Of a DNA stretch of 64,000 bases, positions 1 through 64,000 are shown piece by piece. Below the pieces are notes generated by a model. That model was not told the origin of the DNA and made no database searches. It saw only the letters and a list, made by a program, of their open reading frames with translations. Source of the DNA: Mycolicibacterium diernhoferi (GTDB lineage Bacteria; Actinomycetota; Actinomycetes; Mycobacteriales; Mycobacteriaceae); contig NZ_CP080332.1 of assembly GCF_019456655.1 (NCBI RefSeq), positions 3,596,001 to 3,660,000 on the forward strand. Direction: 5' to 3'. The translations under genes were made by a program, and so were the position numbers. Within the stretch, counting starts at the first letter, position 1. The number at the start of each line of letters is the position of its first letter.

Positions 1-1917
1 CGCGCAGACCGGCGAGCACCACCGCCACGTGCTCGGGCTGGCGGGGCAGCGAGTCGTCCAGCCCGGCGATCTCCTCCGCGGTGGGACGACGATCGGTCGG
101 GATGCGTTCCACCGAACGGGTATCGGCGGTCCGCACCGCCACGTGCGAGATGGCGAACAGAGAGGTGTCCACCGCACCGCGGGACACGTTGCGCGACAGC
201 GCCTCCAGCAGACCCGGCAGCAGCGTGCTGGCCAGCTGCGGCCGGTCGGACTCCAGCGGGTTGAGCACCGTCACCGTCGCGCGACGCGGGTCGTCTGCCG
301 GAAGACCCCAGGTGTCGAACACCCCGGCGGGCAGGAACGGGGTCGGCAGCACCTCGACATAGCCGTTGAGCGCCAACGATTTCCCGAGGGCACGGCGACG
401 CTTCTGCACCGCGGTGAGTCCACGTCCGGGAGGCGCCGGCGGCAGCACCGACGGAATGGCGTCCAGACCCTCCAGCCGCAGCACCTCCTCGACGAGGTCC
501 GCGGGTTCACGCAGATCGGTGCGCCAGCTCGGCGGCTTGGCGATGATCCGGTGGTGAGCGCCTTCGGTCACTTCGGTGACCACGGCACCGATCTGGGTCA
601 GCCGCCGCGCCGCCACCCCAGCCGGGTAGCTCACGCCGGCGACCCGGTCGGGCAGATCGGCCGGCATGCTGACCTCGGCCGGCGACCAGTCCGTGCGCGG
701 CGGGTCACCACGCCAGTCGGTCAGGGTGTTCTCGACGGTGCCACCGGCGATTTCGGCGAGCAGCGTGGCGCACCGGTCCAGGGCGGCCACCGAGATGGCC
801 GGGTCGACGGTGCGTTCGTAGCGCCGGCCGGCCTCACTGGCCAGCCGCAGCCGGCGCTGGGTCCGCGACACCGCCGCCGGATCCCACACCGCGGCCTCCA
901 GCAACACGTCGGTGGTGGACTCGCGCACCTCGGTGGTCCCCGCGCCCATCACACCGCCGATGGCGGCGGTCGCGACATCGTCGACGATCAGCACATCCCC
1001 GTCGTTCAGGGTGCGGGTGACGTCATCGAGCGTCACCACCTGCTCACCCTGCTCGGCGAACCGCACCGTGAAACCGCCGGTGATCAGCGACCGGTCGTGT
1101 GCGTGCATCGGGTGGCCGAGTTCGAGCATCACGTAGTTGGTGACGTCGACGGCCGGTGAGATGGCGCGGATGCCGGACAGCAGCAGGCGACGCTGCAGCC
1201 ACCACGGTGAGACGGCGGCCGGGTCGATCCCGCTGACCGGGCGCAGCCCGAACCGCTGGACCCCGGTGCCGGGTTGCACGGTCAGCGGCCAGGCCTCCCC
1301 CTCGGCGGGCAGGGCCGGGACGTCCGCGGGATCGACGAAGTCCAGATCCAGGGCGCAGGCGATGTCGCGGGCCATGCCGCGCATGGACAGGCAGTAGCCG
1401 CGGTCCGGGGTGATGGCCAGATGGAAGACCACATCGTCGAGGCCGAGCACCTCGATGCCCGACGCGCCGGGTTCGGCGGTGCCCGGGGGCAGCACGATGA
1501 TCCCGGACTGGTCGACACCGAGGTTGAGTTCGGCGGCCGAGCAGATCATGCCGTCGGAGACGCGGCCGTAGGTCTTGCGCTGGGCGATGGCGAAGTCGCC
1601 GGGCAGGGTGGTGCCGGGCAGTGCCGCGACCACCAGATCACCCACCGCGAAGTTGCGTGCGCCGCAGATGATGTCGCGCGGTTCGGGTTCACCCACGTCC
1701 ACCTTGCAGGCGCGGATCGGCTTCTTGAACTCGGTCAGTTCCTCGATCTCGGTGACCCGACCGACGGTCAGCGGACCGGTGACCGGGCCGACCGGTTTGA
1801 TCTCCTCGACCTCGTGGCCGATCCGGATGAGCGTCTGCTCAAGGTCGTCGACGGACATGTCCCAGTCGGGGTTGCCCAACCGGATGGTGTCACGCAGCCA
1901 GCTGTACGGAACGCGCA

Positions 1918-1918
<1 letters not shown>
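1..1918 (-). CDS. pheT: Phenylalanyl-tRNA synthetase beta subunit, C-terminus cut by window edge
   Basis: Beta subunit of the alpha2beta2 enzyme that charges tRNA-Phe in the cytoplasm. The reading frame starts at ATG (1918), begins [10 protein letters not shown], and runs open for about 639 codons to the window edge, so roughly the last quarter of a typical 800-830 residue PheT is missing. Visible in order: an N-terminal tRNA-binding (EMAP-II-like) domain around residues 40-150 with the IICGARNF stretch, the B3/B4 editing region, and the B5 region with [10 protein letters not shown] near residue 490. The start codon overlaps the pheS stop as ATGA, so the two subunits are translationally coupled and expressed together. 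Start chosen from the overlap and from homology at the N-terminus. Confidence 0.97.
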
Positions 1919-2985
<1,067 letters not shown>

Positions 2986-3900
2986 TCACGCACCCTCGGC
3001 GTTCTCCTGGGCGACATCTGTCTCGACGACGTCGCGACCGGGCGGCTCACGCCGCGCTCGCACCCGGTACATCAGCAGGTCGTCGGGCACCCCGCTGGGT
3101 TTGGCGGCGAACAGCTGCTTGCGGGTCCGCTTCACCGTCACCCCGAGGTCCACCAGCCCCTCATCGCCGATCCGCTCCAGCGTCGCGTGCGAGATCACCA
3201 ACCCGCCCTTGGTGGCGCGTTCCATCACCCGGGCGGCGATGTTGACGTCCACCCCCAGCCAGTCCGACCCGATCCGCTGCGGGTGCCCGGTGTGGATGCC
3301 GGCCCGCATCCGCGGGGTGTATCCGTCCACGTCGACGGTGTCGACCGCGTCCAGCGCGGTGCGCACCGCGCGCACCGCGGTCGTCGGGTCACCGAACACC
3401 GCCATCGCCCCGTCGCCCATCCGTTTCACGATGCGGCCGCCCTCGGCCAGCATCGGTGGCTCGATCACCTGCGCGACCCGGCGCAACAACCGCAGCGTGG
3501 CGTCATCGCCGGCGCGCAGGGACCAGCCCGAGAAGCCGACCAGGTCGGTGAACACCAGCGTGACCTCCGGGTTGGCCGGCCGACCGGACACCCGTTCGGT
3601 GAGTGCCTGCCACACCTGCAGCGCGCCGAGGCTGACTTCCCGCGACACCGCGTCCCGCTCGAGCAGCCGGTCCGCGGCCCGGGCCGCGGCGCGCGGGCCA
3701 CCCTCACCGGCGGCCGACAGCGGGTCGCCGAAGTCCGGGTCACCCGGCAGGGCGCGTCGCGCCCGCCTGATCAGGTCGATGGCATTGACGTTGTGATTGG
3801 TGGCCAGCAGCCACCCCAGGGGTCCTGGTTGACGACGCGGCGCCCCGGAATCGATCTCCCCCGTGCGTGCGGATCGTTCATCGAACGATTCGACTTCCAC
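2986..3900 (-). CDS. Class III adenylate cyclase (Rv1647-like)
   Basis: Makes cAMP from ATP. 304 residues: an N-terminal regulatory region of about 115 residues without membrane segments, then a class III cyclase homology domain. All catalytic residues can be seen: first metal Asp in VFTDLVGFS, Lys and second metal Asp in RIVKRMGDGAMAVF, and the adenine-specifying Asp with transition-state Asn and Arg in GVDVNIAARV. The Lys/Asp pair indicates ATP rather than GTP. Soluble and active as a homodimer in this family. Start is GTG at 3900, with TAGGGT ending six bases upstream (leaderless). It sits beside pheST as in M. tuberculosis. A likely cAMP-binding partner, the universal stress protein at 35016-35459, lies in the same window. 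Confidence 0.9.
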   Translation of the reverse strand: MEVESFDERSARTGEIDSGAPRRQPGPLGWLLATNHNVNAIDLIRRARRALPGDPDFGDPLSAAGEGGPRAAARAADRLLERDAVSREVSLGALQVWQALTERVSGRPANPEVTLVFTDLVGFSGWSLRAGDDATLRLLRRVAQVIEPPMLAEGGRIVKRMGDGAMAVFGDPTTAVRAVRTALDAVDTVDVDGYTPRMRAGIHTGHPQRIGSDWLGVDVNIAARVMERATKGGLVISHATLERIGDEGLVDLGVTVKRTRKQLFAAKPSGVPDDLLMYRVRARREPPGRDVVETDVAQENAEGA

Positions 3901-3906
3901 AGCGTC

Positions 3907-3912
3907 ACCCTA
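3907..3912 (-). promoter_or_regulatory. -10 hexamer of leaderless cyclase promoter
   Basis: TAGGGT on the minus strand, six bases before the cyclase GTG. A 17-bp inverted repeat (arms ATCGTTC and GAACGAT, 3873-3889) lies just inside the coding start and could act on this promoter. Confidence 0.55.
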
Positions 3913-3981
3913 GGCGGCGGTCCCGACACCCGGCAACGATGATCGGTCACGATGTTGCTCACATCAGCGGGCCGGGGGACC

Positions 3982-4701
3982 TCAGTCCGGCGACGGAGGG
4001 AATTCCTCGACCACGGCCGATGCCGCCTCGCCGATGATCGCGCGCATCGCCTGCTCGGCTTGTTTCTCCTCGCCCATCCTGATCGCACGTGCGACCTCGT
4101 CGTGCAGTGCGATCGCGGTCAGATCGGGCTTCTCCGGCATCATCCCGTGATGGGTACGGCCGGCGAGCACCTCGGCGACCACGCCGTTGAGGGCACGGAA
4201 CATCTCGTTTCCGCTGGCTTCCAGGAGCGCCTGATGGAATGCCTTGTCCGCCAGCAGGTACGCGTCCAGGTCACCGGACCGTCCGTGCACCACCATGTCC
4301 GACACCGCGGTAGCCATGATCCGGCACTGGTGCGGGCTGGCGCGCCGGGCAGCCAGTGCCGCCGCGGCCGGTTCGAAGCCGAGCCGCAGCTCGGACAGCG
4401 ACACCAGTTGGGCCACCCGGTCGCCGACGTCGAGCCGCCACCGGATCAGCATCGGGTCGAAGACGTTCCAGTTGTCGGCGGGCTGCACCGTGATGCCGAC
4501 CCGGCGGCGGGACTGGACCATGCCCATGGACTCCAGGACCCGGATCGCTTCGCGGGCGACGCTGCGCGATACCCGATGGTCGGCACTGACCCCTTCGAGA
4601 GTGAGAACCCGTCCGGGCGAGTACTGACCGGACACGATGGCCGTCCCCAACGCAGTCAACAGACTGTCGTGAAGTGCACCAACATTGGGCCGAGCGACCA
4701 T
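3982..4701 (-). CDS. gntR: GntR/FadR-family regulator of the gluconate genes
   Basis: DNA-binding repressor with an N-terminal winged helix (about residues 5-75; recognition region VSRSVAREAIRVLESMG) and a C-terminal all-helical FCD ligand-binding domain. About 239 residues from the ATG at 4701 (MVARPNVG); an upstream in-frame start at 4767 would add 22 residues that do not look like the family. It is divergent from gntK-gntP, the usual arrangement for a regulator that represses gluconate kinase and permease and is released by gluconate or 6-phosphogluconate. Function inferred from context; the fold is clear. Confidence 0.85.
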   Translation of the reverse strand: MVARPNVGALHDSLLTALGTAIVSGQYSPGRVLTLEGVSADHRVSRSVAREAIRVLESMGMVQSRRRVGITVQPADNWNVFDPMLIRWRLDVGDRVAQLVSLSELRLGFEPAAAALAARRASPHQCRIMATAVSDMVVHGRSGDLDAYLLADKAFHQALLEASGNEMFRALNGVVAEVLAGRTHHGMMPEKPDLTAIALHDEVARAIRMGEEKQAEQAMRAIIGEAASAVVEEFPPSPD

Positions 4702-4828
4702 CGATAGATGATGCCAGAGAGCCGGTAGCAACGGAAGACGTCTCACTTTTACGCCAGCCCCTTGCAAAGATATGACGATTGATGGAAGCTATGTGACGTC
4801 TCGCACACAAAGTCGGTGGAGAGGGCGC
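4702..4828. promoter_or_regulatory. Divergent gntR/gntK control region
   Basis: 127 bases shared by gntR (minus) and gntK (plus). It contains an 8-bp direct repeat, GACGTCTC, at 4737-4744 and 4795-4802, each followed by a CAC-containing tail, with the first copy embedded in the palindrome AGACGTCT. These are candidate GntR sites. A good Shine-Dalgarno (GGAGAGGG) precedes the gntK ATG. Confidence 0.4.
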
Positions 4829-5341
4829 ATGGCAGCACCAATCGTGGTCATGGGAGTTTCAGGGTCGGGAAAGTCGACCGTCGGCGCTGCGTTGGCCCAG
4901 CGGCTACGGGTTCCGTTCGCGGACGCCGATGACTTCCACCCGCCGGCGAACCTCGCGAAGATGACGGCCGGGCATCCGCTCGACGACTCCGACCGCTATC
5001 CCTGGCTGGAGGCGATCGGGCTGTGGTTGGCCCAGCACCCCGACGGCGGCGTGATGAGCTGCTCGGCCTTGAAGCGGGTCTACCGAGACCAGCTGCGCCG
5101 GCATTGTGCCGAGATCGAGTTCCTGCACCTGGAGGGCACGGTCGAGACCATCGGCCGCCGCCAGGCCAGCCGGCCGGGACACTTCATGCCCGCAACGCTG
5201 CTGAAGTCCCAGTTCGAGACGCTCGAGCCACTGGAGGCCGACGAGCGCGGCGTCGCCATCAATGTGGACCAGAGCATCGACTCGATCATCGAAAGCTACG
5301 TGAGCACAACCGATTCCCGGACAACCAAGGAGGACCGATGA
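4829..5341 (+). CDS. gntK: Gluconate kinase
   Basis: Phosphorylates D-gluconate to 6-phosphogluconate with ATP, feeding the pentose phosphate pathway. About 170 residues, typical for GntK/IdnK. The P-loop is [11 protein letters not shown] close to the N-terminus, followed by the family signature ADADDFHPPANLAKM, then SCSALKRVYRDQLR and a C-terminal lid segment with RPGHFMPATLLKSQF. The ATG at 4829 was chosen over the upstream ATG at 4772 because a GGAGAGGG ribosome site lies just before it and homology starts there. Immediately upstream of, and in the same operon as, gntP. Confidence 0.93.
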   Translation: MAAPIVVMGVSGSGKSTVGAALAQRLRVPFADADDFHPPANLAKMTAGHPLDDSDRYPWLEAIGLWLAQHPDGGVMSCSALKRVYRDQLRRHCAEIEFLHLEGTVETIGRRQASRPGHFMPATLLKSQFETLEPLEADERGVAINVDQSIDSIIESYVSTTDSRTTKEDR

Positions 5342-5377
5342 TCGCGGGCACTGACATCACTCGGGTCGGGGGATCTC

Positions 5378-6808
5378 ATGGAGGCAATTGACCCGGCATA
5401 CGGAACCGCCACGCTGCTGCTGATCGCCGCGGCCGCGGTCGCGCTGCTGCTGTTCCTGATCATCAAGGTCAAGCTGCATGCCTTCGTGGCGCTGGTGCTG
5501 GTGAGCCTGCTGACCGCAGTGGCGGCCGGCATCCCGGTGGCCGATGTGCCGAGCGCGCTGTCCTTCGGCTTCTCCAACACGTTGGGCTCGGTCGCCCTGC
5601 TGGTCGGGTTCGGCGTCATGATCGGCCGGCTCCTGGAGATCACCGGCGGTGCCCAGGTCCTCGCCGACACGCTGATCAGCCGCTTCGGCGAGAAGCGCGC
5701 GCCGTTCGCCCTCGGCGTGGCCGCCCTGCTGTTCGGCTTCCCGATCTTCTTCGACGCCGGACTGGTGGTGTTCCTGCCGATCATCATGACGGTGGCACGG
5801 CGCTTCGGCGGCTCGATTCTGCTGTACGCGTTCCCGGCCGCCGGCGCCTTCGCGGCGATGCACGCCCTGGTGCCGCCCCACCCCGGTCCGGTGGCCGCGG
5901 CCGAACTGCTGGGTGCCAACATCGGCCTCACCCTGCTCGTCGGCGCGCCGGTCGCCGTCGCGTCCTGGTATGTCGGTGCATACCTGGTGTCCCAGGCCAT
6001 CGGGAAGCGGATCCACGTCGATATCCCGACCTCGCTGTTCGGTGAGATCAACGGCGGCCGCGACATCGACTCCGGCACGGACAGCACATCCGGGCCGGGC
6101 CAGGCCGGCGTCGCCACCCGGACCGCCCCCGCCTTCGCGACGGTGCTCGGCGTGCTGCTGCTGCCGTTCGTGTTGATCTCGTTCAACACCGTGCTGGACA
6201 CCCTGATGACCGCCGGTGTCATCGAGGAGGGCGCCACCTGGGCGAACTATCTCAAGCTGATCGGAACCACCTCGATTGCCCTGCTGATCACGGTGATCGT
6301 GGCGACATTGACGCTGGGCTTGCGTGGACGCTCGATGGCCGATGTCAGCGATATCCTCGACAACGCGCTCGGCCCGATCTGCGCGGTCATCCTGATCACC
6401 GGCGCCGGCGGAATGTTCGGTGGCGTGCTGCGACTCAGCGGTATCGGCGACGCGCTCAGCGGCTCCCTGTCGAACCTCGGTATCTCGCTGATCCTGCAGG
6501 CGTTCCTCATCGCCACCTTGCTCCGCGTCGCACAGGGCTCGGCCACCGTCGCACTGACCACCACGGCGGGACTGCTGAGCGCTTCGGTCGCCGCGGCGGA
6601 CCTGAGCAGTCTGCAGCTCACGGCGCTGGTGGTGGCGATCGCGGCCGGCGCGACGGTGCTCTCCCACGTCAACGATTCGGGCTTCTGGCTCGTCAGCCGG
6701 TTCTTCGGCCTGGACGTGAAGACGACGCTCAAGACCTGGACGGTCATGGAGACCACCCTGGGCCTGAGCGCCTTCGTGATCAGCCTCGGCTTGTGGGCGC
6801 TGGCCTGA
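5378..6808 (+). CDS. gntP: Gluconate:H+ symporter, GntP family
   Basis: Inner-membrane permease importing gluconate with protons; 476 residues, about 12-14 hydrophobic segments, family length about 450. Recognisable GntP stretches include GFPIFFDAGLVVFLPI, ALVPPHPGPVAAAELLG and VLSHVNDSGFWLVSRFFG. A GGGGGA ribosome site precedes the ATG. Forms an operon with gntK. The 36 bases between the genes also hold a 17-codon ORF starting at 5338 with a perfect AAGGAGG site; it overlaps the end of gntK and the start of gntP, so coupling through a leader peptide is possible. Confidence 0.94.
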   Translation: MEAIDPAYGTATLLLIAAAAVALLLFLIIKVKLHAFVALVLVSLLTAVAAGIPVADVPSALSFGFSNTLGSVALLVGFGVMIGRLLEITGGAQVLADTLISRFGEKRAPFALGVAALLFGFPIFFDAGLVVFLPIIMTVARRFGGSILLYAFPAAGAFAAMHALVPPHPGPVAAAELLGANIGLTLLVGAPVAVASWYVGAYLVSQAIGKRIHVDIPTSLFGEINGGRDIDSGTDSTSGPGQAGVATRTAPAFATVLGVLLLPFVLISFNTVLDTLMTAGVIEEGATWANYLKLIGTTSIALLITVIVATLTLGLRGRSMADVSDILDNALGPICAVILITGAGGMFGGVLRLSGIGDALSGSLSNLGISLILQAFLIATLLRVAQGSATVALTTTAGLLSASVAAADLSSLQLTALVVAIAAGATVLSHVNDSGFWLVSRFFGLDVKTTLKTWTVMETTLGLSAFVISLGLWALA

Positions 6809-6839
6809 GGACCTGAACGGGTCGACAGCAACGGTGAGG

Positions 6840-8267
6840 TCAGACTCCGGTCGAAGGAGCAGTTCGGCGGGGGTTGAGTGGGGCCAGTGCCGACTCACAC
6901 CGCCCGGCGAAGGACAGCACCTGCAGATCCGCCGACCAGGGCCCCACGATCTGCAGGCCGACCGGCAGGTCACGGTTCGAGAGGCCGATGGGCAGCGACA
7001 GCGCCGGCTGACCGGAGATGTTGAACGGGTAGGTGTAGGGGGTCCAGGTGGCCCACGGCAGCGGCGCATCGGCGTGTCCCCCGCTGGGTACCTCGGCCTC
7101 GGCGGCGAAAGCGGTCAACGGCATCGTCGGCATCACCAGCAGATCCCAACGGTCGAACAGCCCGAAGGCCCACTCGTTGAATGCGCGCCGCTGCTGTGTC
7201 ACGGCGAAGAAGTCGGCCAGCGAATAGTCCTCGGCCAGGATCGCGAGCCGGGCCAGCCCGGGATCCATGACGTCGCGATGGGCTCGGATCACCTCGGCGA
7301 AGCCGAGCCCTCGTCCGGTCACCCACAGCCCGTCGAAGATCTCCAGGGGTGCGGCGCGATCCAGGGTGATCTCGGTCAGTTCGGCGACCCCGGCATCGGT
7401 CAACAGCCTGATCGCCGCATCGAAGACCTCGGCGACCTCGGCGCCCGGAGGTACCCCGAACGGTTCGCGGACCACCCCGACACGCAACCGCGCCGCCGGG
7501 TCCACGGGCACCCGGATCGAGAATGCGGATTGTGGATCACGGCTGTCCGGGCCACAGGTCAGCCCGAACACCGCCGCGGCGTCGTCCACGAATCGGGTCA
7601 ACGGACCGGCGTGCGAAAGGTTCTCGTTGACCGTCCCGGGCCACACCGGGATCGCGCCCAAGGTGGGTTTGAAGCCGACCGCGCCGCAGAAGGACGCCGG
7701 AATCCGGATCGATCCGCCGGCGTCGGTGCCCGTGGCGATCGGGACCGCGCCGGTGGCGACGGTGGCGCCCGATCCGGCACTCGAACCGCCGGTGTTGCAC
7801 GCGGTGTTCCAGGGATTGCGGGTCACACCGGTGCGGGGCGAATTGCCGGCTCCTTTCCAGCCGAACTCCGGTGTCGTCGCGCGGCCGATGATGACCGTGC
7901 CGGCCTCCTCGAGTCGCGCCACCATCGGTGAGGACTCCGTGACCGGATCGTCGGAGGTGGTCAGCGAGCCTTTCCAGCACGGCTGCCCCTCGATGTACAT
8001 GTTGTCCTTGGCCGCGATCGGTACACCGTGGATCACGCTGCGCAGCAACCCGGCACGCGCCTCGGCCTCCCGCTGGACGGCTATGGACCGCGCACGTTCG
8101 GGCATCAGCGCCGCATAGGCGTTCACCGCGGGCTCTTCCCGGTTCGCAACGGCCAGCGCGCACTCGACGAGGTGGACCGGAGACAGTTCGCCGGCGGCGA
8201 TCCGGCGCCCGAGTGCCACCGCACTGCTGGCGGCGTATTCCGCCAGGTCGAGGTCGACGAAGGTCAT
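6840..8267 (-). CDS. Amidase signature family hydrolase (GatA-like)
   Basis: Hydrolyses a carboxamide; substrate unknown. 475 residues, normal for the family. The Ser-cisSer-Lys triad is intact: Lys87 in IAAKDNMYI, cis-Ser162 in NTGGSSAGSG, nucleophile Ser186 in DAGGSIRIPA. No signal peptide, so cytoplasmic. Last gene of a five-gene minus-strand operon; its ATG overlaps the stop of the aminotransferase (ATGA). The frame stays open far upstream of 8267 because of the high GC content, but amidase homology begins at MTFVDLDLAEY. No gatB or gatC is nearby, so a role in tRNA amidation is unlikely. The neighbours point to release of ammonia from an imported amide or ring-opened heterocycle. Confidence 0.88.
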   Translation of the reverse strand: MTFVDLDLAEYAASSAVALGRRIAAGELSPVHLVECALAVANREEPAVNAYAALMPERARSIAVQREAEARAGLLRSVIHGVPIAAKDNMYIEGQPCWKGSLTTSDDPVTESSPMVARLEEAGTVIIGRATTPEFGWKGAGNSPRTGVTRNPWNTACNTGGSSAGSGATVATGAVPIATGTDAGGSIRIPASFCGAVGFKPTLGAIPVWPGTVNENLSHAGPLTRFVDDAAAVFGLTCGPDSRDPQSAFSIRVPVDPAARLRVGVVREPFGVPPGAEVAEVFDAAIRLLTDAGVAELTEITLDRAAPLEIFDGLWVTGRGLGFAEVIRAHRDVMDPGLARLAILAEDYSLADFFAVTQQRRAFNEWAFGLFDRWDLLVMPTMPLTAFAAEAEVPSGGHADAPLPWATWTPYTYPFNISGQPALSLPIGLSNRDLPVGLQIVGPWSADLQVLSFAGRCESALAPLNPRRTAPSTGV

Positions 8268-9355
8268 CGGACCGCCACCGTTCGCCAAGCCTCGCTGAAG
8301 GTGTCCGCCCAGGCCGGCGGAACAGACGTGCTCACCTTGACGAACCGTTCCCCGAAGATGGGCGACTGGTAGGTCCCGGGCCGGATGAACACTCCCGTCT
8401 CCTCGAGAATCCGGCGGCACAACTCGTCGGACGTCCAGCCACTGTCGGTGATGTCGATCGCCAGGAAATTGCCCTGCGAGCGGGGCACCACCACAGAGCC
8501 GACACCTGAACCGGCGACGGTCGTTTCGATCGCGTCGAGGTTCCGCCGGTTCACCCGCCGCAGATCGGGCAACCAGCGATCCCGGATGCGCAGCCCGGCG
8601 ATCGCGGCGCGCTGCCCCTGAATGCCGGCGCCGAGCGGGTTGGCGGGTACGGCCATCACCTCGGCGAGCAACTCCGGTGCGGCCACCACCGCGCCCACCC
8701 GCAATCCGGCCAGCCCCAGCCACTTCGAGAAGCTGTAGGTGGTGAAGGTTCGTTCGGGATACATCGTCGCCGCCAGCGTGTGCCCGTCGGCGAAATGCCG
8801 ATAGGTGGCGTCGTGGATCAGGTAGGACCCCGACTGCCGGGCCACCTCCACGATATCGGCCAGTTCGGCTGCGGTATAAGAGCTTCCGAGCGGGTTGAGC
8901 GGATCGATCAGGTAGATCAGCGAACCCGGCTCGACCACCTCGGCGATCTGCCCTGCGGACAGTAGCCGGTTCGGCTGTTCGAAGACCGGCAATGCACTGA
9001 CGGGTACACCGCCGACGCCGACGAAGCGCGCCGGCCACGGCCATCCCGGGTCGCTGGTGATCAGACGAGAGATCCTGGGCGCCAGCGTCGTACACACGTG
9101 GTGCAGGCCCGCCACCGCGCCGTCGACCACCCACGCGTCGAAACCTGGCAGACCCAGGTCCGCGACGATCAGTTCCCGCAGCTCGGTGAATCCGGCGGAC
9201 GGGGCGTAGACCTGGAATTCGTGCCGCCGGGTGCTATCGGCCAGTGCCGCGAGTACCTCGGGCGCCGGATCGAGGTGCGTGGTGTTCTGCCCCATCCAGA
9301 TCACATCGTCTCGACCGAGTAGTTCCTCGAACGAGGGTAGGACCGGCCCGCCCAT
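8264..9355 (-). CDS. PLP-dependent aminotransferase, class I/II fold
   Basis: Fold-type I PLP enzyme of about 363 residues. The Schiff-base lysine lies in YSFSKWLGLAGLRVG, the pyridine-nitrogen Asp and Tyr in HDATYRHF, and a variant of the NPTG loop reads NPLGSS. The C-terminal Arg that binds the substrate carboxylate is probably the one in VFIRPGTY or RFVKVS. Start taken as ATG at 9355, which overlaps the upstream stop as TGATG; a GTG at 9358 is equally possible. Substrate unknown; in this cluster it would remove or transfer an amino group from an intermediate, or act as a lyase. Confidence 0.82.
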   Translation of the reverse strand: MGGPVLPSFEELLGRDDVIWMGQNTTHLDPAPEVLAALADSTRRHEFQVYAPSAGFTELRELIVADLGLPGFDAWVVDGAVAGLHHVCTTLAPRISRLITSDPGWPWPARFVGVGGVPVSALPVFEQPNRLLSAGQIAEVVEPGSLIYLIDPLNPLGSSYTAAELADIVEVARQSGSYLIHDATYRHFADGHTLAATMYPERTFTTYSFSKWLGLAGLRVGAVVAAPELLAEVMAVPANPLGAGIQGQRAAIAGLRIRDRWLPDLRRVNRRNLDAIETTVAGSGVGSVVVPRSQGNFLAIDITDSGWTSDELCRRILEETGVFIRPGTYQSPIFGERFVKVSTSVPPAWADTFSEAWRTVAVR

Positions 9356-10323
9356 CACAACACCTTCCCTTCCACAACGCGCGGCACATCATCGAAATAC
9401 AGAGTGGCGCTTTGCATCACACAGTCCAGATGAGCCACCGCATCCACCGTTCCGCCATAGGCGACGGAGTTACCGAAGGCGATGTGGGCACTACCGAGTG
9501 ATGACTCGGTCTCCATTGCCACACCGCATACCGAGCCCTGTGGGTTGAGGCCGATGGCGACCTCGGCCAGGTTCGTCATCCTCGGATCCGCGCACCGCGC
9601 CATCATCTCGGTCAGCCGGGCGGCCTCGTCGCCGTCGGTTCCGACCAGTACGCCGTCGCGGATGTGCAACGTCGAAGCCTCCCGGCACGGTCCGGCCCCC
9701 ATGAACAGGTAGTCACCGTCGATCACCACGACCCCCGATGCGGATGATTCCACCGGGGCGGTGCCCGACTCGATGTCGGGCGGCGCCATATAAGCGCCCG
9801 GGTCACGCGCGATTCCGGTGAGCGCACGGCCTTTTCGCCCTCTGATCGAACCGGACAGGTCCGTGCCCGCAGGCGTGGTGAGCCGGAAGGTATCGGAGCT
9901 CTCCCACAGTGCCGCGATGGCCCGCGTGGTGACGGACAGCGCATCGAAGTCGACGTCGTAGGGCCCGCCGAGACGAAAGGTCTGCGTCGTGACGCCGGGC
10001 ATGGCCAGGTAGCGGCGGCCCGCATCGGTGGCCCGCCGCCGCGCCTGGTTGGAACCGATGAACACCGACGTCAGTTCGATCGCGGCGTCCGCGTCCAGCA
10101 GTGCCTGGGCGGCATGTGCGGTGGCTTCGGAGCCGGGCAGGTCGTAGCGGGGCACCGTGACGATGCGGACGTGTGCGGCACGTGCGTCGAGCCCGAGCTC
10201 AAGCCCGCGGACCACCGCCTGATCTGTGCCGCCATCGATGAGCAGCACCACGGTTTCGTCAGCACGTACTCCCAGACAGGTATCCAGAACACGGGAGACG
10301 GTGCGCTCGGGAAGGGTTGACAT
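9355..10323 (-). CDS. M29-type aminopeptidase / NicX-like metalloenzyme
   Basis: 322 residues resembling the thermophilic M29 aminopeptidase fold, which also includes 2,5-dihydroxypyridine 5,6-dioxygenase (NicX). Candidate metal ligands sit in the C-terminal third: Glu in TNLAEVAIGLNP, the GSAHIAFGNS histidine, and His-x-Asp in AHLDCVMQ. The N-terminal half is an alpha/beta domain without catalytic motifs. Length is closer to NicX-like proteins (about 350) than to true M29 peptidases (about 410). It could be a ring-cleaving iron dioxygenase or a di-zinc peptidase; the sequence alone does not decide. It overlaps the next gene by one base and is followed by aminotransferase and amidase, which suits a ring-opening role. 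Confidence 0.7.
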   Translation of the reverse strand: MSTLPERTVSRVLDTCLGVRADETVVLLIDGGTDQAVVRGLELGLDARAAHVRIVTVPRYDLPGSEATAHAAQALLDADAAIELTSVFIGSNQARRRATDAGRRYLAMPGVTTQTFRLGGPYDVDFDALSVTTRAIAALWESSDTFRLTTPAGTDLSGSIRGRKGRALTGIARDPGAYMAPPDIESGTAPVESSASGVVVIDGDYLFMGAGPCREASTLHIRDGVLVGTDGDEAARLTEMMARCADPRMTNLAEVAIGLNPQGSVCGVAMETESSLGSAHIAFGNSVAYGGTVDAVAHLDCVMQSATLYFDDVPRVVEGKVL

Positions 10324-10329
10324 GCGCTT

Positions 10330-11331
10330 CTATTCGGCCTTGATCTCGGCGGCGACCTCGGCGAGCACCTGCACGGTCCGCAGCCGGGATTCGACGCTGT
10401 CGGTGGTGGGAAACGCGGCGAAACAATCGATCCCGAGTTCTGCCATCGTCTTCAGATGGTCACGCACTACCGATTTGTCGCCGCACAGTGACATCCGCCG
10501 GACAAAGTCGTCCGGCAGCAGTCGGGCGGCGTCGGCGGCCTCTTGGAATTCTCCCCCGCCGTATGCGGACTTGACCCGCTGCGCGATGTCCTCGGGCAGT
10601 CCGGCCAGTCGGCAGTACTCGGGAGCGGTCTGTGGGAACCAGGCCGCGATGGTGCGACCGGCCGCCAGGGCGATCTCCTCGTCATCGTCGATGGCGCCGT
10701 ACCCGAAAACGGTGATCGACGGACGGGCATCACGCCCTGCCTTCTCGGCACCACGCTCGATGTGGCTGATCGCGTACTGCAGGCCCTCGGGGTGCAGACC
10801 GGCCAGCAGGATGACGCCGTCGGCGACGCGGCCGGCCATCTCCAGCGTCTTGGGCCCACTCGCCGATACATAGAGCGGGATCTGCGCCGGCGCGCCATAC
10901 CGGACGTGAGCCTTGTCGAGACTGAATCCGTTTGCCTCCCAGGTGACTTCTTCACCCGCCCAGAGTCTCCGGGTGGCCGTGATCGCGTCCTCCAGGACGG
11001 CCAGCCTGGCGGGTTTGTATCCCAACGCCAGCAGCGGTCGGTCCCCGGCTCCGATCCCGTACCGGAACCGTCCGCGGGATATCTCGTGCTGGGTCAGGGC
11101 CGCAACCGCGCTCACCCCGGGATGCCTGGTGATCGGGTTGGTGACAGCCGTGCCGATAGTCATCGTGCGGCTGTGCAGCGCGGCCAGCGTCGCGAACGAG
11201 TAGCAGCACTTCGCGTGCATGGAGGAATCGGTCAACCACAACTGGTCGATGCCCCAGCCTTCCATGGCGGTGACGATGCCGCCGAATTCATCTGCGGCGT
11301 AGACGGGTTGCAGGGCTGCTCCCACAAGCAT
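10330..11331 (-). CDS. Luciferase-like (LLM class) flavin/F420 oxidoreductase
   Basis: TIM-barrel oxidoreductase of 333 residues, in the range of F420-dependent methylenetetrahydromethanopterin-reductase-like enzymes. Family marks: IDQLWLTDSSMHAKCC near residue 30, IGTAVTNPITRHPGVSA, GRFRYGIGAGD, and PLYVSASGPKTLEMAG, all conserved loops around the cofactor. Second gene of the minus operon, six bases from the M29-like gene. Within the cluster it is the only obvious redox enzyme and may oxygenate or reduce the imported substrate; monooxygenases of this class (for example RutA) open pyrimidine rings, which would fit, but that is inference. Confidence 0.82.
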   Translation of the reverse strand: MLVGAALQPVYAADEFGGIVTAMEGWGIDQLWLTDSSMHAKCCYSFATLAALHSRTMTIGTAVTNPITRHPGVSAVAALTQHEISRGRFRYGIGAGDRPLLALGYKPARLAVLEDAITATRRLWAGEEVTWEANGFSLDKAHVRYGAPAQIPLYVSASGPKTLEMAGRVADGVILLAGLHPEGLQYAISHIERGAEKAGRDARPSITVFGYGAIDDDEEIALAAGRTIAAWFPQTAPEYCRLAGLPEDIAQRVKSAYGGGEFQEAADAARLLPDDFVRRMSLCGDKSVVRDHLKTMAELGIDCFAAFPTTDSVESRLRTVQVLAEVAAEIKAE

Positions 11332-11354
11332 GGCGAAATGTCCTTGTCTCGATG

Positions 11355-12575
11355 TCAGAGGGTGTCGCGGGTGGGGTCCGGGGACATGCTCAGCGCCGCG
11401 AACATGGCGTATGCGCGGGCCGCCTCCACGATCTCGTCCACGGTCAGGTGCTCGTTCGCCGCGTAGGCGCGCTCAGAGCCCGGACCGAAGATGATGGTGG
11501 GAACCTGGTGCCCGACACTGGAAGTGTCGCCCAACCAATTGCCTACCGAGACCGGTGATTCGTGTCCGCGGACTGCGGCCAACGCCCGGATCATGGTGGC
11601 GGCCACCTCATCGTCGCGCTTCACCAGGTAACCGTCCTTGACGTCGGCGAGCACCACCTCGGCCTGGAACCGCGGGTCGCGTTCCCGCGCACCGTCCAAA
11701 CAGCGGTCGATCTCGGCGCGTACCTGCTCGATCGTCACGCCCGGCTGCGGCCGGCAGTCCACCCGGATGACGCATTCGTCGGGAATCATCGACGGCCCGC
11801 CGGGTGGCAGCCCGCCGTACACCCGGCCTGGCACCATGTAGGTCTCCGGGCCGAACAGTTCAAGCACCCAGTCCTCAAGCTGCGGCTCCAGTTTCGACGC
11901 GTCCAGTTCGATGATGGCGTGTGCGGCAAGGAGGTTCGCATTGATCGCGGTCGGCTTATGGCAGGTGTGGGCGCTCAGTCCGCGCACGGTGATGTCGAAG
12001 TAGTACCGGCCGCGATGACCCAGATAAACCTGACTGCCCGAGCACTCGCCGAGCACCGCCAGATCGGCATCGTGATGCGCAAAGTACTCGATGGCCCCGC
12101 GCTGGTCGCCCATGTGATCGACGACGCCGGCGAAGGCCAGTCTGCCGTTGAGTTCGATTCCACTGGCGCGCAGGGCTTCCATGGCGATCAGCTGGCATAC
12201 CAGGGCCGCCTTCATGTCCATGATTCCTTGGCCGTAGATCGCGCCGTCGATCAACTCCCCCGAGTACGGTTCGGTGAGCGTCCATCCGTGCGACGGCGGC
12301 TTGGTGTCGATGTGCCCGGTCAGCACCACGGTCCGGCCACCGGTACCGAAATCGATGTGTCCGGTGGCGTTCGGCCGATCCGGGAGGACGGGCTGGGATG
12401 CCGCTGCATCGAATCCGGATCTGCGCATCATGTCCACGAGGTAGGCCGAGTACGCACCTTCCTCGCCCAGCACGCTGGGGATCCGGCAGATTTCCTGCAC
12501 GGTCGTCACCAGCCGGTCGATGTCGATGTGCTTGTCGACGATGGCCAACGTCTGAGCATCGGATGTCGCTATCAC
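11355..12575 (-). CDS. M20-family metallohydrolase (ArgE/DapE-like) with altered active site
   Basis: About 406 residues; catalytic alpha/beta domain split by a dimerisation domain. Metal ligands His88 and Asp90 (LTGHIDTKPP), Asp120 (GIMDMKAAL), a Glu in LGECSGSQV and the C-terminal His in ANEHLTVDEI are present. The usual Glu-Glu pair (general base plus ligand) reads Asp153-His154 in VVDHMGDQRG. The start is GTG at 12575, chosen because a perfect GAGGAGG site lies eight bases upstream; an in-frame TTG at 12602 would place that site inside the gene. First gene of the five-gene operon, divergent from the ABC importer. It probably cleaves an amide or carbamoyl bond of the imported compound. Confidence 0.82.
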   Translation of the reverse strand: MIATSDAQTLAIVDKHIDIDRLVTTVQEICRIPSVLGEEGAYSAYLVDMMRRSGFDAAASQPVLPDRPNATGHIDFGTGGRTVVLTGHIDTKPPSHGWTLTEPYSGELIDGAIYGQGIMDMKAALVCQLIAMEALRASGIELNGRLAFAGVVDHMGDQRGAIEYFAHHDADLAVLGECSGSQVYLGHRGRYYFDITVRGLSAHTCHKPTAINANLLAAHAIIELDASKLEPQLEDWVLELFGPETYMVPGRVYGGLPPGGPSMIPDECVIRVDCRPQPGVTIEQVRAEIDRCLDGARERDPRFQAEVVLADVKDGYLVKRDDEVAATMIRALAAVRGHESPVSVGNWLGDTSSVGHQVPTIIFGPGSERAYAANEHLTVDEIVEAARAYAMFAALSMSPDPTRDTL

Positions 12576-12600
12576 GCCAGTTTCCTCCTCGATTAACGAC

Positions 12601-12630
12601 AATATATGAGCGGCTGCCGAACACAGTCAA
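12601..12630 (-). promoter_or_regulatory. Promoter of the five-gene catabolic operon
   Basis: TTGACT (12630-12625) and TATATT (12606-12601) on the minus strand, separated by 18 bases, a near-consensus vegetative promoter. It would give a leader of roughly 20 bases containing GAGGAGG before the GTG at 12575. Confidence 0.6.
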
Positions 12631-12792
12631 CTCGTAGACATCACATTAGTATCGCTTTGACATGGTCTTTTATCGCCGCGAGCGGCTCGTAACACAACGT
12701 TTTCTTCATTGAAACCGCAAGTAACCGATCGATTGAATACTATCGTCAAGATTCGATTGACCGTCCGTACCCACTTGGAGGATCCCGCGCCC
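12631..12792. promoter_or_regulatory. AT-richer divergent control region of the import/catabolic cluster
   Basis: Noticeably lower GC than its surroundings. It contains CGATTGA twice (12730-12736, 12754-12760), and a TTGA...TCAA inverted repeat (12733-12749) that encloses a possible -10 box TACTAT (12738-12743) for the plus-strand importer operon. These are candidate binding sites for the GntR regulator at 15605-16270. A GGAGG site precedes the lipoprotein ATG. Confidence 0.4.
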
Positions 12793-13887
12793 ATGAAGAT
12801 GTCCACCTGGGTCGCCGCCAGCGCGGCCGCCGCAACCGCCCTCGCTCTTGCCGGGTGCTCATCCGGCAAGACTTCGGAATCCAGCACCGATGCCGACGGA
12901 GCCACGGCCGCCACACTGATGCTTCCGTTCCCCCGCGGAATCTTCTGGTCCCCGTTGGTCGTCGCGGAAGAGCAGGGCTACTTCGCCGACGAAGGGTTGG
13001 ATCTGACCATCGAAGAGGCCGACGGCTCAGGCTTTGTCACGCAGCAGTTGATCTCCGGCAATCTCGACTACGGCTTCTCCGGCGCGGCCAGTGCCGTGGT
13101 GGCCGCCGAGAAGGATCCCAACCTGCGCATTCCGATGTGCTACCCGGCCAGCAATATCTTCATCATCGTGACCCCTGAGGGGTCGGACGTCGCCTCGGTG
13201 GCCGATCTGCGCGGCAAGACGCTCGGGATCACCGAGGCCGGCGGCGGCGAGGAGCCGATCGTGAACGCGGCGTTGGCCGAAGCCGGGATGAAGCCTGGAG
13301 CCGACGTCACCCTGCTGCCGATCGGCGGTGCGGGCCCGCAGTCGCTGACCGCCTTGCAGAACGGGACGGTGGACGCCTACGCCACCAGCTTCGCCGATCT
13401 GGCCACCTTCACCGCGGCCGGAAACAAATTCACCGATATCACCCCGAGCTCGCTGGACGTCATTCCCGGCGACTGCATGGTGACCACCGCCGCAGCCTTG
13501 GCCGATCCCGCCAAGCGGGAGATCGGCGTCAAGATCGCCCGCGCCTACACCAAGGGCGCAGCATTCATCGACGCCAATCCCGAAGGTGCACTGGACATCG
13601 TGTGCAAGGCGGTGCCGGAGGAATGCACCGACATGAACTACGCGAAGGTGTACTTCGACGAGGTCCGCCGCTACGCCGGCAACTACCAGCCCGGTACCCC
13701 GTACGGCGCGGTGACCGCTGACGGCTGGGAGACCACCGTGAAGGTGTTAGCCGATTCCGGGGTGATCGAAGGCACCGTCGACCCCGTCGCCATCGGCACC
13801 GGCGAGGACATCGCCGACCTCCAGTCCGAATACTCCGACATCGACCTGCCCGCCGTACAAAAGGATGCACAGCAGTATGCGCCGTGA
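12793..13887 (+). CDS. ABC importer substrate-binding lipoprotein (NMT1/SsuA-like)
   Basis: Extracytoplasmic solute-binding protein anchored by lipid. The N-terminus is a lipoprotein signal with lipobox LALAGC (Cys about residue 21) followed by a Ser/Thr-rich linker. The mature part has NMT1/THI5-like features such as IFWSPLVVAEEQGYF, LDLTIEEADGSGF and LRGKTLGITEAGGGEEPIV. 364 residues from the ATG at 12793 with GGAGG upstream. This class binds small organic substrates (taurine, sulfonates, nitrate, thiamine pyrimidine precursors). Its stop lies within the ATPase gene start, so it is coupled to the transporter. Substrate unknown. Confidence 0.88.
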   Translation: MKMSTWVAASAAAATALALAGCSSGKTSESSTDADGATAATLMLPFPRGIFWSPLVVAEEQGYFADEGLDLTIEEADGSGFVTQQLISGNLDYGFSGAASAVVAAEKDPNLRIPMCYPASNIFIIVTPEGSDVASVADLRGKTLGITEAGGGEEPIVNAALAEAGMKPGADVTLLPIGGAGPQSLTALQNGTVDAYATSFADLATFTAAGNKFTDITPSSLDVIPGDCMVTTAAALADPAKREIGVKIARAYTKGAAFIDANPEGALDIVCKAVPEECTDMNYAKVYFDEVRRYAGNYQPGTPYGAVTADGWETTVKVLADSGVIEGTVDPVAIGTGEDIADLQSEYSDIDLPAVQKDAQQYAP

Positions 13888-14689
13888 GGCAGTCTCGGCC
13901 CGGATCACGACCGGTGACCACACGGCCACCGGCTCCGCGATCCGGGTCGAGGCGGTGACCAAGGTCTACCGGAGCGACAGTGGCCCGGTGGCTGCGCTGG
14001 ACCGGATCGACCTCGACATCGCCGAGGGCGAGTTCGTCTCTCTGCTCGGCCCCAGCGGCTGCGGAAAATCCACCCTGCTGCACATCGTGGCGGGCCTCAC
14101 CGAAGCCACCTCCGGCCGGGTCAGCATCGCAGGCAGCCCGGCGAGGGCGGACCGCACCGACGTGTCGATCATGTTGCAACGCCCCGTGCTCTTTCCCTGG
14201 AAGAACGTGCTGGAAAACGTGATGTTGCCGGCCAAGCTGCAGGGCAGCACTGCGTCGGAGGCCAAGGATGCAGCCATGCATTTCCTGGAGCTCACCGGTC
14301 TGGGCGATTTCGCGACCAAACAGGTGTGGGAGCTGTCAGGTGGAATGAAACAGCGAGTCAGCCTGGCCCGCGCGCTCGCCACCGACCCGCCGGTACTACT
14401 GATGGACGAGCCGTTCTCGGCCCTCGACGAATTCACAAGGGAGCGACTGAATGTCGAGCTTGCGCGTCTGCACGACGAGCATGGCCGCACGACCTTGTTC
14501 GTGACGCACAACATCACCGAAGCGGTGTTCCTGTCCGACCGGATCGTCACCATGAGACCTCGGCCCGGTGGCGTCGTCGACGTCATCGACATCGCGCTGC
14601 CCCGTCCGCGTACCGCCAGTCAGGCCACCTCAGCGGCTGCCATCGAGCTCGCGGCCGAGGTTCGTGGCTCCATCGCCGCCTATCTGTGA
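13877..14689 (+). CDS. ABC importer ATPase (SsuB/TauB-like)
   Basis: Cytoplasmic nucleotide-binding subunit, about 270 residues. Walker A GPSGCGKST, Q-loop IMLQRPVLFPW, signature LSGGMKQRV, Walker B LLMDEPFSALDE and switch His in FVTHNITEAV are all intact. The gene overlaps the end of the lipoprotein gene by 11 bases; ATG 13877 preferred over ATG 13865 because of an AAGGA site at better distance. It powers the permease encoded next. Confidence 0.92.
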   Translation: MRREAVSARITTGDHTATGSAIRVEAVTKVYRSDSGPVAALDRIDLDIAEGEFVSLLGPSGCGKSTLLHIVAGLTEATSGRVSIAGSPARADRTDVSIMLQRPVLFPWKNVLENVMLPAKLQGSTASEAKDAAMHFLELTGLGDFATKQVWELSGGMKQRVSLARALATDPPVLLMDEPFSALDEFTRERLNVELARLHDEHGRTTLFVTHNITEAVFLSDRIVTMRPRPGGVVDVIDIALPRPRTASQATSAAAIELAAEVRGSIAAYL

Positions 14690-14705
14690 ACGTGAGGAGA
14701 TGATC

Positions 14706-15524
14706 ATGAGCTCGCCGGACAGCACCTTCACCCAACCGGTCCTGCCACCGGAACCCAGCCGGGCATCCTCGATTTGGCGCCGGACCTGGCCCCCGACCTC
14801 GGTAGTGCTGACGATCATCGCGATCTGGGAAACGGTGGTCACCCTCGACTGGGTGAACCAGCTCATCCTGCCGGCACCGTCGGCGATCATGAGCAGTCTG
14901 GCTGCAATGATCACCGAACCGTTCTTCTGGGAGGCCGCACAAGCCACCATGACCGAGACCCTGGCAGGGTTTCTCATCGGCATCGTGACGGCCTGGGTGC
15001 TGGGCACCCTGCTCGGCATGTCGGACCTGGCGAGACGGGCCCTGTACCCCATCGTCGTCGCATTCCAGATCACCCCGCGAATTGCGTTCGCACCGATCTT
15101 CCTGACCTGGTTCGGCTTCGGCCTCGAGTCGAAGATCGTTATGGCAGCAACCATTTGCTTCTTCCCGCTGCTGCTCAATGTGCTCGTCGGGATGGAGACG
15201 GTGGATCGCGACGCCCGTACCCTCATGCGGTCGTTCGGCGCCAGCCGCTGGCAGGAGTACCGCGAACTCACCCTGCCGGCCTCCCTGCCGCTGATTCTTG
15301 CCGGCATCAAGAACGCGGTCACCCTGGCGCTGATCGGTGCCATCGTCGCCGAATTCGTCGGTGCTTCGGTCGGAATGGGCGTACTGTCCAAGACCTTCAG
15401 CTTCCAGCTCGATGTCGCGTCCTCGTTCGCCGTGATCATCGCGCTGATGTTCTTCGGTCTGGTGCTCTACGGCATCGTCGAGCTCATCGACAAGAAGCTC
15501 GTCTATTGGCGGGATCGCTCTTGA
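14706..15524 (+). CDS. ABC importer permease (SsuC/TauC-like)
   Basis: Inner-membrane subunit, about 272 residues with six predicted membrane segments and the cytoplasmic EAA-type loop (YRELTLPASLPLILAGIKNA) that docks on the ATPase. Start ATG 14706, seven bases after GAGGAG; an in-frame ATG two codons earlier overlaps that site. Third gene of the importer operon. It probably works as a homodimer because only one permease gene is present. Confidence 0.9.
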   Translation: MSSPDSTFTQPVLPPEPSRASSIWRRTWPPTSVVLTIIAIWETVVTLDWVNQLILPAPSAIMSSLAAMITEPFFWEAAQATMTETLAGFLIGIVTAWVLGTLLGMSDLARRALYPIVVAFQITPRIAFAPIFLTWFGFGLESKIVMAATICFFPLLLNVLVGMETVDRDARTLMRSFGASRWQEYRELTLPASLPLILAGIKNAVTLALIGAIVAEFVGASVGMGVLSKTFSFQLDVASSFAVIIALMFFGLVLYGIVELIDKKLVYWRDRS

Positions 15525-15604
15525 CCGCCGAATCAACTATCATCACCGGTTCATCGACCGTGTCAGGGTCGACAGTTCCTCCGAACTCGAGCGCAGGGCC
15601 TTCG

Positions 15605-16270
15605 ATGGATCTTCAACAGGTTAAAGACCGTGTCTACCAACGGCTTCGCGAGGACCTCATCTCTCAGGAGATCCCTCCCGGCGCAGCGCTCAAAGAAATC
15701 CCGCTCTCCGAACGGTTCGGGGTGAGCAAGACTCCGATCAGGGAAGCCCTGGCTCGTCTGGAAAGTGACGGCCTCGTCGAAATCGCCCCGTACCGGGGGG
15801 CCCGCGCCAAGTGGTACACCGCGCGCGACTTCGACCACCTCTACGAGGCACGGTTCGTCGTCCAGGCCGAATGCCTGCAACGGATCACCGAGAACCCGGA
15901 CTCACCGGCCGCCAAGGCCCTGCTGGCCAACGTCCAACGTTCCACGGAACTGCTGGCGGCCGAGCAGTACGACGAACTCGTCACCGAGATCGACCGGTTC
16001 GACGAGATCCTGTTCAGCGCGATCGACAACGATGTCCTCCGCGAAGTCATCGACCGGATCGCGACGCACTTTCGCCGCATCGGCCGGAACACTATGACCG
16101 AGGCCCGATTCAAGTCCTCCGTCGAGGAGCACAACGAGATCGTGAAGGCCGCCCGGGACGGCAATCAGAAGCGGGCCAGGGATCGGCTGCTCAGGCACAG
16201 TGACCACACCAAAGCCGATCTGCTCGCCCTCTTACGCTCGACCGAAGAGGGCATGGTTGCGGACTCGTAA
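15605..16270 (+). CDS. GntR-family regulator with FCD domain, linked to importer cluster
   Basis: About 221 residues. Winged helix at residues 1-70 (PLSERFGVSKTPIREALARL), then an FCD helical effector domain. ATG 15605 is used; weaker GTG/TTG starts upstream (for example 15559) would add residues of no family resemblance. Located last in the importer operon, so it probably regulates it and the divergent enzyme operon, with the imported compound or a metabolite as effector. Distinct from the gluconate regulator at 3982-4701. Confidence 0.83.
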   Translation: MDLQQVKDRVYQRLREDLISQEIPPGAALKEIPLSERFGVSKTPIREALARLESDGLVEIAPYRGARAKWYTARDFDHLYEARFVVQAECLQRITENPDSPAAKALLANVQRSTELLAAEQYDELVTEIDRFDEILFSAIDNDVLREVIDRIATHFRRIGRNTMTEARFKSSVEEHNEIVKAARDGNQKRARDRLLRHSDHTKADLLALLRSTEEGMVADS

Positions 16271-16300
16271 CGGCCTTCCGCCACGCCACCCGAGCACGTA

Positions 16301-16316
16301 GACAACGTTCGTTGTC
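16301..16316. promoter_or_regulatory. Perfect palindromic operator before DUF2236/acyl-CoA dehydrogenase operon
   Basis: GACAACG-TT-CGTTGTC: two seven-base arms around two bases, 49 bases before the ATG of the next gene. Size and spacing fit a TetR-family operator. No TetR gene is adjacent, so the regulator must be elsewhere. Confidence 0.5.
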
Positions 16317-16364
16317 AGGCATATCGTGGCCAGACACCGTAGTTCAAGGGTCAACGAGGACGCC

Positions 16365-17429
16365 ATGACTGCAGCACAAGATTCCGCACCGTCCAGCGAG
16401 CAGGCGGCCATCCCGCTCGGCCCCGATTCCCTGACCTGGAAGTACTTCGGTGACCTGCGCACCGGACTGCTCGGGGTATGGGTCGGTTCGATCCAGAACA
16501 TGTATCCCGAACTCGGCGCCGGCGTCGAGGACCACTCGATCCTGCTGCGTGAGCCGCTGCAGCGGGTCGCCCGCTCGGTGTACCCGATCATGGGCGTGGT
16601 CTACGACGGGGACCGCGCCGCGCAGACCGGTGAGCAGATCAAGGGCTTCCACAAGGACATCAAGGGCACCGACGGGCAGGGACGCCGCTACCACGCGCTC
16701 AACCCGGACACCTTCTACTGGGCGCACGCCACCTTCTTCATGCTCATCATCAAGACCGCCGAGTACTTCTGCGGCGGGCTGACCGAGGCCGAGAAGCACC
16801 AACTGTTCGACGAGCACGTGCAGTGGTACCGGATGTACGGCATGAGCATGCGCCCGGTGCCGGACAGCTGGGAGGACTTCCAGGTCTACTGGGACCGCAA
16901 GTGCCGCGAGGAGCTGGAGATCAACCAGGCCACCCTGGACATCTTCACCATGCGGATCCCCAAGCCCTGGTTCGTCCTGATGCCCACCGCGGTCTGGGAT
17001 CAGCTGTTCAAACCGATGGTCGACGCGCAGCGCTGGGTGGCCGCCGGGGTGTTCGATGCCCCGGTACGGGAGAAGGCCGGGATGCGCTGGACCCCCGGCG
17101 ACGAGATCCTGTTGCGGCTCCTGGGCAAGGCGGTCTCGGTGGCGTTCACCGCGGTACCCGACGAGATCCGGCTGCATCCGCGCGCGGTCGCCGCCTATCG
17201 GCGCGCCTCGGGCAGGGCACCCGCCGACGCCCCGCTGGTGGAGGCGCCCGGGTTCATGGCGCCGCCGCCGGATCGGCGCGGTCTGTCGATGCATTACCAA
17301 CCCCCACAGCGCTCCCTGTTGGACCGGGCGGGATCATTGGTGCACACCACCTTCTCGCTCGCCGGGCTGAGCCGACTCCCGTCGCTTCGCTCACCCCGGA
17401 AGCCGGAAGCCAATCGAGAGGTTGCTTGA
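16365..17429 (+). CDS. DUF2236 / MpaB-like oxygenase-type protein (Rv1645c-like)
   Basis: About 354 residues, soluble, of the family related to latex-clearing protein and MpaB-type haem oxygenases. Visible family features: REPLQRVARSVYPIMGVVYDG, FHKDIKGTD (candidate His), YWAHATFFMLIIKTAEYF with a further His, and WYRMYGMSMRPVPDSWEDF. Start ATG 16365 follows an ACGAGG site. The order next to tsnR matches M. tuberculosis. Operon with the acyl-CoA dehydrogenase just downstream (overlap or five-base gap depending on its start). Substrate unknown. Confidence 0.78.
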   Translation: MTAAQDSAPSSEQAAIPLGPDSLTWKYFGDLRTGLLGVWVGSIQNMYPELGAGVEDHSILLREPLQRVARSVYPIMGVVYDGDRAAQTGEQIKGFHKDIKGTDGQGRRYHALNPDTFYWAHATFFMLIIKTAEYFCGGLTEAEKHQLFDEHVQWYRMYGMSMRPVPDSWEDFQVYWDRKCREELEINQATLDIFTMRIPKPWFVLMPTAVWDQLFKPMVDAQRWVAAGVFDAPVREKAGMRWTPGDEILLRLLGKAVSVAFTAVPDEIRLHPRAVAAYRRASGRAPADAPLVEAPGFMAPPPDRRGLSMHYQPPQRSLLDRAGSLVHTTFSLAGLSRLPSLRSPRKPEANREVA

Positions 17430-17433
17430 CACG

Positions 17434-18675
17434 ATGCTGGAATGGTCTGACGTCGATATCGCCGTGCGCGATGCGGTACGGGAATTCATCGACAAGGAGA
17501 TCCGCCCGAATATCGATGCGCTGGAGAGCGGCGAGATGGAGCCCTACCCCATCGTCCGCAAGCTGTTCGCCACCTTCGGTATCGACCAGATGGCCAAGGA
17601 ATCGTTGGAGCGCAGGCTGTCTCGGCTGCGCGAGGGCGGCGACTCCGCCAAGACCCCGAAGGCGTCGGGGTCCATGTTCGGCGGCGGCCCCGACCAGGCC
17701 GGCATGGGTTTCGTGTTGATCAGCGAGTTGTGCCGGGTCTCCATGGGCATCGTCACCGGATTGGGTGTCAGCCTGGGCCTGACGGTACCGACCATCCAGA
17801 GCCGCGGCACCCTGGCCCAGCAGGAGCGCTGGCTGCCCGGCCTGGTGACCTACGAGAAGATCGGCGCCTGGGCCATCACCGAACCGGATTCCGGCTCGGA
17901 TGCCTTCGGCGGCATGAAGTCCTACGTCACCCGCGACGGCGACGACTACATCCTCAACGGGCAGAAGACATTCATCACCAACGGCCCCGACGCGGACGTG
18001 GTGGTGGTCTACGCAAAGCTCGACGAGCCGGGTGTCGACAAGCGCGACCGCAAGGTGCTGACCTTCGTCCTGGACAAGGGCATGGAGGGCTTCGTGCAGT
18101 CGAAGCCGTTCCACAAGATGGGCATTCATTCCTCACGCACCGGCGAGCTGTTCTTCAACAATGTGCGCCTGGGCCGCGACCGGCTGCTGGGTGAGACCGA
18201 GGACAACAAGTCCGGCGACGGCCGCGACAGCGCCCGGTCCAGCTTCTCCACCGAACGCATCGGGGTGGCGGCGATGGCGCTCGGCGTCATCGAGGAATGC
18301 CTGCGGCTGTCGGTCGATTACGCCAAGACCCGGGTGCTCTGGGGCAAGGAGATCGGCCAGTTCCAGCTGATCCAGCTGAAGCTGGCGAACATGGAAGTCG
18401 CCCGGATGAACGTGCGCAACATGCTGTTCCGCGTCATCGAGTCGGCCAAGGAGGGTAAGTCGATCTCACTGGCGGAGGCCTCGGCGATCAAGTGGTACTG
18501 CTCGCAGGCCGCCACCGATGTCGCGATGGAGGCTGTGCAGCTCTTCGGCGGCAACGGCTATATGAGCGAATACCGGGTGGAGCAGCTGGCCCGCGACGCC
18601 AAGTCGCTGATGATCTACGCCGGCAGCAACGAGGTCCAGATCACCCACGTGGCACGGGGACTGCTCAGCGACTGA
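17434..18675 (+). CDS. Acyl-CoA dehydrogenase family flavoprotein
   Basis: FAD enzyme of about 413 residues that would introduce a double bond alpha-beta to a CoA thioester. Family motifs: AITEPDSGSDAFGG, NGQKTFITNG, and C-terminal GGNGYMSEYRVEQLARDAK. In the loop where many members carry the catalytic Glu (YEGT/S) this protein reads IYAGSNEVQ, so the base is absent there; a Glu in STERIGVAAMALG lies where isovaleryl-CoA-type enzymes keep theirs. ATG 17434 chosen; TTG 17422 would overlap the previous gene. Cotranscribed with the DUF2236 gene. Confidence 0.88.
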   Translation: MLEWSDVDIAVRDAVREFIDKEIRPNIDALESGEMEPYPIVRKLFATFGIDQMAKESLERRLSRLREGGDSAKTPKASGSMFGGGPDQAGMGFVLISELCRVSMGIVTGLGVSLGLTVPTIQSRGTLAQQERWLPGLVTYEKIGAWAITEPDSGSDAFGGMKSYVTRDGDDYILNGQKTFITNGPDADVVVVYAKLDEPGVDKRDRKVLTFVLDKGMEGFVQSKPFHKMGIHSSRTGELFFNNVRLGRDRLLGETEDNKSGDGRDSARSSFSTERIGVAAMALGVIEECLRLSVDYAKTRVLWGKEIGQFQLIQLKLANMEVARMNVRNMLFRVIESAKEGKSISLAEASAIKWYCSQAATDVAMEAVQLFGGNGYMSEYRVEQLARDAKSLMIYAGSNEVQITHVARGLLSD

Positions 18676-18688
18676 TTCCGTCGAGAAA

Positions 18689-18730
18689 CACATCAGGGAC
18701 CGTTTCGCGTGACGCGACGTCCCTGGTGTG
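18689..18730. terminator. Convergent hairpin terminator
   Basis: Twelve-base arms CACATCAGGGAC (18689-18700) and GTCCCTGGTGTG (18719-18730) pair with one G-T wobble, with an inner TCGCG/CGCGA stem. Located between the plus-strand acyl-CoA dehydrogenase and the minus-strand tsnR, so it can serve both. No U-run is present. Confidence 0.6.
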
Positions 18731-18739
18731 AATCTCGCG

Positions 18740-19507
18740 TCAGCCCAGGGCTTGTGCGCTCTGGTAGAGGCAGATCGCCGCGGCCGCCGCCACGTTGAGA
18801 CTTTCCGCGCTGCCCCGCATCGGGATGGTCACCTGGGTGTCGGCGGCGGCGGCGACCTCCGGGGACAACCCGTGCGCCTCGGAGCCGAACAACCAGGCCG
18901 TCGGCCGGCTCAGATCCACCGACGGCAGCGGTGCCGACCCGTCCAGCGTGGTGGCCAGTACCTGCAGCCCGACCGCGCGCAGTGCGCCGACGAGGTCGAC
19001 GGGGTCGGGCACCGACAGCACCCGGGTCCCGAAGATGCTGCCCGCCGAGGAGCGCAGGCATTTCGGGTTGTACGGATCGACACTGTCCCCGGCCAGGATC
19101 AACGCGTCGGCGCCCATGGCGTCGGCGAGCCGGATCAGGGTGCCGGCATTACCCGGATCCGAGGTCTCGACCGCGACGGCGACCAGTTTCGGGCCGTCCA
19201 GCACATCGGCCAGGGCCACCTCCGGGATGTCGCACACCGCGATCAACCCGACCGGGGTCACGGTGTCCGACAACGCCTTCGCGGCCTTGTCGGTGACCAC
19301 GTGCACCGGTGCGCCGGCGATCAGCGAATCGAAGCGGGCGAGGGCATCCTCGGTGACGAACACCTCGGAAACGACGCCACGCCGCAACGCTGCCTCGACC
19401 AGGTTGGGACCTTCGGCCAGGAAACGTGCGGCGTGGCGACGTCCGGCGGGACGCTGCAGCTTGATCGCCGCAGCTACCCGATTGGACTTTTCCGTAAGGG
19501 GTGTCAG
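18740..19507 (-). CDS. tsnR: TrmH/SpoU-family RNA 2'-O-methyltransferase
   Basis: SAM-dependent ribose methyltransferase with the knotted SPOUT fold, probably acting on 23S rRNA. About 255 residues. An N-terminal substrate-binding domain ([17 protein letters not shown]) precedes the SPOUT domain with [42 protein letters not shown] and [20 protein letters not shown], the three conserved motifs. There is no ATG, GTG or TTG in frame near the homology start; the best start is CTG at 19507, overlapping the rplT stop as CTGA. Last gene of the infC-rpmI-rplT-tsnR operon. Confidence 0.88.
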
Positions 19508-19893
19508 GCGGCTTCGCCCGACGGTGCGTTGACATCCTCCGGCAGGGCTGCCTTGGCAACCTCGACCAGCGCGGTGAACGCGGCCGGATCGCTGATGGCG
19601 ATCTCGGACAGGTTCTTGCGGTCCACCTCGACACCGGCGGCCTTGAGGCCCTGGATCAGGCGGTTGTAGGTGATGTCGTTGGCGCGGGCCGCAGCGTTGA
19701 TGCGGGAGATCCACAGCTTGCGGAACTCGCCCTTGCGAGCGCGACGGTCGCGGTAGGCGTAGGTCAAGGAGTGCAGCTGCTGTTCCTTGGCCTTGCGGTA
19801 CAGGCGCGACCGCTGGCCGCGGTAGCCCTTGGACGCCTTGAGTACTGTGCGCCGCTTCTTTTGAGCGTTGACTGCGCGCTTCACGCGTGCCAT
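19504..19893 (-). CDS. rplT: 50S ribosomal protein L20
   Basis: 129 residues, highly basic, starting [17 protein letters not shown]20 signature [16 protein letters not shown] and [15 protein letters not shown]. Binds 23S rRNA early in large-subunit assembly and, in other bacteria, represses its own operon through the leader. Third gene of the infC operon. Confidence 0.98.
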
Positions 19894-19957
19894 GAAAGTG
19901 TTCCTATTCGTACGGGGGAAAGTTGGTAAGAGCCACGGCTTTCGCCGTCGAGCCGAA

Positions 19958-20152
19958 TCAGCCGTTCAGCATCTTCTTGACGCGGGCGGTGTCGTTGGCG
20001 GCAACGACGGTGCGGCCGTCGAGACGACGGGTCTGCTTGCTCGGCTTGTGCTCAAGCAGGTGGCGCTTGCCGGCCTTCTGGCGGACGATCTTGCCGCTGC
20101 CGGTGACGCGGAAGCGCTTCGATGCGCCGCTGTGAGTTTTTGCCTTGGGCAT
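19958..20152 (-). CDS. rpmI: 50S ribosomal protein L35
   Basis: 64 residues, starting [20 protein letters not shown], the complete L35 family sequence, with the basic [14 protein letters not shown] stretch. Second gene of the infC-rpmI-rplT operon. Confidence 0.98.
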
Positions 20153-20176
20153 GTGGTCCTCAGTTCGTGTGGTGGA

Positions 20177-20806
<630 letters not shown>

Positions 20807-21027
20807 GGGGCCTCCTACGTTGTCTGCTCGTGCCACGACCGTATGGAGCGCCGGGCCAGCAGGGAGAAGCCACACCACCAGCATGTCTGCTCCGAAGAGC
20901 AGAACGGCCCTGCATATAGCAGGGCCCGATGCCGACCGATCACGGCTCTCGCCGTCTACGCGAATGCGCAGAACAGGACATCCGCGGATGCCTGTGATCG
21001 GACCGCTGGACCTGTACGGTCAGCGGT
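20807..21027 (-). promoter_or_regulatory. Structured infC leader
   Basis: Upstream of infC the minus-strand RNA can form three hairpins: ACCGCTG/CAGCGGT (21027-21002), GGCCCTGC/GCAGGGCC with a five-base loop (20927-20907), and TCTGCTC-TTCG-GAGCAGA (20904-20887), whose cUUCGg tetraloop is exceptionally stable. No U-run follows, so this looks like a translational or antitermination leader as known for L20/IF3 operons rather than a plain terminator. Confidence 0.55.
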
Positions 21028-21094
21028 GGGAGCGGGACTCCACTTGCTGTCCCTGGCGTTCGCCGGGACGGTCGATCGTGCAAGTCTAACAGGC

Positions 21095-21454
21095 ATGACC
21101 GATGATCAGAAAACTCCTTCCGACGCAGAGCCCCAGGTAAGGGAGCTCGCCGAGATTCCCGCCGTCGAGGTCATCACCCGTTCGGCCGTCATGCTGATGA
21201 GCGCCGCCGCCGAGAAGATCGGGCTGGGCGCCGAGGATCCCGACGACAGTCCACACCGTGACCTCGACGAAGCCCGCCGGCTGATCACCGCGCTGGCCGG
21301 CTTGGTCACCGCCTCCGCGGAGTTCCTCGGCCTGCACGCCGGACCGCTGCGCGATGGCCTCAAGAGCCTGCAACTGGCTTTCCGGGAGGCCAGTGCGGCA
21401 CCGGACGAGCCCGGCCACGGCCCCGGCGAGAAGTACACCGGCCCGGTCTGGTGA
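21095..21454 (+). CDS. DUF1844 protein
   Basis: 119-residue soluble protein divergent from infC. Conserved core VEVITRSAVMLMSAAAEKIGL followed by a helical segment LDEARRLITALAGLVTASAEFLG is the DUF1844 pattern. Function unknown in the family. An acidic N-terminus and Gly/Pro tail flank the helical core. Start is the ATG at 21095, where family similarity begins. Confidence 0.8.
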   Translation: MTDDQKTPSDAEPQVRELAEIPAVEVITRSAVMLMSAAAEKIGLGAEDPDDSPHRDLDEARRLITALAGLVTASAEFLGLHAGPLRDGLKSLQLAFREASAAPDEPGHGPGEKYTGPVW

Positions 21455-21521
21455 CCGCACAGTGCTGACCACACACCGCGCCCGGCGCTGGTAGAAGCGC
21501 ACGATCGGGGCGTCGAGCGCA

Positions 21522-21527
21522 TATTCT
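21522..21527 (+). promoter_or_regulatory. -10 hexamer of leaderless lysX promoter
   Basis: TATTCT ends eight bases before the lysX ATG (21536), implying a leader of zero to two bases. Confidence 0.5.
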
Positions 21528-21535
21528 CGCGCCCT

Positions 21536-24500
21536 ATGACGGTCACCACAGTCCCACCCGGCAAGACCCGGCGCCCATCCGGTTTCGCCTGGGTTCCGAC
21601 CGCCGCGGGCTGGACCGTCGGCGTCATCGCGACGCTGTCGCTGGTGGCGAGCATCTCGCCGTTCGTGCGTTCGGCGATCCGGGTGCCCCGCGAGTTCGTC
21701 AACGACTACATCTTCAACTTCCCGGACACCAGCTTCGCCTGGGCCGTGGTGCTGGCCCTGCTGGCGGCCGCGCTGGCCGCCCGCAAGAGCATCGCCTGGT
21801 GGATCCTGGTGCTGTACATGTTGGCCGCGGCCGGGCTCAACGTCGTCGACCTGCTGACCGGCGGCGAGTCGGTGATGGCGGAGATCGGCGAGGTCATCGG
21901 CCTGGTGTTCCACCTGGCCGCCATCTCCTTCCTGGTGCTGGCCCGGCACGAGTTCTGGGCCAAGGTTCGCCGCGGCGCGCTGGTCAAGGCGGTCGCCACC
22001 CTGCTGGCCGGGCTGGCGGTCGGCATCCTGGTCGGTTGGGGTCTGCTGTCCTTGTTCCCCGGCACGCTGGAGCGCGACTACCGGCTGGGCTACGCGGCCA
22101 ACCGGGTGGTGGCCTTCGCCGGCGTCGACGCCGAGGTGTTCGACGGTCAGCACCCCGGCGTGTTGATCAACGCCCTGCTCGGCCTGTTCGGTGCGCTCGC
22201 CCTGGTGGCCGCCGCGATCGTGCTGTTCCGCTCCCAGCGTGCCGCCAATGCGCTGACCGGGCAGGACGAGTCGGCCATTCGCGGGCTGCTGGAACTGTTC
22301 GGCAAGAACGATTCGCTGGGCTACTTCGCCACCCGCCGCGACAAGTCGGTGGTCTTCGCACCCAACGGCCGCGCCGCCATCACCTACCGGGTCGAGGTGG
22401 GTGTCTGTCTGGCCAGTGGGGATCCGGTCGGCGACCCGCGGTCCTGGCCGGCCGCGATCGACGCCTGGCTCAAGCTGTGCCGGTCCTACGGCTGGGCGCC
22501 CGGCGTGATGGGCGCCAGTGCCGCTGCGGCGCAGGCGTTCCGCGACGGCGGCCTGAACGCCATCGAACTCGGCGACGAGGCCATCCTGTACCCCGACCGG
22601 TTCAAGTTGTCCGGCCCGGACATGAAACCGGTGCGCCAGGCGGTCACCCGGGCCCGGCGCGCGGGCCTGACGGTTCGTATCCGCCGGCACCGTGACCTGA
22701 CCCCCGACGCGATGGCGGTGGTCATCGGGCACGCCGACGCCTGGCGGGACACCGAGACCGAACGCGGGTTCTCGATGGCGTTGGGCCGGTTGGGCGATCC
22801 CGCCGACGGCGACTGTCTGCTGGTCGAGGCGGTGCAGGCCGGCAGCGGAGACGACACCGACGGGGCCGAGGATCAGGTCGTGGCCATGCTCTCGCTGGTC
22901 CCGTGGGGTTCCAACGGAGTGTCGCTGGACGTGATGCGGCGCTCGCCGCAGTCCCCCAACGGCACCATCGAACTGATGGTCAGCGAGATCTGCCTGCAGG
23001 CCGAGGATCTCGGCATCACCCGGATCTCGCTGAACTTCGCGATGTTCCGGTCGGCGTTCGAGCAGGGCGCCCAGCTCGGCGCCGGCCCGGTCGCCCGGCT
23101 GTGGCGCGCCTTGCTGGTGTTCTTCTCCCGGTGGTGGCAGCTGGAGACGCTGTACCGCTCGAACATGAAGTACCAGCCGGAATGGGTTCCGCGGTTCGCC
23201 TGCTACGAGGACGCCCGCGAGGTCCCCCGTGTCGGGGTGGCCTCGGTGATCGCCGAGGGCTTCCTGGTGCTGCCGTTCTCGCGGCGCAAGGAACACACCG
23301 GCGAGCACGTCGCCGCGCCGAAGAACCTGGTGGACAGCGGCCTACTGCACTCCGACGGCAGCGCCCCGGATCTCGCTGCGCTGCAGCAGGATCTACCCGC
23401 CGACGACCACGCCCGGCTGCCCGAGCAGGTCCGGGTCCGGATGGCGAAACTGAAGGCGCTGCAGGACAACGGGGTCGACGCCTACCCGGTCGGCGAGGCA
23501 CCCAGCCACACCGTCGAACAGGCGCTGGCCACCACCGCCGCCGATGTCACCGTGACGGTGGCGGGCCGGATCCTGCGGTTGCGCGACTACGGCGGTGTGC
23601 TGTTCGCCGTGCTGCGCGACTGGTCCGGCGATGTCCAACTGCTGCTGGACAATTCGCGGCTCACCCAGGGCAACAACGCCGATTTCACCGGCTCGATCGA
23701 TCTCGGTGACCTGGTCGAGGTGACCGGCACCATGGGCCACAGCCGCAACGGCACCCCGTCGCTGCTGGTGACCCGGTGGCGGCTGATCGGCAAATGCCTC
23801 CGGCCACTGCCGGACAAGTACAAGGGTCTGACCGATCCGGAGGCCCGGGTCCGGACCCGGTATGTCGATCTCGCCATCAACACCGATGCACGCGATCTCA
23901 TCACCGCACGCAGCCGCATCCTGCACTCCATCCGGGAATCCTTGGTCGGCAAGGGATTCCTCGAGGTGGAGACCCCGATCCTGCAGCAGATCCACGGCGG
24001 GGCGAACGCCCGACCGTTCATCACCCACATCAACGCCTACGACCTCGACCTGTATCTGCGCATCGCACCCGAGCTGTACCTCAAGCGGCTGTGCGTGGGC
24101 GGGGTGGAGCGGGTCTTCGAACTGGGTCGCGCGTTCCGCAACGAGGGCGTGGATTTCAGTCACAATCCGGAATTCACACTGCTGGAGGCCTATCAGGCGC
24201 ACGCCGACTACAACGTGTGGATGCACGGCTGCCGGGAGCTGATCCAGAAGGCCGCCGAGGCCGCCAACGGCGCCCAGGTGGTGATGCGGCCGGGTCCCGA
24301 CGGCACGTTGACGCCGGTGGACATCTCCGGGGAGTGGCCGGTGAAGACGGTGCACGGCGCGGTGTCCGAGGCGCTCGGGGAACAGATCGGCCCGGACACC
24401 GACCTGGACCGGCTGCGCGATCTCTGCGACAACGCCGGGGTGCCGTATCTGACGCACTGGGACACCGGCGCGGTCGTGCTCGAACTGTACGAGCGGTTGG

Positions 24501-24874
24501 TCGAGGGGCAGACCGAACACCCGACGTTCTACAAGGACTTCCCCACCTCGGTGTCCCCGTTGACGCGGCCGCACCGCAGCATCGCCGGCGTCGCCGAGCG
24601 GTGGGACCTGGTGGCCTGGGGCGTCGAACTCGGCACCGCCTACAGCGAACTCACCGATCCGGTGGAGCAACGCAAACGACTGCAGGAACAGTCGCTGCTG
24701 GCCGCGGGCGGCGACCCGGAGGCGATGGAACTCGACGAGGACTTCCTGCAGGCCCTCGAGTACGCCATGCCGCCGACCGGCGGTCTCGGGGTGGGGGTGG
24801 ATCGGGTGGTCATGCTGATCACCGGCCGCAGCATCCGCGAGACCCTGCCGTTCCCACTGGCCAAACCGCGCTAG
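21536..24874 (+). CDS. lysX: Bifunctional lysyl-phosphatidylglycerol synthase / lysyl-tRNA synthetase
   Basis: 1112-residue membrane enzyme that charges tRNA-Lys and transfers lysine to phosphatidylglycerol, reducing surface charge and giving resistance to cationic peptides. N-terminal six to seven membrane segments (residues about 20-240), a cytoplasmic DUF2156 lysyltransferase domain (about 245-600; [44 protein letters not shown]), then a lysyl-tRNA synthetase half (about 660-1112): OB-fold with [19 protein letters not shown], class II motif 2 [15 protein letters not shown] and motif 3 [12 protein letters not shown]. This fusion is characteristic of mycobacteria. ATG 21536, leaderless. Confidence 0.97.
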
Positions 24875-24916
24875 AAGTCACAGCCGCTTTTCAGCCAACA
24901 GCGCCACCATGGTCTG

Positions 24917-26200
24917 GTGAGCACGTGGGCAACGGTGTCGTTGACGCACGGCTGGGTGCCGGGGACCGTCCAGGTGGTCACCGGACTGCTGTTGCTGATG
25001 GCCGCGCTCCGTCTGCGGCGGCGGCACCCGGTGGCTTTCGGGATCGCGATGGTCTTCGGCGTGGGGGCGGCCGTGGCCGTGCACTGGTATGTCGACAACC
25101 AGGGATTGGCCGGGGATCCTGCCCCGCACGCGCTGTGGCTGTGGATCGGGCTGACCGGGTTCTCCGTTGCGGCACTGACATCCGGTTGGCGCCGGACCCA
25201 CTGGTGGCGGCGCGCCGCCGCGATGACCGCCGTCCCGCTGTGCGCGCTGTGCGTGGCCCTGGCGCTGAATCAATGGACCGGATACCTGCCCACCACCCAG
25301 ACGGCATGGGACCAACTCACTGCCGGACCGCTGCCGGATCAGACCGATATGGCCACCGTCGCGGCGTACGAGGTCCGGCATGTGGTGCCCCGCACCGGCT
25401 CCCTGGTGCCGTTCGACACCGGACACGCGGGTTCGGGATTCCGGCACCGCGGCGAGCTGGTGTACCTGCCGCCTGCCTGGTTCGCCTCGGATCCGCCGCC
25501 GCGGCTGCCCGCACTGCTGATGATCGGCGGCGAACTCAACACACCGGCAGACTGGGCGCGAGCCGGCAACGCGGTCACCATCACCGATACCTTCGCGGCC
25601 GCACACGGCGGCAGAGCCCCGGTGCTGGTGTTCGCCGACGTCGGTGGCGCGTTCAACAACGACACCGAGTGCGTCAACGGAACCCGCGGCAAGGTGGCCG
25701 ACCACCTCCTCAACGACGTTGTACCGAAGGTCATCTCGACGTTCGGTGTGAGCGCGGACCCCGCACACTGGGGTGTTGTCGGATGGTCGATGGGCGGCAC
25801 CTGCGCGGTGGACCTGACGGTGATGCACCCGGATCGGTTCTCCACGTTCGAGGACATCGCCGGCGATCTGAGGCCTAACACCGGCACCAAGGCGCAGACC
25901 ATCGCGCGACTGTTCGGCGGGGACGCGGCGGCCTACGCCGCGTTCGACCCGAGCACCGTCATCACCCGGCACGGCCCCTACACCGGGGTGTCGGGTTGGT
26001 TCGCGGTGAACGGCGCCGGCACCTCCCCACCGCCCCAGACCGCCGCCGCAGCGCAGACCTTGTCCGCCCTGGGCACCGCATACGGCATCCGGTGCGTGGT
26101 GGCCACCCGGCCCGGGCAGCACGACTGGCCGTTCGCGTCACGCGCCTTCACCGAGGCGCTGCCCTGGCTGGCCGGCCGGATCGGCACGACCGATCAGTAG
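24917..26200 (+). CDS. Membrane-anchored alpha/beta-hydrolase, esterase/mycolyltransferase-like
   Basis: 427 residues from GTG 24917. Four hydrophobic segments fill residues 10-120, then an esterase domain: oxyanion region LPALLMIGGELNTPADW, nucleophile elbow VVGWSMGGTC and catalytic His in ATRPGQHDWPF. The domain resembles esterase-D/antigen-85-type proteins; the active site would face outside if the fourth segment ends there. Downstream of lysX by 42 bases and probably cotranscribed; the pairing with lysX is conserved in mycobacteria (Rv1639c position). Could trim or transfer an acyl group in the envelope; substrate unknown. Confidence 0.8.
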   Translation: MSTWATVSLTHGWVPGTVQVVTGLLLLMAALRLRRRHPVAFGIAMVFGVGAAVAVHWYVDNQGLAGDPAPHALWLWIGLTGFSVAALTSGWRRTHWWRRAAAMTAVPLCALCVALALNQWTGYLPTTQTAWDQLTAGPLPDQTDMATVAAYEVRHVVPRTGSLVPFDTGHAGSGFRHRGELVYLPPAWFASDPPPRLPALLMIGGELNTPADWARAGNAVTITDTFAAAHGGRAPVLVFADVGGAFNNDTECVNGTRGKVADHLLNDVVPKVISTFGVSADPAHWGVVGWSMGGTCAVDLTVMHPDRFSTFEDIAGDLRPNTGTKAQTIARLFGGDAAAYAAFDPSTVITRHGPYTGVSGWFAVNGAGTSPPPQTAAAAQTLSALGTAYGIRCVVATRPGQHDWPFASRAFTEALPWLAGRIGTTDQ

Positions 26201-26301
26201 TCGGCCTCAGCGGCCGGCTCTTCGGCCCGGACGGTGTCCGGCACGCCATCCACTCTCCCCCGTACCAGGGCGCGCAACCGATCCCCGGACTTCTGAGCGG
26301 G

Positions 26302-26307
26302 TAACGT
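26302..26307 (+). promoter_or_regulatory. -10 hexamer of leaderless promoter
   Basis: TAACGT, six bases before the ATG at 26314. The same TAACGTGGCG block precedes the gene at 31662. Confidence 0.55.
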
Positions 26308-26313
26308 GGCGTC

Positions 26314-26628
26314 ATGCCCGATGACCAGCAGCCTTCCGAGGTCGACCCGATCGATGCCGAGGTCGTCCCGGGCGAGCCGGCGCTCGTCGAATCGGCACCG
26401 GAATCCCACCAGAGCGGCCACACCGAGACCGGCTACACCGAGGCCGGCGTGCCGACCTTCGACGCGGTGCGGGAGAAGATCGAGAACCGCTACGGCACCG
26501 CGCTGGGCGCGACCGAGCTCGCCGAGCAGACGCCGGAGGGCCGTTCGGTGGCCGAGCAGTACGAGGCCCGCCAGCAGGCCGCCGCCGAGAAGCTGAAGCA
26601 GATCCGCGAATCGATGAACCGGGACTAG
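26314..26628 (+). CDS. Small conserved acidic protein
   Basis: 104 residues. The N-terminal half is acidic and probably disordered; the C-terminal half is helical with FDAVREKIENRYGTALGATEL and EQYEARQQAAAEKLKQIRES, which could form a coiled coil. No enzymatic motif. Corresponds in position to a small hypothetical next to uvrA in M. tuberculosis. Its TAG overlaps the GTG of the next gene by one base, so the two are coupled. Confidence 0.75.
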   Translation: MPDDQQPSEVDPIDAEVVPGEPALVESAPESHQSGHTETGYTEAGVPTFDAVREKIENRYGTALGATELAEQTPEGRSVAEQYEARQQAAAEKLKQIRESMNRD

Positions 26629-27806
26629 TGCGCTCGTTCACCGTCGCCGAGCGGCGTGCCCGCCTGGCCCGGCGGCATTTCCTGGGCCCGCAGAGCACCG
26701 ATGTCACCACGGTGACGGCCGGCCTGGTCGGCCTGCACGCCACCGATCCCGCCACACCGTATCTGTCGCTGTGGGCCCGGATTCCCGGATTCGACCGCGC
26801 CGACCTGGACGCCGTGCTGTACCGGGACCGCACGATGCTCAAGCACCTGGCGATGCGGCGTACGCTATGGGCCATCTGCACGGACTCGTTGCCCGCGGTG
26901 CAGGCGGCCGCCAGTGACCGGGTGGCCGCCAACGAGAGCCGCAAGCTGATCGCCGATGTCGAGAAGGCGGGGGTGGCCGCCGACGGCGCCGCATGGCTGC
27001 AGACCGCGTGCACGGCGGTGCTGGCCTATCTGGAGGCCAACGGCCCGACCAGTGCGGCGCAATTGCGCACTGCCCTCCCGGAATTGGCGGGAACCTGGGA
27101 TCCCGCACCCGGAAAGCCCTGGGGCGGGGCGACTCCCCTATCGCCGCGGGTGATCACGGTGCTCGCCGTGCGCGGGGCGGTCGTCCGCGGGCCGAATCAG
27201 GGCGGGTGGACATCGTCGCGTCCGCTGTGGGTGTCCGCGGGTTCCTGGTTGGACGGTGCGGCGTCGTCGGGCCCGTCGGCACCGGACGCGTCCGGTACCG
27301 AACTGGTGCGCACCTGGCTGCGGGCGTTCGGCCCGGCCACCGTGGCAGACGTGAAGTGGTGGTTCGGCCACACCCTCACCTGGACGCGGCGGGCACTGGC
27401 CGATATCGGTGCGGTCGAGGTGGATCTGCATGGCACGCCCGGCGTGGCGCTGCCCGATGACCTGGAGCCCGAACCCGACGCCGGGCCGTGGTGCGCGCTG
27501 TTGCCGGGTCTCGATCTCAGCACCATGGGCTGGGTGGACCGGGACTGGTACCTCGACGGGCTGGGCGACCGGGTGTTCGACACCCGGGGCAATGCCGGCC
27601 CGACCGCGTGGGTGAACGGCCGGGTGGTCGGTGCGTGGCGGCAATCCGACGACGGCCGGGTGCTGCCGCAGATCGTGGCCGAGGTGGACCGTGGTGCCCG
27701 ACAGGAGTTGCAGCGCAAGGCCGATGCCCTCACCGAATGGTTGGACGGCACGGTCGTCAAACCGCGGTTCCCGTCCCCGTTGTCGAAGGGCCCGCCGGAG
27801 GGTTAG
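26628..27806 (+). CDS. AlkZ/YcaQ-like winged-helix protein (HTH_42 family)
   Basis: 392 residues with the repeated winged-helix architecture of the AlkZ/AlkX DNA glycosylases, which excise bulky or crosslinked alkyl bases. N-terminal helix VAERRARLARRHFL, then GLHATDPATPYLSLWARI, and MLKHLAMRRTLWAI with basic residues. Where active relatives have a Q-x-Q or Q-x-D catalytic pair this protein has His-Ala-Thr, so activity is uncertain. C-terminal GRVVGAWRQSDDGRVLPQI is family-typical. GTG start overlaps the previous stop. Proximity to uvrA fits DNA repair. Confidence 0.72.
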   Translation: MRSFTVAERRARLARRHFLGPQSTDVTTVTAGLVGLHATDPATPYLSLWARIPGFDRADLDAVLYRDRTMLKHLAMRRTLWAICTDSLPAVQAAASDRVAANESRKLIADVEKAGVAADGAAWLQTACTAVLAYLEANGPTSAAQLRTALPELAGTWDPAPGKPWGGATPLSPRVITVLAVRGAVVRGPNQGGWTSSRPLWVSAGSWLDGAASSGPSAPDASGTELVRTWLRAFGPATVADVKWWFGHTLTWTRRALADIGAVEVDLHGTPGVALPDDLEPEPDAGPWCALLPGLDLSTMGWVDRDWYLDGLGDRVFDTRGNAGPTAWVNGRVVGAWRQSDDGRVLPQIVAEVDRGARQELQRKADALTEWLDGTVVKPRFPSPLSKGPPEG

Positions 27807-27871
27807 GGGATCCAGAGGGCAATGGATACGGCGTATAACCGCGCTCTTGACCTCAACCGCAGTTCCGGTTC

Positions 27872-27877
27872 TACGGT
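27872..27877 (+). promoter_or_regulatory. -10 hexamer of leaderless promoter
   Basis: TACGGT, seven bases before the ATG at 27885. Confidence 0.5.
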
Positions 27878-27884
27878 GACCGTC

Positions 27885-28682
27885 ATGGAACTCGGTCACT
27901 TCGGCTTCACCGTTGACCCGGCCGCATCGGACGTCGGGCTCATCGAGAATCTCGGCTTCGGCACGCTCTGGGTCAACGGCGGACAACTCGACCGACTGGA
28001 CGTCCTCACCGGCCTGCTGGCGGCCACCGACCACGCCGTCGTCGCGCCGGCGATCATCCCGCCCGATGTGTTCACACCCGCGGAGGTCGTCGACCTGTTT
28101 CGCGACGCCGAGACCGCGGCACCGGGCCGACTCATGGTCGGCCTCGGTTCCTCGCAACACAAACCGCTGTCCGCGTTGACCGACTATGTCGATCGCCTCG
28201 ACGCGATACCCCAGGACCGGCGCCTGCTGGCGGCGTTCGGGCCACGCAAACTCGATATCGCCCGCCACCGCTTCGCCGGCGCCATCCCCGGGATGTTCAC
28301 CCCCGAGTACACCGCACACGCCCGGAGCCGACTCGGGCCGAACCCGCTGCTGGCCGTCGGGCAGTACTGCGTCCTCGACACCGATGCCGACACCGCCCGG
28401 GAGAGCGCGCGGGCCCCCCTACGGTTCCTGATGGGCCTGCGCAGCTACACGGATTCCGCACGGCGACAGGGTTTCTCCGCACACGACATCGGGACGTTGA
28501 GCGACACCCTGGTGGACAGCGTGATCGCGTGGGGCACCCCCGCCGGCATCGTGGCGCACGCGCAACGACACCTGACCGCCGGCGCCGACCACGTCTATTT
28601 CAGTGTGCTGTCCGACGGCTCGCAACCGGGCGGCCTGGATGCCGCCCGCCAGCTGGCCTCGGCACTGGGCGTCAGGCGCTGA
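27885..28682 (+). CDS. LLM-class F420-dependent oxidoreductase
   Basis: 265 residues, TIM-barrel luciferase-like fold, shorter than the average of the class. Family segments: [46 protein letters not shown], and C-terminal [13 protein letters not shown]. Resembles the small mycobacterial F420 subfamily. ATG 27885 chosen over the upstream ATG at 27822 because of the -10 box and the position of homology. Its 3' end overlaps the 3' end of convergent uvrA by 11 bases. Substrate unknown. Confidence 0.8.
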
Positions 28683-31587
28683 CCTTGCGTCGCTTCCGGG
28701 TCTTCGGCGCGGGCTCTGCGGGTGCCTGCACCTCGTCGAGCATCTCGGCGAGGAACTGCCCGGTGTAGCTGCCCGGCGTCGCCGCGACATCCTCCGGCGT
28801 CCCGGCGGCCACCATGGTGCCGCCCCCGGCGCCGCCCTCGGGCCCCATGTCGATGATCCAGTCCGAGGTCTTGATGACATCGAGGTTGTGTTCGATGACG
28901 ATCACCGTATTGCCCTTGTCGACAAGGCCGTTGATCACCTTGAGCAGCTTCCGGATGTCCTCGAAGTGCAGACCGGTGGTCGGCTCGTCGAGGATGTAGA
29001 TCGTGCGACCGGTGGAGCGCTTCTGCAATTCAGCCGCCAGCTTCACCCGCTGCGCTTCACCGCCGGACAGCGTCGGCGCGGGCTGGCCGAGCCGCACGTA
29101 GCCGAGGCCGACGTCGACCAGCGTCTTGAGGTAACGGTGAATCGAGGTGATGTTCTCGAAGAACTCCGCGGCCTCCTCGATCGGCATGTCCAGCACCTCG
29201 GAGATGGTCTTGCCCTTGTAGTGCACCTCCAGGGTCTCCCGGTTGTACCGGGCACCGTGGCACACCTCGCACGGCACGTACACATCGGGCAGGAAGTTCA
29301 TCTCGATCTTGAGCGTGCCGTCACCCGAACATGCCTCACAGCGGCCACCTTTGACGTTGAACGAGAACCGGCCGGGCTGGTAGCCGCGCACCTTCGCCTC
29401 GGTCGTCGCGGCGAACAGGGTGCGGATCTTGTCGAACACCCCGGTGTAGGTGGCCGGATTGGACCGCGGGGTGCGGCCGATCGGCGACTGGTCGACGCGC
29501 ACCAACTTGTCGAGCTGGTCGATACCGTTGATCCGGGTGTGCCGGCCGGGCACCTGCCGCGCACCGTTGAGCTTGTTGGCCAGCACGGTGGCCAGGATGT
29601 CGTTGACCAGCGTCGACTTACCCGACCCGGACACCCCGGTGACCGAGGTCAGCACCCCGAGCGGGAAGGCGATGTCGACCTCTTTGAGGTTGTGTTCGCG
29701 TGCGCCGACGACGGTGAGCTGACGCTTGCGGTCCACCGGGCGCCGGATGGCCGGAACCTCGATGCTTTCCTTGCCGGAAAGGTAAGCGCCGGTGAGGGAT
29801 TCCGGATTCTTCAGCAGATCCCGGTAGGTGCCGCTGTGCACGATGCGGCCACCGTGCTCACCGGCGTACGGGCCGATGTCGACGACCCAGTCGGCGTGCG
29901 CGATGGTGTCCAGGTCGTGCTCCACCACGATCAGGGTGTTGCCCAGGTTGCGCAGCCGCACCAGGGTGTCGATGAGCTTGCGGTTGTCGCGCTGATGCAG
30001 CCCGATGGACGGCTCGTCGAGCACGTAGAGCACCCCGACCAGGCCGGAGCCGATCTGGGTGGCGAGCCGGATGCGTTGCGCCTCACCGCCGGACAGCGTC
30101 GCCGCCGCCCGGGACAGAGACAGGTATTCCAGGCCGACGTCGAGCAGGAAGCCGAGCCGGGACTGGATCTCCTTGAGCACCTGCCCGGCGATGGCCTGTT
30201 CCCGCTGGCCCAGGGTGAGCGCGTTGAGGAACACCGCACAGTCGGCGATGGACAGTTCGGCGACCTCGGCGATCGACTTCTCGCCGTGCACACCCGCGGC
30301 CAGCGTGACCGCCAGGATCTCGGGCTTGAGCCGGGTCCCCTCGCACTCCGGGCAGGGGATATCGCGCATGAAACCCTCGTAGCGCTCCTTCATCTGCTCG
30401 GAGTCGGTCTGCTCCATCCGGCGCTGCAGGAAGGCCAGCACACCCTCGAAGTCCGCGTAGTAGGACCGGGTGCGGCCGTACCGGTTCTTGTACCGGACGT
30501 GCACCTGATGGTCGGAGCCCTCCAGGATGGCCTTGCGCGCCTTGGCGGGCAGCTTCTTCCACGGGGTGTCGACGTCGAAGCCCATCTCGTCGCCGAGACC
30601 GGACATCATCCGGGTGAAGTACTCCGCGGTGTGGCCCATCGACCACGGCGCGACGGCGCCTTCGGCCAGCGTGAGGTCCGGGTCGGGCACCACCAGGTCC
30701 GGGTCGACCTCCTTCTTGATGCCCAGACCGGTGCACTCCGGGCAGGCGCCGTAGGGCGAGTTGAAGGAGAACGACCGCGGTTCCAGATCGTCGACGGCCA
30801 GGGCGTGTCCGTTCGGGCACGCCAGCTTCTCGGAGAACCGCTGCTCACGATGCGGATCGGTCTCGTCCCGGTCGACGAAGTCGAGCACCAGGATGCCGTC
30901 GGCCAGCCCGAGCGCGGTCTCCACCGAATCGGTCAGCCGCTGCTTGCTGCTGGCCTTCACGGTGAGGCGGTCGACGACCACCTCGATGTCGTGCTTCTCC
31001 TGCTTTTTGAGCTTGGGCGGGTCGGTCAACGGGTAGACCACCCCGTCGACGCGCACCCGGCTGTAGCCCTGGGTGTTGAGCTTCTCGAACAGGTCGACGA
31101 ACTCACCCTTGCGGGTCCGCACCACCGGGGCGAGCACCTGGAACTTGGTGCCCTCCTCCATGGCGAGCACCTGGTCGACGATCTGCTGCGGGGTCTGGCG
31201 CGCGATGCGCTCACCGCAGACCGGGCAATGCGGGGTGCCGGCGCGGGCATAGAGCAGGCGCAGGTAGTCGTACACCTCGGTGATGGTGCCCACGGTGGAG
31301 CGCGGGTTGCGGTTGGTCGACTTCTGGTCGATGGACACCGCCGGGGACAGGCCCTCGATGAAGTCCACGTCCGGCTTGTCCATCTGGCCGAGGAACTGCC
31401 TGGCGTACGCCGAGAGCGACTCGACGTAGCGGCGCTGCCCCTCGGCGAAGATCGTGTCGAAGGCCAGCGAGGACTTACCGGAGCCGGACAGGCCGGTGAA
31501 CACGATCAGGGCGTCGCGTGGCAGATCAAGATCGACGCCACGTAGATTGTGCTCGCGCGCACCCTTGACGATCAGACGGTCAGACAA
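28672..31587 (-). CDS. uvrA: Excinuclease ABC subunit A
   Basis: Damage-recognition ATPase of nucleotide excision repair; 971 residues. Two ABC modules: Walker [13 protein letters not shown] and [13 protein letters not shown], signatures [19 protein letters not shown] and [16 protein letters not shown], Walker B segments [13 protein letters not shown] and [13 protein letters not shown]. The second zinc module has all four Cys ([18 protein letters not shown]). The first reads LACPNGHAL with ACPECTGLG: one Cys is replaced, with His nearby, apparently usual in mycobacteria. Start is TTG at 31587 with GGGAGG upstream. No SOS box was seen in the short upstream gap. Confidence 0.98.
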
Positions 31588-31649
31588 CGGGGTTTCCTCC
31601 CAAGACAGAATTCATCGCCCATGCTAGGTGCCCCCACCGACAAGCCCGA

Positions 31650-31655
31650 TAACGT
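31650..31655 (+). promoter_or_regulatory. -10 hexamer of leaderless promoter
   Basis: TAACGT, six bases before the ATG at 31662. Confidence 0.55.
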
Positions 31656-31661
31656 GGCGGT

Positions 31662-32336
31662 ATGAGCACCCTCGTCGAGAACTACACCGGCCACGTCGAC
31701 CCCGGCACCGCGGCACGGCGCACGCTTCCGGGGGCGACCATCATCAAGGCGTCGGTCGGCGCCATGGACAACAACGCGTATCTCATCACCTGCTCGGCGA
31801 CCGGGAAGACCCTGCTGATCGACGCCGCCAACGACGCCGACTCCCTGATCGGGCTGATCAGGGAGTATGCCCCCGACGTGGCGCTCATCGTGACCAGCCA
31901 CCAACACTACGACCATTGGCAGGCGCTGGCCGCGGTCGCCGAGGCCACCGGCGCACCGACGGCGGCCCACGCGCTGGACGCCGAGCCGCTGCCGGTCAGC
32001 CCGGACCGGATTCTCGCCGACGGCGACACGGTCACCGTCGGCAATCTCACCTTCGACGTGATTCACCTCCAGGGTCACACCGAGGGTTCGGTCGCATTGG
32101 CGCTGCGCGGCGCGGACGGGGACGTCACCCACCTGTTCACCGGGGACTGCCTGTTCCCGGGTGGGGTCGGCAAGACCTGGAAAGAGGGCGACTTCGAGCG
32201 GCTGCTCGGCGATGTGTCGAACAAGGTGTTCGACGTATACCCCGATTCGACGGTGGTCTATCCCGGGCACGGTGACGACACCACCATCGGCGCCGAACGC
32301 CCGCACCTGACCGAATGGCGCGAGCGCGGCTGGTGA
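31662..32336 (+). CDS. Metallo-beta-lactamase-fold hydrolase (glyoxalase II-like)
   Basis: 224 residues. Zinc-binding motif TSHQHYDHW (H-x-H-x-D-H), a further His in LQGHTEGSV, Asp in FTGDCLFPGG and C-terminal His in VYPGHGDDTT complete the two-metal site. GHTEGSV and GDCLFPGGVGKT are typical of thiolester-hydrolysing glyoxalase II-like proteins. Matches the Rv1637c position beside uvrA. Coupled to the DUF427 gene by a GTGA overlap. Confidence 0.88.
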   Translation: MSTLVENYTGHVDPGTAARRTLPGATIIKASVGAMDNNAYLITCSATGKTLLIDAANDADSLIGLIREYAPDVALIVTSHQHYDHWQALAAVAEATGAPTAAHALDAEPLPVSPDRILADGDTVTVGNLTFDVIHLQGHTEGSVALALRGADGDVTHLFTGDCLFPGGVGKTWKEGDFERLLGDVSNKVFDVYPDSTVVYPGHGDDTTIGAERPHLTEWRERGW

Positions 32337-32827
32337 GGCCGGTACCCGAGAAGCCCGGTCCGGGCCAGGAATCGGTGTGGGACTATCCCCGCCCGCCCCG
32401 GCTCGAGGAATTCCGCGGCTCGATCACCGTCGAGCTCGGCGGGGTCGACATCGCCGCGACACAGCGGGGCTGGCGGGTGCTGGAGACCAGCCACCCACCG
32501 ACCTATTACCTGCCCGCCGACTCCTTTCGGCCCGGCGTGCTGCGGGCCACTGCCGGTTCGTCCTGGTGTGAGTGGAAGGGACGGGCGAGCTACTTCGACC
32601 TGGTCTCCGGACGGACCGTGGCCCCGCGTGCGGCCTGGACCTACGCGGCACCGACCCGCGGTTTCGAACCCATCGCCGGGGCCGTCGCGGTGATGGCTGC
32701 GGCGGTGGACCGGTGCACTGTCAACGGCGAGACCGTCCTCCACCAACCTGGCGGCTTCTACGGCGGTTGGATCACCAGCGGGGTGACCGGGCCGTTCAAG
32801 GGCGTCCCGGGGTCGATGGGCTGGTGA
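32333..32827 (+). CDS. DUF427 protein
   Basis: About 164 residues from GTG 32333, overlapping the previous stop; an in-frame ATG 32315 is also possible. DUF427 marks: VWDYPRPPRLE, VLETSHPPTYYLPADS, SSWCEWKGRASYFDL and AWTYAAPTRGFEPIAGAVA. A small beta-rich fold of unknown function. C-terminal FYGGWITSGVTGPFKG is conserved in the family. Confidence 0.85.
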   Translation: MRPVPEKPGPGQESVWDYPRPPRLEEFRGSITVELGGVDIAATQRGWRVLETSHPPTYYLPADSFRPGVLRATAGSSWCEWKGRASYFDLVSGRTVAPRAAWTYAAPTRGFEPIAGAVAVMAAAVDRCTVNGETVLHQPGGFYGGWITSGVTGPFKGVPGSMGW

Positions 32828-32831
32828 GGCG

Positions 32832-33746
32832 TCAGAGCTTGGCGATCACCTGCTCGCCGAATCCGGCGATGACGTCGGTCGCGTGCGCCAGGCTGTCACC
32901 GGGCACCTGCACCTGGATCCAGGTCACCCCCAGCTCGGCCAGCTGCTGCACACCGTCCAGGTAGGCCGCCGGGTCGAAGGACTCCGCGCCGGGCACCCCG
33001 CCGACGGCATTGCTGAAGGTGATGTCGACCGTTTCCGGGTCGCGGCCGGCCTCGTCCAGGCGCCGGCGCAGATCGTCGATGCCCGCCTGCAGCGTCTCCA
33101 GCGAGTCCATCGGGTCGGTGCGCGCCGTCTGCGCCAGCACCCCGGCCGCAGGGAACGGGCACCATCCGTCGCCGTGCTGGGCAACCCGGCGGCGGGCGGC
33201 GGCGGTGTTGCCGCCGATCCAGATCGGCGGTGGTGCGGCCGGGCGGGGGTGGGCGGTGATGCCCGCGGCGGTGAAGTGCCGACCCTCGAAGCTCACATCG
33301 TCACCGTTCCAGATGGCCCGGATGACCTGCAGCGCCTCCTCGACGAGCGCCCCGCGCTCCTCGAAATCGACTCCGAGAGCGGTGAATTCACGCTTGAGAT
33401 AACCGACGCCGACGGCCAGGGTGAACCTTCCGCCGGACAGCAGGGCGAGCGTCGCACCGGCTTTGGCGACCACGAACGGATTCCGGTACGGAAGTACCAC
33501 CACATTGGGTATCAGCCGCAGTGTGCTGGTGTGTGCGGCGGCGAAACCCATGGCCACAAAGGGATCCAGCGCGTCGTGCCCGCCGTGGTCCAGCCATTTC
33601 TGGGTGGGCGCAGGGTGATCGGTGAAACCGAACCCGGCAAACCCGGCGGCCTCGGCGGCGGCGGCCACCGCGGCAACCCCGGCCCCGTTGACCAGTTCCG
33701 GGTTGTAGGGGTGGCTGTGCATCGGGTGGGTGAAAGCGAACTTCAT
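32832..33746 (-). CDS. LLM-class F420-dependent oxidoreductase
   Basis: 304 residues. Luciferase-like barrel with FGFTDHPAPTQKW (cofactor-loop His-Pro), VVLPYRNPFVVAKAGATL, GRFTLAVGVGYLKREF and IWIGGNTAAARRRVA, a close match to F420-dependent enzymes of mycobacteria. Its ATG overlaps the acyl-CoA dehydrogenase stop by three bases, so the two are cotranslated. Possibly both act on one lipid or terpenoid CoA substrate. Confidence 0.85.
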   Translation of the reverse strand: MKFAFTHPMHSHPYNPELVNGAGVAAVAAAAEAAGFAGFGFTDHPAPTQKWLDHGGHDALDPFVAMGFAAAHTSTLRLIPNVVVLPYRNPFVVAKAGATLALLSGGRFTLAVGVGYLKREFTALGVDFEERGALVEEALQVIRAIWNGDDVSFEGRHFTAAGITAHPRPAAPPPIWIGGNTAAARRRVAQHGDGWCPFPAAGVLAQTARTDPMDSLETLQAGIDDLRRRLDEAGRDPETVDITFSNAVGGVPGAESFDPAAYLDGVQQLAELGVTWIQVQVPGDSLAHATDVIAGFGEQVIAKL

Positions 33747-34897
33747 CGAACTCCCTTCGGCGGCAGGTAGATCGGCCGTGGCAATCCGAGCGCCTGTGCA
33801 GCGATCATGTTGCGGAACACCTCGAGGGTTCCGCCGTAGATTCCGGTCGGCGATGCCAGCCGGTAGATGTACTCGGCGCCCCCGCCATCGGCTGCGCCGG
33901 CGGTACCCTCGGGCAGCGCGCCGGCCGTGCCGAGGATGTCCATCAGATCCGGCGCGATGTCGCGCATGGTCTGTGCGATGGCGACCCGGCCGTACATGTC
34001 CGGGGAACTCATCGCGGCCTCCAGCCGCGCCACGGCCCGGCCGAGCCGGTAGCCGGGTTCGACGATGCCGGCGATCCGGTCCACCACGGTGGCCGTCAAC
34101 GTGATGTGTTCGGTCATGGTCGCCAGCTTCTGCAGGCCGCTGTCATCGCGGGCGACGGTGCCGTGCTCAACCTTCAGCGCCTCCCGCAGCACCGCCCAAC
34201 CACCGTTGACCGGGCCGATGCGGTGATCGTCGTCCACCCGGACATCGGTGTAGAAGGTGATATTGGTGCGGTCCCCGTCCACGGTGCGGATGGGCTGGAT
34301 CTCCACACCCGGGGAGTCCAGCGGCACCAGAAACATGGTGAGGCTCTGGTGTTTCGGGCCGTTCGGGTCGGTGTTGGTGATCAGGAATACGTACTGGGCA
34401 TTGTGTGCATTCGAGGTGAACATCTTGGAGCCGTTCACGATCCAGCCGGATCCGCCGGCGTCCCGCACGGCGCGGGTCTTGCAGGTCGCCACATCCGAGC
34501 CGCCCTCGGGCTCGGTGTAGCCCAGGCAGAGCCGTAGTTCTCCGGACAGCACACCGGGCATGATCCGTTCGACCAATTCGGGGGCCCCGAAGGCCTGTAC
34601 CGATCTGGCCACCATCGCCGTTGTGCCCCAATGGAACCACGGGGTGCCGGCGCGGCCGATCTCCAGTTCCCAGATGCGGCGGCGCACCGCGTCGAACCCG
34701 CCCTCGGCCTCGGACCGATAGTCCGCGGCGAGATATCCGGCCGCACCCAGCGCCAAATGCACTGTCTCGTCGAAGTTCTCGCCCGTCTCGCGATCGCGGC
34801 GGATCACCTCATCGGTGACCAGAGCGGTCAGGAACTCACGCAGCTCCTGCTGAAACGCCCGGTCCTGCGCCGACAGCTCGACCCGTGAGAAATCCAC
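33743..34897 (-). CDS. Acyl-CoA dehydrogenase family protein
   Basis: About 384 residues from GTG 34897; a TTG at 34924 would add nine residues. FAD-binding loops LGYTEPEGGSDVATC and WIVNGSKMFTSNAHNA; C-terminal IYGGTLEVFRNMIA. The YGGT loop, lacking Glu, is like FadE proteins of the steroid-degrading type that act as alpha2beta2 pairs, but no partner subunit is adjacent. First gene of a two-gene operon with the F420 enzyme. A strong hairpin separates it from the upstream universal stress gene. Confidence 0.87.
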   Translation of the reverse strand: MDFSRVELSAQDRAFQQELREFLTALVTDEVIRRDRETGENFDETVHLALGAAGYLAADYRSEAEGGFDAVRRRIWELEIGRAGTPWFHWGTTAMVARSVQAFGAPELVERIMPGVLSGELRLCLGYTEPEGGSDVATCKTRAVRDAGGSGWIVNGSKMFTSNAHNAQYVFLITNTDPNGPKHQSLTMFLVPLDSPGVEIQPIRTVDGDRTNITFYTDVRVDDDHRIGPVNGGWAVLREALKVEHGTVARDDSGLQKLATMTEHITLTATVVDRIAGIVEPGYRLGRAVARLEAAMSSPDMYGRVAIAQTMRDIAPDLMDILGTAGALPEGTAGAADGGGAEYIYRLASPTGIYGGTLEVFRNMIAAQALGLPRPIYLPPKGVR

Positions 34898-34955
34898 CCG
34901 CCTACCGTGACACTTTCGCGGCAATTTGTAAAGCTTCAGCCGGTGGCGTCAAATA

Positions 34956-34999
34956 CCGAGGCCCGGCGCCACCGGATGAACGGTGACACCGGGCCTCGG
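34956..34999 (-). terminator. Hairpin terminator after universal stress gene
   Basis: Perfect 11-base arms CCGAGGCCCGG (34956-34966) and CCGGGCCTCGG (34989-34999) with an inner CACCG/CGGTG stem. On the minus strand it is followed by TATTTG, a weak U-run. It ends the transcript of the gene at 35016-35459. Confidence 0.7.
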
Positions 35000-35015
35000 C
35001 CTGGTTCTGATGAGG

Positions 35016-35459
35016 TCAGGACGTGTGCACGATGAGCACGTCGACCTTCGATCGGCGGGCCACATTGGCCGGCACCGAACCGAGCAGTCGGCCCGCGATG
35101 GTGCTCAGGCCGACGTTACCGACGACCAGCAGGTCGGCCTTCTCCGATTCGGCGAGATCGACGAGGGCGTCCACGGGGGCACCGACCACAGCCTTCTCCA
35201 CCACATCGGTGGCTCCGGCGGCCTTGGCCCGCTCGGTCGCCTCGCGCAGGATCGCGTAGATCGGGGCGTTACCGGTGGCCTTGTAGCCCTCGTCCTTGAG
35301 TACGTCGGCGGCGTGGTGGTCCTCGCTCTGCGGGAAGTACGCGGTCGCGACGACGACCTTCGCGCCCGATCCCGCGGCGATCTCCCCGGCGCGGTCCACT
35401 GCCCGCAGCGACGAATCCGATCCGTCCGTGCCGACCACCACGGTCCGATAGGCGCTCAT
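35016..35459 (-). CDS. Universal stress protein, Rv1636/MSMEG_3811-like
   Basis: 147-residue single-domain Usp. Nucleotide-binding residues: VVVGTDGSDSS at the N-terminus and the GNVGLSTIAGRLLGSVPANV loop, matching G-2x-G-9x-G-S/T. Length and position identify it as the orthologue of Rv1636, a protein established to bind cAMP as well as ATP. GGGAGG precedes the ATG. Dimer in the cytosol; possibly a cAMP buffer working with the cyclase at 2986-3900. Monocistronic, ended by the hairpin downstream. Confidence 0.92.
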   Translation of the reverse strand: MSAYRTVVVGTDGSDSSLRAVDRAGEIAAGSGAKVVVATAYFPQSEDHHAADVLKDEGYKATGNAPIYAILREATERAKAAGATDVVEKAVVGAPVDALVDLAESEKADLLVVGNVGLSTIAGRLLGSVPANVARRSKVDVLIVHTS

Positions 35460-35836
35460 TCATGCCCTCCCAATGTCGATTGCTACATCGAATTTCAAGC
35501 CACCCGAGACCCTATCCCGATGCGCGACGGCCATGGGTCCGATTGACGAACACACGGCGCGTCGAACGGCCTTTGGGCGGCACTGTTCGCGCGTTGATGT
35601 TAGCCGTTGCGGGAGTCGGTGAAACGATCCCGTGAGCAAGGCGACGCTGGAGTTTCCGGTGTTTGCAGGCCGCACTCGCGGTGCCGGAGTGAGCCGGGTC
35701 AACCCGGCAGCCGGGCAGCGACGGGCGTCACAGCGGGCCCGCGGGCCGCGTTTCGGGTCGGTCTGACGATGATGTTGCCACGGCGGCAATTTCGCCCCGC
35801 GTACGGGACCGGTGACGTCGCCCTTATGGTGTGAGG
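35460..35836. other. Intergenic region between universal stress gene and SDR
   Basis: 377 bases without a convincing gene. It holds the divergent promoters: GGGAGG for the minus gene and, at 35825-35830, TATGGT six bases before the SDR ATG on the plus strand. A 10-bp palindrome GCGGGCCCGC is present near 35735. Nothing else stands out. Confidence 0.5.
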
Positions 35837-36700
35837 ATGGCTGACGCACGCGGAACATACGCGATCACCGGTTCGGCATCGGGTATGGGCTGGAATGCGG
35901 CCCGCAAGCTCCGAGAACAGGGACACCGGGTGATCGGTGTAGACCTCAAGGATGCCGACGTCATCGCCGATCTCTCGACACCGGAGGGCCGCCGGGCCGC
36001 GGCCGAGGAGGTGCTGGCCGCGGCCGACGGTGTCCTCGACGGGGCCGTGCTGGCCGCCGGTCTGGGGCCCGGATCGGGCAAGGGCCGCAATGAGCTGATC
36101 GCGCAGGTGAACTTCCTCGGTGTGGTCGAACCTCTGACGGCGTGGCGTCCGGCGCTGGCCGAGGCCGACCGCGCGAAGGTCGTGGTGATCGCCAGCAACT
36201 CGACCACCACGGTGCCGGCGGTACCCCGCCGCACGATCAACGCCCTGCTCGCGCACGACCCCGACAAGGCGGTCCGCAGCATCCGACTGCTGGGGCAACA
36301 GGGTTCGGCGATCATGTACGCGGCCTCGAAGATCGCGCTCAGCCGCTGGGTCCGTACGCAGGCGGTGTCCGCCGACTGGGCGGGTGCCGGCATCCGGCTC
36401 AACGCCCTCGCGCCCGGGGCGATCCTGACCCCGCTGTTGGAAGCTCAGCTGGCCCAGCCCATGGAGGGCAAGGCGGTTCGCAAGTTCCCGGTGCCCATCG
36501 GCGGCTTCGGCGCTCCCGAGCAGCTGGCCGACTGGATGTGCTTCATGCTGTCCGACTCCGCCGATTTCCTTTGCGGCAGCGTCATTTTCGTCGACGGCGG
36601 CACGGACGCGTTCTTCCGTCCCGGCGATTGGCCACGCCCGATCCCGCTGCGCGGACTCCCCCGCTACCTGTGGAAGTACGCGCGCGGGCCGCAACGCTGA
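35837..36700 (+). CDS. Short-chain dehydrogenase/reductase
   Basis: 287 residues, classical SDR with NAD(P) Rossmann fold. Cofactor loop TGSASGMGWNAARKL; Asp at the end of strand 2 (VIGVDLKDAD) suggests NAD; catalytic Ser in VVVIASNSTT, Tyr-x3-Lys in MYAASKIALSRW; C-terminal DFLCGSVIFVDGGTDAF. Resembles 3-alpha-hydroxysteroid-type dehydrogenases. TATGGT upstream predicts a leaderless or very short leader; ATG 35837 preferred over GTG 35831. Convergent with the esterase downstream. Substrate unknown. Confidence 0.88.
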   Translation: MADARGTYAITGSASGMGWNAARKLREQGHRVIGVDLKDADVIADLSTPEGRRAAAEEVLAAADGVLDGAVLAAGLGPGSGKGRNELIAQVNFLGVVEPLTAWRPALAEADRAKVVVIASNSTTTVPAVPRRTINALLAHDPDKAVRSIRLLGQQGSAIMYAASKIALSRWVRTQAVSADWAGAGIRLNALAPGAILTPLLEAQLAQPMEGKAVRKFPVPIGGFGAPEQLADWMCFMLSDSADFLCGSVIFVDGGTDAFFRPGDWPRPIPLRGLPRYLWKYARGPQR

Positions 36701-36703
36701 CCG

Positions 36704-37708
36704 CTACAGGTACCGACCCAGGAAATCGGCCACGCTGCGCCGGAATTCCACCATGGTGGGCGCCTTCGTCATCAGCCCGTCGGCGCCGTGGTACATGCCC
36801 GGGACGGTGACCACCTCGCACGGCACACCGCAGGCCTGCAGCCGCCGGGCGTAGTCGATCGTCTCGTCGAAGAGCAGGTCCAGTTCCCCCACGCCGACCC
36901 ACGCCGGCGCCAGCCCGGACAGGTCGTCGCGGCGCGCGGGTGCGGCGTAGCGGGGCGCATCCGATGACCGGGGAACCCGGCCGAGATACGAGGTCCAGGC
37001 GAAGACGTTCGACTTCGGAGGCCACAGGAACCTGCCCCGGCCCGGTTGGTCGCGCAGCGCGGTGCGGTCATCGACGGCCGGGTAACATAGCGCCTGGGCG
37101 CGCAGTGCGATGCCCTCGTCGTGGGCCCGCTGGGCGACGGCCGCGGCCAATCCCCCACCCGCACTGGATCCGGTCACCGCGATGCGGTCGGGGTCGATGC
37201 CGATCTCGCCGGCGTGCTCGCGCATCCAGTGCAGCGTGGCCATGCAATCGTCGAGCGCCGCCGGGAACGGGTGTTCGGGCGCCAGCCGGTAGTCGGGTGA
37301 CACCACGACGGCCCCGAGTTCGCGGGTCAGCGTCCCGCACCCGGCGGCCTCGTTCTTGGGAGATCCGAAGATGAATCCGCCGCCGTGGATGTAGAGCACC
37401 CCCGGACACGCTCCGGCATCGGCGGAGTCCGCCGGCCGGGTGATGAGCACGTCGAGTTCGGGGGTCCCGATCCGGCGCTCGACGGCCTCGACGCCGTCGC
37501 CGGGCTGGGATTCGATGTTGTTGAACCACCGGGCCAGCCGCAGCGAGCGCGGGCCATGGCTCGTGGTGAGCAGCGGCAACAGCGGGTTACGCAGTTCGGG
37601 GGCAACACGGGACAGGTCGGGGCGCAGGGACCGGTAGTGCCGCAGGGCCGACCAGCCGCCGAGTGCGAGCCCGCCGAGCGTCGCCGTCGCGAGCAGTTTC
37701 TTCCGCAC
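36704..37708 (-). CDS. Alpha/beta-hydrolase, hormone-sensitive-lipase family
   Basis: 334 residues. Oxyanion motif YIHGGGFIFGSP, nucleophile VTGSSAGGGLAAAV, Asp in WVGVGELDLLFDE and His in GMYHGADGLMTKAP form the complete HSL triad. The N-terminus (LATATLGGLALGGW) is hydrophobic and may anchor the protein. GTG start at 37708 with TAACCT ending six bases upstream: leaderless. Member of the Lip carboxylesterase group abundant in mycobacteria; hydrolyses short to medium acyl esters. Confidence 0.9.
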   Translation of the reverse strand: MRKKLLATATLGGLALGGWSALRHYRSLRPDLSRVAPELRNPLLPLLTTSHGPRSLRLARWFNNIESQPGDGVEAVERRIGTPELDVLITRPADSADAGACPGVLYIHGGGFIFGSPKNEAAGCGTLTRELGAVVVSPDYRLAPEHPFPAALDDCMATLHWMREHAGEIGIDPDRIAVTGSSAGGGLAAAVAQRAHDEGIALRAQALCYPAVDDRTALRDQPGRGRFLWPPKSNVFAWTSYLGRVPRSSDAPRYAAPARRDDLSGLAPAWVGVGELDLLFDETIDYARRLQACGVPCEVVTVPGMYHGADGLMTKAPTMVEFRRSVADFLGRYL

Positions 37709-37714
37709 GGGCGA

Positions 37715-37720
37715 AGGTTA
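37715..37720 (-). promoter_or_regulatory. -10 hexamer of leaderless esterase promoter
   Basis: TAACCT on the minus strand, six bases before the GTG at 37708. Confidence 0.55.
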
Positions 37721-37828
37721 GCGCCCCCGGGGCGTCAGCACCCGGTCAACGCGCTGCAGGACCCTGGACAGGGAAACCCTGCGCGCTCCACGAGGATTCA
37801 CGGAACGCCGCGAACCCTACGCGGTTGC

Positions 37829-37902
37829 TGGAGCGAGTGACGGGATTCGAACCCGTGTAAACGGCTTTGCAGGCCGGTGCCTAGCCACTCAGCCACACCC
37901 GC
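37829..37902 (-). tRNA. tRNA-Cys (GCA)
   Basis: Cloverleaf on the minus strand: seven-base acceptor stem GCGGGTG/CACTCGC (one G-T), D-arm with three pairs, anticodon loop CTGCAAA giving GCA, T-loop TTCGAAT in a five-base stem. Discriminator base T, typical of tRNA-Cys, followed by an encoded CCA (37831-37829). Confidence 0.96.
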
Positions 37903-37962
37903 AGCAGTGACCAATCTGCCACGGGGTGACCGAGCTGAACATCGTTGCGATCGCCGTGATCG

Positions 37963-40074
37963 CTATTCCGCGGATGCCCGGCGTGGCGCGGACTCCCGCC
38001 GTTCGGAGGACGTTTCAGCCGGGCGTCCTGCGCGATGGTCGGGACCGGGTCCTCGCTCATCACGCGCCTGGAGTCCCCGGGGCTCGCCTGCTTTCGCACC
38101 GGGATTCGGGGCGGTCACCGTCCGCACCCGCAGTCCGGGCTTCTGGACCGAACGCGTCGACTTCGACGGCGAATCCTGGCTGAGCTTCGGCGCCGACCCC
38201 TCGAAGGCCCCGGATATGTCAGCCGGCGGATCCGACGGCGCAACATCGGTCGTGGCGTCGGTGACGGTGCTGTCCTCCGTGGTGGTGTCCTCGGCGGCCA
38301 CCGGCTCGGGGATGGTCAGGTCGCCGGGGGCGGGGGCATCCACCACGATCTCGTCGGGCGCGATCTCGTCGGCCACCTCATCCTCGGTCACCGGCACCTC
38401 GGTCACCACGTCCTCGATCACGACGTCCTCAGTCACCGGCACCTCGGTCACCACGTCCTCGGTGACGACCTCTTCGGTCACGGCGTCTTCGGTCACGGCG
38501 TCTTCGGTGACGGTGTCTTGGACCACCGCCTCATCGGCGACGACGTATTCGGTGCCGGGCCCCTCGGCCGCCACAACCTCCGCGCCCACGCTCACGTCCT
38601 CGGCCACCGCCTCGGGGGCAGGCGCAGCACCGGACTCGTCGGTGACCGCGTCGGTGGCCGTTGTGTCGCCAGTCGCTGCGTCCGCATCCAGATCTGACGT
38701 CGCCGCAGCCATCCGGAGCGACGCCCCGACCGCACCGGCCGAGGCCGGCTGCGTCCCGGTCAACGCGCCGGAGAGCCCACCCAGGAGCGACCCGATCAGA
38801 TTCGTCACGGCCTGGACGACACCGGCCACCAGGTTCGGAACGAAGCTGAGGATCTGCGTGACCACCTGCTGGATCGCCTGCAGCAGCGCCGAAACCGGGT
38901 TGCTCGGGTTGCTCGGCGCACACCCATCCTGCAAACAGAGGATCAATTTCTTGAGCTGTGCCAGCGCTTCGGCGTCCTTGGGATTGCCGAATTGATCGAA
39001 GATCCCGAAGAAACGCTCATCACCCAGCGCATCCGGGTCGTCTTTAATCGAGTACAGGAACACCGGGCCGGCCCCGGCAATCGATTGCCACGCGGTGAGA
39101 ATGTCGCGCATGAATTCCAACTGGACCGCGGCCGACACCTGACTGGTGGGCAGCCCGTATTCGGTGATCCAGATCTTCAGTTGCTCCTCACCCGGCTGGA
39201 GGTGAGCGTCCATCAATGCCCGGATCTGCTGAATCTGGAGCAGCGGCGACAGCATGTTCGCCTCCTGCTCGGAGAACTTCGTGACGAAGTCGTACGGATG
39301 GAAGGAGATCGCGTCGAAATACCCGTGCGCACCGGCGGCGTACATCGCCGCGACGAACTCGACGGGGCTCTTGGTCCACTCACCGATGGTGATACCGGGG
39401 CCGACGACCGCGCCGACCACCGTGATGTCGGGGCTGACCGCTTTCAGTGCGGTGTAGGTCGCCTTCAGCATCTCGGTGTACTCCACCGGGTCCACCGGGT
39501 TCCAGAACAACACGAAGTTCGGCTCGTTCCACACCTCATACGCGGTGATCTTGTTGAGGTACCGGGTGGCGACCGCCCCGGCGAAATCGGCGAGATACTG
39601 CGGATCAGAGGGATGGCCGCTACCCGGAGGCCCGTCGGTCGCCCAGGCCGGCGTCCACTGCAGCACGCCGAGAATGCCCAACCCCAGACGGTCCGCCTCG
39701 TTGACGATCGTGTCCAGCTTCGCCCAGTTCAGGTCGCTCTCCCAGTCCACGGGCTGGCCGAGCGGGTCCTGCGTCTGGATCTGCCACCACGGCACCAGTA
39801 GGCGGACGTTCTTCACCCCGAGCGATGCGGTCAGGGCGAGGCGAGCCATCACCTCGTCGAGGTCGTCGGTGAAATAAATGTTCGAATCCGAGATCCCGAC
39901 CGCCGTCGAGGAGTCGTCGACCGCCGCAACATGCATCACGTCGTAGCTCGCGACGCGTTTCACGTCGGGCACCGAGAAATGGCCACCGGTGGTTGCGACC
40001 ACCGCGGCCGCGGTAACGCCGATTACGGCCCGACCCGCAATACCGCGAATCGGTCGCCGGATACAACTCCACAT
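37963..40074 (-). CDS. Secreted clan-A glycoside hydrolase with long acidic repeat tail
   Basis: About 703 residues. Hydrophobic signal segment at residues 15-30; TIM-barrel catalytic domain about 55-410 with acid/base Glu184 in YEVWNEPNFV and nucleophile Glu305 in IWITEYGLPT, as in GH5/GH39-type enzymes. Cys pair in LILCLQDGC ends the domain. Residues about 420-480 are Val/Leu-rich (PE-PGRS-independent), then a tail of tandem VTED-type units, strongly acidic, followed by a basic Arg/Pro/Ser end. ATG 40074 gives the signal peptide; the frame is open to 40143. Substrate unknown, probably a cell-wall or environmental polysaccharide. Confidence 0.8.
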   Translation of the reverse strand: MWSCIRRPIRGIAGRAVIGVTAAAVVATTGGHFSVPDVKRVASYDVMHVAAVDDSSTAVGISDSNIYFTDDLDEVMARLALTASLGVKNVRLLVPWWQIQTQDPLGQPVDWESDLNWAKLDTIVNEADRLGLGILGVLQWTPAWATDGPPGSGHPSDPQYLADFAGAVATRYLNKITAYEVWNEPNFVLFWNPVDPVEYTEMLKATYTALKAVSPDITVVGAVVGPGITIGEWTKSPVEFVAAMYAAGAHGYFDAISFHPYDFVTKFSEQEANMLSPLLQIQQIRALMDAHLQPGEEQLKIWITEYGLPTSQVSAAVQLEFMRDILTAWQSIAGAGPVFLYSIKDDPDALGDERFFGIFDQFGNPKDAEALAQLKKLILCLQDGCAPSNPSNPVSALLQAIQQVVTQILSFVPNLVAGVVQAVTNLIGSLLGGLSGALTGTQPASAGAVGASLRMAAATSDLDADAATGDTTATDAVTDESGAAPAPEAVAEDVSVGAEVVAAEGPGTEYVVADEAVVQDTVTEDAVTEDAVTEEVVTEDVVTEVPVTEDVVIEDVVTEVPVTEDEVADEIAPDEIVVDAPAPGDLTIPEPVAAEDTTTEDSTVTDATTDVAPSDPPADISGAFEGSAPKLSQDSPSKSTRSVQKPGLRVRTVTAPNPGAKAGEPRGLQARDERGPGPDHRAGRPAETSSERRESAPRRASAE
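38376..38520 (-). repeat. Tandem 15-base coding repeats in hydrolase tail
   Basis: Imperfect units encoding VTED-V/A-V and VTEVPVTEDVV; adjacent copies such as TCGGTCACGGCGTCT are identical. Likely prone to copy-number change. Confidence 0.7.
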
Positions 40075-40555
40075 GTTAACCACCGTTTCTCGCACCGTGA
40101 CGTCGAACCTTCCCCAGCCCGACACTGCTAGAAAATTAGCCACGTGGACGAGAAATTGCGAAAACTACCTGTGAGTAAGAAAACCCATTTGGAAATGGCT
40201 TTCCCGAACCGCTTCCTGGCAAAGAATTTACCGATCAGAAATATACGAATCCGCAACCGGACGTGCAGTTCTAGCAAACCTGAGAAGTTTGCCAGGCGGT
40301 GCATCGCCATAGGGCTCACCCATCACTGCGGGCACATCGGTCCAGATAGGTGTCATTTCCCCCATCGGCAACAGCCATTGCCCCGAGCCACATCAGCACA
40401 ACAACGCCCCACCAGTCAGCCTCAGCAAACAGTGCACCAGTAGTACGTTCAGCCGACAAGCGCCACAGTCGCCACTAGGGACAAGAGTTGGCGCGCGCGT
40501 CAATTCATGGGCTCTCACCAGCACCATCCCGAAATGTGGGACGGTCATCGCGGGC
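40075..40555. other. AT-richer intergenic region, no confident gene
   Basis: About 480 bases, with clearly lower GC than flanks in 40130-40290. It contains the near-palindrome CCATTT-GG-AAATGG and a GCAAAC/GTTTGC hairpin (40274-40292). An open frame 40144-40443 (plus, GTG start, 99 codons) has low-complexity His/Gln-rich content and no ribosome site; not called as a gene. Probably the long 5' control region of the hydrolase gene. Confidence 0.5.
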
Positions 40556-41308
40556 CTATTGATGGGGCATGCCGGCCGCCACCCCGCTCTGCGGCCAGCC
40601 GGGTGGCGAATCCTCCCACGGCTCCTGGCGGCCGTAGGGGGTCAGATCCAGGAACGGGTATCCGACCGCGGTGTGATCGAGCCCGCGCGCATAGGTGGAG
40701 TAGGTATGGAAGACCTCGGCCCCGCGGCGCAGGAACACACTCGCGCCGGGCCAATCCCCGCGCAGATCGGCATCACTCCAGCCGTCCCTGCGCAACTCGG
40801 CATAGGACTTGTAGTTGTACTGCAGCGCAGCGCGATCCGGGTCCAGCGTGACGTGGTAGTCGTAGCTGAAGTCGCCATCGCGGGTGGAGTACCAGGGAAA
40901 GGTCCAGCCGTGCGCCGCCCGGTACCGCTCGATGCTGGCGAAGGGCGCCCGCGACACGCACACCAACGTCAGGTCCTTGGCGTTCAGCAGAAGTCGGTCG
41001 GATTCGGTGAAGGTCAGATCCGCGGCAGCGGTGCAGCTGGGGCATCCCTGGTCGATCTCGTCCAGCCACATGAAGTGATGGATGTAGAGCTGGGTGCGGC
41101 CCTCGAACAGATCGACCAGCCGGACCAGCCCGCTCGGGCCTTCGAAGAGGTAGTCCTTGTCCACCTTCACCATCGGCAGCCGCCGCCGTTCGGCGTTGAC
41201 GGCGTCACGCAGATGGGTGGCCGCGCGTTCGGCGGCCAGCAGCCGCAGCCGTGCCTGCAGCCACTGCTCACGGGACACCACGTCGGGATGGGCGCTGCGC
41301 TGCGTCAT
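40556..41308 (-). CDS. DUF899 thioredoxin-like protein
   Basis: About 250 residues. Begins with SREQWLQARLRLLAAE, then YLFEGPSG, LYIHHFMWLDEIDQGCPSC with a C-x2-C site in thioredoxin position, and WTFPWYSTRDGDFSYDYHV, all DUF899 marks. Start ATG 41308 is preceded by GAGGAG. Function unknown; the C-x2-C suggests a redox role. Confidence 0.87.
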   Translation of the reverse strand: MTQRSAHPDVVSREQWLQARLRLLAAERAATHLRDAVNAERRRLPMVKVDKDYLFEGPSGLVRLVDLFEGRTQLYIHHFMWLDEIDQGCPSCTAAADLTFTESDRLLLNAKDLTLVCVSRAPFASIERYRAAHGWTFPWYSTRDGDFSYDYHVTLDPDRAALQYNYKSYAELRRDGWSDADLRGDWPGASVFLRRGAEVFHTYSTYARGLDHTAVGYPFLDLTPYGRQEPWEDSPPGWPQSGVAAGMPHQ

Positions 41309-41369
41309 CGGGTGGCTCCTCACCGGATCGAAGGGGTCTAGGGGTGCAGACTCCCCCGCTCCGGGAAAC

Positions 41370-42770
41370 TCAGCGCCGTCCGGCCCGGAACGAGGCGATG
41401 GCACCGAGCCCGATCAACACCGAGAAGCCACCGAACAGCCACCGGGCCGCATCCGCATCACCGGTGGTGACCGTGTTGACCACCACGCCGGCCACCCCGG
41501 CTCCGAAGGCGCCGCAGATCAGCTGCACCGTGTTGATGGCCGCCGCCGCAACAGGCCCCTCGGCCGGATCCTGCACTCGGGTCATCGCCCACGCGGACAG
41601 ATGCGGCCAGGCCATCCCGACCCCGAGACCGGCCGCCACCATGGCCAGTCCCCACACCACCGTGAGCCAGACCGGCATCGCATCGCGCACCAACAGCGCG
41701 CACGCGCCCAGTCCGACGGCGATCACGATCGGCGCGACGCAGACGATGCGGGTCACCACCGTACGTCGATCCACCGAGGCGCTGACGATCTCGCTCACCG
41801 TCCAGCCGATCGCCAGGGCCACCCCCAGGATGCCGGCCGCCGCGGGCGCCAGGCCGGCCAGGTTCTGACCGAACAGCGGCACGTACATGACCACCATGGT
41901 TGCGGCCATCAGCGCACCCAGCGTCAGGTAGATCCACTTCAGCGGACCCGGCCGGAACACCGTAGGTGGCAGCACCGGCGTCCCGGTCGCTGCGGCCGTG
42001 CGGCGCTCCACGGCCAGGAACACCGCCACCAGCCCGGCGGCGGCCGCCAGGAGTATCGCGGTCAGTACGGCGTGCTGCGCAATGCCGGCCACGCTGACCA
42101 CCAGCGCCGCCGCACCGAGCAGCAGCAGCGACCGCACCGGAACCCGGATCGCAACCACCTCGCGGGCGCCCGATCGTGCCGGCAACGCGATCGGCACCAG
42201 CGCCGCGATGACGACGGTCAGCACCACCAGTGCGGCGAAAGCCCAACGCCACGAACCGAACTGGGCGAACAGACCACCGACGGCCGGCCCCACGAAGATG
42301 CCGACTCCCCACATGGCGGAGACGAGCGCCGACGCTCGGGTCCACAACGACTGTGGCAGGGCGGTATTGATCACCGCATAGCCCAGGCCGGCCAGCAGTC
42401 CCCCCGCGCCGCCCTGCACCACCCGGCCGACGAGCAGCACCTCCATGCCGGGGGCGAGCGCACAGATCGCGCTGCCCACCCCGAACACCGCGAGCGCGCC
42501 GAGGTAGGCCGGCCGGGGCCCGAACCGGGCCAGCAGGGAACTGACCAGCGTGGCACCGGCCACCGAGGCGACCAGATAGACCGTCACCACCCAGGCGTAG
42601 TACCGGTGGCCGCCGATCTCGGCGACCGCGCTGGGCAGCAGGCTGATGGTGAGGAACTCGTTGGTGGCGTACAGCGCCACGCCGCCGGCCAGGACGGTCG
42701 AGGCGCCGATGTTCTTCGGCCCCAGCAGTTCGCGCCAGCTTCCGCCGGTCAACTCGTGCGTCTCGGTCAC
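41370..42770 (-). CDS. MFS drug-efflux transporter (Rv1634-like)
   Basis: 466 residues, twelve to fourteen membrane segments, proton-driven exporter of the drug:H+ antiporter type. Motif A-like loop LLARFGPRPAYLGAL between segments 2 and 3, and AMWGVGIFVGPAVGGLF (motif C) in segment 5. GTG start with TAGGTT ending six bases upstream (leaderless), under a palindromic operator at 42787-42802. Downstream of uvrB but with its own promoter. Confidence 0.9.
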   Translation of the reverse strand: MTETHELTGGSWRELLGPKNIGASTVLAGGVALYATNEFLTISLLPSAVAEIGGHRYYAWVVTVYLVASVAGATLVSSLLARFGPRPAYLGALAVFGVGSAICALAPGMEVLLVGRVVQGGAGGLLAGLGYAVINTALPQSLWTRASALVSAMWGVGIFVGPAVGGLFAQFGSWRWAFAALVVLTVVIAALVPIALPARSGAREVVAIRVPVRSLLLLGAAALVVSVAGIAQHAVLTAILLAAAAGLVAVFLAVERRTAAATGTPVLPPTVFRPGPLKWIYLTLGALMAATMVVMYVPLFGQNLAGLAPAAAGILGVALAIGWTVSEIVSASVDRRTVVTRIVCVAPIVIAVGLGACALLVRDAMPVWLTVVWGLAMVAAGLGVGMAWPHLSAWAMTRVQDPAEGPVAAAAINTVQLICGAFGAGVAGVVVNTVTTGDADAARWLFGGFSVLIGLGAIASFRAGRR

Positions 42771-42776
42771 CCCGTC

Positions 42777-42802
42777 AACCTAGAAGCTCAACCGCAGTTG
42801 AG
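42777..42802 (-). promoter_or_regulatory. MFS promoter with palindromic operator
   Basis: -10 TAGGTT (42782-42777) six bases before the GTG. Directly upstream, CTCAAC-CGCA-GTTGAG (42787-42802) is a perfect inverted repeat lying where the -10/-35 spacer should be, a position typical of MerR-family activators or of repressors. Confidence 0.5.
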
Positions 42803-42813
42803 TTCAAGTGTCA

Positions 42814-44985
42814 CTACTTCAGACCCGCGGCATCCATTCCGCGCAGTTCCTTCTTGAGGTCCTGGATCTCGTCGCGGATGCGCGCGGCGAGTTCGAACTG
42901 CAGATCGCGGGCGGCCGTCATCATCTGTTCGGTCAGGTCCTTGATCAGGTCCGCCAGCTCGGCACGCGGCATGTTGGCGGTGTCGCGCCCCTCGACGATG
43001 CCGGCGCTGACCGCGCGGCCCGGTTCCCCCTGGGCGCGGCGGCCGCGCGAGGCATTGCGTCCGGACCCGCCGACCTCGACGTTCTCGGTGTCGTCGGCCT
43101 CGCGGTACACCTGATCGAGGATGTCGGCGATCTTCTTGCGCAGCGGCTGCGGATCGATCCCGTGCTCTTTGTTGTAGGCGACCTGCTTGGCGCGGCGGCG
43201 ATCCGTCTCGTCGATCGCCTCCCTCATGGAGTCGGTGATCTTGTCGGCGTACATGTGCACCTCGCCGGACACGTTGCGGGCGGCGCGGCCGATGGTCTGG
43301 ATGAGGCTGCGCGGGGACCGCAGGAAGCCCTCCTTGTCGGCGTCGAGGATCGCCACCAGCGACACCTCGGGCAGGTCCAGGCCCTCCCGCAGCAGGTTGA
43401 TGCCGACCAGCACGTCGTACTCACCGAGGCGCAACTGCCGGAGCAGTTCGACCCGGCGCAGGGTGTCCACCTCGGAATGCAGGTAGCGCACCCGGATACC
43501 CATCTCGAGCAGGTAGTCGGTGAGGTCCTCGGCCATCTTCTTGGTCAAGGTGGTCACCAGCACCCGCTCATCGCGTTCGGTACGCAGCCGGATCTCGCCG
43601 ATCAGATCGTCGATCTGGCCCTTGGTGGGTTTGACGAGCACCTGCGGGTCGACCAGCCCGGTCGGGCGGATCACCTGTTCGACGAACTCGCCGCCGGCCT
43701 GCGCCATCTCGTAGTTGCCCGGCGTCGCCGACAGATACACCGTCTGGCCGATCCGGGCGGCGAACTCCTCCCAGGTCAGCGGCCGGTTGTCGACCGCCGA
43801 CGGCAACCGGAAGCCGAAGTCGACCAGGTTGCGCTTGCGCGACATATCGCCTTCGTACATGCCGCCGATCTGCGGCACGGTGACGTGCGACTCGTCGATG
43901 ACGAGCAGGAAGTCCTCGGGGAAGTAGTCGATCAGCGTGGCCGGCGCGGTTCCCGGGCCGCGTCCATCGATGTGGCGCGAGTAGTTCTCGATGCCGGAGC
44001 AGAAGCCGACCTGCTTCATCATCTCCAGGTCGTAATTGGTCCGCATCCGCAGCCGCTGCGCCTCCAGCAGCTTGCCCTGGCCCTCCAGTTCGGCCAACCG
44101 GGTCTCCAGTTCGGCCTCGATGCTGGAGATCGCGACCGCCATCCGGTCCGGGCCCGCCACGTAGTGGGTGGCCGGGAAGATGCGCACCGAGTCCACCTGC
44201 CGCACCACATCGCCGGTCAACGGGTGCAGGTAGTACAGCGCCTCCACCTCGTCACCGAAGAACTCGATGCGCACCGCCAGTTCCTCGTAGGCCGGGATGA
44301 TCTCCACGGTGTCCCCGCGCACCCGGAAGGATCCCCGGGTGAAGGAGATGTCGTTGCGGTCGTACTGGACGTCGACCAGTAGCCGCAGCAGCCCGTCCCG
44401 GGGCACCTCGTCGCCGACCTTGAGCTCCACCGACCGGTCCAGGTAGGACTGCGGGGTTCCCAGGCCGTAGATGCAGGACACCGAGGCCACCACCACGACA
44501 TCGCGCCGGGACAGCAGGCTCGACGTGGCCGAGTGCCGCAGCCGCTCGACGTCGTCGTTGATCGAGCTGTCCTTCTCGATGTAGGTGTCGGTCTGCGCGA
44601 TGTACGCTTCCGGCTGGTAGTAGTCGTAGTACGACACGAAATACTCGACGGCGTTGTGCGGCAACATCTCCCGCAGTTCGTTGGCGAGCTGCGCGGCCAG
44701 TGTCTTGTTGGGGGCCATCACCAGGGTGGGCCGCTGCAACTTCTCGATCAGCCACGCGGTGGTGGCCGATTTACCGGTTCCGGTGGCGCCCAGCAGCACG
44801 ATGTCACGCTCACCGGCCCGGACCCGGCGCTCCAACTCGGCGATGGCCGCCGGCTGATCACCGGCGGGTTCGTACTCGCTGACCACCTCGAACCGGCCGC
44901 CGGAACGGACGATGCCGTCAACGGCGTCGGCGGCAGGTCGGTACTCCGACTGCGCCAACACAGGATGTTCGGTAGCGAAAGCCAT
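42814..44985 (-). CDS. uvrB: Excinuclease ABC subunit B
   Basis: Helicase-like damage verifier of nucleotide excision repair. About 723 residues from ATG 44985 ([10 protein letters not shown]), which follows GGAG; an upstream in-frame start would add residues outside homology. Walker [14 protein letters not shown], beta-hairpin [24 protein letters not shown]-like [11 protein letters not shown], motif [11 protein letters not shown], and the C-terminal UVR coiled-coil [20 protein letters not shown] that contacts UvrC. No SOS box noticed upstream. Confidence 0.98.
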
Positions 44986-45056
44986 GGTCTCCAGGTTAAG
45001 CGCGGGGGCCGACAAGTTCATTCCCGCTTCGCTGCGCGCGAAGACGACCGGCACGC

Positions 45057-45062
45057 TACCGT
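45057..45062 (+). promoter_or_regulatory. -10 hexamer of leaderless promoter
   Basis: TACCGT, six bases before the GTG at 45069. Confidence 0.5.
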
Positions 45063-45068
45063 GGCGCC

Positions 45069-45362
45069 GTGCCCGAACCCGCCCGCATCGCGCTCCGGCT
45101 GATCGGCCTGTTCCTGCTGGTCGCAGGGCTGGGGTGCGCGGTGCTGCTGGTGTGGCCGGGACCTTCCGGGGTCGCCGAGGCGCTGGGCGTCGGCTGCGCG
45201 CACGTCCGGTACGGCGGCCCCGAGCAGTGTTCCTGGCTGGACGCCGCCGACCTGTTGTGGACCGGATGCTGGCTGGCCATCGTCGCCGGCGCCGTGCTGC
45301 GGCTGGTCACCCGGCCGGCCGGCCGAGCGCCCCGGACCCTCGACCTGCGCCGGTGGCGGTGA
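45069..45362 (+). CDS. Small two-segment membrane protein
   Basis: 97 residues, GTG start. Two hydrophobic helices ([19 protein letters not shown] and [20 protein letters not shown]) joined by a loop with two Cys ([14 protein letters not shown]). No recognised family. Its TGA overlaps the DUF402 start as GTGA. Confidence 0.7.
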
Positions 45363-45868
45363 GTGTGCACCCACCCAAACGTGAGACCTTCGACCTGCAC
45401 GCCCGCACCAACACCGATCCGAAGGGCATCGTGCGCGATGTGGAGGAGTTCACCGTGCGGCCATGGGGCCTCTACATGGCCCGCCCGACCCCGGGCCGTG
45501 CGCAGTTCCACTACCTGGAGACCTGGCTGCTGCCCGCGCTGAACCTGCGGGTGACGGTGTTCCATTTCAACCCCGGGCACGAACGTGACCAGGACTTCTA
45601 CCTCGATGTCGGGCGGTATACCGCCGACGACGGGGTCTGGCGCTCCGAGGACCACTATCTGGACCTGGTGTTGCGCACCGGCCGCGACGTCACGCTGACC
45701 GACGTCGACGAACTGTTCGCCGCCGTCACCGAAGGACTGCTGGACCCGGCAACCGCCGAACGAGCCGTCGCGACGGCCGTGGCCACGGTGGACGGTCTGG
45801 CCCGCCACGACTATGACCTCGATCGCTGGCTGACGGTGCATGACGTGACACTGACCTGGCGGGCGTAA
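45359..45868 (+). CDS. DUF402 protein (Rv1632c-like)
   Basis: About 169 residues from GTG 45359 overlapping the previous stop; GTG 45365 is an alternative. The FYLDVGRY and DDHYLDLVL-like segments (LDVGRYTADDGVW, DHYLDLVLRTG) and DVDELFAAVTEGLLDP match DUF402, a fold seen in nucleoside-diphosphate phosphatases. Acidic residues DVDE and DDG could bind Mg2+. Conserved beside uvrB in mycobacteria. Confidence 0.83.
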   Translation: MSVHPPKRETFDLHARTNTDPKGIVRDVEEFTVRPWGLYMARPTPGRAQFHYLETWLLPALNLRVTVFHFNPGHERDQDFYLDVGRYTADDGVWRSEDHYLDLVLRTGRDVTLTDVDELFAAVTEGLLDPATAERAVATAVATVDGLARHDYDLDRWLTVHDVTLTWRA

Positions 45869-45878
45869 AGTCAAGATC

Positions 45879-46439
45879 ATGAGTGTCACCAGGCGCGCAG
45901 GGCTGGCGGCTGCCACGGCATCGGCATTGCTGCTCGCGGGTCAGCTGCTTCCCGCATCGGCTTTCGCCGAACCCGGAGCCGGGCCCGACGTCGAGCAACC
46001 GCAGACCGAGGTCACCGAGCCGGGTCCCCCGCTGCTGTACAACATCACCTACCGGGTGCGCGCCGACGGCACGTCACGCCGGGCCGTGGTGGCCTACAAG
46101 GCCGACGATCACAACATCAACAGCGAGCAACCGAACCTGCTGCCCGGGCAGACGTTCGAGGTGAACACGGTGATGACCGACCCGAACCTGGCCGGTCTGG
46201 AGCTGTCCATCGACTGGCCCTACGGGTCGAACCTGCACTGCGAGATCCTGGTCGACGAGCAGATCGTGGTGCAGGCCGACCAGTTCATCGCCCCCCGGTT
46301 GCTGCGCCCCAAGGACGACCCGCTGTACGGGGTGCTGCATTGCGGTGCGCCCCTGAATGATGCGGTGGTCGGCGAGTCCGTCCCGGACCTCCCGGGCTAC
46401 CCGACTCAGCCGGCGCCGGAGACTGCGCCCCAGATGTGA
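45879..46439 (+). CDS. Secreted protein of unknown function
   Basis: 186 residues with a Sec signal peptide (RRAGLAAATASALLLAGQ...ASAFAEP, cleavage near residue 30). The mature part has a beta-rich stretch LLYNITYRVRADGTSRRAVV, ELSIDWPYGSNLHCEILVD and GVLHCGAPL; two Cys could form a disulphide. Pro-rich ends. TAAAGT ends seven bases before the ATG (leaderless). No family recognised; the layout is like small exported MmpS-type proteins but without a membrane anchor. Confidence 0.75.
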   Translation: MSVTRRAGLAAATASALLLAGQLLPASAFAEPGAGPDVEQPQTEVTEPGPPLLYNITYRVRADGTSRRAVVAYKADDHNINSEQPNLLPGQTFEVNTVMTDPNLAGLELSIDWPYGSNLHCEILVDEQIVVQADQFIAPRLLRPKDDPLYGVLHCGAPLNDAVVGESVPDLPGYPTQPAPETAPQM

Positions 46440-46443
46440 CCGG

Positions 46444-47628
46444 TCAGGGCTTCCAACCGGTGGCGTCGGCCCACTCCCAGGCGCGGTGATACGCGTCGAG
46501 GAACCACGGTTCTTTGGCCGCGACGTAGTCCGGAGCTCGTGACGCTGCCCGCTTGGCTGCCAGATAGTCCTCCTGCACACCGGGATTGGCCTTCAGCCAG
46601 TCCACCCACAGCAGTGCGAACCGCTGGTTCGGCCAGCCGTCCACCCGGATGTGCACGTGGGTCGGCCGCCCCGGGTCCGCGGACGCGTGAAAACGCTTGC
46701 GCCACTGCGCCGGATCCTCACTGTGCGCGACGTCGGCCGAATTGTGGTCCACCCGTGGATATCCCGCGGCCAGCAGGGCATCGGCCAGCTCGTCGGCGAC
46801 CTCCAGTGAGGCCACCGTCACCTGCACGTCGATGACGTCCTTGGAGTCCAGGCCCGGTACCGCGGTGGAACCGATGTGGTCGATGCGCACGGCGCGGTGC
46901 CCGCACGCGGTCTGCAACCGGGCCACGATACGGCGGGCCTGGTCCGGCCAGCCCGGATCGGCGGGCACCACGACCGGCTCGAGGTGTACCGGGCGGCGCA
47001 GCCGCAGATTGTGGGCGAACGGCACAATCCGGTCATGCCACAGGCCGCGGGCCTGCTCCACCAGGGCACCGGCGGTCCCCGAATTGTCCAGCCACACATC
47101 GGCCACCGCGCGGCGCTGCTCCTCGGTGGCCTGCGCCGCGATCCGGGCCCGGGCGTCCTGCTCGGTGAATCCGCGGTACTCGATGAGCCGCCGGACCCGC
47201 AGCTCGACATCGGCATTGACCACGATGACCAGCGGGAACATCGGCGCCATCTGCGATTCGACCAGCAGCGGGATGTCCTCGATGATCACCGGGCTTTCCT
47301 GGTCCAGCTGCGCGCATTCGATCAGTTCGGAGCGGCGACGGGCGACCAACGGGTGCACGATGCCGTTCAGCGTCTGGCGCTTCTCCTCGTCGCTGAACGC
47401 GACCGCCGCCAGGGCAGGCCGGTTGAGCTCGCCTGCCTGCGGCCCCTCGGCATGCAGGATGTCGTGGCCGAAGGCGTCGACCAGCTTGGCGAGGCCCTCG
47501 GTTCCCGGCTCCACGACCTCCCGGGCGATGACGTCACCGTCGACGACGATGCCGCCGAGATCACTGAAGGTCGAGGACACCGTCGATTTGCCGGCGCCGA
47601 TGCCGCCGGTCAGTCCGATACGAAGCAC
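46444..47628 (-). CDS. coaE: Dephospho-CoA kinase fused to GrpB (UPF0157) domain
   Basis: Last step of CoA synthesis. 394 residues. Kinase half 1-200 with P-loop GLTGGIGAGKST, lid region and EDIPLLVESQM; GrpB-like nucleotidyltransferase-fold half 205-394 with VPADPGWPDQARRIVARLQ, DHIGSTAVPGLDSKDVIDVQV and LLWVDWLKANPG. The fusion is standard in mycobacteria. GTG start at 47628. Confidence 0.95.
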   Translation of the reverse strand: MLRIGLTGGIGAGKSTVSSTFSDLGGIVVDGDVIAREVVEPGTEGLAKLVDAFGHDILHAEGPQAGELNRPALAAVAFSDEEKRQTLNGIVHPLVARRRSELIECAQLDQESPVIIEDIPLLVESQMAPMFPLVIVVNADVELRVRRLIEYRGFTEQDARARIAAQATEEQRRAVADVWLDNSGTAGALVEQARGLWHDRIVPFAHNLRLRRPVHLEPVVVPADPGWPDQARRIVARLQTACGHRAVRIDHIGSTAVPGLDSKDVIDVQVTVASLEVADELADALLAAGYPRVDHNSADVAHSEDPAQWRKRFHASADPGRPTHVHIRVDGWPNQRFALLWVDWLKANPGVQEDYLAAKRAASRAPDYVAAKEPWFLDAYHRAWEWADATGWKP

Positions 47629-47658
47629 CGCACCAGTGTGTCAGGACGGTGCGTGGGT

Positions 47659-48888
47659 TCAGCCGCCGACGCCCGTTAGTTCGATACCGGGGTGTGCCAC
47701 CGGGGCCTCCGCGACGACGGCACCGTCGGCCAGGTCCACGGCGACCAGGCGCGGCCCGGCCGGGTCGCTGACGTAGGCGATGCCGTCCTGGATATGCAGG
47801 TCGGGCATCGGTGACTGCCAGTCATCCGGCTCGGTCCAGGCGGCGATGGCCGGCAGGTGGGCCGTGCGCTGGGCGGAGGCCGGATCGTAGACGTGCAAGT
47901 GGCCGTCGGTGCCGAGGATGACCGCCTCACCGCGCGGTCCCCGGCCCAGCGACCGGAAGCTGTAGCTGGTGTCGATCGGTACGACGGTGATGGTGCCGGC
48001 CGCCGTGTCGGTGAGGGTGAACCGGCGGGGACGCTCGAGTTCGGCCTCGGGGTCGGTCTTGTAGTCGCCCAGCACGACGGGCGAGACCGCACTGCCGGCC
48101 TGGTTGCCGATGCGACCGTAGGGATCGGGCGCGGCTACCTTCTGGATGCTGTTGCCGCGCACGATGAGTACCCCGTCCTGGCAACCCAGGGTCAGCACGC
48201 CGTCGGCCGCGCCGGCCTCACCGTGCAGGCCCGGGCAGTCGTCGGTGGCCGCCACCGGCGCCGCGATACCGTCGAGAATTACTGCGCCGGTACGGGTTTC
48301 CTCATCGCCGACGCTGACCACGGTGGTGCCGTCGGCCCGTGCGACTGCCACCCCGTGGTGCGGCGGCCGGGTGGTCACCGTCCGCGCCTGGGCATCACCG
48401 TCGAGCAGGTCCGCCGGGTCGACCACCTCGACCGCGCCGGTGCCGTCGCTGAACAGCGTCAGCAGACCGTCGTGGGCCACGACGTGGCCGGGTTTGGCGC
48501 CACCGAACCGGACGCCGGTCAGCGCGGGCGCCGCGGTGTAGTAGTGCCGATGGTCGCCGTGCCGGTCGGTCCAGGTGCCGAGGTCGAGGACCTCGAAACC
48601 GTCCGACCGGGAGACCAGCACATGGCGACCGTTGGCCGCCGGGTTGAGCCGGAGGAATCCCTCGGCCGGGATGTCGGCGACCACTGCCAAGGTGTCGGCG
48701 TCGAGCACCAGCACCCCGCCGTCATAGCTCAACGCCAGCCGGGGCGTGGCCGAGGTCTGCTCGACCGGCGCGGCGGGGGCGGGTGCGGCCTGCTCCGTCT
48801 CATCGGGGGTGGACGTGGTGGACGTTGTGCAGGCGGCGGACACCAGCGCGACGGACAGCAGGATCGAGGCTCGCTTCATCGTGGACAT
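47659..48888 (-). CDS. AztD-like zinc metallochaperone lipoprotein
   Basis: 409 residues. Lipoprotein signal with Cys20 (LVSAAC), Thr/Ser-rich linker, then a repeat-built beta-propeller (LALSYDGGVLVLDADTLAV, LHVYDPASAQRT, IAYVSDPAGPRLVAVDLADG). A His cluster DRHGDHRHYY at residues 108-117 resembles the zinc-capturing loop of AztD, which passes Zn2+ to an ABC importer binding protein. Cys in DDCPGLHGE and LGCQDG may form a disulphide. Preceded by a Zur-type palindrome, supporting a zinc role. No aztABC genes are adjacent. Family assignment is by pattern, not by search. Confidence 0.72.
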   Translation of the reverse strand: MSTMKRASILLSVALVSAACTTSTTSTPDETEQAAPAPAAPVEQTSATPRLALSYDGGVLVLDADTLAVVADIPAEGFLRLNPAANGRHVLVSRSDGFEVLDLGTWTDRHGDHRHYYTAAPALTGVRFGGAKPGHVVAHDGLLTLFSDGTGAVEVVDPADLLDGDAQARTVTTRPPHHGVAVARADGTTVVSVGDEETRTGAVILDGIAAPVAATDDCPGLHGEAGAADGVLTLGCQDGVLIVRGNSIQKVAAPDPYGRIGNQAGSAVSPVVLGDYKTDPEAELERPRRFTLTDTAAGTITVVPIDTSYSFRSLGRGPRGEAVILGTDGHLHVYDPASAQRTAHLPAIAAWTEPDDWQSPMPDLHIQDGIAYVSDPAGPRLVAVDLADGAVVAEAPVAHPGIELTGVGG

Positions 48889-48905
48889 GCCCGCGAGTCA
48901 AACAG

Positions 48906-48928
48906 TTATTGAAAATCATTGTCAATTA
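48906..48928 (-). promoter_or_regulatory. Zur (FurB) box-like palindrome
   Basis: 23 bases centred on AAAATCATTGT; outer arms TTATTGA and TCAATTA, with the core TGAAAATCATTGTCA close to the mycobacterial Zur core. It covers a TTGACA -35-like hexamer (48925-48920 on the minus strand) and lies about 20-40 bases before the AztD-like ATG, so zinc-loaded Zur would block transcription. Confidence 0.65.
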
Positions 48929-48958
48929 GCGATATGTGCACGTGACCCCGGAGAACGA

Positions 48959-48994
48959 AAAACTCCCCGGCTCCAATCGGAGCCGGGGAGTTTT
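48959..48994 (-). terminator. Rho-independent terminator of rpsA
   Basis: Perfect 16-base stem (AAAACTCCCCGGCTCC / GGAGCCGGGGAGTTTT) with a four-base loop, beginning 13 bases after the rpsA stop, followed on the minus strand by T residues. It isolates rpsA from the downstream lipoprotein gene. Confidence 0.92.
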
Positions 48995-49006
48995 GCGAAC
49001 TACTTA

Positions 49007-50452
49007 TCAGGCGTTGCCGGCGAGCTTCTCGCGCAGGGCAGCCAGCTGGGCGTCGCTGGCCAGCGACCCACCTGCGGACTCACCCTCGGAGCGCGAAGAG
49101 CTGCTGGAGGTCGACGGGCGAGCCGCTTCCTCCGCCTCGGCAGCGGCGAACTTCTCCATCTGCGCGGTGTGCATCTTGTGCCGACGCTCGGCCTCGGCGT
49201 ACCGGGCCTCCCATTCGGTGCGCTGCTTGTCGAAGCCCTCGAGCCATTCGTTGGTGTCGGCGTCGAAGCCCTCGGGGAAGATGTAGTTCCCCGCCTCGTC
49301 GTAGCTGTCGGCCATGCCGTACTTCGAGGGGTCGAACTCCTCGGTGTAGTCCTCGTTGGCCTGCTTGAGGCTCAGCGAGATGCGGCGACGCTCCAGGTCG
49401 ATGTCGATGACCTTGACCATCGCGTCGTCGCCGACCTGGACAACCTGGTCCGGGACCTCGACGTGGCGCTCGGACAGCTCCGAGATGTGCACCAGGCCCT
49501 CGATGCCCTCTTCGACGCGGACGAACGCACCGAACGGCACCAGCTTGGTGACCTTGCCCGGCACGATCTGGCCGATGGCGTGGGTGCGGGCGAAGTGGCG
49601 CCACGGATCTTCCTGAGTCGCCTTGAGCGACAGCGAAACCCGCTCGCGGTCCATATCGACGTCGAGCACCTCGACGGTGACCTCGTCGCCGACGGTGACG
49701 ACCTCGGACGGGTGATCGATGTGCTTCCAGGACAGCTCGGAGACGTGCACCAGGCCGTCGACGCCGCCGAGATCGACGAAGGCGCCGAAGTTGACGATCG
49801 AGGACACGACACCCTTGCGGATGGCGCCCTTGGTGAGCTGGTTGAGGAACTCGCTGCGAACCTCGGACTGGGTCTGCTCCAGCCACGCGCGGCGCGAGAG
49901 CACCACGTTGTTGCGGTTCTTGTCGAGTTCGATGATCTTGGCCTCGATCTCCTTGCCGATGTACGGCTGCAGATCGCGGACGCGGCGCATCTCGACCAGC
50001 GATGCGGGCAGGAAGCCGCGCAGGCCGATGTCGAGGATCAGGCCGCCCTTGACGACCTCGATGACGGTGCCCTTGACGGCCTCGTCCTTCTCCTTGAGTT
50101 CTTCGATGGTGCCCCAGGCACGCTCGTACTGAGCGCGCTTCTTGGACAGGATCAGGCGGCCTTCCTTGTCCTCCTTGGTGAGAACGAGGGCCTCGACCTC
50201 ATCGCCCACGGAAACGACCTCGTTGGGGTCGACATCGTGCTTGATGGAGAGCTCACGGGACGGGATGACGCCTTCGGTCTTGTAACCGATATCGAGCAGA
50301 ACCTCGTCACGGTCGACCTTGACGATGGTGCCTTCGACGATGTCGCCATCGTTGAAGTACTTGATGGTCTTGTCGATCGCGGCGAGAAAGTCCTCGGCCG
50401 AGCCAATGTCGTTGATGGCTACTTGCGGCGAGGTGATGGAGGGACTTGGCAT
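49007..50452 (-). CDS. rpsA: 30S ribosomal protein S1
   Basis: 481 residues from ATG 50452 (MPSPSITSPQ), the length of mycobacterial RpsA. Four S1 RNA-binding domains between residues 35 and 365 (for example GDIVEGTIVKVDRDEVLLDIG, GAFVDLGGVDGLVHVSELSW and GAFVRVEEGIEGLVHISELS, each in part) and a disordered C-terminal tail with ADSYDEAGNYIFPEGFD. Recruits mRNA to the ribosome and acts in trans-translation. Followed by a strong terminator. Confidence 0.98.
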   Translation of the reverse strand: MPSPSITSPQVAINDIGSAEDFLAAIDKTIKYFNDGDIVEGTIVKVDRDEVLLDIGYKTEGVIPSRELSIKHDVDPNEVVSVGDEVEALVLTKEDKEGRLILSKKRAQYERAWGTIEELKEKDEAVKGTVIEVVKGGLILDIGLRGFLPASLVEMRRVRDLQPYIGKEIEAKIIELDKNRNNVVLSRRAWLEQTQSEVRSEFLNQLTKGAIRKGVVSSIVNFGAFVDLGGVDGLVHVSELSWKHIDHPSEVVTVGDEVTVEVLDVDMDRERVSLSLKATQEDPWRHFARTHAIGQIVPGKVTKLVPFGAFVRVEEGIEGLVHISELSERHVEVPDQVVQVGDDAMVKVIDIDLERRRISLSLKQANEDYTEEFDPSKYGMADSYDEAGNYIFPEGFDADTNEWLEGFDKQRTEWEARYAEAERRHKMHTAQMEKFAAAEAEEAARPSTSSSSSRSEGESAGGSLASDAQLAALREKLAGNA

Positions 50453-50679
50453 GTGGTGGGTTGCTCCGGACAGGTTCAATCGTAGGGACAGTTAGTTTTG
50501 GTGCTGTTATGTCTTTGTACTGCGGTTTTGCTTCCCGCAGCGATACCGGACATTACGGCGCCGAGATTTGTGCGGTGTGCCCGCGGGGCCCGGGATATGA
50601 CTGGGCACACAGGTACTGCTCAAGGGTACTCGAACGGGTACACGCTGGACAAACCCGGTCCTCACCGGCGGTTGCTGGT

Positions 50680-50685
50680 TACCCT
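50680..50685 (+). promoter_or_regulatory. -10 hexamer of leaderless PrsW promoter
   Basis: TACCCT, six bases before the GTG at 50692; this decides the start over the ATG at 50701. Confidence 0.5.
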
Positions 50686-50691
50686 CCTGAC

Positions 50692-51849
50692 GTGTCCGCG
50701 ATGCCGCACTTGCCGCACCCCCACCTGCCGACCTGGCCACCTACCGTCCGCAAGGCCGCCGCACCCCTGACCGTGCTGATCGCGCTGAGCGTCCTCGTCG
50801 GTCTGCTGATGATCCTGCTGACGGCCACGAATCCGGTCGGCACCGCCATCGGATTCGTACTGTCCAGCATCGCGATCACCGTGGTCGTGCTGTGCTACCT
50901 GTGGCTGGATCGCTGGGAGCCCGAGCCGCCCCGGCTGTTGATCCTGGCCTTCCTGTGGGGCGCGTCCGTCGCGATCATCCTGTCCCTGGCGCTCGAGTTG
51001 TGGGCCGACGCGGTGTTCCTGCCGACCCCGGGTCTGCCCGAGGGGTTCGAGTCGACAGCGCTGCGCGCGCCGCTGATCGAAGAGGCCGCCAAGGGCCTGT
51101 TCCTGCTGATCATGATGACCGGCCGGCGCCGCCACGAACTGAACTCGCTGACCGACTGCCTGGTGTACGCCGGGCTCGTCGGCGCGGGTTTCGCCTGGTT
51201 CGAGGACATTCTGTACATCGCCGACGGCGAGACGCTGGGCTCCTCGCTGATGATCGCGGCGCTGCGCCTGGTGATGGCGCCGTTCGCGCATTCGCTGTTC
51301 CTGTCGATGCTGGCGATCGGCGTGTACTTCGCGCTCAGACAGCGCCATACCCTCGCCAAGCTGGTCTGCATCGGGGCCGGTTACGCCGGCGCGGTGATCA
51401 TGCACGCGCTGTGGAACGGCTCCTCGGTGATCGGCATCGAGGCGTACTTCCTCGTCTATCTGGTGTGGATGATGCCGATCTTCGGGTTCGCGATCTGGTT
51501 GGCCGTCATCAGCAGGCGGCGCGAACAGCGGGTGGTCGCCGCCAAGCTGCCCAACATGGTGGCCGCCAACCTGGTCACCGCGAACGAAGCCAGCTGGCTG
51601 GGCTCCATCCGCACCCGCAAGCTGGCCGTCGCCGAGGCGACCCGGCTCGGCGGCAGGGCGGCGGGAAAGAGCGTCAAGGCGTTCGCCACCCAGGTGGTCG
51701 AGCTGGCCTTCGTGCGGGACCGCATCGATCGCGGCTTCGGGGACGAGCGGGTGCAGGCGCTGTTGTACGAGGAGTCCTACCGGGTGCACGCCGCCCGGGC
51801 GGCCGCCGCACCGACGCTGCAGTTGCTGGCCGGCTACCGGGTGCCCTGA
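50692..51849 (+). CDS. PrsW-family intramembrane metalloprotease
   Basis: About 385 residues, eight or so membrane segments between residues 25 and 270. The three PrsW active-site motifs are present: EExxK in PLIEEAAKGLF, FxxxE in FAWFEDILY, and His-containing APFAHSLFLSML and IMHALWNGSS. The family cleaves membrane proteins such as anti-sigma factors. A C-terminal cytoplasmic extension of about 110 residues (after VISRRREQRV) is amphipathic and not part of the protease core. Convergent with the TetR remnant, overlapping it by 16 bases. Confidence 0.88.
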   Translation: MSAMPHLPHPHLPTWPPTVRKAAAPLTVLIALSVLVGLLMILLTATNPVGTAIGFVLSSIAITVVVLCYLWLDRWEPEPPRLLILAFLWGASVAIILSLALELWADAVFLPTPGLPEGFESTALRAPLIEEAAKGLFLLIMMTGRRRHELNSLTDCLVYAGLVGAGFAWFEDILYIADGETLGSSLMIAALRLVMAPFAHSLFLSMLAIGVYFALRQRHTLAKLVCIGAGYAGAVIMHALWNGSSVIGIEAYFLVYLVWMMPIFGFAIWLAVISRRREQRVVAAKLPNMVAANLVTANEASWLGSIRTRKLAVAEATRLGGRAAGKSVKAFATQVVELAFVRDRIDRGFGDERVQALLYEESYRVHAARAAAAPTLQLLAGYRVP

Positions 51850-52026
51850 GCCAACACCACGACCGCGTCGGCGATGCGATCCAGATGTGCCTCCGTGACC
51901 GGGGCATTGAGCGCGATCAGCCGCCAGAACACCAGAGCGCCGAGGGCATCGACCAGCAGTTCCCGATCGGCGTCCGGGGACAGCTCACCGCGGTGCGCGG
52001 CCCGGTCCAGCACGGTATGGGCGCGC
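51834..52026 (-). pseudogene. TetR-family regulator remnant, C-terminal domain only
   Basis: Directly after, and in frame with, the thrE stop there are 63 open codons reading ...VLDRAAHRGELSPDADREL, LLVDALGALVFWRLIALNAP, VTEAHLDRIADAVVVLAQG then TAG. This is the typical last third of a TetR C-terminal domain. There is no DNA-binding half, no ATG and no ribosome site; upstream sequence belongs to thrE. It looks like the stump of a regulator gene cut by the event that placed thrE here. Confidence 0.7.
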
Positions 52027-53253
52027 TCAGGGCGCGGCGCGCCTCCGGAACCGGGTCAATTGCCACAACACCAGCCCGGCCTGCAGCCCCAAGGCCACGG
52101 AGATCATCGAGATCACCGTCGCGGGGAACGCGGAGTCGCCGTCGGCGCCGAACAGTTCGGTCACACCGATCAGGCCCATCGAGCCCGGCACCAGCAGCCA
52201 GAAACCCGGCAGGATCATCGCGATGGCCGGCGGCGCGGCGCGGCGGCGGGAGATCGCCAAGGCCGCGACCGTGAGCACCAGCCCCCCACAGAATCCGCTG
52301 GCGTAGCTGCCGAAGACGAGGTCGCCGAGAAACTGGCCGGCGAACGCGGTGTAGACGATCAGGCCCAGCCAGGGCAGGAAGGACAGGGGCGGCGCCAGGA
52401 AGAGCATCACGCCGACGGCGTACACCGCGACGCCCACCCACGGGGACCACGGCCCAATCTTGTTGACCGCATCCGAGCTCAGCTGGGTGCCGTCCGCGCC
52501 GAGCAGCTGGGTGGCGATCAGGATGCCGAAGGCCAGCTGGGCGATCTGCATGAAACCGCTGATCAGACGACTGGAGCCGGATATGACGTCGCGGGCGGTC
52601 AGCTCCACGACCGCCAGCGTGATGGCCGCACCGGGCAGGAACACCGCCAGCGGCGGGATCAGCGCTCGCAGGCTCACGTGGTCCAAGCCCATCCGCTGGG
52701 CGCCGGCGATGCAGATCGCCGACACGGCGAACGCGCTCACCGCCGGGACGAGGTGCTGCAACATCGGGAGCCGCCGGCCGGCCACGCAGAAGACACCCAC
52801 CATGAAGCCGAGCACCGTGGCGATCAACAGGTTCAGCGGGGTCGGCTCCATGACCAGGGCCAGACCTGCGCTCTGGATCCCGTAGCCGAGGACGGCGATC
52901 GCGCTCGGGTACCGGTTCGGCATGGCCAGGATGGCGTCGAGTCTGGCCTCGCCGTCCGCCGGTGACACCCGGCCGTGCCGGGCATCCGAGATCAGTCTGG
53001 CCAGCGGGAACGTCTGGTCGAAGCGCAGGTCGTGGTCGAGGTTCGCCGCCTCGACCACCGTCCCGGTGGTGGTGGACGGGCCGACGACCTGCACGTAGTT
53101 GGGCAGCGCGATGTAGTTGTTGGGCAGCCCGTAGGCCGCCGATGCGCGGGCCAGCATCTGACGGATCAGGGTGACCGGGTAGTTCGCGGCACCCATCGCC
53201 GCCCCGAGCCGAGCGATGAAGCGGATCTGCTGTTGGACAGCGTGCTCGGTCAT
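52027..53253 (-). CDS. thrE: ThrE-family threonine/serine exporter
   Basis: 408 residues. An N-terminal cytoplasmic domain with YALPNYVQ-like sequence (NNYIALPNYVQVVGPST) and RLISDARHGRVSPADGEARL is followed by about ten membrane segments from residue 120 on, the ThrE layout. Exports small hydroxylated amino acids by proton motive force. Starts 11 bases after the polA stop, so probably read through from polA. ThrE is not between polA and rpsA in the reference order I recall, and the TetR stump at its 3' end marks a junction. Confidence 0.87.
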   Translation of the reverse strand: MTEHAVQQQIRFIARLGAAMGAANYPVTLIRQMLARASAAYGLPNNYIALPNYVQVVGPSTTTGTVVEAANLDHDLRFDQTFPLARLISDARHGRVSPADGEARLDAILAMPNRYPSAIAVLGYGIQSAGLALVMEPTPLNLLIATVLGFMVGVFCVAGRRLPMLQHLVPAVSAFAVSAICIAGAQRMGLDHVSLRALIPPLAVFLPGAAITLAVVELTARDVISGSSRLISGFMQIAQLAFGILIATQLLGADGTQLSSDAVNKIGPWSPWVGVAVYAVGVMLFLAPPLSFLPWLGLIVYTAFAGQFLGDLVFGSYASGFCGGLVLTVAALAISRRRAAPPAIAMILPGFWLLVPGSMGLIGVTELFGADGDSAFPATVISMISVALGLQAGLVLWQLTRFRRRAAP

Positions 53254-53264
53254 CGCGGCCGGAT

Positions 53265-55994
53265 TCAGTGCGCCGCCGCGTCCCAGCTGCGCCCGTACCC
53301 GACCGAGACCTCCAACGGCACATCGAGCGGGTAGGCGTTGCCCATGTGCTCGCGGACCAGCGCCTCCAGGGTGTCGCGCTCCCCCTCGGCGACCTCGAAC
53401 AGCAATTCGTCGTGGACCTGCAGCAACATCCGTGACTTGAGCCCCGCGGATTTCATCGCCGCGTCGACGTTGATCATCGCCACCTTGATGATGTCGGCGG
53501 CGCTGCCCTGGATGGGCGCGTTGAGGGCTGCCCGTTCGGCGGCCTCCCGCACGTTGCGGTTGCTGCTGTCCAGCTCCGGCAGATACCGGCGACGCCCGAG
53601 AACGGTGGACGTGTAGCCGTCCTTGCGGGCCTGATCGACGACATCACGCAGGTAGTCCCGGATCCCGCCGAATCGGTCGAAGTACTGCTCCATCTGGGTC
53701 TTGGCCTCTTCGGTGCTGATCTTCAGCTGGGCCGACAGCCCGTACGCGCTCAGCCCGTAGGCCAGCCCGTAGGACATCGCCTTGACCCGGCGGCGCAATT
53801 CCGGGGTGACCTCGTCGATGGGCACGTCGAAGGCCCGCGACGCCACGAACGAGTGCAGGTCCTCACCGGTGTTGAAGGCCTCGATCAGCCCCTCGTCGCG
53901 GGACAGGTGCGCCATGATGCGCATCTCGATCTGGCTGTAGTCCGCGGTCATCAGCTCGGCGTAACCCTCACCCACCACGAACCCGTCCCGGATCCGGCGA
54001 CCGGCCTCGGTGCGGATCGGGATGTTCTGCAGATTGGGCTCGGTGGACGAGAGCCGGCCGGTGGCCGCGATGGTCTGGTTGAACGTGGTGTGGATGCGAC
54101 CGTCGGAGGCCACCGAGTTCAGCAGCCCGTCGACGGTGACCTTGAGCCGGGTGGCGTCGCGGTGCGCCAGCAGATGCTGCAGGAACGGGTGCCCGGTCTT
54201 GTCGAAAAGGCTCTGCAGGGCATCGGCGTCCGTGGTGTAGCCGGTCTTGGTCTTCTTGGTCTTGGGCATCTCCAGCTCGTCGAACAGCACCACCTGCAGT
54301 TGCTTCGGCGAGCCGAGGTTGATCTGCTTGCCGATCACCGCGTAGGCGGCCTCGGCCGCGTCGCGGATCTGATCGCCGAACTCGCTCTGCAGCCCCTCCA
54401 GGAACTCCACGTCGACGGCGATGCCGGTGCTCTCCAGTTCGGCCAGCACCCGCTGCACCGGCAGCTCCATCCGGCCGAGCAGCGACGAGGAGTCGATGCG
54501 AGCCAGTTCCTCGTCCAGCGCATCGGCGAGGTCCATCACCGCCCCGGCCCGCAACAGCAGCGCCTGCACCGCCTGCTCATCGACGCCGTCGTTGTCGTCC
54601 AGCAACGAAAGTTGTTGTTGCTCAGGGTTGTCCGCACGCAGTTCACGCTTGAGGTAGCGCAGCGAGAGGTCGTCGAGCGAGAAGCTGCGCTGCCCCGGCC
54701 GCACCAGATAGGCGGCCAGGGCGGTATCGGAGGTCACCCCGGCCAACTTCCAGCCGCGTCCCTCCAGTTCGTGCATGGCGAGCTTGGCCTCGTGCAGGGC
54801 CTTCGGTGGGCCGGGATCGGCCAGCCACGACGACAGCGCGGCCTCGTCGTCGGGGTGCAGGGTGGTGGTGTCGATGTACCGGCCGTCACCGTCGTTGGCG
54901 ACGATCGCCAGCGCCGTCGTGTCCGCGTCGAAGGCCAGACGGGTGCCGACCACTGCGACACCGAAACGGTTGCCCAGGCTGTGTTCGGACAGCCAGGTCG
55001 CCAGTTCGCCGGGTTGCAGCGCACCACCGCGCACCTCGAAGCCCTGATCCACCTCCGGGTCGGCCGAGGCCAGCGTGTCGAACAGCCGATCGCGCAGCAC
55101 CCGGAACTCCAGGTCGTCGAACAGTCGGTGGATCTGATCGCGGTCCCACGGCAGCATGCGCAGCGTGTCCGGCGTGTGCGGCAGCGGCACGTTCTTCACC
55201 AGCTCGGTGAGTTCCCGGTTGAGCACCACCGAAGAAAGGTTGGCGCGCAACGCATCTCCGACCTTGCCCTTGACCTTGTCGACGTTGTCGACCAGGCCCT
55301 GCAGCGAACCGTGCTCGACGATCCACTTGGTCGCGGTCTTCTCCCCCACTCCCGGGATGCCCGGCAGGTTGTCGCTCGGGTCCCCGCGCAGCGCCGCGAA
55401 ATCCGGGTACTGCGACGGGGTGAGCCCGTACTTGGCCTGAACGGCCTCCGGGGTGAAGCGGGTCAGCTCGCTGACGCCCTTGATCGGGTACAGCACCGTC
55501 ACGTCATCGCTGACCAGCTGCAGCGAGTCCCGGTCCCCGGTCACCACCAGGACGCGGTAGCCCGCCTCCTGGGCCTGGGTGGCCAGCGTGGCGATGATGT
55601 CGTCGGCCTCGAAGCCCTGCTCGGCGAGCACCGTGATGCCCAGCGCGTTGAGCACCTCCTTGGTGATGTCGATCTGCCCGCGGAACTCGTCGGGAGTGGC
55701 CGAACGCCCCTCCTTGTACTCCGGGTACTTCTCCTTGCGGAAGGTCTGCCGTGACACGTCGAACGCGGCGGCGATGTGGCTGGGCTGCTCGTCGCGCAGC
55801 AGGTTGATCAACATCGCGGTGAAGCCGTAGACGGCGTTGGTGGTCAGCCCGCCCTGGGTCTTGAAGTTCTCCGCCGGCAACGCATAGAAGGCACGGAAGG
55901 CCAGCGAGTTGCCGTCCAGCAGCATCAACGTGGGCTTCTCGTCGACGACGGGCGTCGTATCGGCTTTTCCAGCGGCAGTCTTGGCGGGGCTCAC
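53265..55994 (-). CDS. polA: DNA polymerase I
   Basis: Repairs gaps and removes RNA primers. About 909 residues from GTG 55994 (VSPAKTA), supported by TAGAGT ending seven bases upstream. N-terminal 5'-nuclease (LLDGNSLAFRAFYALP, GFEADDIIATLA, GDRDSLQLVSD), a degenerate 3'-5' exonuclease domain lacking clear catalytic carboxylates, and the polymerase domain: motif A TADYSQIEMRIMAHLS, motif B RRRVKAMSYGLAYGLS, motif C LQVHDELLFEV. Normal for mycobacterial PolA. Confidence 0.98.
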   Translation of the reverse strand: MSPAKTAAGKADTTPVVDEKPTLMLLDGNSLAFRAFYALPAENFKTQGGLTTNAVYGFTAMLINLLRDEQPSHIAAAFDVSRQTFRKEKYPEYKEGRSATPDEFRGQIDITKEVLNALGITVLAEQGFEADDIIATLATQAQEAGYRVLVVTGDRDSLQLVSDDVTVLYPIKGVSELTRFTPEAVQAKYGLTPSQYPDFAALRGDPSDNLPGIPGVGEKTATKWIVEHGSLQGLVDNVDKVKGKVGDALRANLSSVVLNRELTELVKNVPLPHTPDTLRMLPWDRDQIHRLFDDLEFRVLRDRLFDTLASADPEVDQGFEVRGGALQPGELATWLSEHSLGNRFGVAVVGTRLAFDADTTALAIVANDGDGRYIDTTTLHPDDEAALSSWLADPGPPKALHEAKLAMHELEGRGWKLAGVTSDTALAAYLVRPGQRSFSLDDLSLRYLKRELRADNPEQQQLSLLDDNDGVDEQAVQALLLRAGAVMDLADALDEELARIDSSSLLGRMELPVQRVLAELESTGIAVDVEFLEGLQSEFGDQIRDAAEAAYAVIGKQINLGSPKQLQVVLFDELEMPKTKKTKTGYTTDADALQSLFDKTGHPFLQHLLAHRDATRLKVTVDGLLNSVASDGRIHTTFNQTIAATGRLSSTEPNLQNIPIRTEAGRRIRDGFVVGEGYAELMTADYSQIEMRIMAHLSRDEGLIEAFNTGEDLHSFVASRAFDVPIDEVTPELRRRVKAMSYGLAYGLSAYGLSAQLKISTEEAKTQMEQYFDRFGGIRDYLRDVVDQARKDGYTSTVLGRRRYLPELDSSNRNVREAAERAALNAPIQGSAADIIKVAMINVDAAMKSAGLKSRMLLQVHDELLFEVAEGERDTLEALVREHMGNAYPLDVPLEVSVGYGRSWDAAAH

Positions 55995-56001
55995 GCACCC
56001 A

Positions 56002-56007
56002 ACTCTA
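56002..56007 (-). promoter_or_regulatory. -10 hexamer of leaderless polA promoter
   Basis: TAGAGT on the minus strand, seven bases before the polA GTG. Confidence 0.5.
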
Positions 56008-56085
56008 GGCATCGGCCCCGACAGCTGGACCGGCACTGCCGCCGCCCGTCGGACATGTTGTGATGGGCCCCACCCCGCGGAAAAC

Positions 56086-56099
56086 TGCAACACGTTTCA
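56086..56099. promoter_or_regulatory. KstR operator
   Basis: TGCAACACGTTTCA fits the published KstR consensus TnnAACnnGTTnnA at every fixed position. It lies 33 bases before the DUF35 GTG, over the expected -35, in a divergent gap shared with polA. KstR represses cholesterol-catabolism genes until a CoA-linked steroid intermediate binds it. Confidence 0.75.
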
Positions 56100-56118
56100 G
56101 TTTGGCCTGTGCACTGGG

Positions 56119-56124
56119 TAGTCT
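56119..56124 (+). promoter_or_regulatory. -10 hexamer of leaderless DUF35 promoter
   Basis: TAGTCT, seven bases before the GTG at 56132 and 19 bases after the KstR box. Confidence 0.5.
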
Positions 56125-56131
56125 GACCCTC

Positions 56132-56572
56132 GTGCCAGCAGCATCGACAGCGCCCGCGATCGAAGGGTGGTTTTCCACCGACGACGCCGGCCAGACGCAC
56201 CTCATCGGCGGCAAGTGCACCCAGTGCGCCACCTACGTCTTCCCACCCCGGGAAAACAACTGCCCCAACCCCGGCTGTGACAGCGACACCCTGGCCCTCG
56301 TGCCGCTGTCCCGGCACGGGAAGGTGTGGAGCTACACCGAAAACCGCTACGCACCCCCACCGCCCTACCCGTCCCCGGACCCGTTCCAACCGTTCGCCGT
56401 CGCCGCCGTCGAACTCGCCGACGAAGGCCTCATCGTGCTCGGCAAAGTCGTCGAAGGCACCCTGGCCGCCGACCTCAAAGTCGGCATGCCCATGGAACTG
56501 ACCACCATGACCCTGTACGTCGACGACGACGGAGTCGCACGCACCACCCACGCCTGGAGGATCGCCCAATGA
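56132..56572 (+). CDS. DUF35 zinc-ribbon/OB-fold partner of thiolase-like protein (Rv1628c-like)
   Basis: 146 residues. Rubredoxin-like zinc ribbon GGKCTQCATYVFPPRENNCP plus NPGCDSD gives four Cys; then an OB-fold (GKVWSYTENRYAPPPPYP). Such proteins bind acyl-CoA and dock onto thiolase-like enzymes, as in the ChsH2/Ltp2 steroid side-chain aldolase. GTG 56132 chosen from the -10 box and homology. Its TGA overlaps the thiolase ATG. KstR box upstream. Codon use in the 3' half shifts to A- and C-ending codons. Confidence 0.87.
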   Translation: MPAASTAPAIEGWFSTDDAGQTHLIGGKCTQCATYVFPPRENNCPNPGCDSDTLALVPLSRHGKVWSYTENRYAPPPPYPSPDPFQPFAVAAVELADEGLIVLGKVVEGTLAADLKVGMPMELTTMTLYVDDDGVARTTHAWRIAQ

Positions 56573-57768
56573 GCCCGGACCCGGTCTACATCCTCGGTGC
56601 CGGCATGCACCCCTGGGGCAAATGGGGCCGCGACTTCACCGAATACGGCGTCGTCGCCGCCCGCGCCGCGCTGGCCGAAGCCGGCCTCGACTGGCGCCAA
56701 ATCCAACTCGTCGCCGGCGCGGACACCATCCGCAACGGCTACCCCGGCTTCGTCGCCGGCGCCACCTTCGCCCAAAAACTCGGCTGGAACGGCATCCCCG
56801 TCACCAGCAGCTACGCCGCCTGCGCATCCGGCAGCCAAGCCCTGCAATCCGCCCGCGCCCAAATCCTGGCCGGGTTCTGCGACGTCGCCCTGGTCATCGG
56901 CGCCGACACCACCCCCAAAGGCTTCTTCGCCCCCGTCGGCGGCGAACGCCGCAACGACCCCGACTGGCAACGCTTCCACCTCATCGGCGCCACCAACACC
57001 GTCTACTTCGCCCTGCTGGCACGCCGGCGCATGGACCTCTACGGCGCCACCCTGCAAGACTTCGCGAACGTCAAAGTCAAAAACGCCCGCCACGGGCTGA
57101 ACAACCCGTATGCCCGCTACCGCAAAGAAGCCACCGTCGACGACGTCCTGGCCTCCCCCGTCGTCTCCGATCCGCTGCGCCTGCTCGACATCTGCGCCAC
57201 CAGCGACGGCGCGGCCGCCGTCATCGTGGCCTCCAAAGCGTTCACCGAAAAGCACCTCGGCTCCACCGCGGGTGTGCCCTCGGTGCGCGCGGTCAGCCTG
57301 CAATCCCCCCAATACCCCCAACACCTGCCCGAACTGCCCGACATCGCCACCGACTCCACCGCCGTCATCCCCGGCCCGCAGCGCGTGTTCAAAGACCAGA
57401 TCCTCGACGCCGCCTACACCGAAGCCGGCATCGGACCCGAAGACCTGTCCCTGGCCGAGGTCTACGACCTGTCCACCGCCCTGGAACTCGACTGGTACGA
57501 ACACCTCGGCCTCTGCGCCAAAGGCGAAGCCGAACACCTGCTGCGCTCCGGAGCCACCACCCTCGGCGGCCGCATCCCCGTCAACGCCTCCGGCGGCCTC
57601 GCCAGCTTCGGAGAAGCCATCCCCGCCCAAGCCATCGCCCAAATCTGCGAACTCAACTGGCAACTGCGCGGCCAAGCCACCGGCCGCCAGGTCGAGGGCG
57701 CGACCGTCGGCGTCACCGCCAACCAAGGACTCTTCGGACACGGCTCCTCGGTCATCGTCGCCAAGTAG
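56569..57768 (+). CDS. Thiolase-superfamily lipid-transfer protein / aldolase (Rv1627c-like)
   Basis: 399 residues, SCP2-thiolase-like. Cys85 sits in SSYAACASGSQAL at the nucleophile position, but the two catalytic histidines of true thiolases are changed: EVYDLSTALELDWYEH instead of a His-x-Ala/Glu-type segment, and NASGGLASFGEAIPAQAI instead of GGHPxGA. Such changes occur in Ltp2-type retro-aldolases, which cleave steroid side chains with a DUF35 partner. Coupled to the DUF35 gene (ATGA). Codons strongly favour A/C endings (CAA, AAA, GAA, CTC) unlike neighbours. Confidence 0.88.
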   Translation: MSPDPVYILGAGMHPWGKWGRDFTEYGVVAARAALAEAGLDWRQIQLVAGADTIRNGYPGFVAGATFAQKLGWNGIPVTSSYAACASGSQALQSARAQILAGFCDVALVIGADTTPKGFFAPVGGERRNDPDWQRFHLIGATNTVYFALLARRRMDLYGATLQDFANVKVKNARHGLNNPYARYRKEATVDDVLASPVVSDPLRLLDICATSDGAAAVIVASKAFTEKHLGSTAGVPSVRAVSLQSPQYPQHLPELPDIATDSTAVIPGPQRVFKDQILDAAYTEAGIGPEDLSLAEVYDLSTALELDWYEHLGLCAKGEAEHLLRSGATTLGGRIPVNASGGLASFGEAIPAQAIAQICELNWQLRGQATGRQVEGATVGVTANQGLFGHGSSVIVAK

Positions 57769-57806
57769 CTTTTCGTCGGCGGGCGCACCCGCGCGAGGAT
57801 GGAGTG

Positions 57807-58034
57807 GTGAGCGAGAGCGTCGTCGTACGGGTCAAGCCCGGCAGCCGAAAGGGTCCGCTCGTCGAGGTCGGTGAGGACGGCGAGCTGACCGTCTACGTGC
57901 CGGAGCGCGCGGTGGACGGGAAGGCCAACGAGGCCGTCACCAAGCTGCTCGCCGCCCACCTGGGGGTGCCGCGCAGCCGGCTGGAACTGGTGTCCGGGGC
58001 GACCGCGCGGGTGAAGCGATTCCGCATCTCCTGA
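57807..58034 (+). CDS. DUF167 (YggU-like) protein
   Basis: 75 residues from GTG 57807, preceded by GGATGGAG. VVVRVKPGSRKGPLVEVGE, VPERAVDGKANEAVTKLLA and VPRSRLELVSGATARVKRF cover the complete small alpha/beta fold. Function unknown in the family. Lies 38 bases after the thiolase. Confidence 0.9.
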   Translation: MSESVVVRVKPGSRKGPLVEVGEDGELTVYVPERAVDGKANEAVTKLLAAHLGVPRSRLELVSGATARVKRFRIS

Positions 58035-58110
58035 CGTGAGCGTGCGTGAACTCCGTCCGGGAGACGGCGCGTTGCCCGCAGACACGCACGCTCGCCGGGG
58101 ACGAGTCGGG

Positions 58111-58860
58111 TCAGGCCACACCGAGGTAGGCGGCGCGAATACTGTCGTCCTTCAACAGATCCCGCGCCACCCCGGTCCGGGTGACCTCACCGGTCTCCAG
58201 GATGTAGGCCCGGTCGGACCTGCTGAGTGCCTGCTGCGCGTTCTGTTCCACCAGCAGCACCGTGGTGCCCTGACTGTTGATCTCGGAGATGATGCCGAAG
58301 ATCTGCGAGATCACCATGGGCGCCAGGCCCATCGACGGTTCGTCGAGCAGCAGCACCTTGGGCCGGGCCATCAACGCACGGCCGATGGCGAGCATCTGCT
58401 GCTCACCGCCGGAGAGCGTACCGCCGACCTGGTTGCGCCGCTCAGCCAGCCGCGGGAAGGTGGTCAGCACCCAGTCGAGCTTTTCGTCGTGTTCGGCCTT
58501 CGACGGGAACTTGCGCCCGTAGCAGCCCATTTCGAGGTTCTCGATGATGGTCATGCCGGGGAAGACACCGCGTCCCTCGGGGGCCTGGATCAGGCCGTCG
58601 GACACCCGCCGGTGGGCCTTCACCTTGCCGATGTCCCGGCCGTCGAAGAACACCGAGCCCGATGTCAGCGGCAGCAGCCCGGAGATCGCTCGCATCATGG
58701 TGGTCTTGCCGGCACCGTTCGATCCGAGCAGCGTGACCAGTTCGCCTTCGTGCACCACCAGCGAAACCCCGTGCAGGGCACGGATCCTGCCGTAGTGCAC
58801 GACGACGTCGCGCACCTCCAGCAGGACGGGGCGGTCGTCGGCCTCAGGCGAGTTCGTCAT
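58111..58860 (-). CDS. livF: Branched-chain amino-acid type ABC transporter ATPase
   Basis: 249 residues, LivF type. Walker A GSNGAGKTTMMRA, signature TLSGGEQQMLAIGRAL, Walker B LLLDEPSMGLAP, switch His region VLLVEQNAQQAL (Gln-Asn, typical of LivF). Last gene of the livJ-H-M-G-F operon; overlaps livG by 17 bases. Energises uptake together with LivG. Confidence 0.93.
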   Translation of the reverse strand: MTNSPEADDRPVLLEVRDVVVHYGRIRALHGVSLVVHEGELVTLLGSNGAGKTTMMRAISGLLPLTSGSVFFDGRDIGKVKAHRRVSDGLIQAPEGRGVFPGMTIIENLEMGCYGRKFPSKAEHDEKLDWVLTTFPRLAERRNQVGGTLSGGEQQMLAIGRALMARPKVLLLDEPSMGLAPMVISQIFGIISEINSQGTTVLLVEQNAQQALSRSDRAYILETGEVTRTGVARDLLKDDSIRAAYLGVA

Positions 58861-59707
58861 CGGGCACTCCCAGGTAGGCGGCGATGACCTTGGGGTCTTC
58901 GCGGATCTCGGCGGGCAGACCGTCGGCGATCTTGCGCCCGAACTCCAACACCACGATGCGGTCGGTCACGCCCATCACCAGGCGCATGTCGTGTTCGATC
59001 AGCAGCACGGTGTAGCCGTCGTCGCGGATCTTGCGGATCAGGTCGATCAGCGCGGACTTCTCGCTCGGGTTGAAGCCGGCGGCCGGTTCGTCCAGACACA
59101 GCAGTTTGGGCTCGGTGGCCAGCGCCCGTGCGATCTCCAGGCGACGCTGATCGCCGTAGGGCAGGTTCTTGGCCTTCTCTTCGCCGCGGTGGGCGATCCC
59201 GACGAAGTGCAGCAATGCAGCCGATCTTTCGACGGCCGAGCGCTCCTCGCGGCGGTGCCGCGCCGACCGGAACAGGGCGCCCGGCACCGAGGTGTGGTGC
59301 CGGGCGTCGGTGCCGACCATGACGTTCTCCAGCGCGGTCATCTCACCGAACAGCCGGATGTTCTGGAAGGTGCGGGCGATACCGAGCCGGGTGATCTGAT
59401 GCCGCTTGATCCGACCGATCGTCTGACCGTCGAACGTCACCGAGCCCGACGTGGGCCGGTACACACCGGTGATGGCGTTGAAGCAGGTGGTCTTGCCGGC
59501 CCCGTTGGGTCCGATCAGGCCGAGGATCTCGCCGCGCTTGATGTTGAACGTCACCGCGTCCAGCGCGGTGAGCCCACCGAACTGGACCGTGAGATCGTTT
59601 GTCTGCAACAGGACTTCGCCTTCGTCGGCCTTGATCTCGCGGTGCACACTGGCGATCTCGGCGACGTTCTCCTCGAACTTCTCCTCGGGCTGTTCGGGGG
59701 CGGTCAT
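58844..59707 (-). CDS. livG: Branched-chain amino-acid type ABC transporter ATPase
   Basis: 287 residues with a 30-residue charged N-terminal extension before the LivG core. Walker A GPNGAGKTTCFNA, signature NLPYGDQRRLEIARAL (LPYG instead of LSGG, usual for LivG), Walker B LLCLDEPAAGFNP, switch LLIEHDMRLVM. ATGA overlap with livM upstream. Confidence 0.93.
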   Translation of the reverse strand: MTAPEQPEEKFEENVAEIASVHREIKADEGEVLLQTNDLTVQFGGLTALDAVTFNIKRGEILGLIGPNGAGKTTCFNAITGVYRPTSGSVTFDGQTIGRIKRHQITRLGIARTFQNIRLFGEMTALENVMVGTDARHHTSVPGALFRSARHRREERSAVERSAALLHFVGIAHRGEEKAKNLPYGDQRRLEIARALATEPKLLCLDEPAAGFNPSEKSALIDLIRKIRDDGYTVLLIEHDMRLVMGVTDRIVVLEFGRKIADGLPAEIREDPKVIAAYLGVPDDELA

Positions 59708-60879
59708 TTCGCCTGCTCCGTATCGGTCGGTTGCTTGCGGAGAAGGGCGCGCGCGGCTTTGGCGTAGGTCAGCAGATGCTGGCGTGCGGGGAACAGCCCC
59801 TGGGGGCGGAAGATCATCAACACCACCAACGCGAGCCCGAAGAAAAGGTACTTCAAGTTACCCATGTCGATACCCGCGAAGTGCACCCCGAGCAGCCGGT
59901 TGGGCAGGTACACGATGATGAACGCGCCGAGGATCACGCCGAGTTTGTTGCCCTGCCCGCCGAGGACCACCGCGCACAGGAACAGCATCGAGTTGATGAT
60001 GTTGAATGTCGGCGGTGCGACGTACTGCACCTGGCCGGCATACAGCGCCCCGGACAGACCGCCGATCGCGGCGCCGATGGTGAATGCCCACAGCTTGAAC
60101 TTGAAGGCGTTGACGCCCATGACTTCCGCGGCGTCCTCGTCCTCGCGGACGGCGATCCAGGCGCGACCGACCCGGCTGCGCTCCAGGTTGCCGACCAGCA
60201 GCAGGATGCCGATGATGAGGATCAGGCCCAGCCAGAACCACCAGGTGCCGTAGTTGGCGTCGCCGCCGGAGTTCGACACCGAGAAGACACCTTCGGGGTG
60301 CTGCTCGCTTTCCAGGAAGTGCGGGAAGGCAACCTCATTGAGGCCGCGCGGCCCATTGGTGACATCGGACAGGTTGTCGGCGAGCAGGCGGATGATCTCG
60401 CCGAATCCGAGCGTCACGATGGCCAGGTAGTCGCCGCGCAGCCGCAGCGTCGGGGTCCCCAGGATGAGCCCGCTCAGCGCGGTGACGGCCATCGCGATCG
60501 GTAGACAGGACAGCCAGGCCCACGGGGTGCTGAAGAACGCCGAGGTACCCATCTGGTTCCACGGGCTTTCCGGACTGGTCAGCAGGGCGACCGTGTACGC
60601 ACCGACGGCGTAGAACCCGACGTAACCCAGATCCAGCAGACCGGCCTGCCCGACAACGACATTGAGGCCGATCGCGATGATGGCCACCATCGCGAACTGG
60701 GCCATGGTGCCGCCGAAGCTGATTCCCGGGGTGTCCAGGAAGGCGGGGGTGAACAGCGGCGACAGCGCAATCCCGGCGAACAGCACGATGCCGAAGATCC
60801 ACTTCTGGGCGCGGGTCAACCCGTCCCACCAGTCCATGACCTTGGCCCGCACCGCGGTCGTCCTACCCTCGCCGGTCAT
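59704..60879 (-). CDS. livM: Branched-chain amino-acid type ABC transporter permease
   Basis: About 391 residues from ATG 60879, preceded by GAGGGGG; an open frame continues to 60933 but without a ribosome site. About ten membrane segments; LivM marks VVGQAGLLDLGYVGFYAVGA, RLRGDYLAIVTLGFGEIIRL and GRAWIAVREDEDAAEVMGVN (EAA-like loop). Pairs with LivH as the channel. Confidence 0.92.
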   Translation of the reverse strand: MTGEGRTTAVRAKVMDWWDGLTRAQKWIFGIVLFAGIALSPLFTPAFLDTPGISFGGTMAQFAMVAIIAIGLNVVVGQAGLLDLGYVGFYAVGAYTVALLTSPESPWNQMGTSAFFSTPWAWLSCLPIAMAVTALSGLILGTPTLRLRGDYLAIVTLGFGEIIRLLADNLSDVTNGPRGLNEVAFPHFLESEQHPEGVFSVSNSGGDANYGTWWFWLGLILIIGILLLVGNLERSRVGRAWIAVREDEDAAEVMGVNAFKFKLWAFTIGAAIGGLSGALYAGQVQYVAPPTFNIINSMLFLCAVVLGGQGNKLGVILGAFIIVYLPNRLLGVHFAGIDMGNLKYLFFGLALVVLMIFRPQGLFPARQHLLTYAKAARALLRKQPTDTEQAK

Positions 60880-60940
60880 GCGGCCCCCTCGCAGGCTCGG
60901 GCTCCGCTTGCCGGCTGTTGATTCGCTCTGCAAGCGCCGC

Positions 60941-61951
60941 TCATACCCGTGCCTTCCCGAGGCTCTCCCCCAGTATTCCGGTCGGCCGGATCAACAGCAC
61001 CAGCACCAACAGCACGAAGGCGACGACGTCGCGCCACTGGGTGCCGAACACCGCCTGGCCGTAGTTCTCCATCACGCCGAGTAGCAGACCGCCGAGCAGG
61101 GCACCGCGCAGGTTGCCGATGCCGCCGAGGACGGCGGCCGAGAACGCCTTGATACCCAACAGGAATCCGCCGGAGTAGATGATGCCCTGGGGCACCTTCA
61201 GCGTGTAGAGCAGCGCCGCGGCACCGGCGAGCAGACCACCGATCAGGAACGTGGTCATGATGACCCGCTCCCGCGAAACGCCCATCAGAGTCGCGGTATT
61301 GGCGTCCTGGGCGACGGCGCGCACGCCGCGCCCGAGTTTGGTGCGGTTGAGCGCCAGATCGGTGAGCAGGGCCAGCACCAGCGCCGCGCCGATGATGACG
61401 ATCGTGGTGTTGGAGATCGCCACGCCGAACAGTTCGAACTGGGTTTTCGGCTGGACCAGCACGATCGGCTGCTGTGCGTTCGGCCCGCCGTATCCCGGTA
61501 TCAGTTTGGGCAGGATGAACAGCACGAACTGCTGCAGCACGAAGGACATGCCGATCGCGGTGATCAGGAAGGTCAGCGCCTTGGCGTTGCGCTTGCGCAA
61601 CGGCCGGTAGGCGATGAATTCCAGGCCCACCGCTGCGCCACCGGAGACCAGCATGGCGAACAACATGGCCACGCCGAGGTAGAGGATGGTCAGCGCGACG
61701 CCTTTGTTGTAGGCGTTACCGCTGGGGGTGAAGCCCAACAGGATGTCGAGCGCGAAGTAGGCGCCGAACATGCCGAGCATGAAGATCTCGGAGTGCGCGA
61801 AGTTGATCAGCCGCAGCACCCCGAAAACCAGGGTGTAGCCGACGGCGACCAAGGCATAGATCGCGCCCCAGGACAGACCGTCGATGGTCAACTGCCAGAA
61901 GCTGTCGAACAACGCACCGACATTGAAGTTGATGTTGGCGGCCAAGTTCAT
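60941..61951 (-). CDS. livH: Branched-chain amino-acid type ABC transporter permease
   Basis: 336 residues, about eight membrane segments. LivH marks: GLSWGAIYALVAVGYTLVFG, RLINFAHSEIFMLG and GRGVRAVAQDANTATLMGVS (ATPase-contact loop). Follows livJ after a 103-base gap that contains a strong hairpin, so it is likely expressed at a lower level than the binding protein. Confidence 0.93.
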   Translation of the reverse strand: MNLAANINFNVGALFDSFWQLTIDGLSWGAIYALVAVGYTLVFGVLRLINFAHSEIFMLGMFGAYFALDILLGFTPSGNAYNKGVALTILYLGVAMLFAMLVSGGAAVGLEFIAYRPLRKRNAKALTFLITAIGMSFVLQQFVLFILPKLIPGYGGPNAQQPIVLVQPKTQFELFGVAISNTTIVIIGAALVLALLTDLALNRTKLGRGVRAVAQDANTATLMGVSRERVIMTTFLIGGLLAGAAALLYTLKVPQGIIYSGGFLLGIKAFSAAVLGGIGNLRGALLGGLLLGVMENYGQAVFGTQWRDVVAFVLLVLVLLIRPTGILGESLGKARV

Positions 61952-62008
61952 CCGGTGCTGAGCTCCTCGCTGACGCGATGATCATTGGTGCGGCGGACGC
62001 GAAGACAA

Positions 62009-62043
62009 AAGCGCGTCCGAGGCATGCGCACTCGGACGCGCTT
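62009..62043 (-). terminator. Attenuating hairpin between livJ and livH
   Basis: Thirteen-base perfect stem AAGCGCGTCCGAG/CTCGGACGCGCTT with a nine-base loop, 12 bases after the livJ stop; on the minus strand it runs into TTTTGTC. A leaky terminator here would give more binding protein than transporter, as is common. Confidence 0.75.
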
Positions 62044-62054
62044 CGTCTCAGCGC

Positions 62055-63266
62055 TTACTTGACCTCGTACATCCAGATGAGGGTCGTCTCGAGCTCACCC
62101 TCCGGGTTCCACGAGTACTCGCGTGCCACACCCTGACCCTTGTAGTTGCGGACGAACTCCAGCAGGTCCGGTCGGGTGATCGCCCCGGAGTCGATGCCCT
62201 TGAGCAGGATGGTGCCCAGGTCGTAGCCCTCGGTGCTGTAGGTGCCGGGCTCGGTGTTGAACTTGGCCCGGTACTCGTCGGCGAAGGTGCCGGTGGCCGG
62301 ACCGCACGGGCAGGCCAGCAGCGCGCCCTCCGACGATGCGCCGGCCTGCTTGACGAACTCGTTGTCCTTGCTGCCGTCGGCGCTGACGAAGGCGCCCTCG
62401 AAGCCACCGTCCTTGAGCTGCTGCACCAGCGGGGCCGCCTCGGCGTAGTAGCCGGCGAAGAACACCGATTCCGGTGCGGCGCCCTTGATCTGGGTGACCG
62501 CGGCGGAGAAGTCCTTGTCGCCCTTCTTCACCGAGATGTTGCACGCCGGATCGGCCACCGGCCCGAGCGTGTCACGCACCGCCGTGGCCAGGCCCAGACC
62601 GTAGTCCGTGCTGTCGTCGACCACGCAGATCTTCTTGTGGCCCAACGTGTTCTTCAGGTAGTTGGCGACCGAGGGACCCTGCACCCCGTCATTGGCCAGC
62701 CCGCGGAAGAAGGTCTTCCAGCCGTTCTCCGACAAGGTCACGTTGGTGGCCGAGGCGGTGGTGGCGACCAGGCCGGCCTGGTTGAAAACGCCACCGGTGG
62801 CCTTGGTCTCGCCGGAGAAGGCGGGGCCGATCAGGCCGATCGTGTACTGGTCCTCGACGATCCGCGGGGCGATGTTGGACGCCTTCTGCGGGTCACCCTC
62901 GGTGTCGAACGGCTTGAGCTGCACCTGGCAGCCCGGGTTGGCCTCGTTGTGCTGGTCGATCGCCAGCTGGATGCCGTTCTTGATGTTGATGCCGAGCGCG
63001 GCGTCCGGGCCGTTGAGCGCGCCGGCCATCGCGATGGACACCGGCGGGCAGGTGGCCTTGCCGTCGCCGGCCGGGTCGGCCGGGGTGGTGCCCTCGGCGG
63101 CCTTGACCTCGGCGCCGTTCTCGTCGATCTGCACCTTCTCCACGATCGAGAGGTTCGTCTGCGACGCCTCTTCTTCGGGCGTGCTCTGGTTGCAGCCGGC
63201 AATCGTCAGAGCCATCAGGCCCGCGCTTCCGAGAGCAAATGCCTTGCGTGCCACGTGACCGCGCAC
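62055..63266 (-). CDS. livJ: Branched-chain amino-acid type substrate-binding lipoprotein
   Basis: 403 residues. Lipobox LTIAGC (Cys at about residue 25); type I periplasmic-binding fold with VSIAMAGALNGPDAALG, NIKNGIQLAIDQHN, DGVQGPSVANYLKN, KICVVDDSTDYGLGLA and PESVFFAGYYAEAAPLVQQL. Two Cys in CPCGP are unusual for the family. GTG 63266 with GGAGGTGAG before it. First gene of the operon; the exact ligand (Leu/Ile/Val or another amino acid or amide) cannot be read from sequence. Confidence 0.92.
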   Translation of the reverse strand: MRGHVARKAFALGSAGLMALTIAGCNQSTPEEEASQTNLSIVEKVQIDENGAEVKAAEGTTPADPAGDGKATCPPVSIAMAGALNGPDAALGINIKNGIQLAIDQHNEANPGCQVQLKPFDTEGDPQKASNIAPRIVEDQYTIGLIGPAFSGETKATGGVFNQAGLVATTASATNVTLSENGWKTFFRGLANDGVQGPSVANYLKNTLGHKKICVVDDSTDYGLGLATAVRDTLGPVADPACNISVKKGDKDFSAAVTQIKGAAPESVFFAGYYAEAAPLVQQLKDGGFEGAFVSADGSKDNEFVKQAGASSEGALLACPCGPATGTFADEYRAKFNTEPGTYSTEGYDLGTILLKGIDSGAITRPDLLEFVRNYKGQGVAREYSWNPEGELETTLIWMYEVK

Positions 63267-63469
63267 GTCTCACCTCCGGTTCCTTGTCCAGGTCGGCACC
63301 TCGAACCGGTCGGGACGGCCGGGGCGGCGATGCTTCGCGGAGAAAACCATAACCAACCCACCGCCGTGTCGCGTGCTGTTGAGCGACGCGTTGCGCAGAT
63401 CGATCGTGTCAGCCGGTCAAACGGCGGAGCCGGAAACGAACTCGTAACCCGCCGGACCGGCCGGAGCCG

Positions 63470-64000
63470 TTATTTCTCGGCGCTGGAAGCGTCGCCGGCC
63501 GGCGCGTCGAGCGTCTCCAGCACCACTTCGGCCACCCGTTTCATGGTGGTGCGCCGGTCCATCGCGGCGCGCTGAATCCACTTGAACGCCTCGGGTTCGG
63601 TCATCCCCTGGTTCGCCTGCAGCAAACCCTTTGCCCGCTCGACGAGCTTGCGCGTCTCCAGGCGGTCCGACAGGTTCGCGACCTCGCTCTCCAGGGCCGC
63701 CATCTCACCGAACCGGCTGACCGCCACCTCGATGGCCGGGATCAGGTCGGTGATGGAGAACGGCTTGACCAGGTAGGCCATGGCACCGGCATCGCGGGCC
63801 CGCTCGACCAGCTCACGCTGGGAGAACGCGGTGAGAATGACGATCGGGGCGATGTGCTTCGATGCGATCTCCGAGGCCGCGTCGATGCCGTCGCGGCGCG
63901 GCATCTTGACGTCCATGATCACCAGATCGGGCTTCAGGCTCTCGGCCAGATCGACGGCTTCCTGACCGTCACCGGCCTGCCCGACAACCTCATACCCTTC
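63470..64000 (-). CDS. pdtaR: Two-component response regulator with ANTAR RNA-binding domain, N-terminus off window
   Basis: 176 codons visible, about 30 missing at the 5' end if the protein has the usual 205 residues. Receiver domain with phospho-accepting Asp in VIMDVKMPRRDG, Thr in VILTAFSQRE and Lys in AYLVKPFSI; C-terminal ANTAR domain (ETRKLVERAKGLLQANQGMT, EAFKWIQRAAMDRRTTMKRV). Phosphorylation lets ANTAR bind twin-hexaloop RNAs and prevent termination. Orthologue of Rv1626; in M. tuberculosis its kinase is PdtaS, encoded elsewhere. Confidence 0.94.
   Translation of the reverse strand, partial: EGYEVVGQAGDGQEAVDLAESLKPDLVIMDVKMPRRDGIDAASEIASKHIAPIVILTAFSQRELVERARDAGAMAYLVKPFSITDLIPAIEVAVSRFGEMAALESEVANLSDRLETRKLVERAKGLLQANQGMTEPEAFKWIQRAAMDRRTTMKRVAEVVLETLDAPAGDASSAEK

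Follow-up and report, generated by a model that had tools for sequence, protein, structure and literature searches.

A conserved actinobacterial gene cluster that may carry out the later steps of vitamin B1 pyrimidine catabolism

A 64,000-nucleotide stretch of the Mycolicibacterium diernhoferi genome (hereafter the window) contains a set of catabolic genes facing an importer and a regulator, which raises the question of which compound is taken up and how it would be degraded. A first-pass annotation, made from the sequence, had described a self-contained pathway for scavenging nitrogen from a heterocyclic or N-acylated compound. What is supported of this description is a self-contained unit for import and degradation, probably of a heterocycle, which is conserved elsewhere.

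Organization of the divergent cluster

All nine genes are present in the two divergent units initially proposed, with confirmed coordinates and overlaps, and are given here together with two predicted regulator sites:

6840-8267, minus strand: amidase-signature hydrolase, 475 aa (PF01425, 5.2e-86)
8264-9355 from ATG, or to 9358 from GTG, minus strand: PLP class I/II aminotransferase, 363 aa, Lys211 (PF00155, 3.5e-32)
9355-10323, minus strand: M29/NicX-superfamily metalloprotein (P0003), 322 aa, matching 7cn3 (NicX)
10330-11331, minus strand: luciferase-like (LLM) oxidoreductase, Mer-like, 333 aa (PF00296)
11355-12575, minus strand: M20-family hydrolase, 406 aa from GTG (PF01546/PF07687)
12593-12605, plus strand: predicted site 1 for the regulator, TTAACGACAATAT, lying upstream of the M20 start within a block that is also conserved in loci L009 and L057
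12737-12749, minus strand: predicted site 2 for the regulator, TTGACGATAGTAT, lying upstream of the lipoprotein gene within a block that loci L009 and L057 likewise conserve
12793-13887, plus strand: NMT1-type substrate-binding lipoprotein, 364 aa, LAGC lipobox (PF09084, 9.1e-29)
13865-14689, plus strand: importer ABC ATPase (PF00005)
14706-15524, plus strand: importer ABC permease (PF00528, scan begun at 14700)
15605-16270, plus strand: GntR/FCD regulator (PF00392 and PF07729)

The M20 and LLM genes are separated by 23 bases and the LLM and M29-like genes by 6, while the M29-like gene overlaps the aminotransferase gene by 1 or 4 bases and the latter overlaps the amidase gene by 4. The GTG start of the M20 gene is preceded by GAGGAGG, a longer form from TTG at 12602 being less likely, and the permease ATG at 14706 has GAGGAG upstream. 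Pfam matches were obtained for eight of the nine proteins, the exception being the M29-like protein. The GntR/FCD regulator is predicted to control both divergent operons; the 13-base motif TTRACGAYARTAT, allowing at most one mismatch, has only two matches in the window, namely sites 1 and 2, from which it was itself derived, so that the shuffle count is not an independent test.

Conservation of the core and its thiamin-side neighbours

The first-pass annotation had held that its reading would fail if the genes rarely occurred together elsewhere. Such rarity was not observed: of 40 loci obtained by scanning 84,980 species, 35 have the core triad of M20, LLM and M29-like genes together, although few relatives of the window genome carry the cluster. 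The remaining five loci are short stretches or end before the triad is complete. Moreover, the five enzymes of the window occur together and in the same order in 9 of the 40 loci of other genomes, indicating that their grouping is not due to chance. Final gene content of the loci was determined by tblastn of named proteins, and loci were tied to genome contigs through the positions of the M29-like gene and, in the case of five extended loci, through the lengths of the contigs. The neighbourhood clustering was made without the short stretches L001-L008, and the trees without L001 and L057, which are duplicates, and without rows that were short and partial. The window fell in the same 11-row clade in the gene trees of LLM (98/97), M29 (100/100) and M20 (100/97), and in these three trees its core enzymes share one clade with those of loci linked to TenA (thiaminase II), the identity to non-mycobacterial members being 58-70%. 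Distant M29-like relatives were also present in 104 plasmid records, every one below 60% identity. A search for the two genes flanking the cluster (5378-6808 and 16326-17429) covered 41 genomes for each gene, and in relatives having both they were never close on one contig, so that no empty site is shown.

The neighbours of the core provide an indication of the substrate. In 18 of 38 carrier genomes the M29-like gene has TenA within 20 kb, against 0.69 expected; the Poisson value of this excess overstates its strength, because several TenA copies on a contig do not count as independent events and because the genomes themselves share ancestry. As TenA is near the core in about half of the carriers, the cluster likely degrades a remnant of vitamin B1. 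The count comprised the genomes of all loci except L019, L033, L039 and L044, hence of 36 of the 40, to which G000 and G056 were added, and TenA was absent within 35 kb in 18 of the 38. In a control around genome G104, covering the first 47 genomes listed, the 45 without an M29-like gene had no TenA and the two carriers had 2 and 3. TenA is also common elsewhere, as 25 of 29 more distant genomes have it without an M29-like gene. The TIGR04306 equivalog cut-off was reached by three of four TenAs scanned. The only TenA of the window genome scored below it (97 against 130 bits) and is located about 3 Mb from the cluster, so that the window does not have the linked TenA that marks clusters with a front end. 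Likewise, no TenA close to the core was found in three other mycobacterial genomes, namely G056, G100 and G112 (G100 and G112 being drafts with the genes on different contigs), and no TenA at all in five core-bearing genomes of Acidimicrobiia (G118, G128-G130 and G135).

Complete clusters add a ThiY-like binding protein, genes for alcohol and aldehyde oxidation and TRZ/ATZ deaminases, and the full layout (GMC, ALDH, TRZ, two TenA and ThiY) occurs in five genera. ThiY-like proteins were present in 11 of the 40 stretches, and the binding protein of the L011 locus matched 3ix1, which binds N-formyl-aminomethyl-pyrimidine (FAMP), at 5.5e-35, second only to the transporter protein 4nmy. For the window binding protein the best structure was 3qsl (1.3e-14), with ThiY 3ix1 (1.2e-7) behind 3qsl and 4nmy. 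Among the four genomes in which TRZ/ATZ and ALDH proteins were searched, the window genome had no match to the TRZ/ATZ protein of L011 (one query) and no ALDH orthologue (best 42-44% identity). The window thus has the back half only, being without a linked TenA, a clear ThiY and a deaminase match. In five loci (L040-L043 and L045), the core is adjoined by a gene that recalls 3-mercaptopyruvate sulfurtransferase, at 146.1 bits against a cut-off of 250.

Since TenA and ThiY also serve thiamin salvage, the linkage alone is no proof of catabolism. Complete relatives share a ThiY-like binding protein and TenA with thiamin pyrimidine salvage, and the M20 family is common to these clusters and YlmB, itself an M20-family enzyme. 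According to PMC5627462, which cites Jenkins et al. (2007), the salvage system comprises the ThiXYZ importer, YlmB and TenA. Salvage stops at hydroxymethyl-pyrimidine (HMP) for thiamin synthesis, whereas the route proposed here would go on to reduce the ring, hydrolyse it and end in amino or CoA chemistry. Besides, the clusters differ from salvage systems in having GntR genes, and a scan of five sources (the window, L049, L050, L016 and L023) found no TPP riboswitch above the gathering score. Salvage in place of catabolism was set aside on this ground as the less probable reading.

Core enzymes and the two endings

The best structural match of the LLM protein was Mer (1z69, E 7.1e-39), and its best matches are F420-dependent Mer-type reductases, not oxygenases. 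It scored below every NCBIfam cut-off (best PRK02271, 157 against 276 bits; TIGR03555, 143.7 against 348.7), and no curated model for F420-dependent LLM enzymes was reached above its cut-off. Of the F420 genes, cofD was found in 8 of 8 genomes searched and cofH exceeded the cut-off in 19 of 26, the window genome passing in both cases, while cofH had no match in G103, G106, G108 and G120, which weakens an absolute dependence on F420. This dependence is partly restored by the consistent presence of cofD and by Demequina, in which cofD, cofC, cofE and an F420-dependent glucose-6-phosphate dehydrogenase (FGD) adjoin the cluster. Judged from these sequence comparisons, the LLM enzyme is likely an F420H2-dependent ring reductase; the oxygenating role initially assigned to it is not upheld, given its F420 reductase matches and the F420 assembly genes beside it in Demequina.

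In the PDB the M29-like protein had a single relative with E <0.3, namely NicX (7cn3, 3.5e-11 as sequence and 1.5e-14 as profile), and no Pfam model at E 0.1 or NCBIfam model at E 0.001 matched it, M29 aminopeptidase models included. The metal ligands of M29 aminopeptidases are five, namely E, E, H, H and D. In the M29-like alignment E254, E271, E273, H280, H298 and D300 are invariant in 41 of 41 rows and provide a candidate M29 set (E254, E271/E273, H280, H298, D300), located in a half of the protein for which the model is poor. This model, built from 17 sequences, had a mean pLDDT of 64.6 with several stretches of the C-terminal half below 50, and was for that reason kept out of the fold search. 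The Fe(II) ligands of NicX given in PMC7910607 are H265, S302, H318 and D320; of these, H318 and D320 have their counterparts in H298 and D300, while H265 and S302 correspond to E254 and A282. Compared with NicX, the protein belongs to the same superfamily and shares H298/D300, and adds the invariant E271, E273 and H280. The earlier label of NicX-like therefore stands for the superfamily and fails for the function: with two of the four NicX iron ligands replaced, NicX-type ring cleavage is not supported and identity as a NicX-type dioxygenase was rejected, the protein being predicted to be a metal hydrolase.

Canonical M20 deacylases have a catalytic Glu-Glu motif, a last His metal ligand and site-1 metal ligands. 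The M20 protein of the window (model with mean pLDDT of 88.9) has the fold and site-1 ligands of ArgE/DapE-type deacylases, and 3pfo, ArgE and DapE were among its top matches. At the position of the Glu-Glu motif it has DHMGD and at that of the last His a Tyr, so that neither catalytic feature of the ArgE/DapE type is present; H163-M164 is found in 36 of 36 rows with letters and Y380 in 39 of 39. Top fold matches of the model include DapE and 5-nitroanthranilate aminohydrolase (5k8m-5k8p), the latter similarity being of fold alone, with DapE and 3pfo reaching equal Z. For the window enzyme the predicted substrate is the heterocycle itself, on which it may work as an aminohydrolase.

Two endings alternate behind this core, aminotransferase with amidase in 9 of the 40 loci (the window type) and a B12-type mutase with CoA-transferase in 29. 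They are not cleanly separate, as L029 and L048 carry the mutase plus a class III aminotransferase. The first-pass annotation missed this mutase ending as well as the TenA/ThiY links. The window amidase has K87 and the GGSS/GGS catalytic motifs, remained below the NCBIfam cut-offs among the 25 models listed (best PRK06169, 409.7 against 506), and is predicted to remove the amide nitrogen late in the route. The aminotransferase, at 350.6 bits for PRK06225 (cut-off 351), is predicted to act on the final amino compound. In methylmalonyl-CoA mutase (MCM) an arginine serves the malonyl carboxylate. It is kept in 29 of 29 cluster mutases, at a position where 2-hydroxyisobutyryl-CoA mutase (HCM) has Gln; the cluster mutases share separate large and small subunits with HCM and this arginine with MCM, and differ from both in sitting with the core enzymes. 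The window cluster has no mutase. The second M20 of mutase-type loci is canonical (Glu-Glu in 17 of 17, His in 16 of 17 with one gap).

Proposed route and competing substrates

The TenA and ThiY links point to the pyrimidine of vitamin B1 as the substrate. In complete clusters, a ThiY-like system would import FAMP, TenA enzymes would convert it to HMP, and a GMC or Zn alcohol enzyme together with ALDH could oxidise HMP to 4-amino-2-methylpyrimidine-5-carboxylate, the 4-amino group being taken off by the TRZ/ATZ or the altered M20 enzyme. In the core, the LLM enzyme would reduce the C5=C6 bond with F420H2, and the M29-like and M20 enzymes would hydrolyse the ring to an (acetamidomethyl)malonate-type acid or half-amide. 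In the window ending the amidase may then strip the amide and the aminotransferase pass the amino group on, leaving malonate-semialdehyde-type carbon. In the mutase ending, CoA-transferase and B12 mutase would convert the malonyl skeleton to (N-acetyl)aspartyl-CoA, which the canonical M20 deacylase could turn into aspartate. We place at about 0.5 the probability that the window cluster is the back half of such a route, with an importer that takes up the pyrimidine already oxidised to the 5-carboxylate.

Related chemistry is known from other pathways. The reductive pyrimidine and Rut pathways reduce C5=C6 and then open the ring hydrolytically to a beta-amino acid, two steps in common with the proposed route; the nine window genes differ from the reductive pathway in having a Mer-like LLM and M20/M29-like hydrolases instead of dihydropyrimidine dehydrogenase and dihydropyrimidinase. 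Vitamin B6 catabolism, which passes through 2-(acetamidomethylene)succinate and uses a flavin oxygenase, likewise opens a 2-methyl vitamin ring to an N-acetyl amine acid, whereas the proposed route would reduce the ring first. No catabolic route for the vitamin B1 pyrimidine with such genes was found described in the open-access literature. In the same literature we found no pathway assigned to the homologues, which had been named as a finding that would overturn the first reading, and none with this gene set, as had been supposed.

The main rival to the carboxylated thiamin pyrimidine, which we regard as rather doubtful, is that the mycobacterial version was re-purposed for a related but different ring, such as a 5-carboxypyrimidine derived from thymine or elsewhere, on which the sequence of reduction, hydrolysis and transamination would be unchanged. 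It would account for the importer being the cluster's own (tblastn relatives of the binding protein among 58 loci were only L009, L057 and L025), for a core kept at the identity given above while the transporter differs, and for the window genome having no match to the L011 deaminase, no linked TenA and no ALDH orthologue, but a common intermediate is suggested by the single clade that the window core forms with TenA-linked clusters. General scavenging of N-acylated amino acids, peptides or hydantoins, in which the LLM enzyme would play an accessory part, appears improbable; members of the M20, amidase and M29-like families mostly hydrolyse peptides or acyl compounds and the M20 top matches agree with this, yet the M20 enzyme is without the canonical Glu-Glu and His, and reductase, mutase and TenA/ThiY neighbours fit peptides poorly. 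Oxidative cleavage of a pyridine or pyrimidine, the first-pass proposal, with a NicX-like dioxygenase acting beside an LLM monooxygenase, is very improbable: related clusters do contain true FMN LLM monooxygenases (L050:9058-10413, with 459.9 bits for TIGR03860, cut-off 279.7) and NicX is the only PDB relative of the M29-like protein below the E value given above, but the latter keeps two of the four NicX iron ligands, the core LLM is Mer-like, and a Pfam scan found no flavin reductase among the nine window proteins. Least probable of all is degradation of the thiazole half of thiamin, for which the sulfurtransferase-like gene and an ADH and ALDH that could oxidise the hydroxyethyl group might speak, since ThiY and TenA handle the pyrimidine, and deaminases, amidase and aminotransferase suit a nitrogen-rich ring.

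Returning to the thiamin pyrimidine, we tentatively propose, at somewhat less than even odds, that some actinobacteria eat vitamin B1: a pyrimidine breakdown product would be imported, oxidised to the carboxylate, reduced with F420H2 and hydrolysed to aminomethyl-malonate, and then channelled to aspartate by a new B12-dependent mutase or to a three-carbon acid by amidase and transaminase, as in the window branch, while mycobacteria and some Acidimicrobiia would keep the back half and live on the leftovers of others. Two papers report that vitamin B1 breakdown products can support marine plankton and that the cycling of B1 compounds is only starting to be measured (PMC10470507, PMC10881298), and the term 'catabol' is absent from the main texts of both. 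If the proposal is true, the vitamin B1 cycle would have a sink in this dedicated route of destruction, F420 would gain a new job in vitamin-ring reduction and the acyl-CoA mutase family a new substrate class. Additionally, a function would be provided for many proteins currently named 'aminopeptidase' or 'acetylornithine deacetylase'.

Gene content and setting of the window cluster

The gene set described by the first-pass annotation, five minus-strand enzymes facing a divergent importer and regulator, is present in the window, where the following features were considered:

4772-6808, upstream flank: presumably a gluconate kinase and a GntP permease gene
6840-16270, cluster: M20 hydrolase, luciferase-like (LLM) oxidoreductase, M29-like metalloprotein, class I/II aminotransferase and amidase genes (minus strand), with lipoprotein, ATPase, permease and GntR genes divergent from them
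12593-12605 and 12737-12749, opposite orientation, divergent promoter region: two near-identical 13-base copies of TTRACGAYARTAT, each facing a different operon
16326-18675, downstream flank: what we take to be a DUF2236-type gene and an acyl-CoA dehydrogenase gene

Both copies of TTRACGAYARTAT lie within blocks conserved in two other cluster-carrying stretches (L009 and L057) and are candidate GntR sites. The host genome comprises 6.0 Mb in one contig, and the nearest named homologues of the window belong to Mycobacterium and Mycolicibacterium. The cluster is rare among relatives of the window genome: the M29-like protein had a match in six of the 100 genomes searched (E 0.001), with a close copy only in the window genome and in G056, a genome of the same genus (82%). 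The two flanks (16326-18675 and 4772-6808) were not neighbours in the relatives searched. Distant M29-like relatives (26-32% identity) also occur in the haloarchaeal, Niallia and Rhodococcus plasmid records H1-H8.

A profile built from 17 M29-like proteins recovered 40 loci from the genome collection, with an M20 gene in 38, an LLM gene in 36 and all three enzymes (the core) in 35; the remaining five (L022, L029, L039, L044, and L048) are stretches that are short or end inside the cluster. The aminotransferase and amidase ending of the window was found in 9/40 loci (L009-L015, L025, and L046) and a mutase and CoA-transferase ending in 29/40, while neither was seen in L022 and L039, and no locus carried both among the 40 fetched stretches. 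Additionally, a class III aminotransferase accompanied the mutase in L029 and L048, a second M20 gene was present in 23 loci and a VOC protein in 11.

Predicted reactions of the encoded enzymes

The NicX-like ring opening previously proposed for the M29-like enzyme is not favored by its residues: the iron ligands of NicX include H265 and S302 (PMC7910607), and E254 and A282 stand at these positions. Together with the conservation of E254, E271, E273, H280, H298, and D300 in 41/41 rows, these replacements make a metal hydrolase the more likely prediction. The M20 protein resembles DapE, ArgE and 5-nitroanthranilate aminohydrolase in its predicted fold and keeps one metal site. Canonical M20 enzymes carry a catalytic Glu pair and a last His, which are replaced here by DHMGD (36/36 rows with letters) and Tyr (39/39 rows with letters), respectively, and deamination of an ortho-amino carboxylate on the ring is a plausible predicted activity. 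In the mutase clusters, by comparison, the additional M20 protein retains Glu-Glu (17/17) and His (16/17, one gap), so that an ordinary deacylase is plausible.

The best matches of the LLM protein were Mer-type reductases, with scores above no curated cut-off. Among the 26 carrier genomes searched for cofH, 19 had a match above its cut-off and four had no match; cofD was found in all eight genomes queried, including these four. In Demequina, the catabolic genes are directly followed by cofD, cofC, cofE and an F420-dependent glucose-6-phosphate dehydrogenase gene (325/257, 131/105, 223/181, and 601/420 against the curated cut-offs), and therefore F420H2-dependent reduction is the likely reaction of the LLM enzyme. 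In Demequina salsinemoris this block adjoins the cluster (L012:15679-19271), yet the genome gave no cofH match, and the F420 precursor may thus come from elsewhere.

Methylmalonyl-CoA mutase binds the malonyl carboxylate through an arginine that the cluster mutase retains in 29/29 rows. 2-Hydroxyisobutyryl-CoA mutase, the best PDB match of the cluster mutase overall, has Gln at this position. Besides, the VOC proteins belong to the Glyoxalase_4 family, to which methylmalonyl-CoA epimerase is related. From the predicted enzyme roles, including these two, we infer a pathway intermediate whose skeleton is (acetamidomethyl)malonyl; a rearrangement of the methylmalonyl-CoA type would convert this into an (N-acetyl)aspartyl skeleton.

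Association with vitamin B1 genes

Conserved neighbours revealed TenA (thiaminase II) among the families adjoining the core in the broader locus set, an identity given by Pfam for 4/4 proteins scanned and by the NCBIfam equivalog TIGR04306 above cut-off for 3/4; a neighbour TenA scored 132.5 bits against the solved TenA 1tyh. The 38 carrier genomes searched contained 70 TenA matches across 33 genomes (24 with one above cut-off), and TenA lay within 20 kb of the M29-like gene in 18, where 0.69 would be expected given the number of TenA genes and the size of the genomes, with two or more copies in nine. In a control of 76 genomes around G104, searched for both genes, the two genomes with an M29-like gene among the first 47 listed have two and three TenA genes, and TenA is absent from the remaining 45. 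Of the next 29 genomes, all without the M29-like gene, 25 carry TenA, so the gene as such is no rarity among bacteria.

Extended stretches of Microbacterium, Nakamurella, Nocardioides, Demequina, and Herbiconiux hold the full set: NtaA-type FMN monooxygenase, TenA, Amidohydro_2, GMC oxidoreductase, TRZ/ATZ amidohydrolase, ThiY-like protein, a second TenA, permease and ATPase, together with GntR, ALDH and the core, whose order varies. The binding protein of L011 matched an unnamed transporter protein best (4nmy, 4.7e-44), followed by the FAMP-binding protein ThiY (3ix1, 5.5e-35). Besides the NtaA-type enzyme, a RutA-like LLM monooxygenase adjoins the cluster in L011 (15000-16112; 233.4 bits, cut-off 498.3) and L013, possibly acting in thiamin or thiazole cleavage. 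In three further loci (L032:828-5322, L036:5191-9797, and L048:1647-6086), TenA and a block of creatininase-like, Zn-ADH, F24 (a family of about 310 aa; no Pfam match in the proteins scanned) and F17 (AurF/DUF455-like) genes adjoin the core.

In the largely open-access literature searched, none of the titles and abstract openings listed describes thiamin pyrimidine catabolism beyond HMP, although a closed-access account may exist, and neither "aminomethylmalonate" nor "acetamidomethylmalonate" occurred among the matches listed in the search on the pathway. The proposed pyrimidine catabolic route of these clusters seems undescribed in the openly accessible literature.

Probable place of the window cluster in the proposed pathway

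The window combines the core with the amidase and aminotransferase ending. Its genome gave no match to the TRZ/ATZ protein of L011 and no ALDH orthologue was found in it; its one TenA is below cut-off and about 3 Mb from the cluster, and the binding protein is not clearly ThiY. TenA was not found near the core in the other three mycobacterial carriers, two of them drafts, nor matched in five Acidimicrobiia carriers. The latter (L031, L034, L035, L038, and L047) have a minimal M29-M20-mutase-CoA-transferase-LLM set and may have lost the front end independently.

The main alternative is that the window cluster serves a re-purposed substrate. The LLM, M29 and M20 trees all place the window in one clade of 11 rows (support 98/97, 100/100, and 100/97, respectively), and its five enzymes share 58-70% identity with the non-mycobacterial members of this clade, while the importer differs. 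Given the absence of the front end, we interpret the window cluster as a module predicted to take up a later intermediate of the proposed pathway and to start from there.
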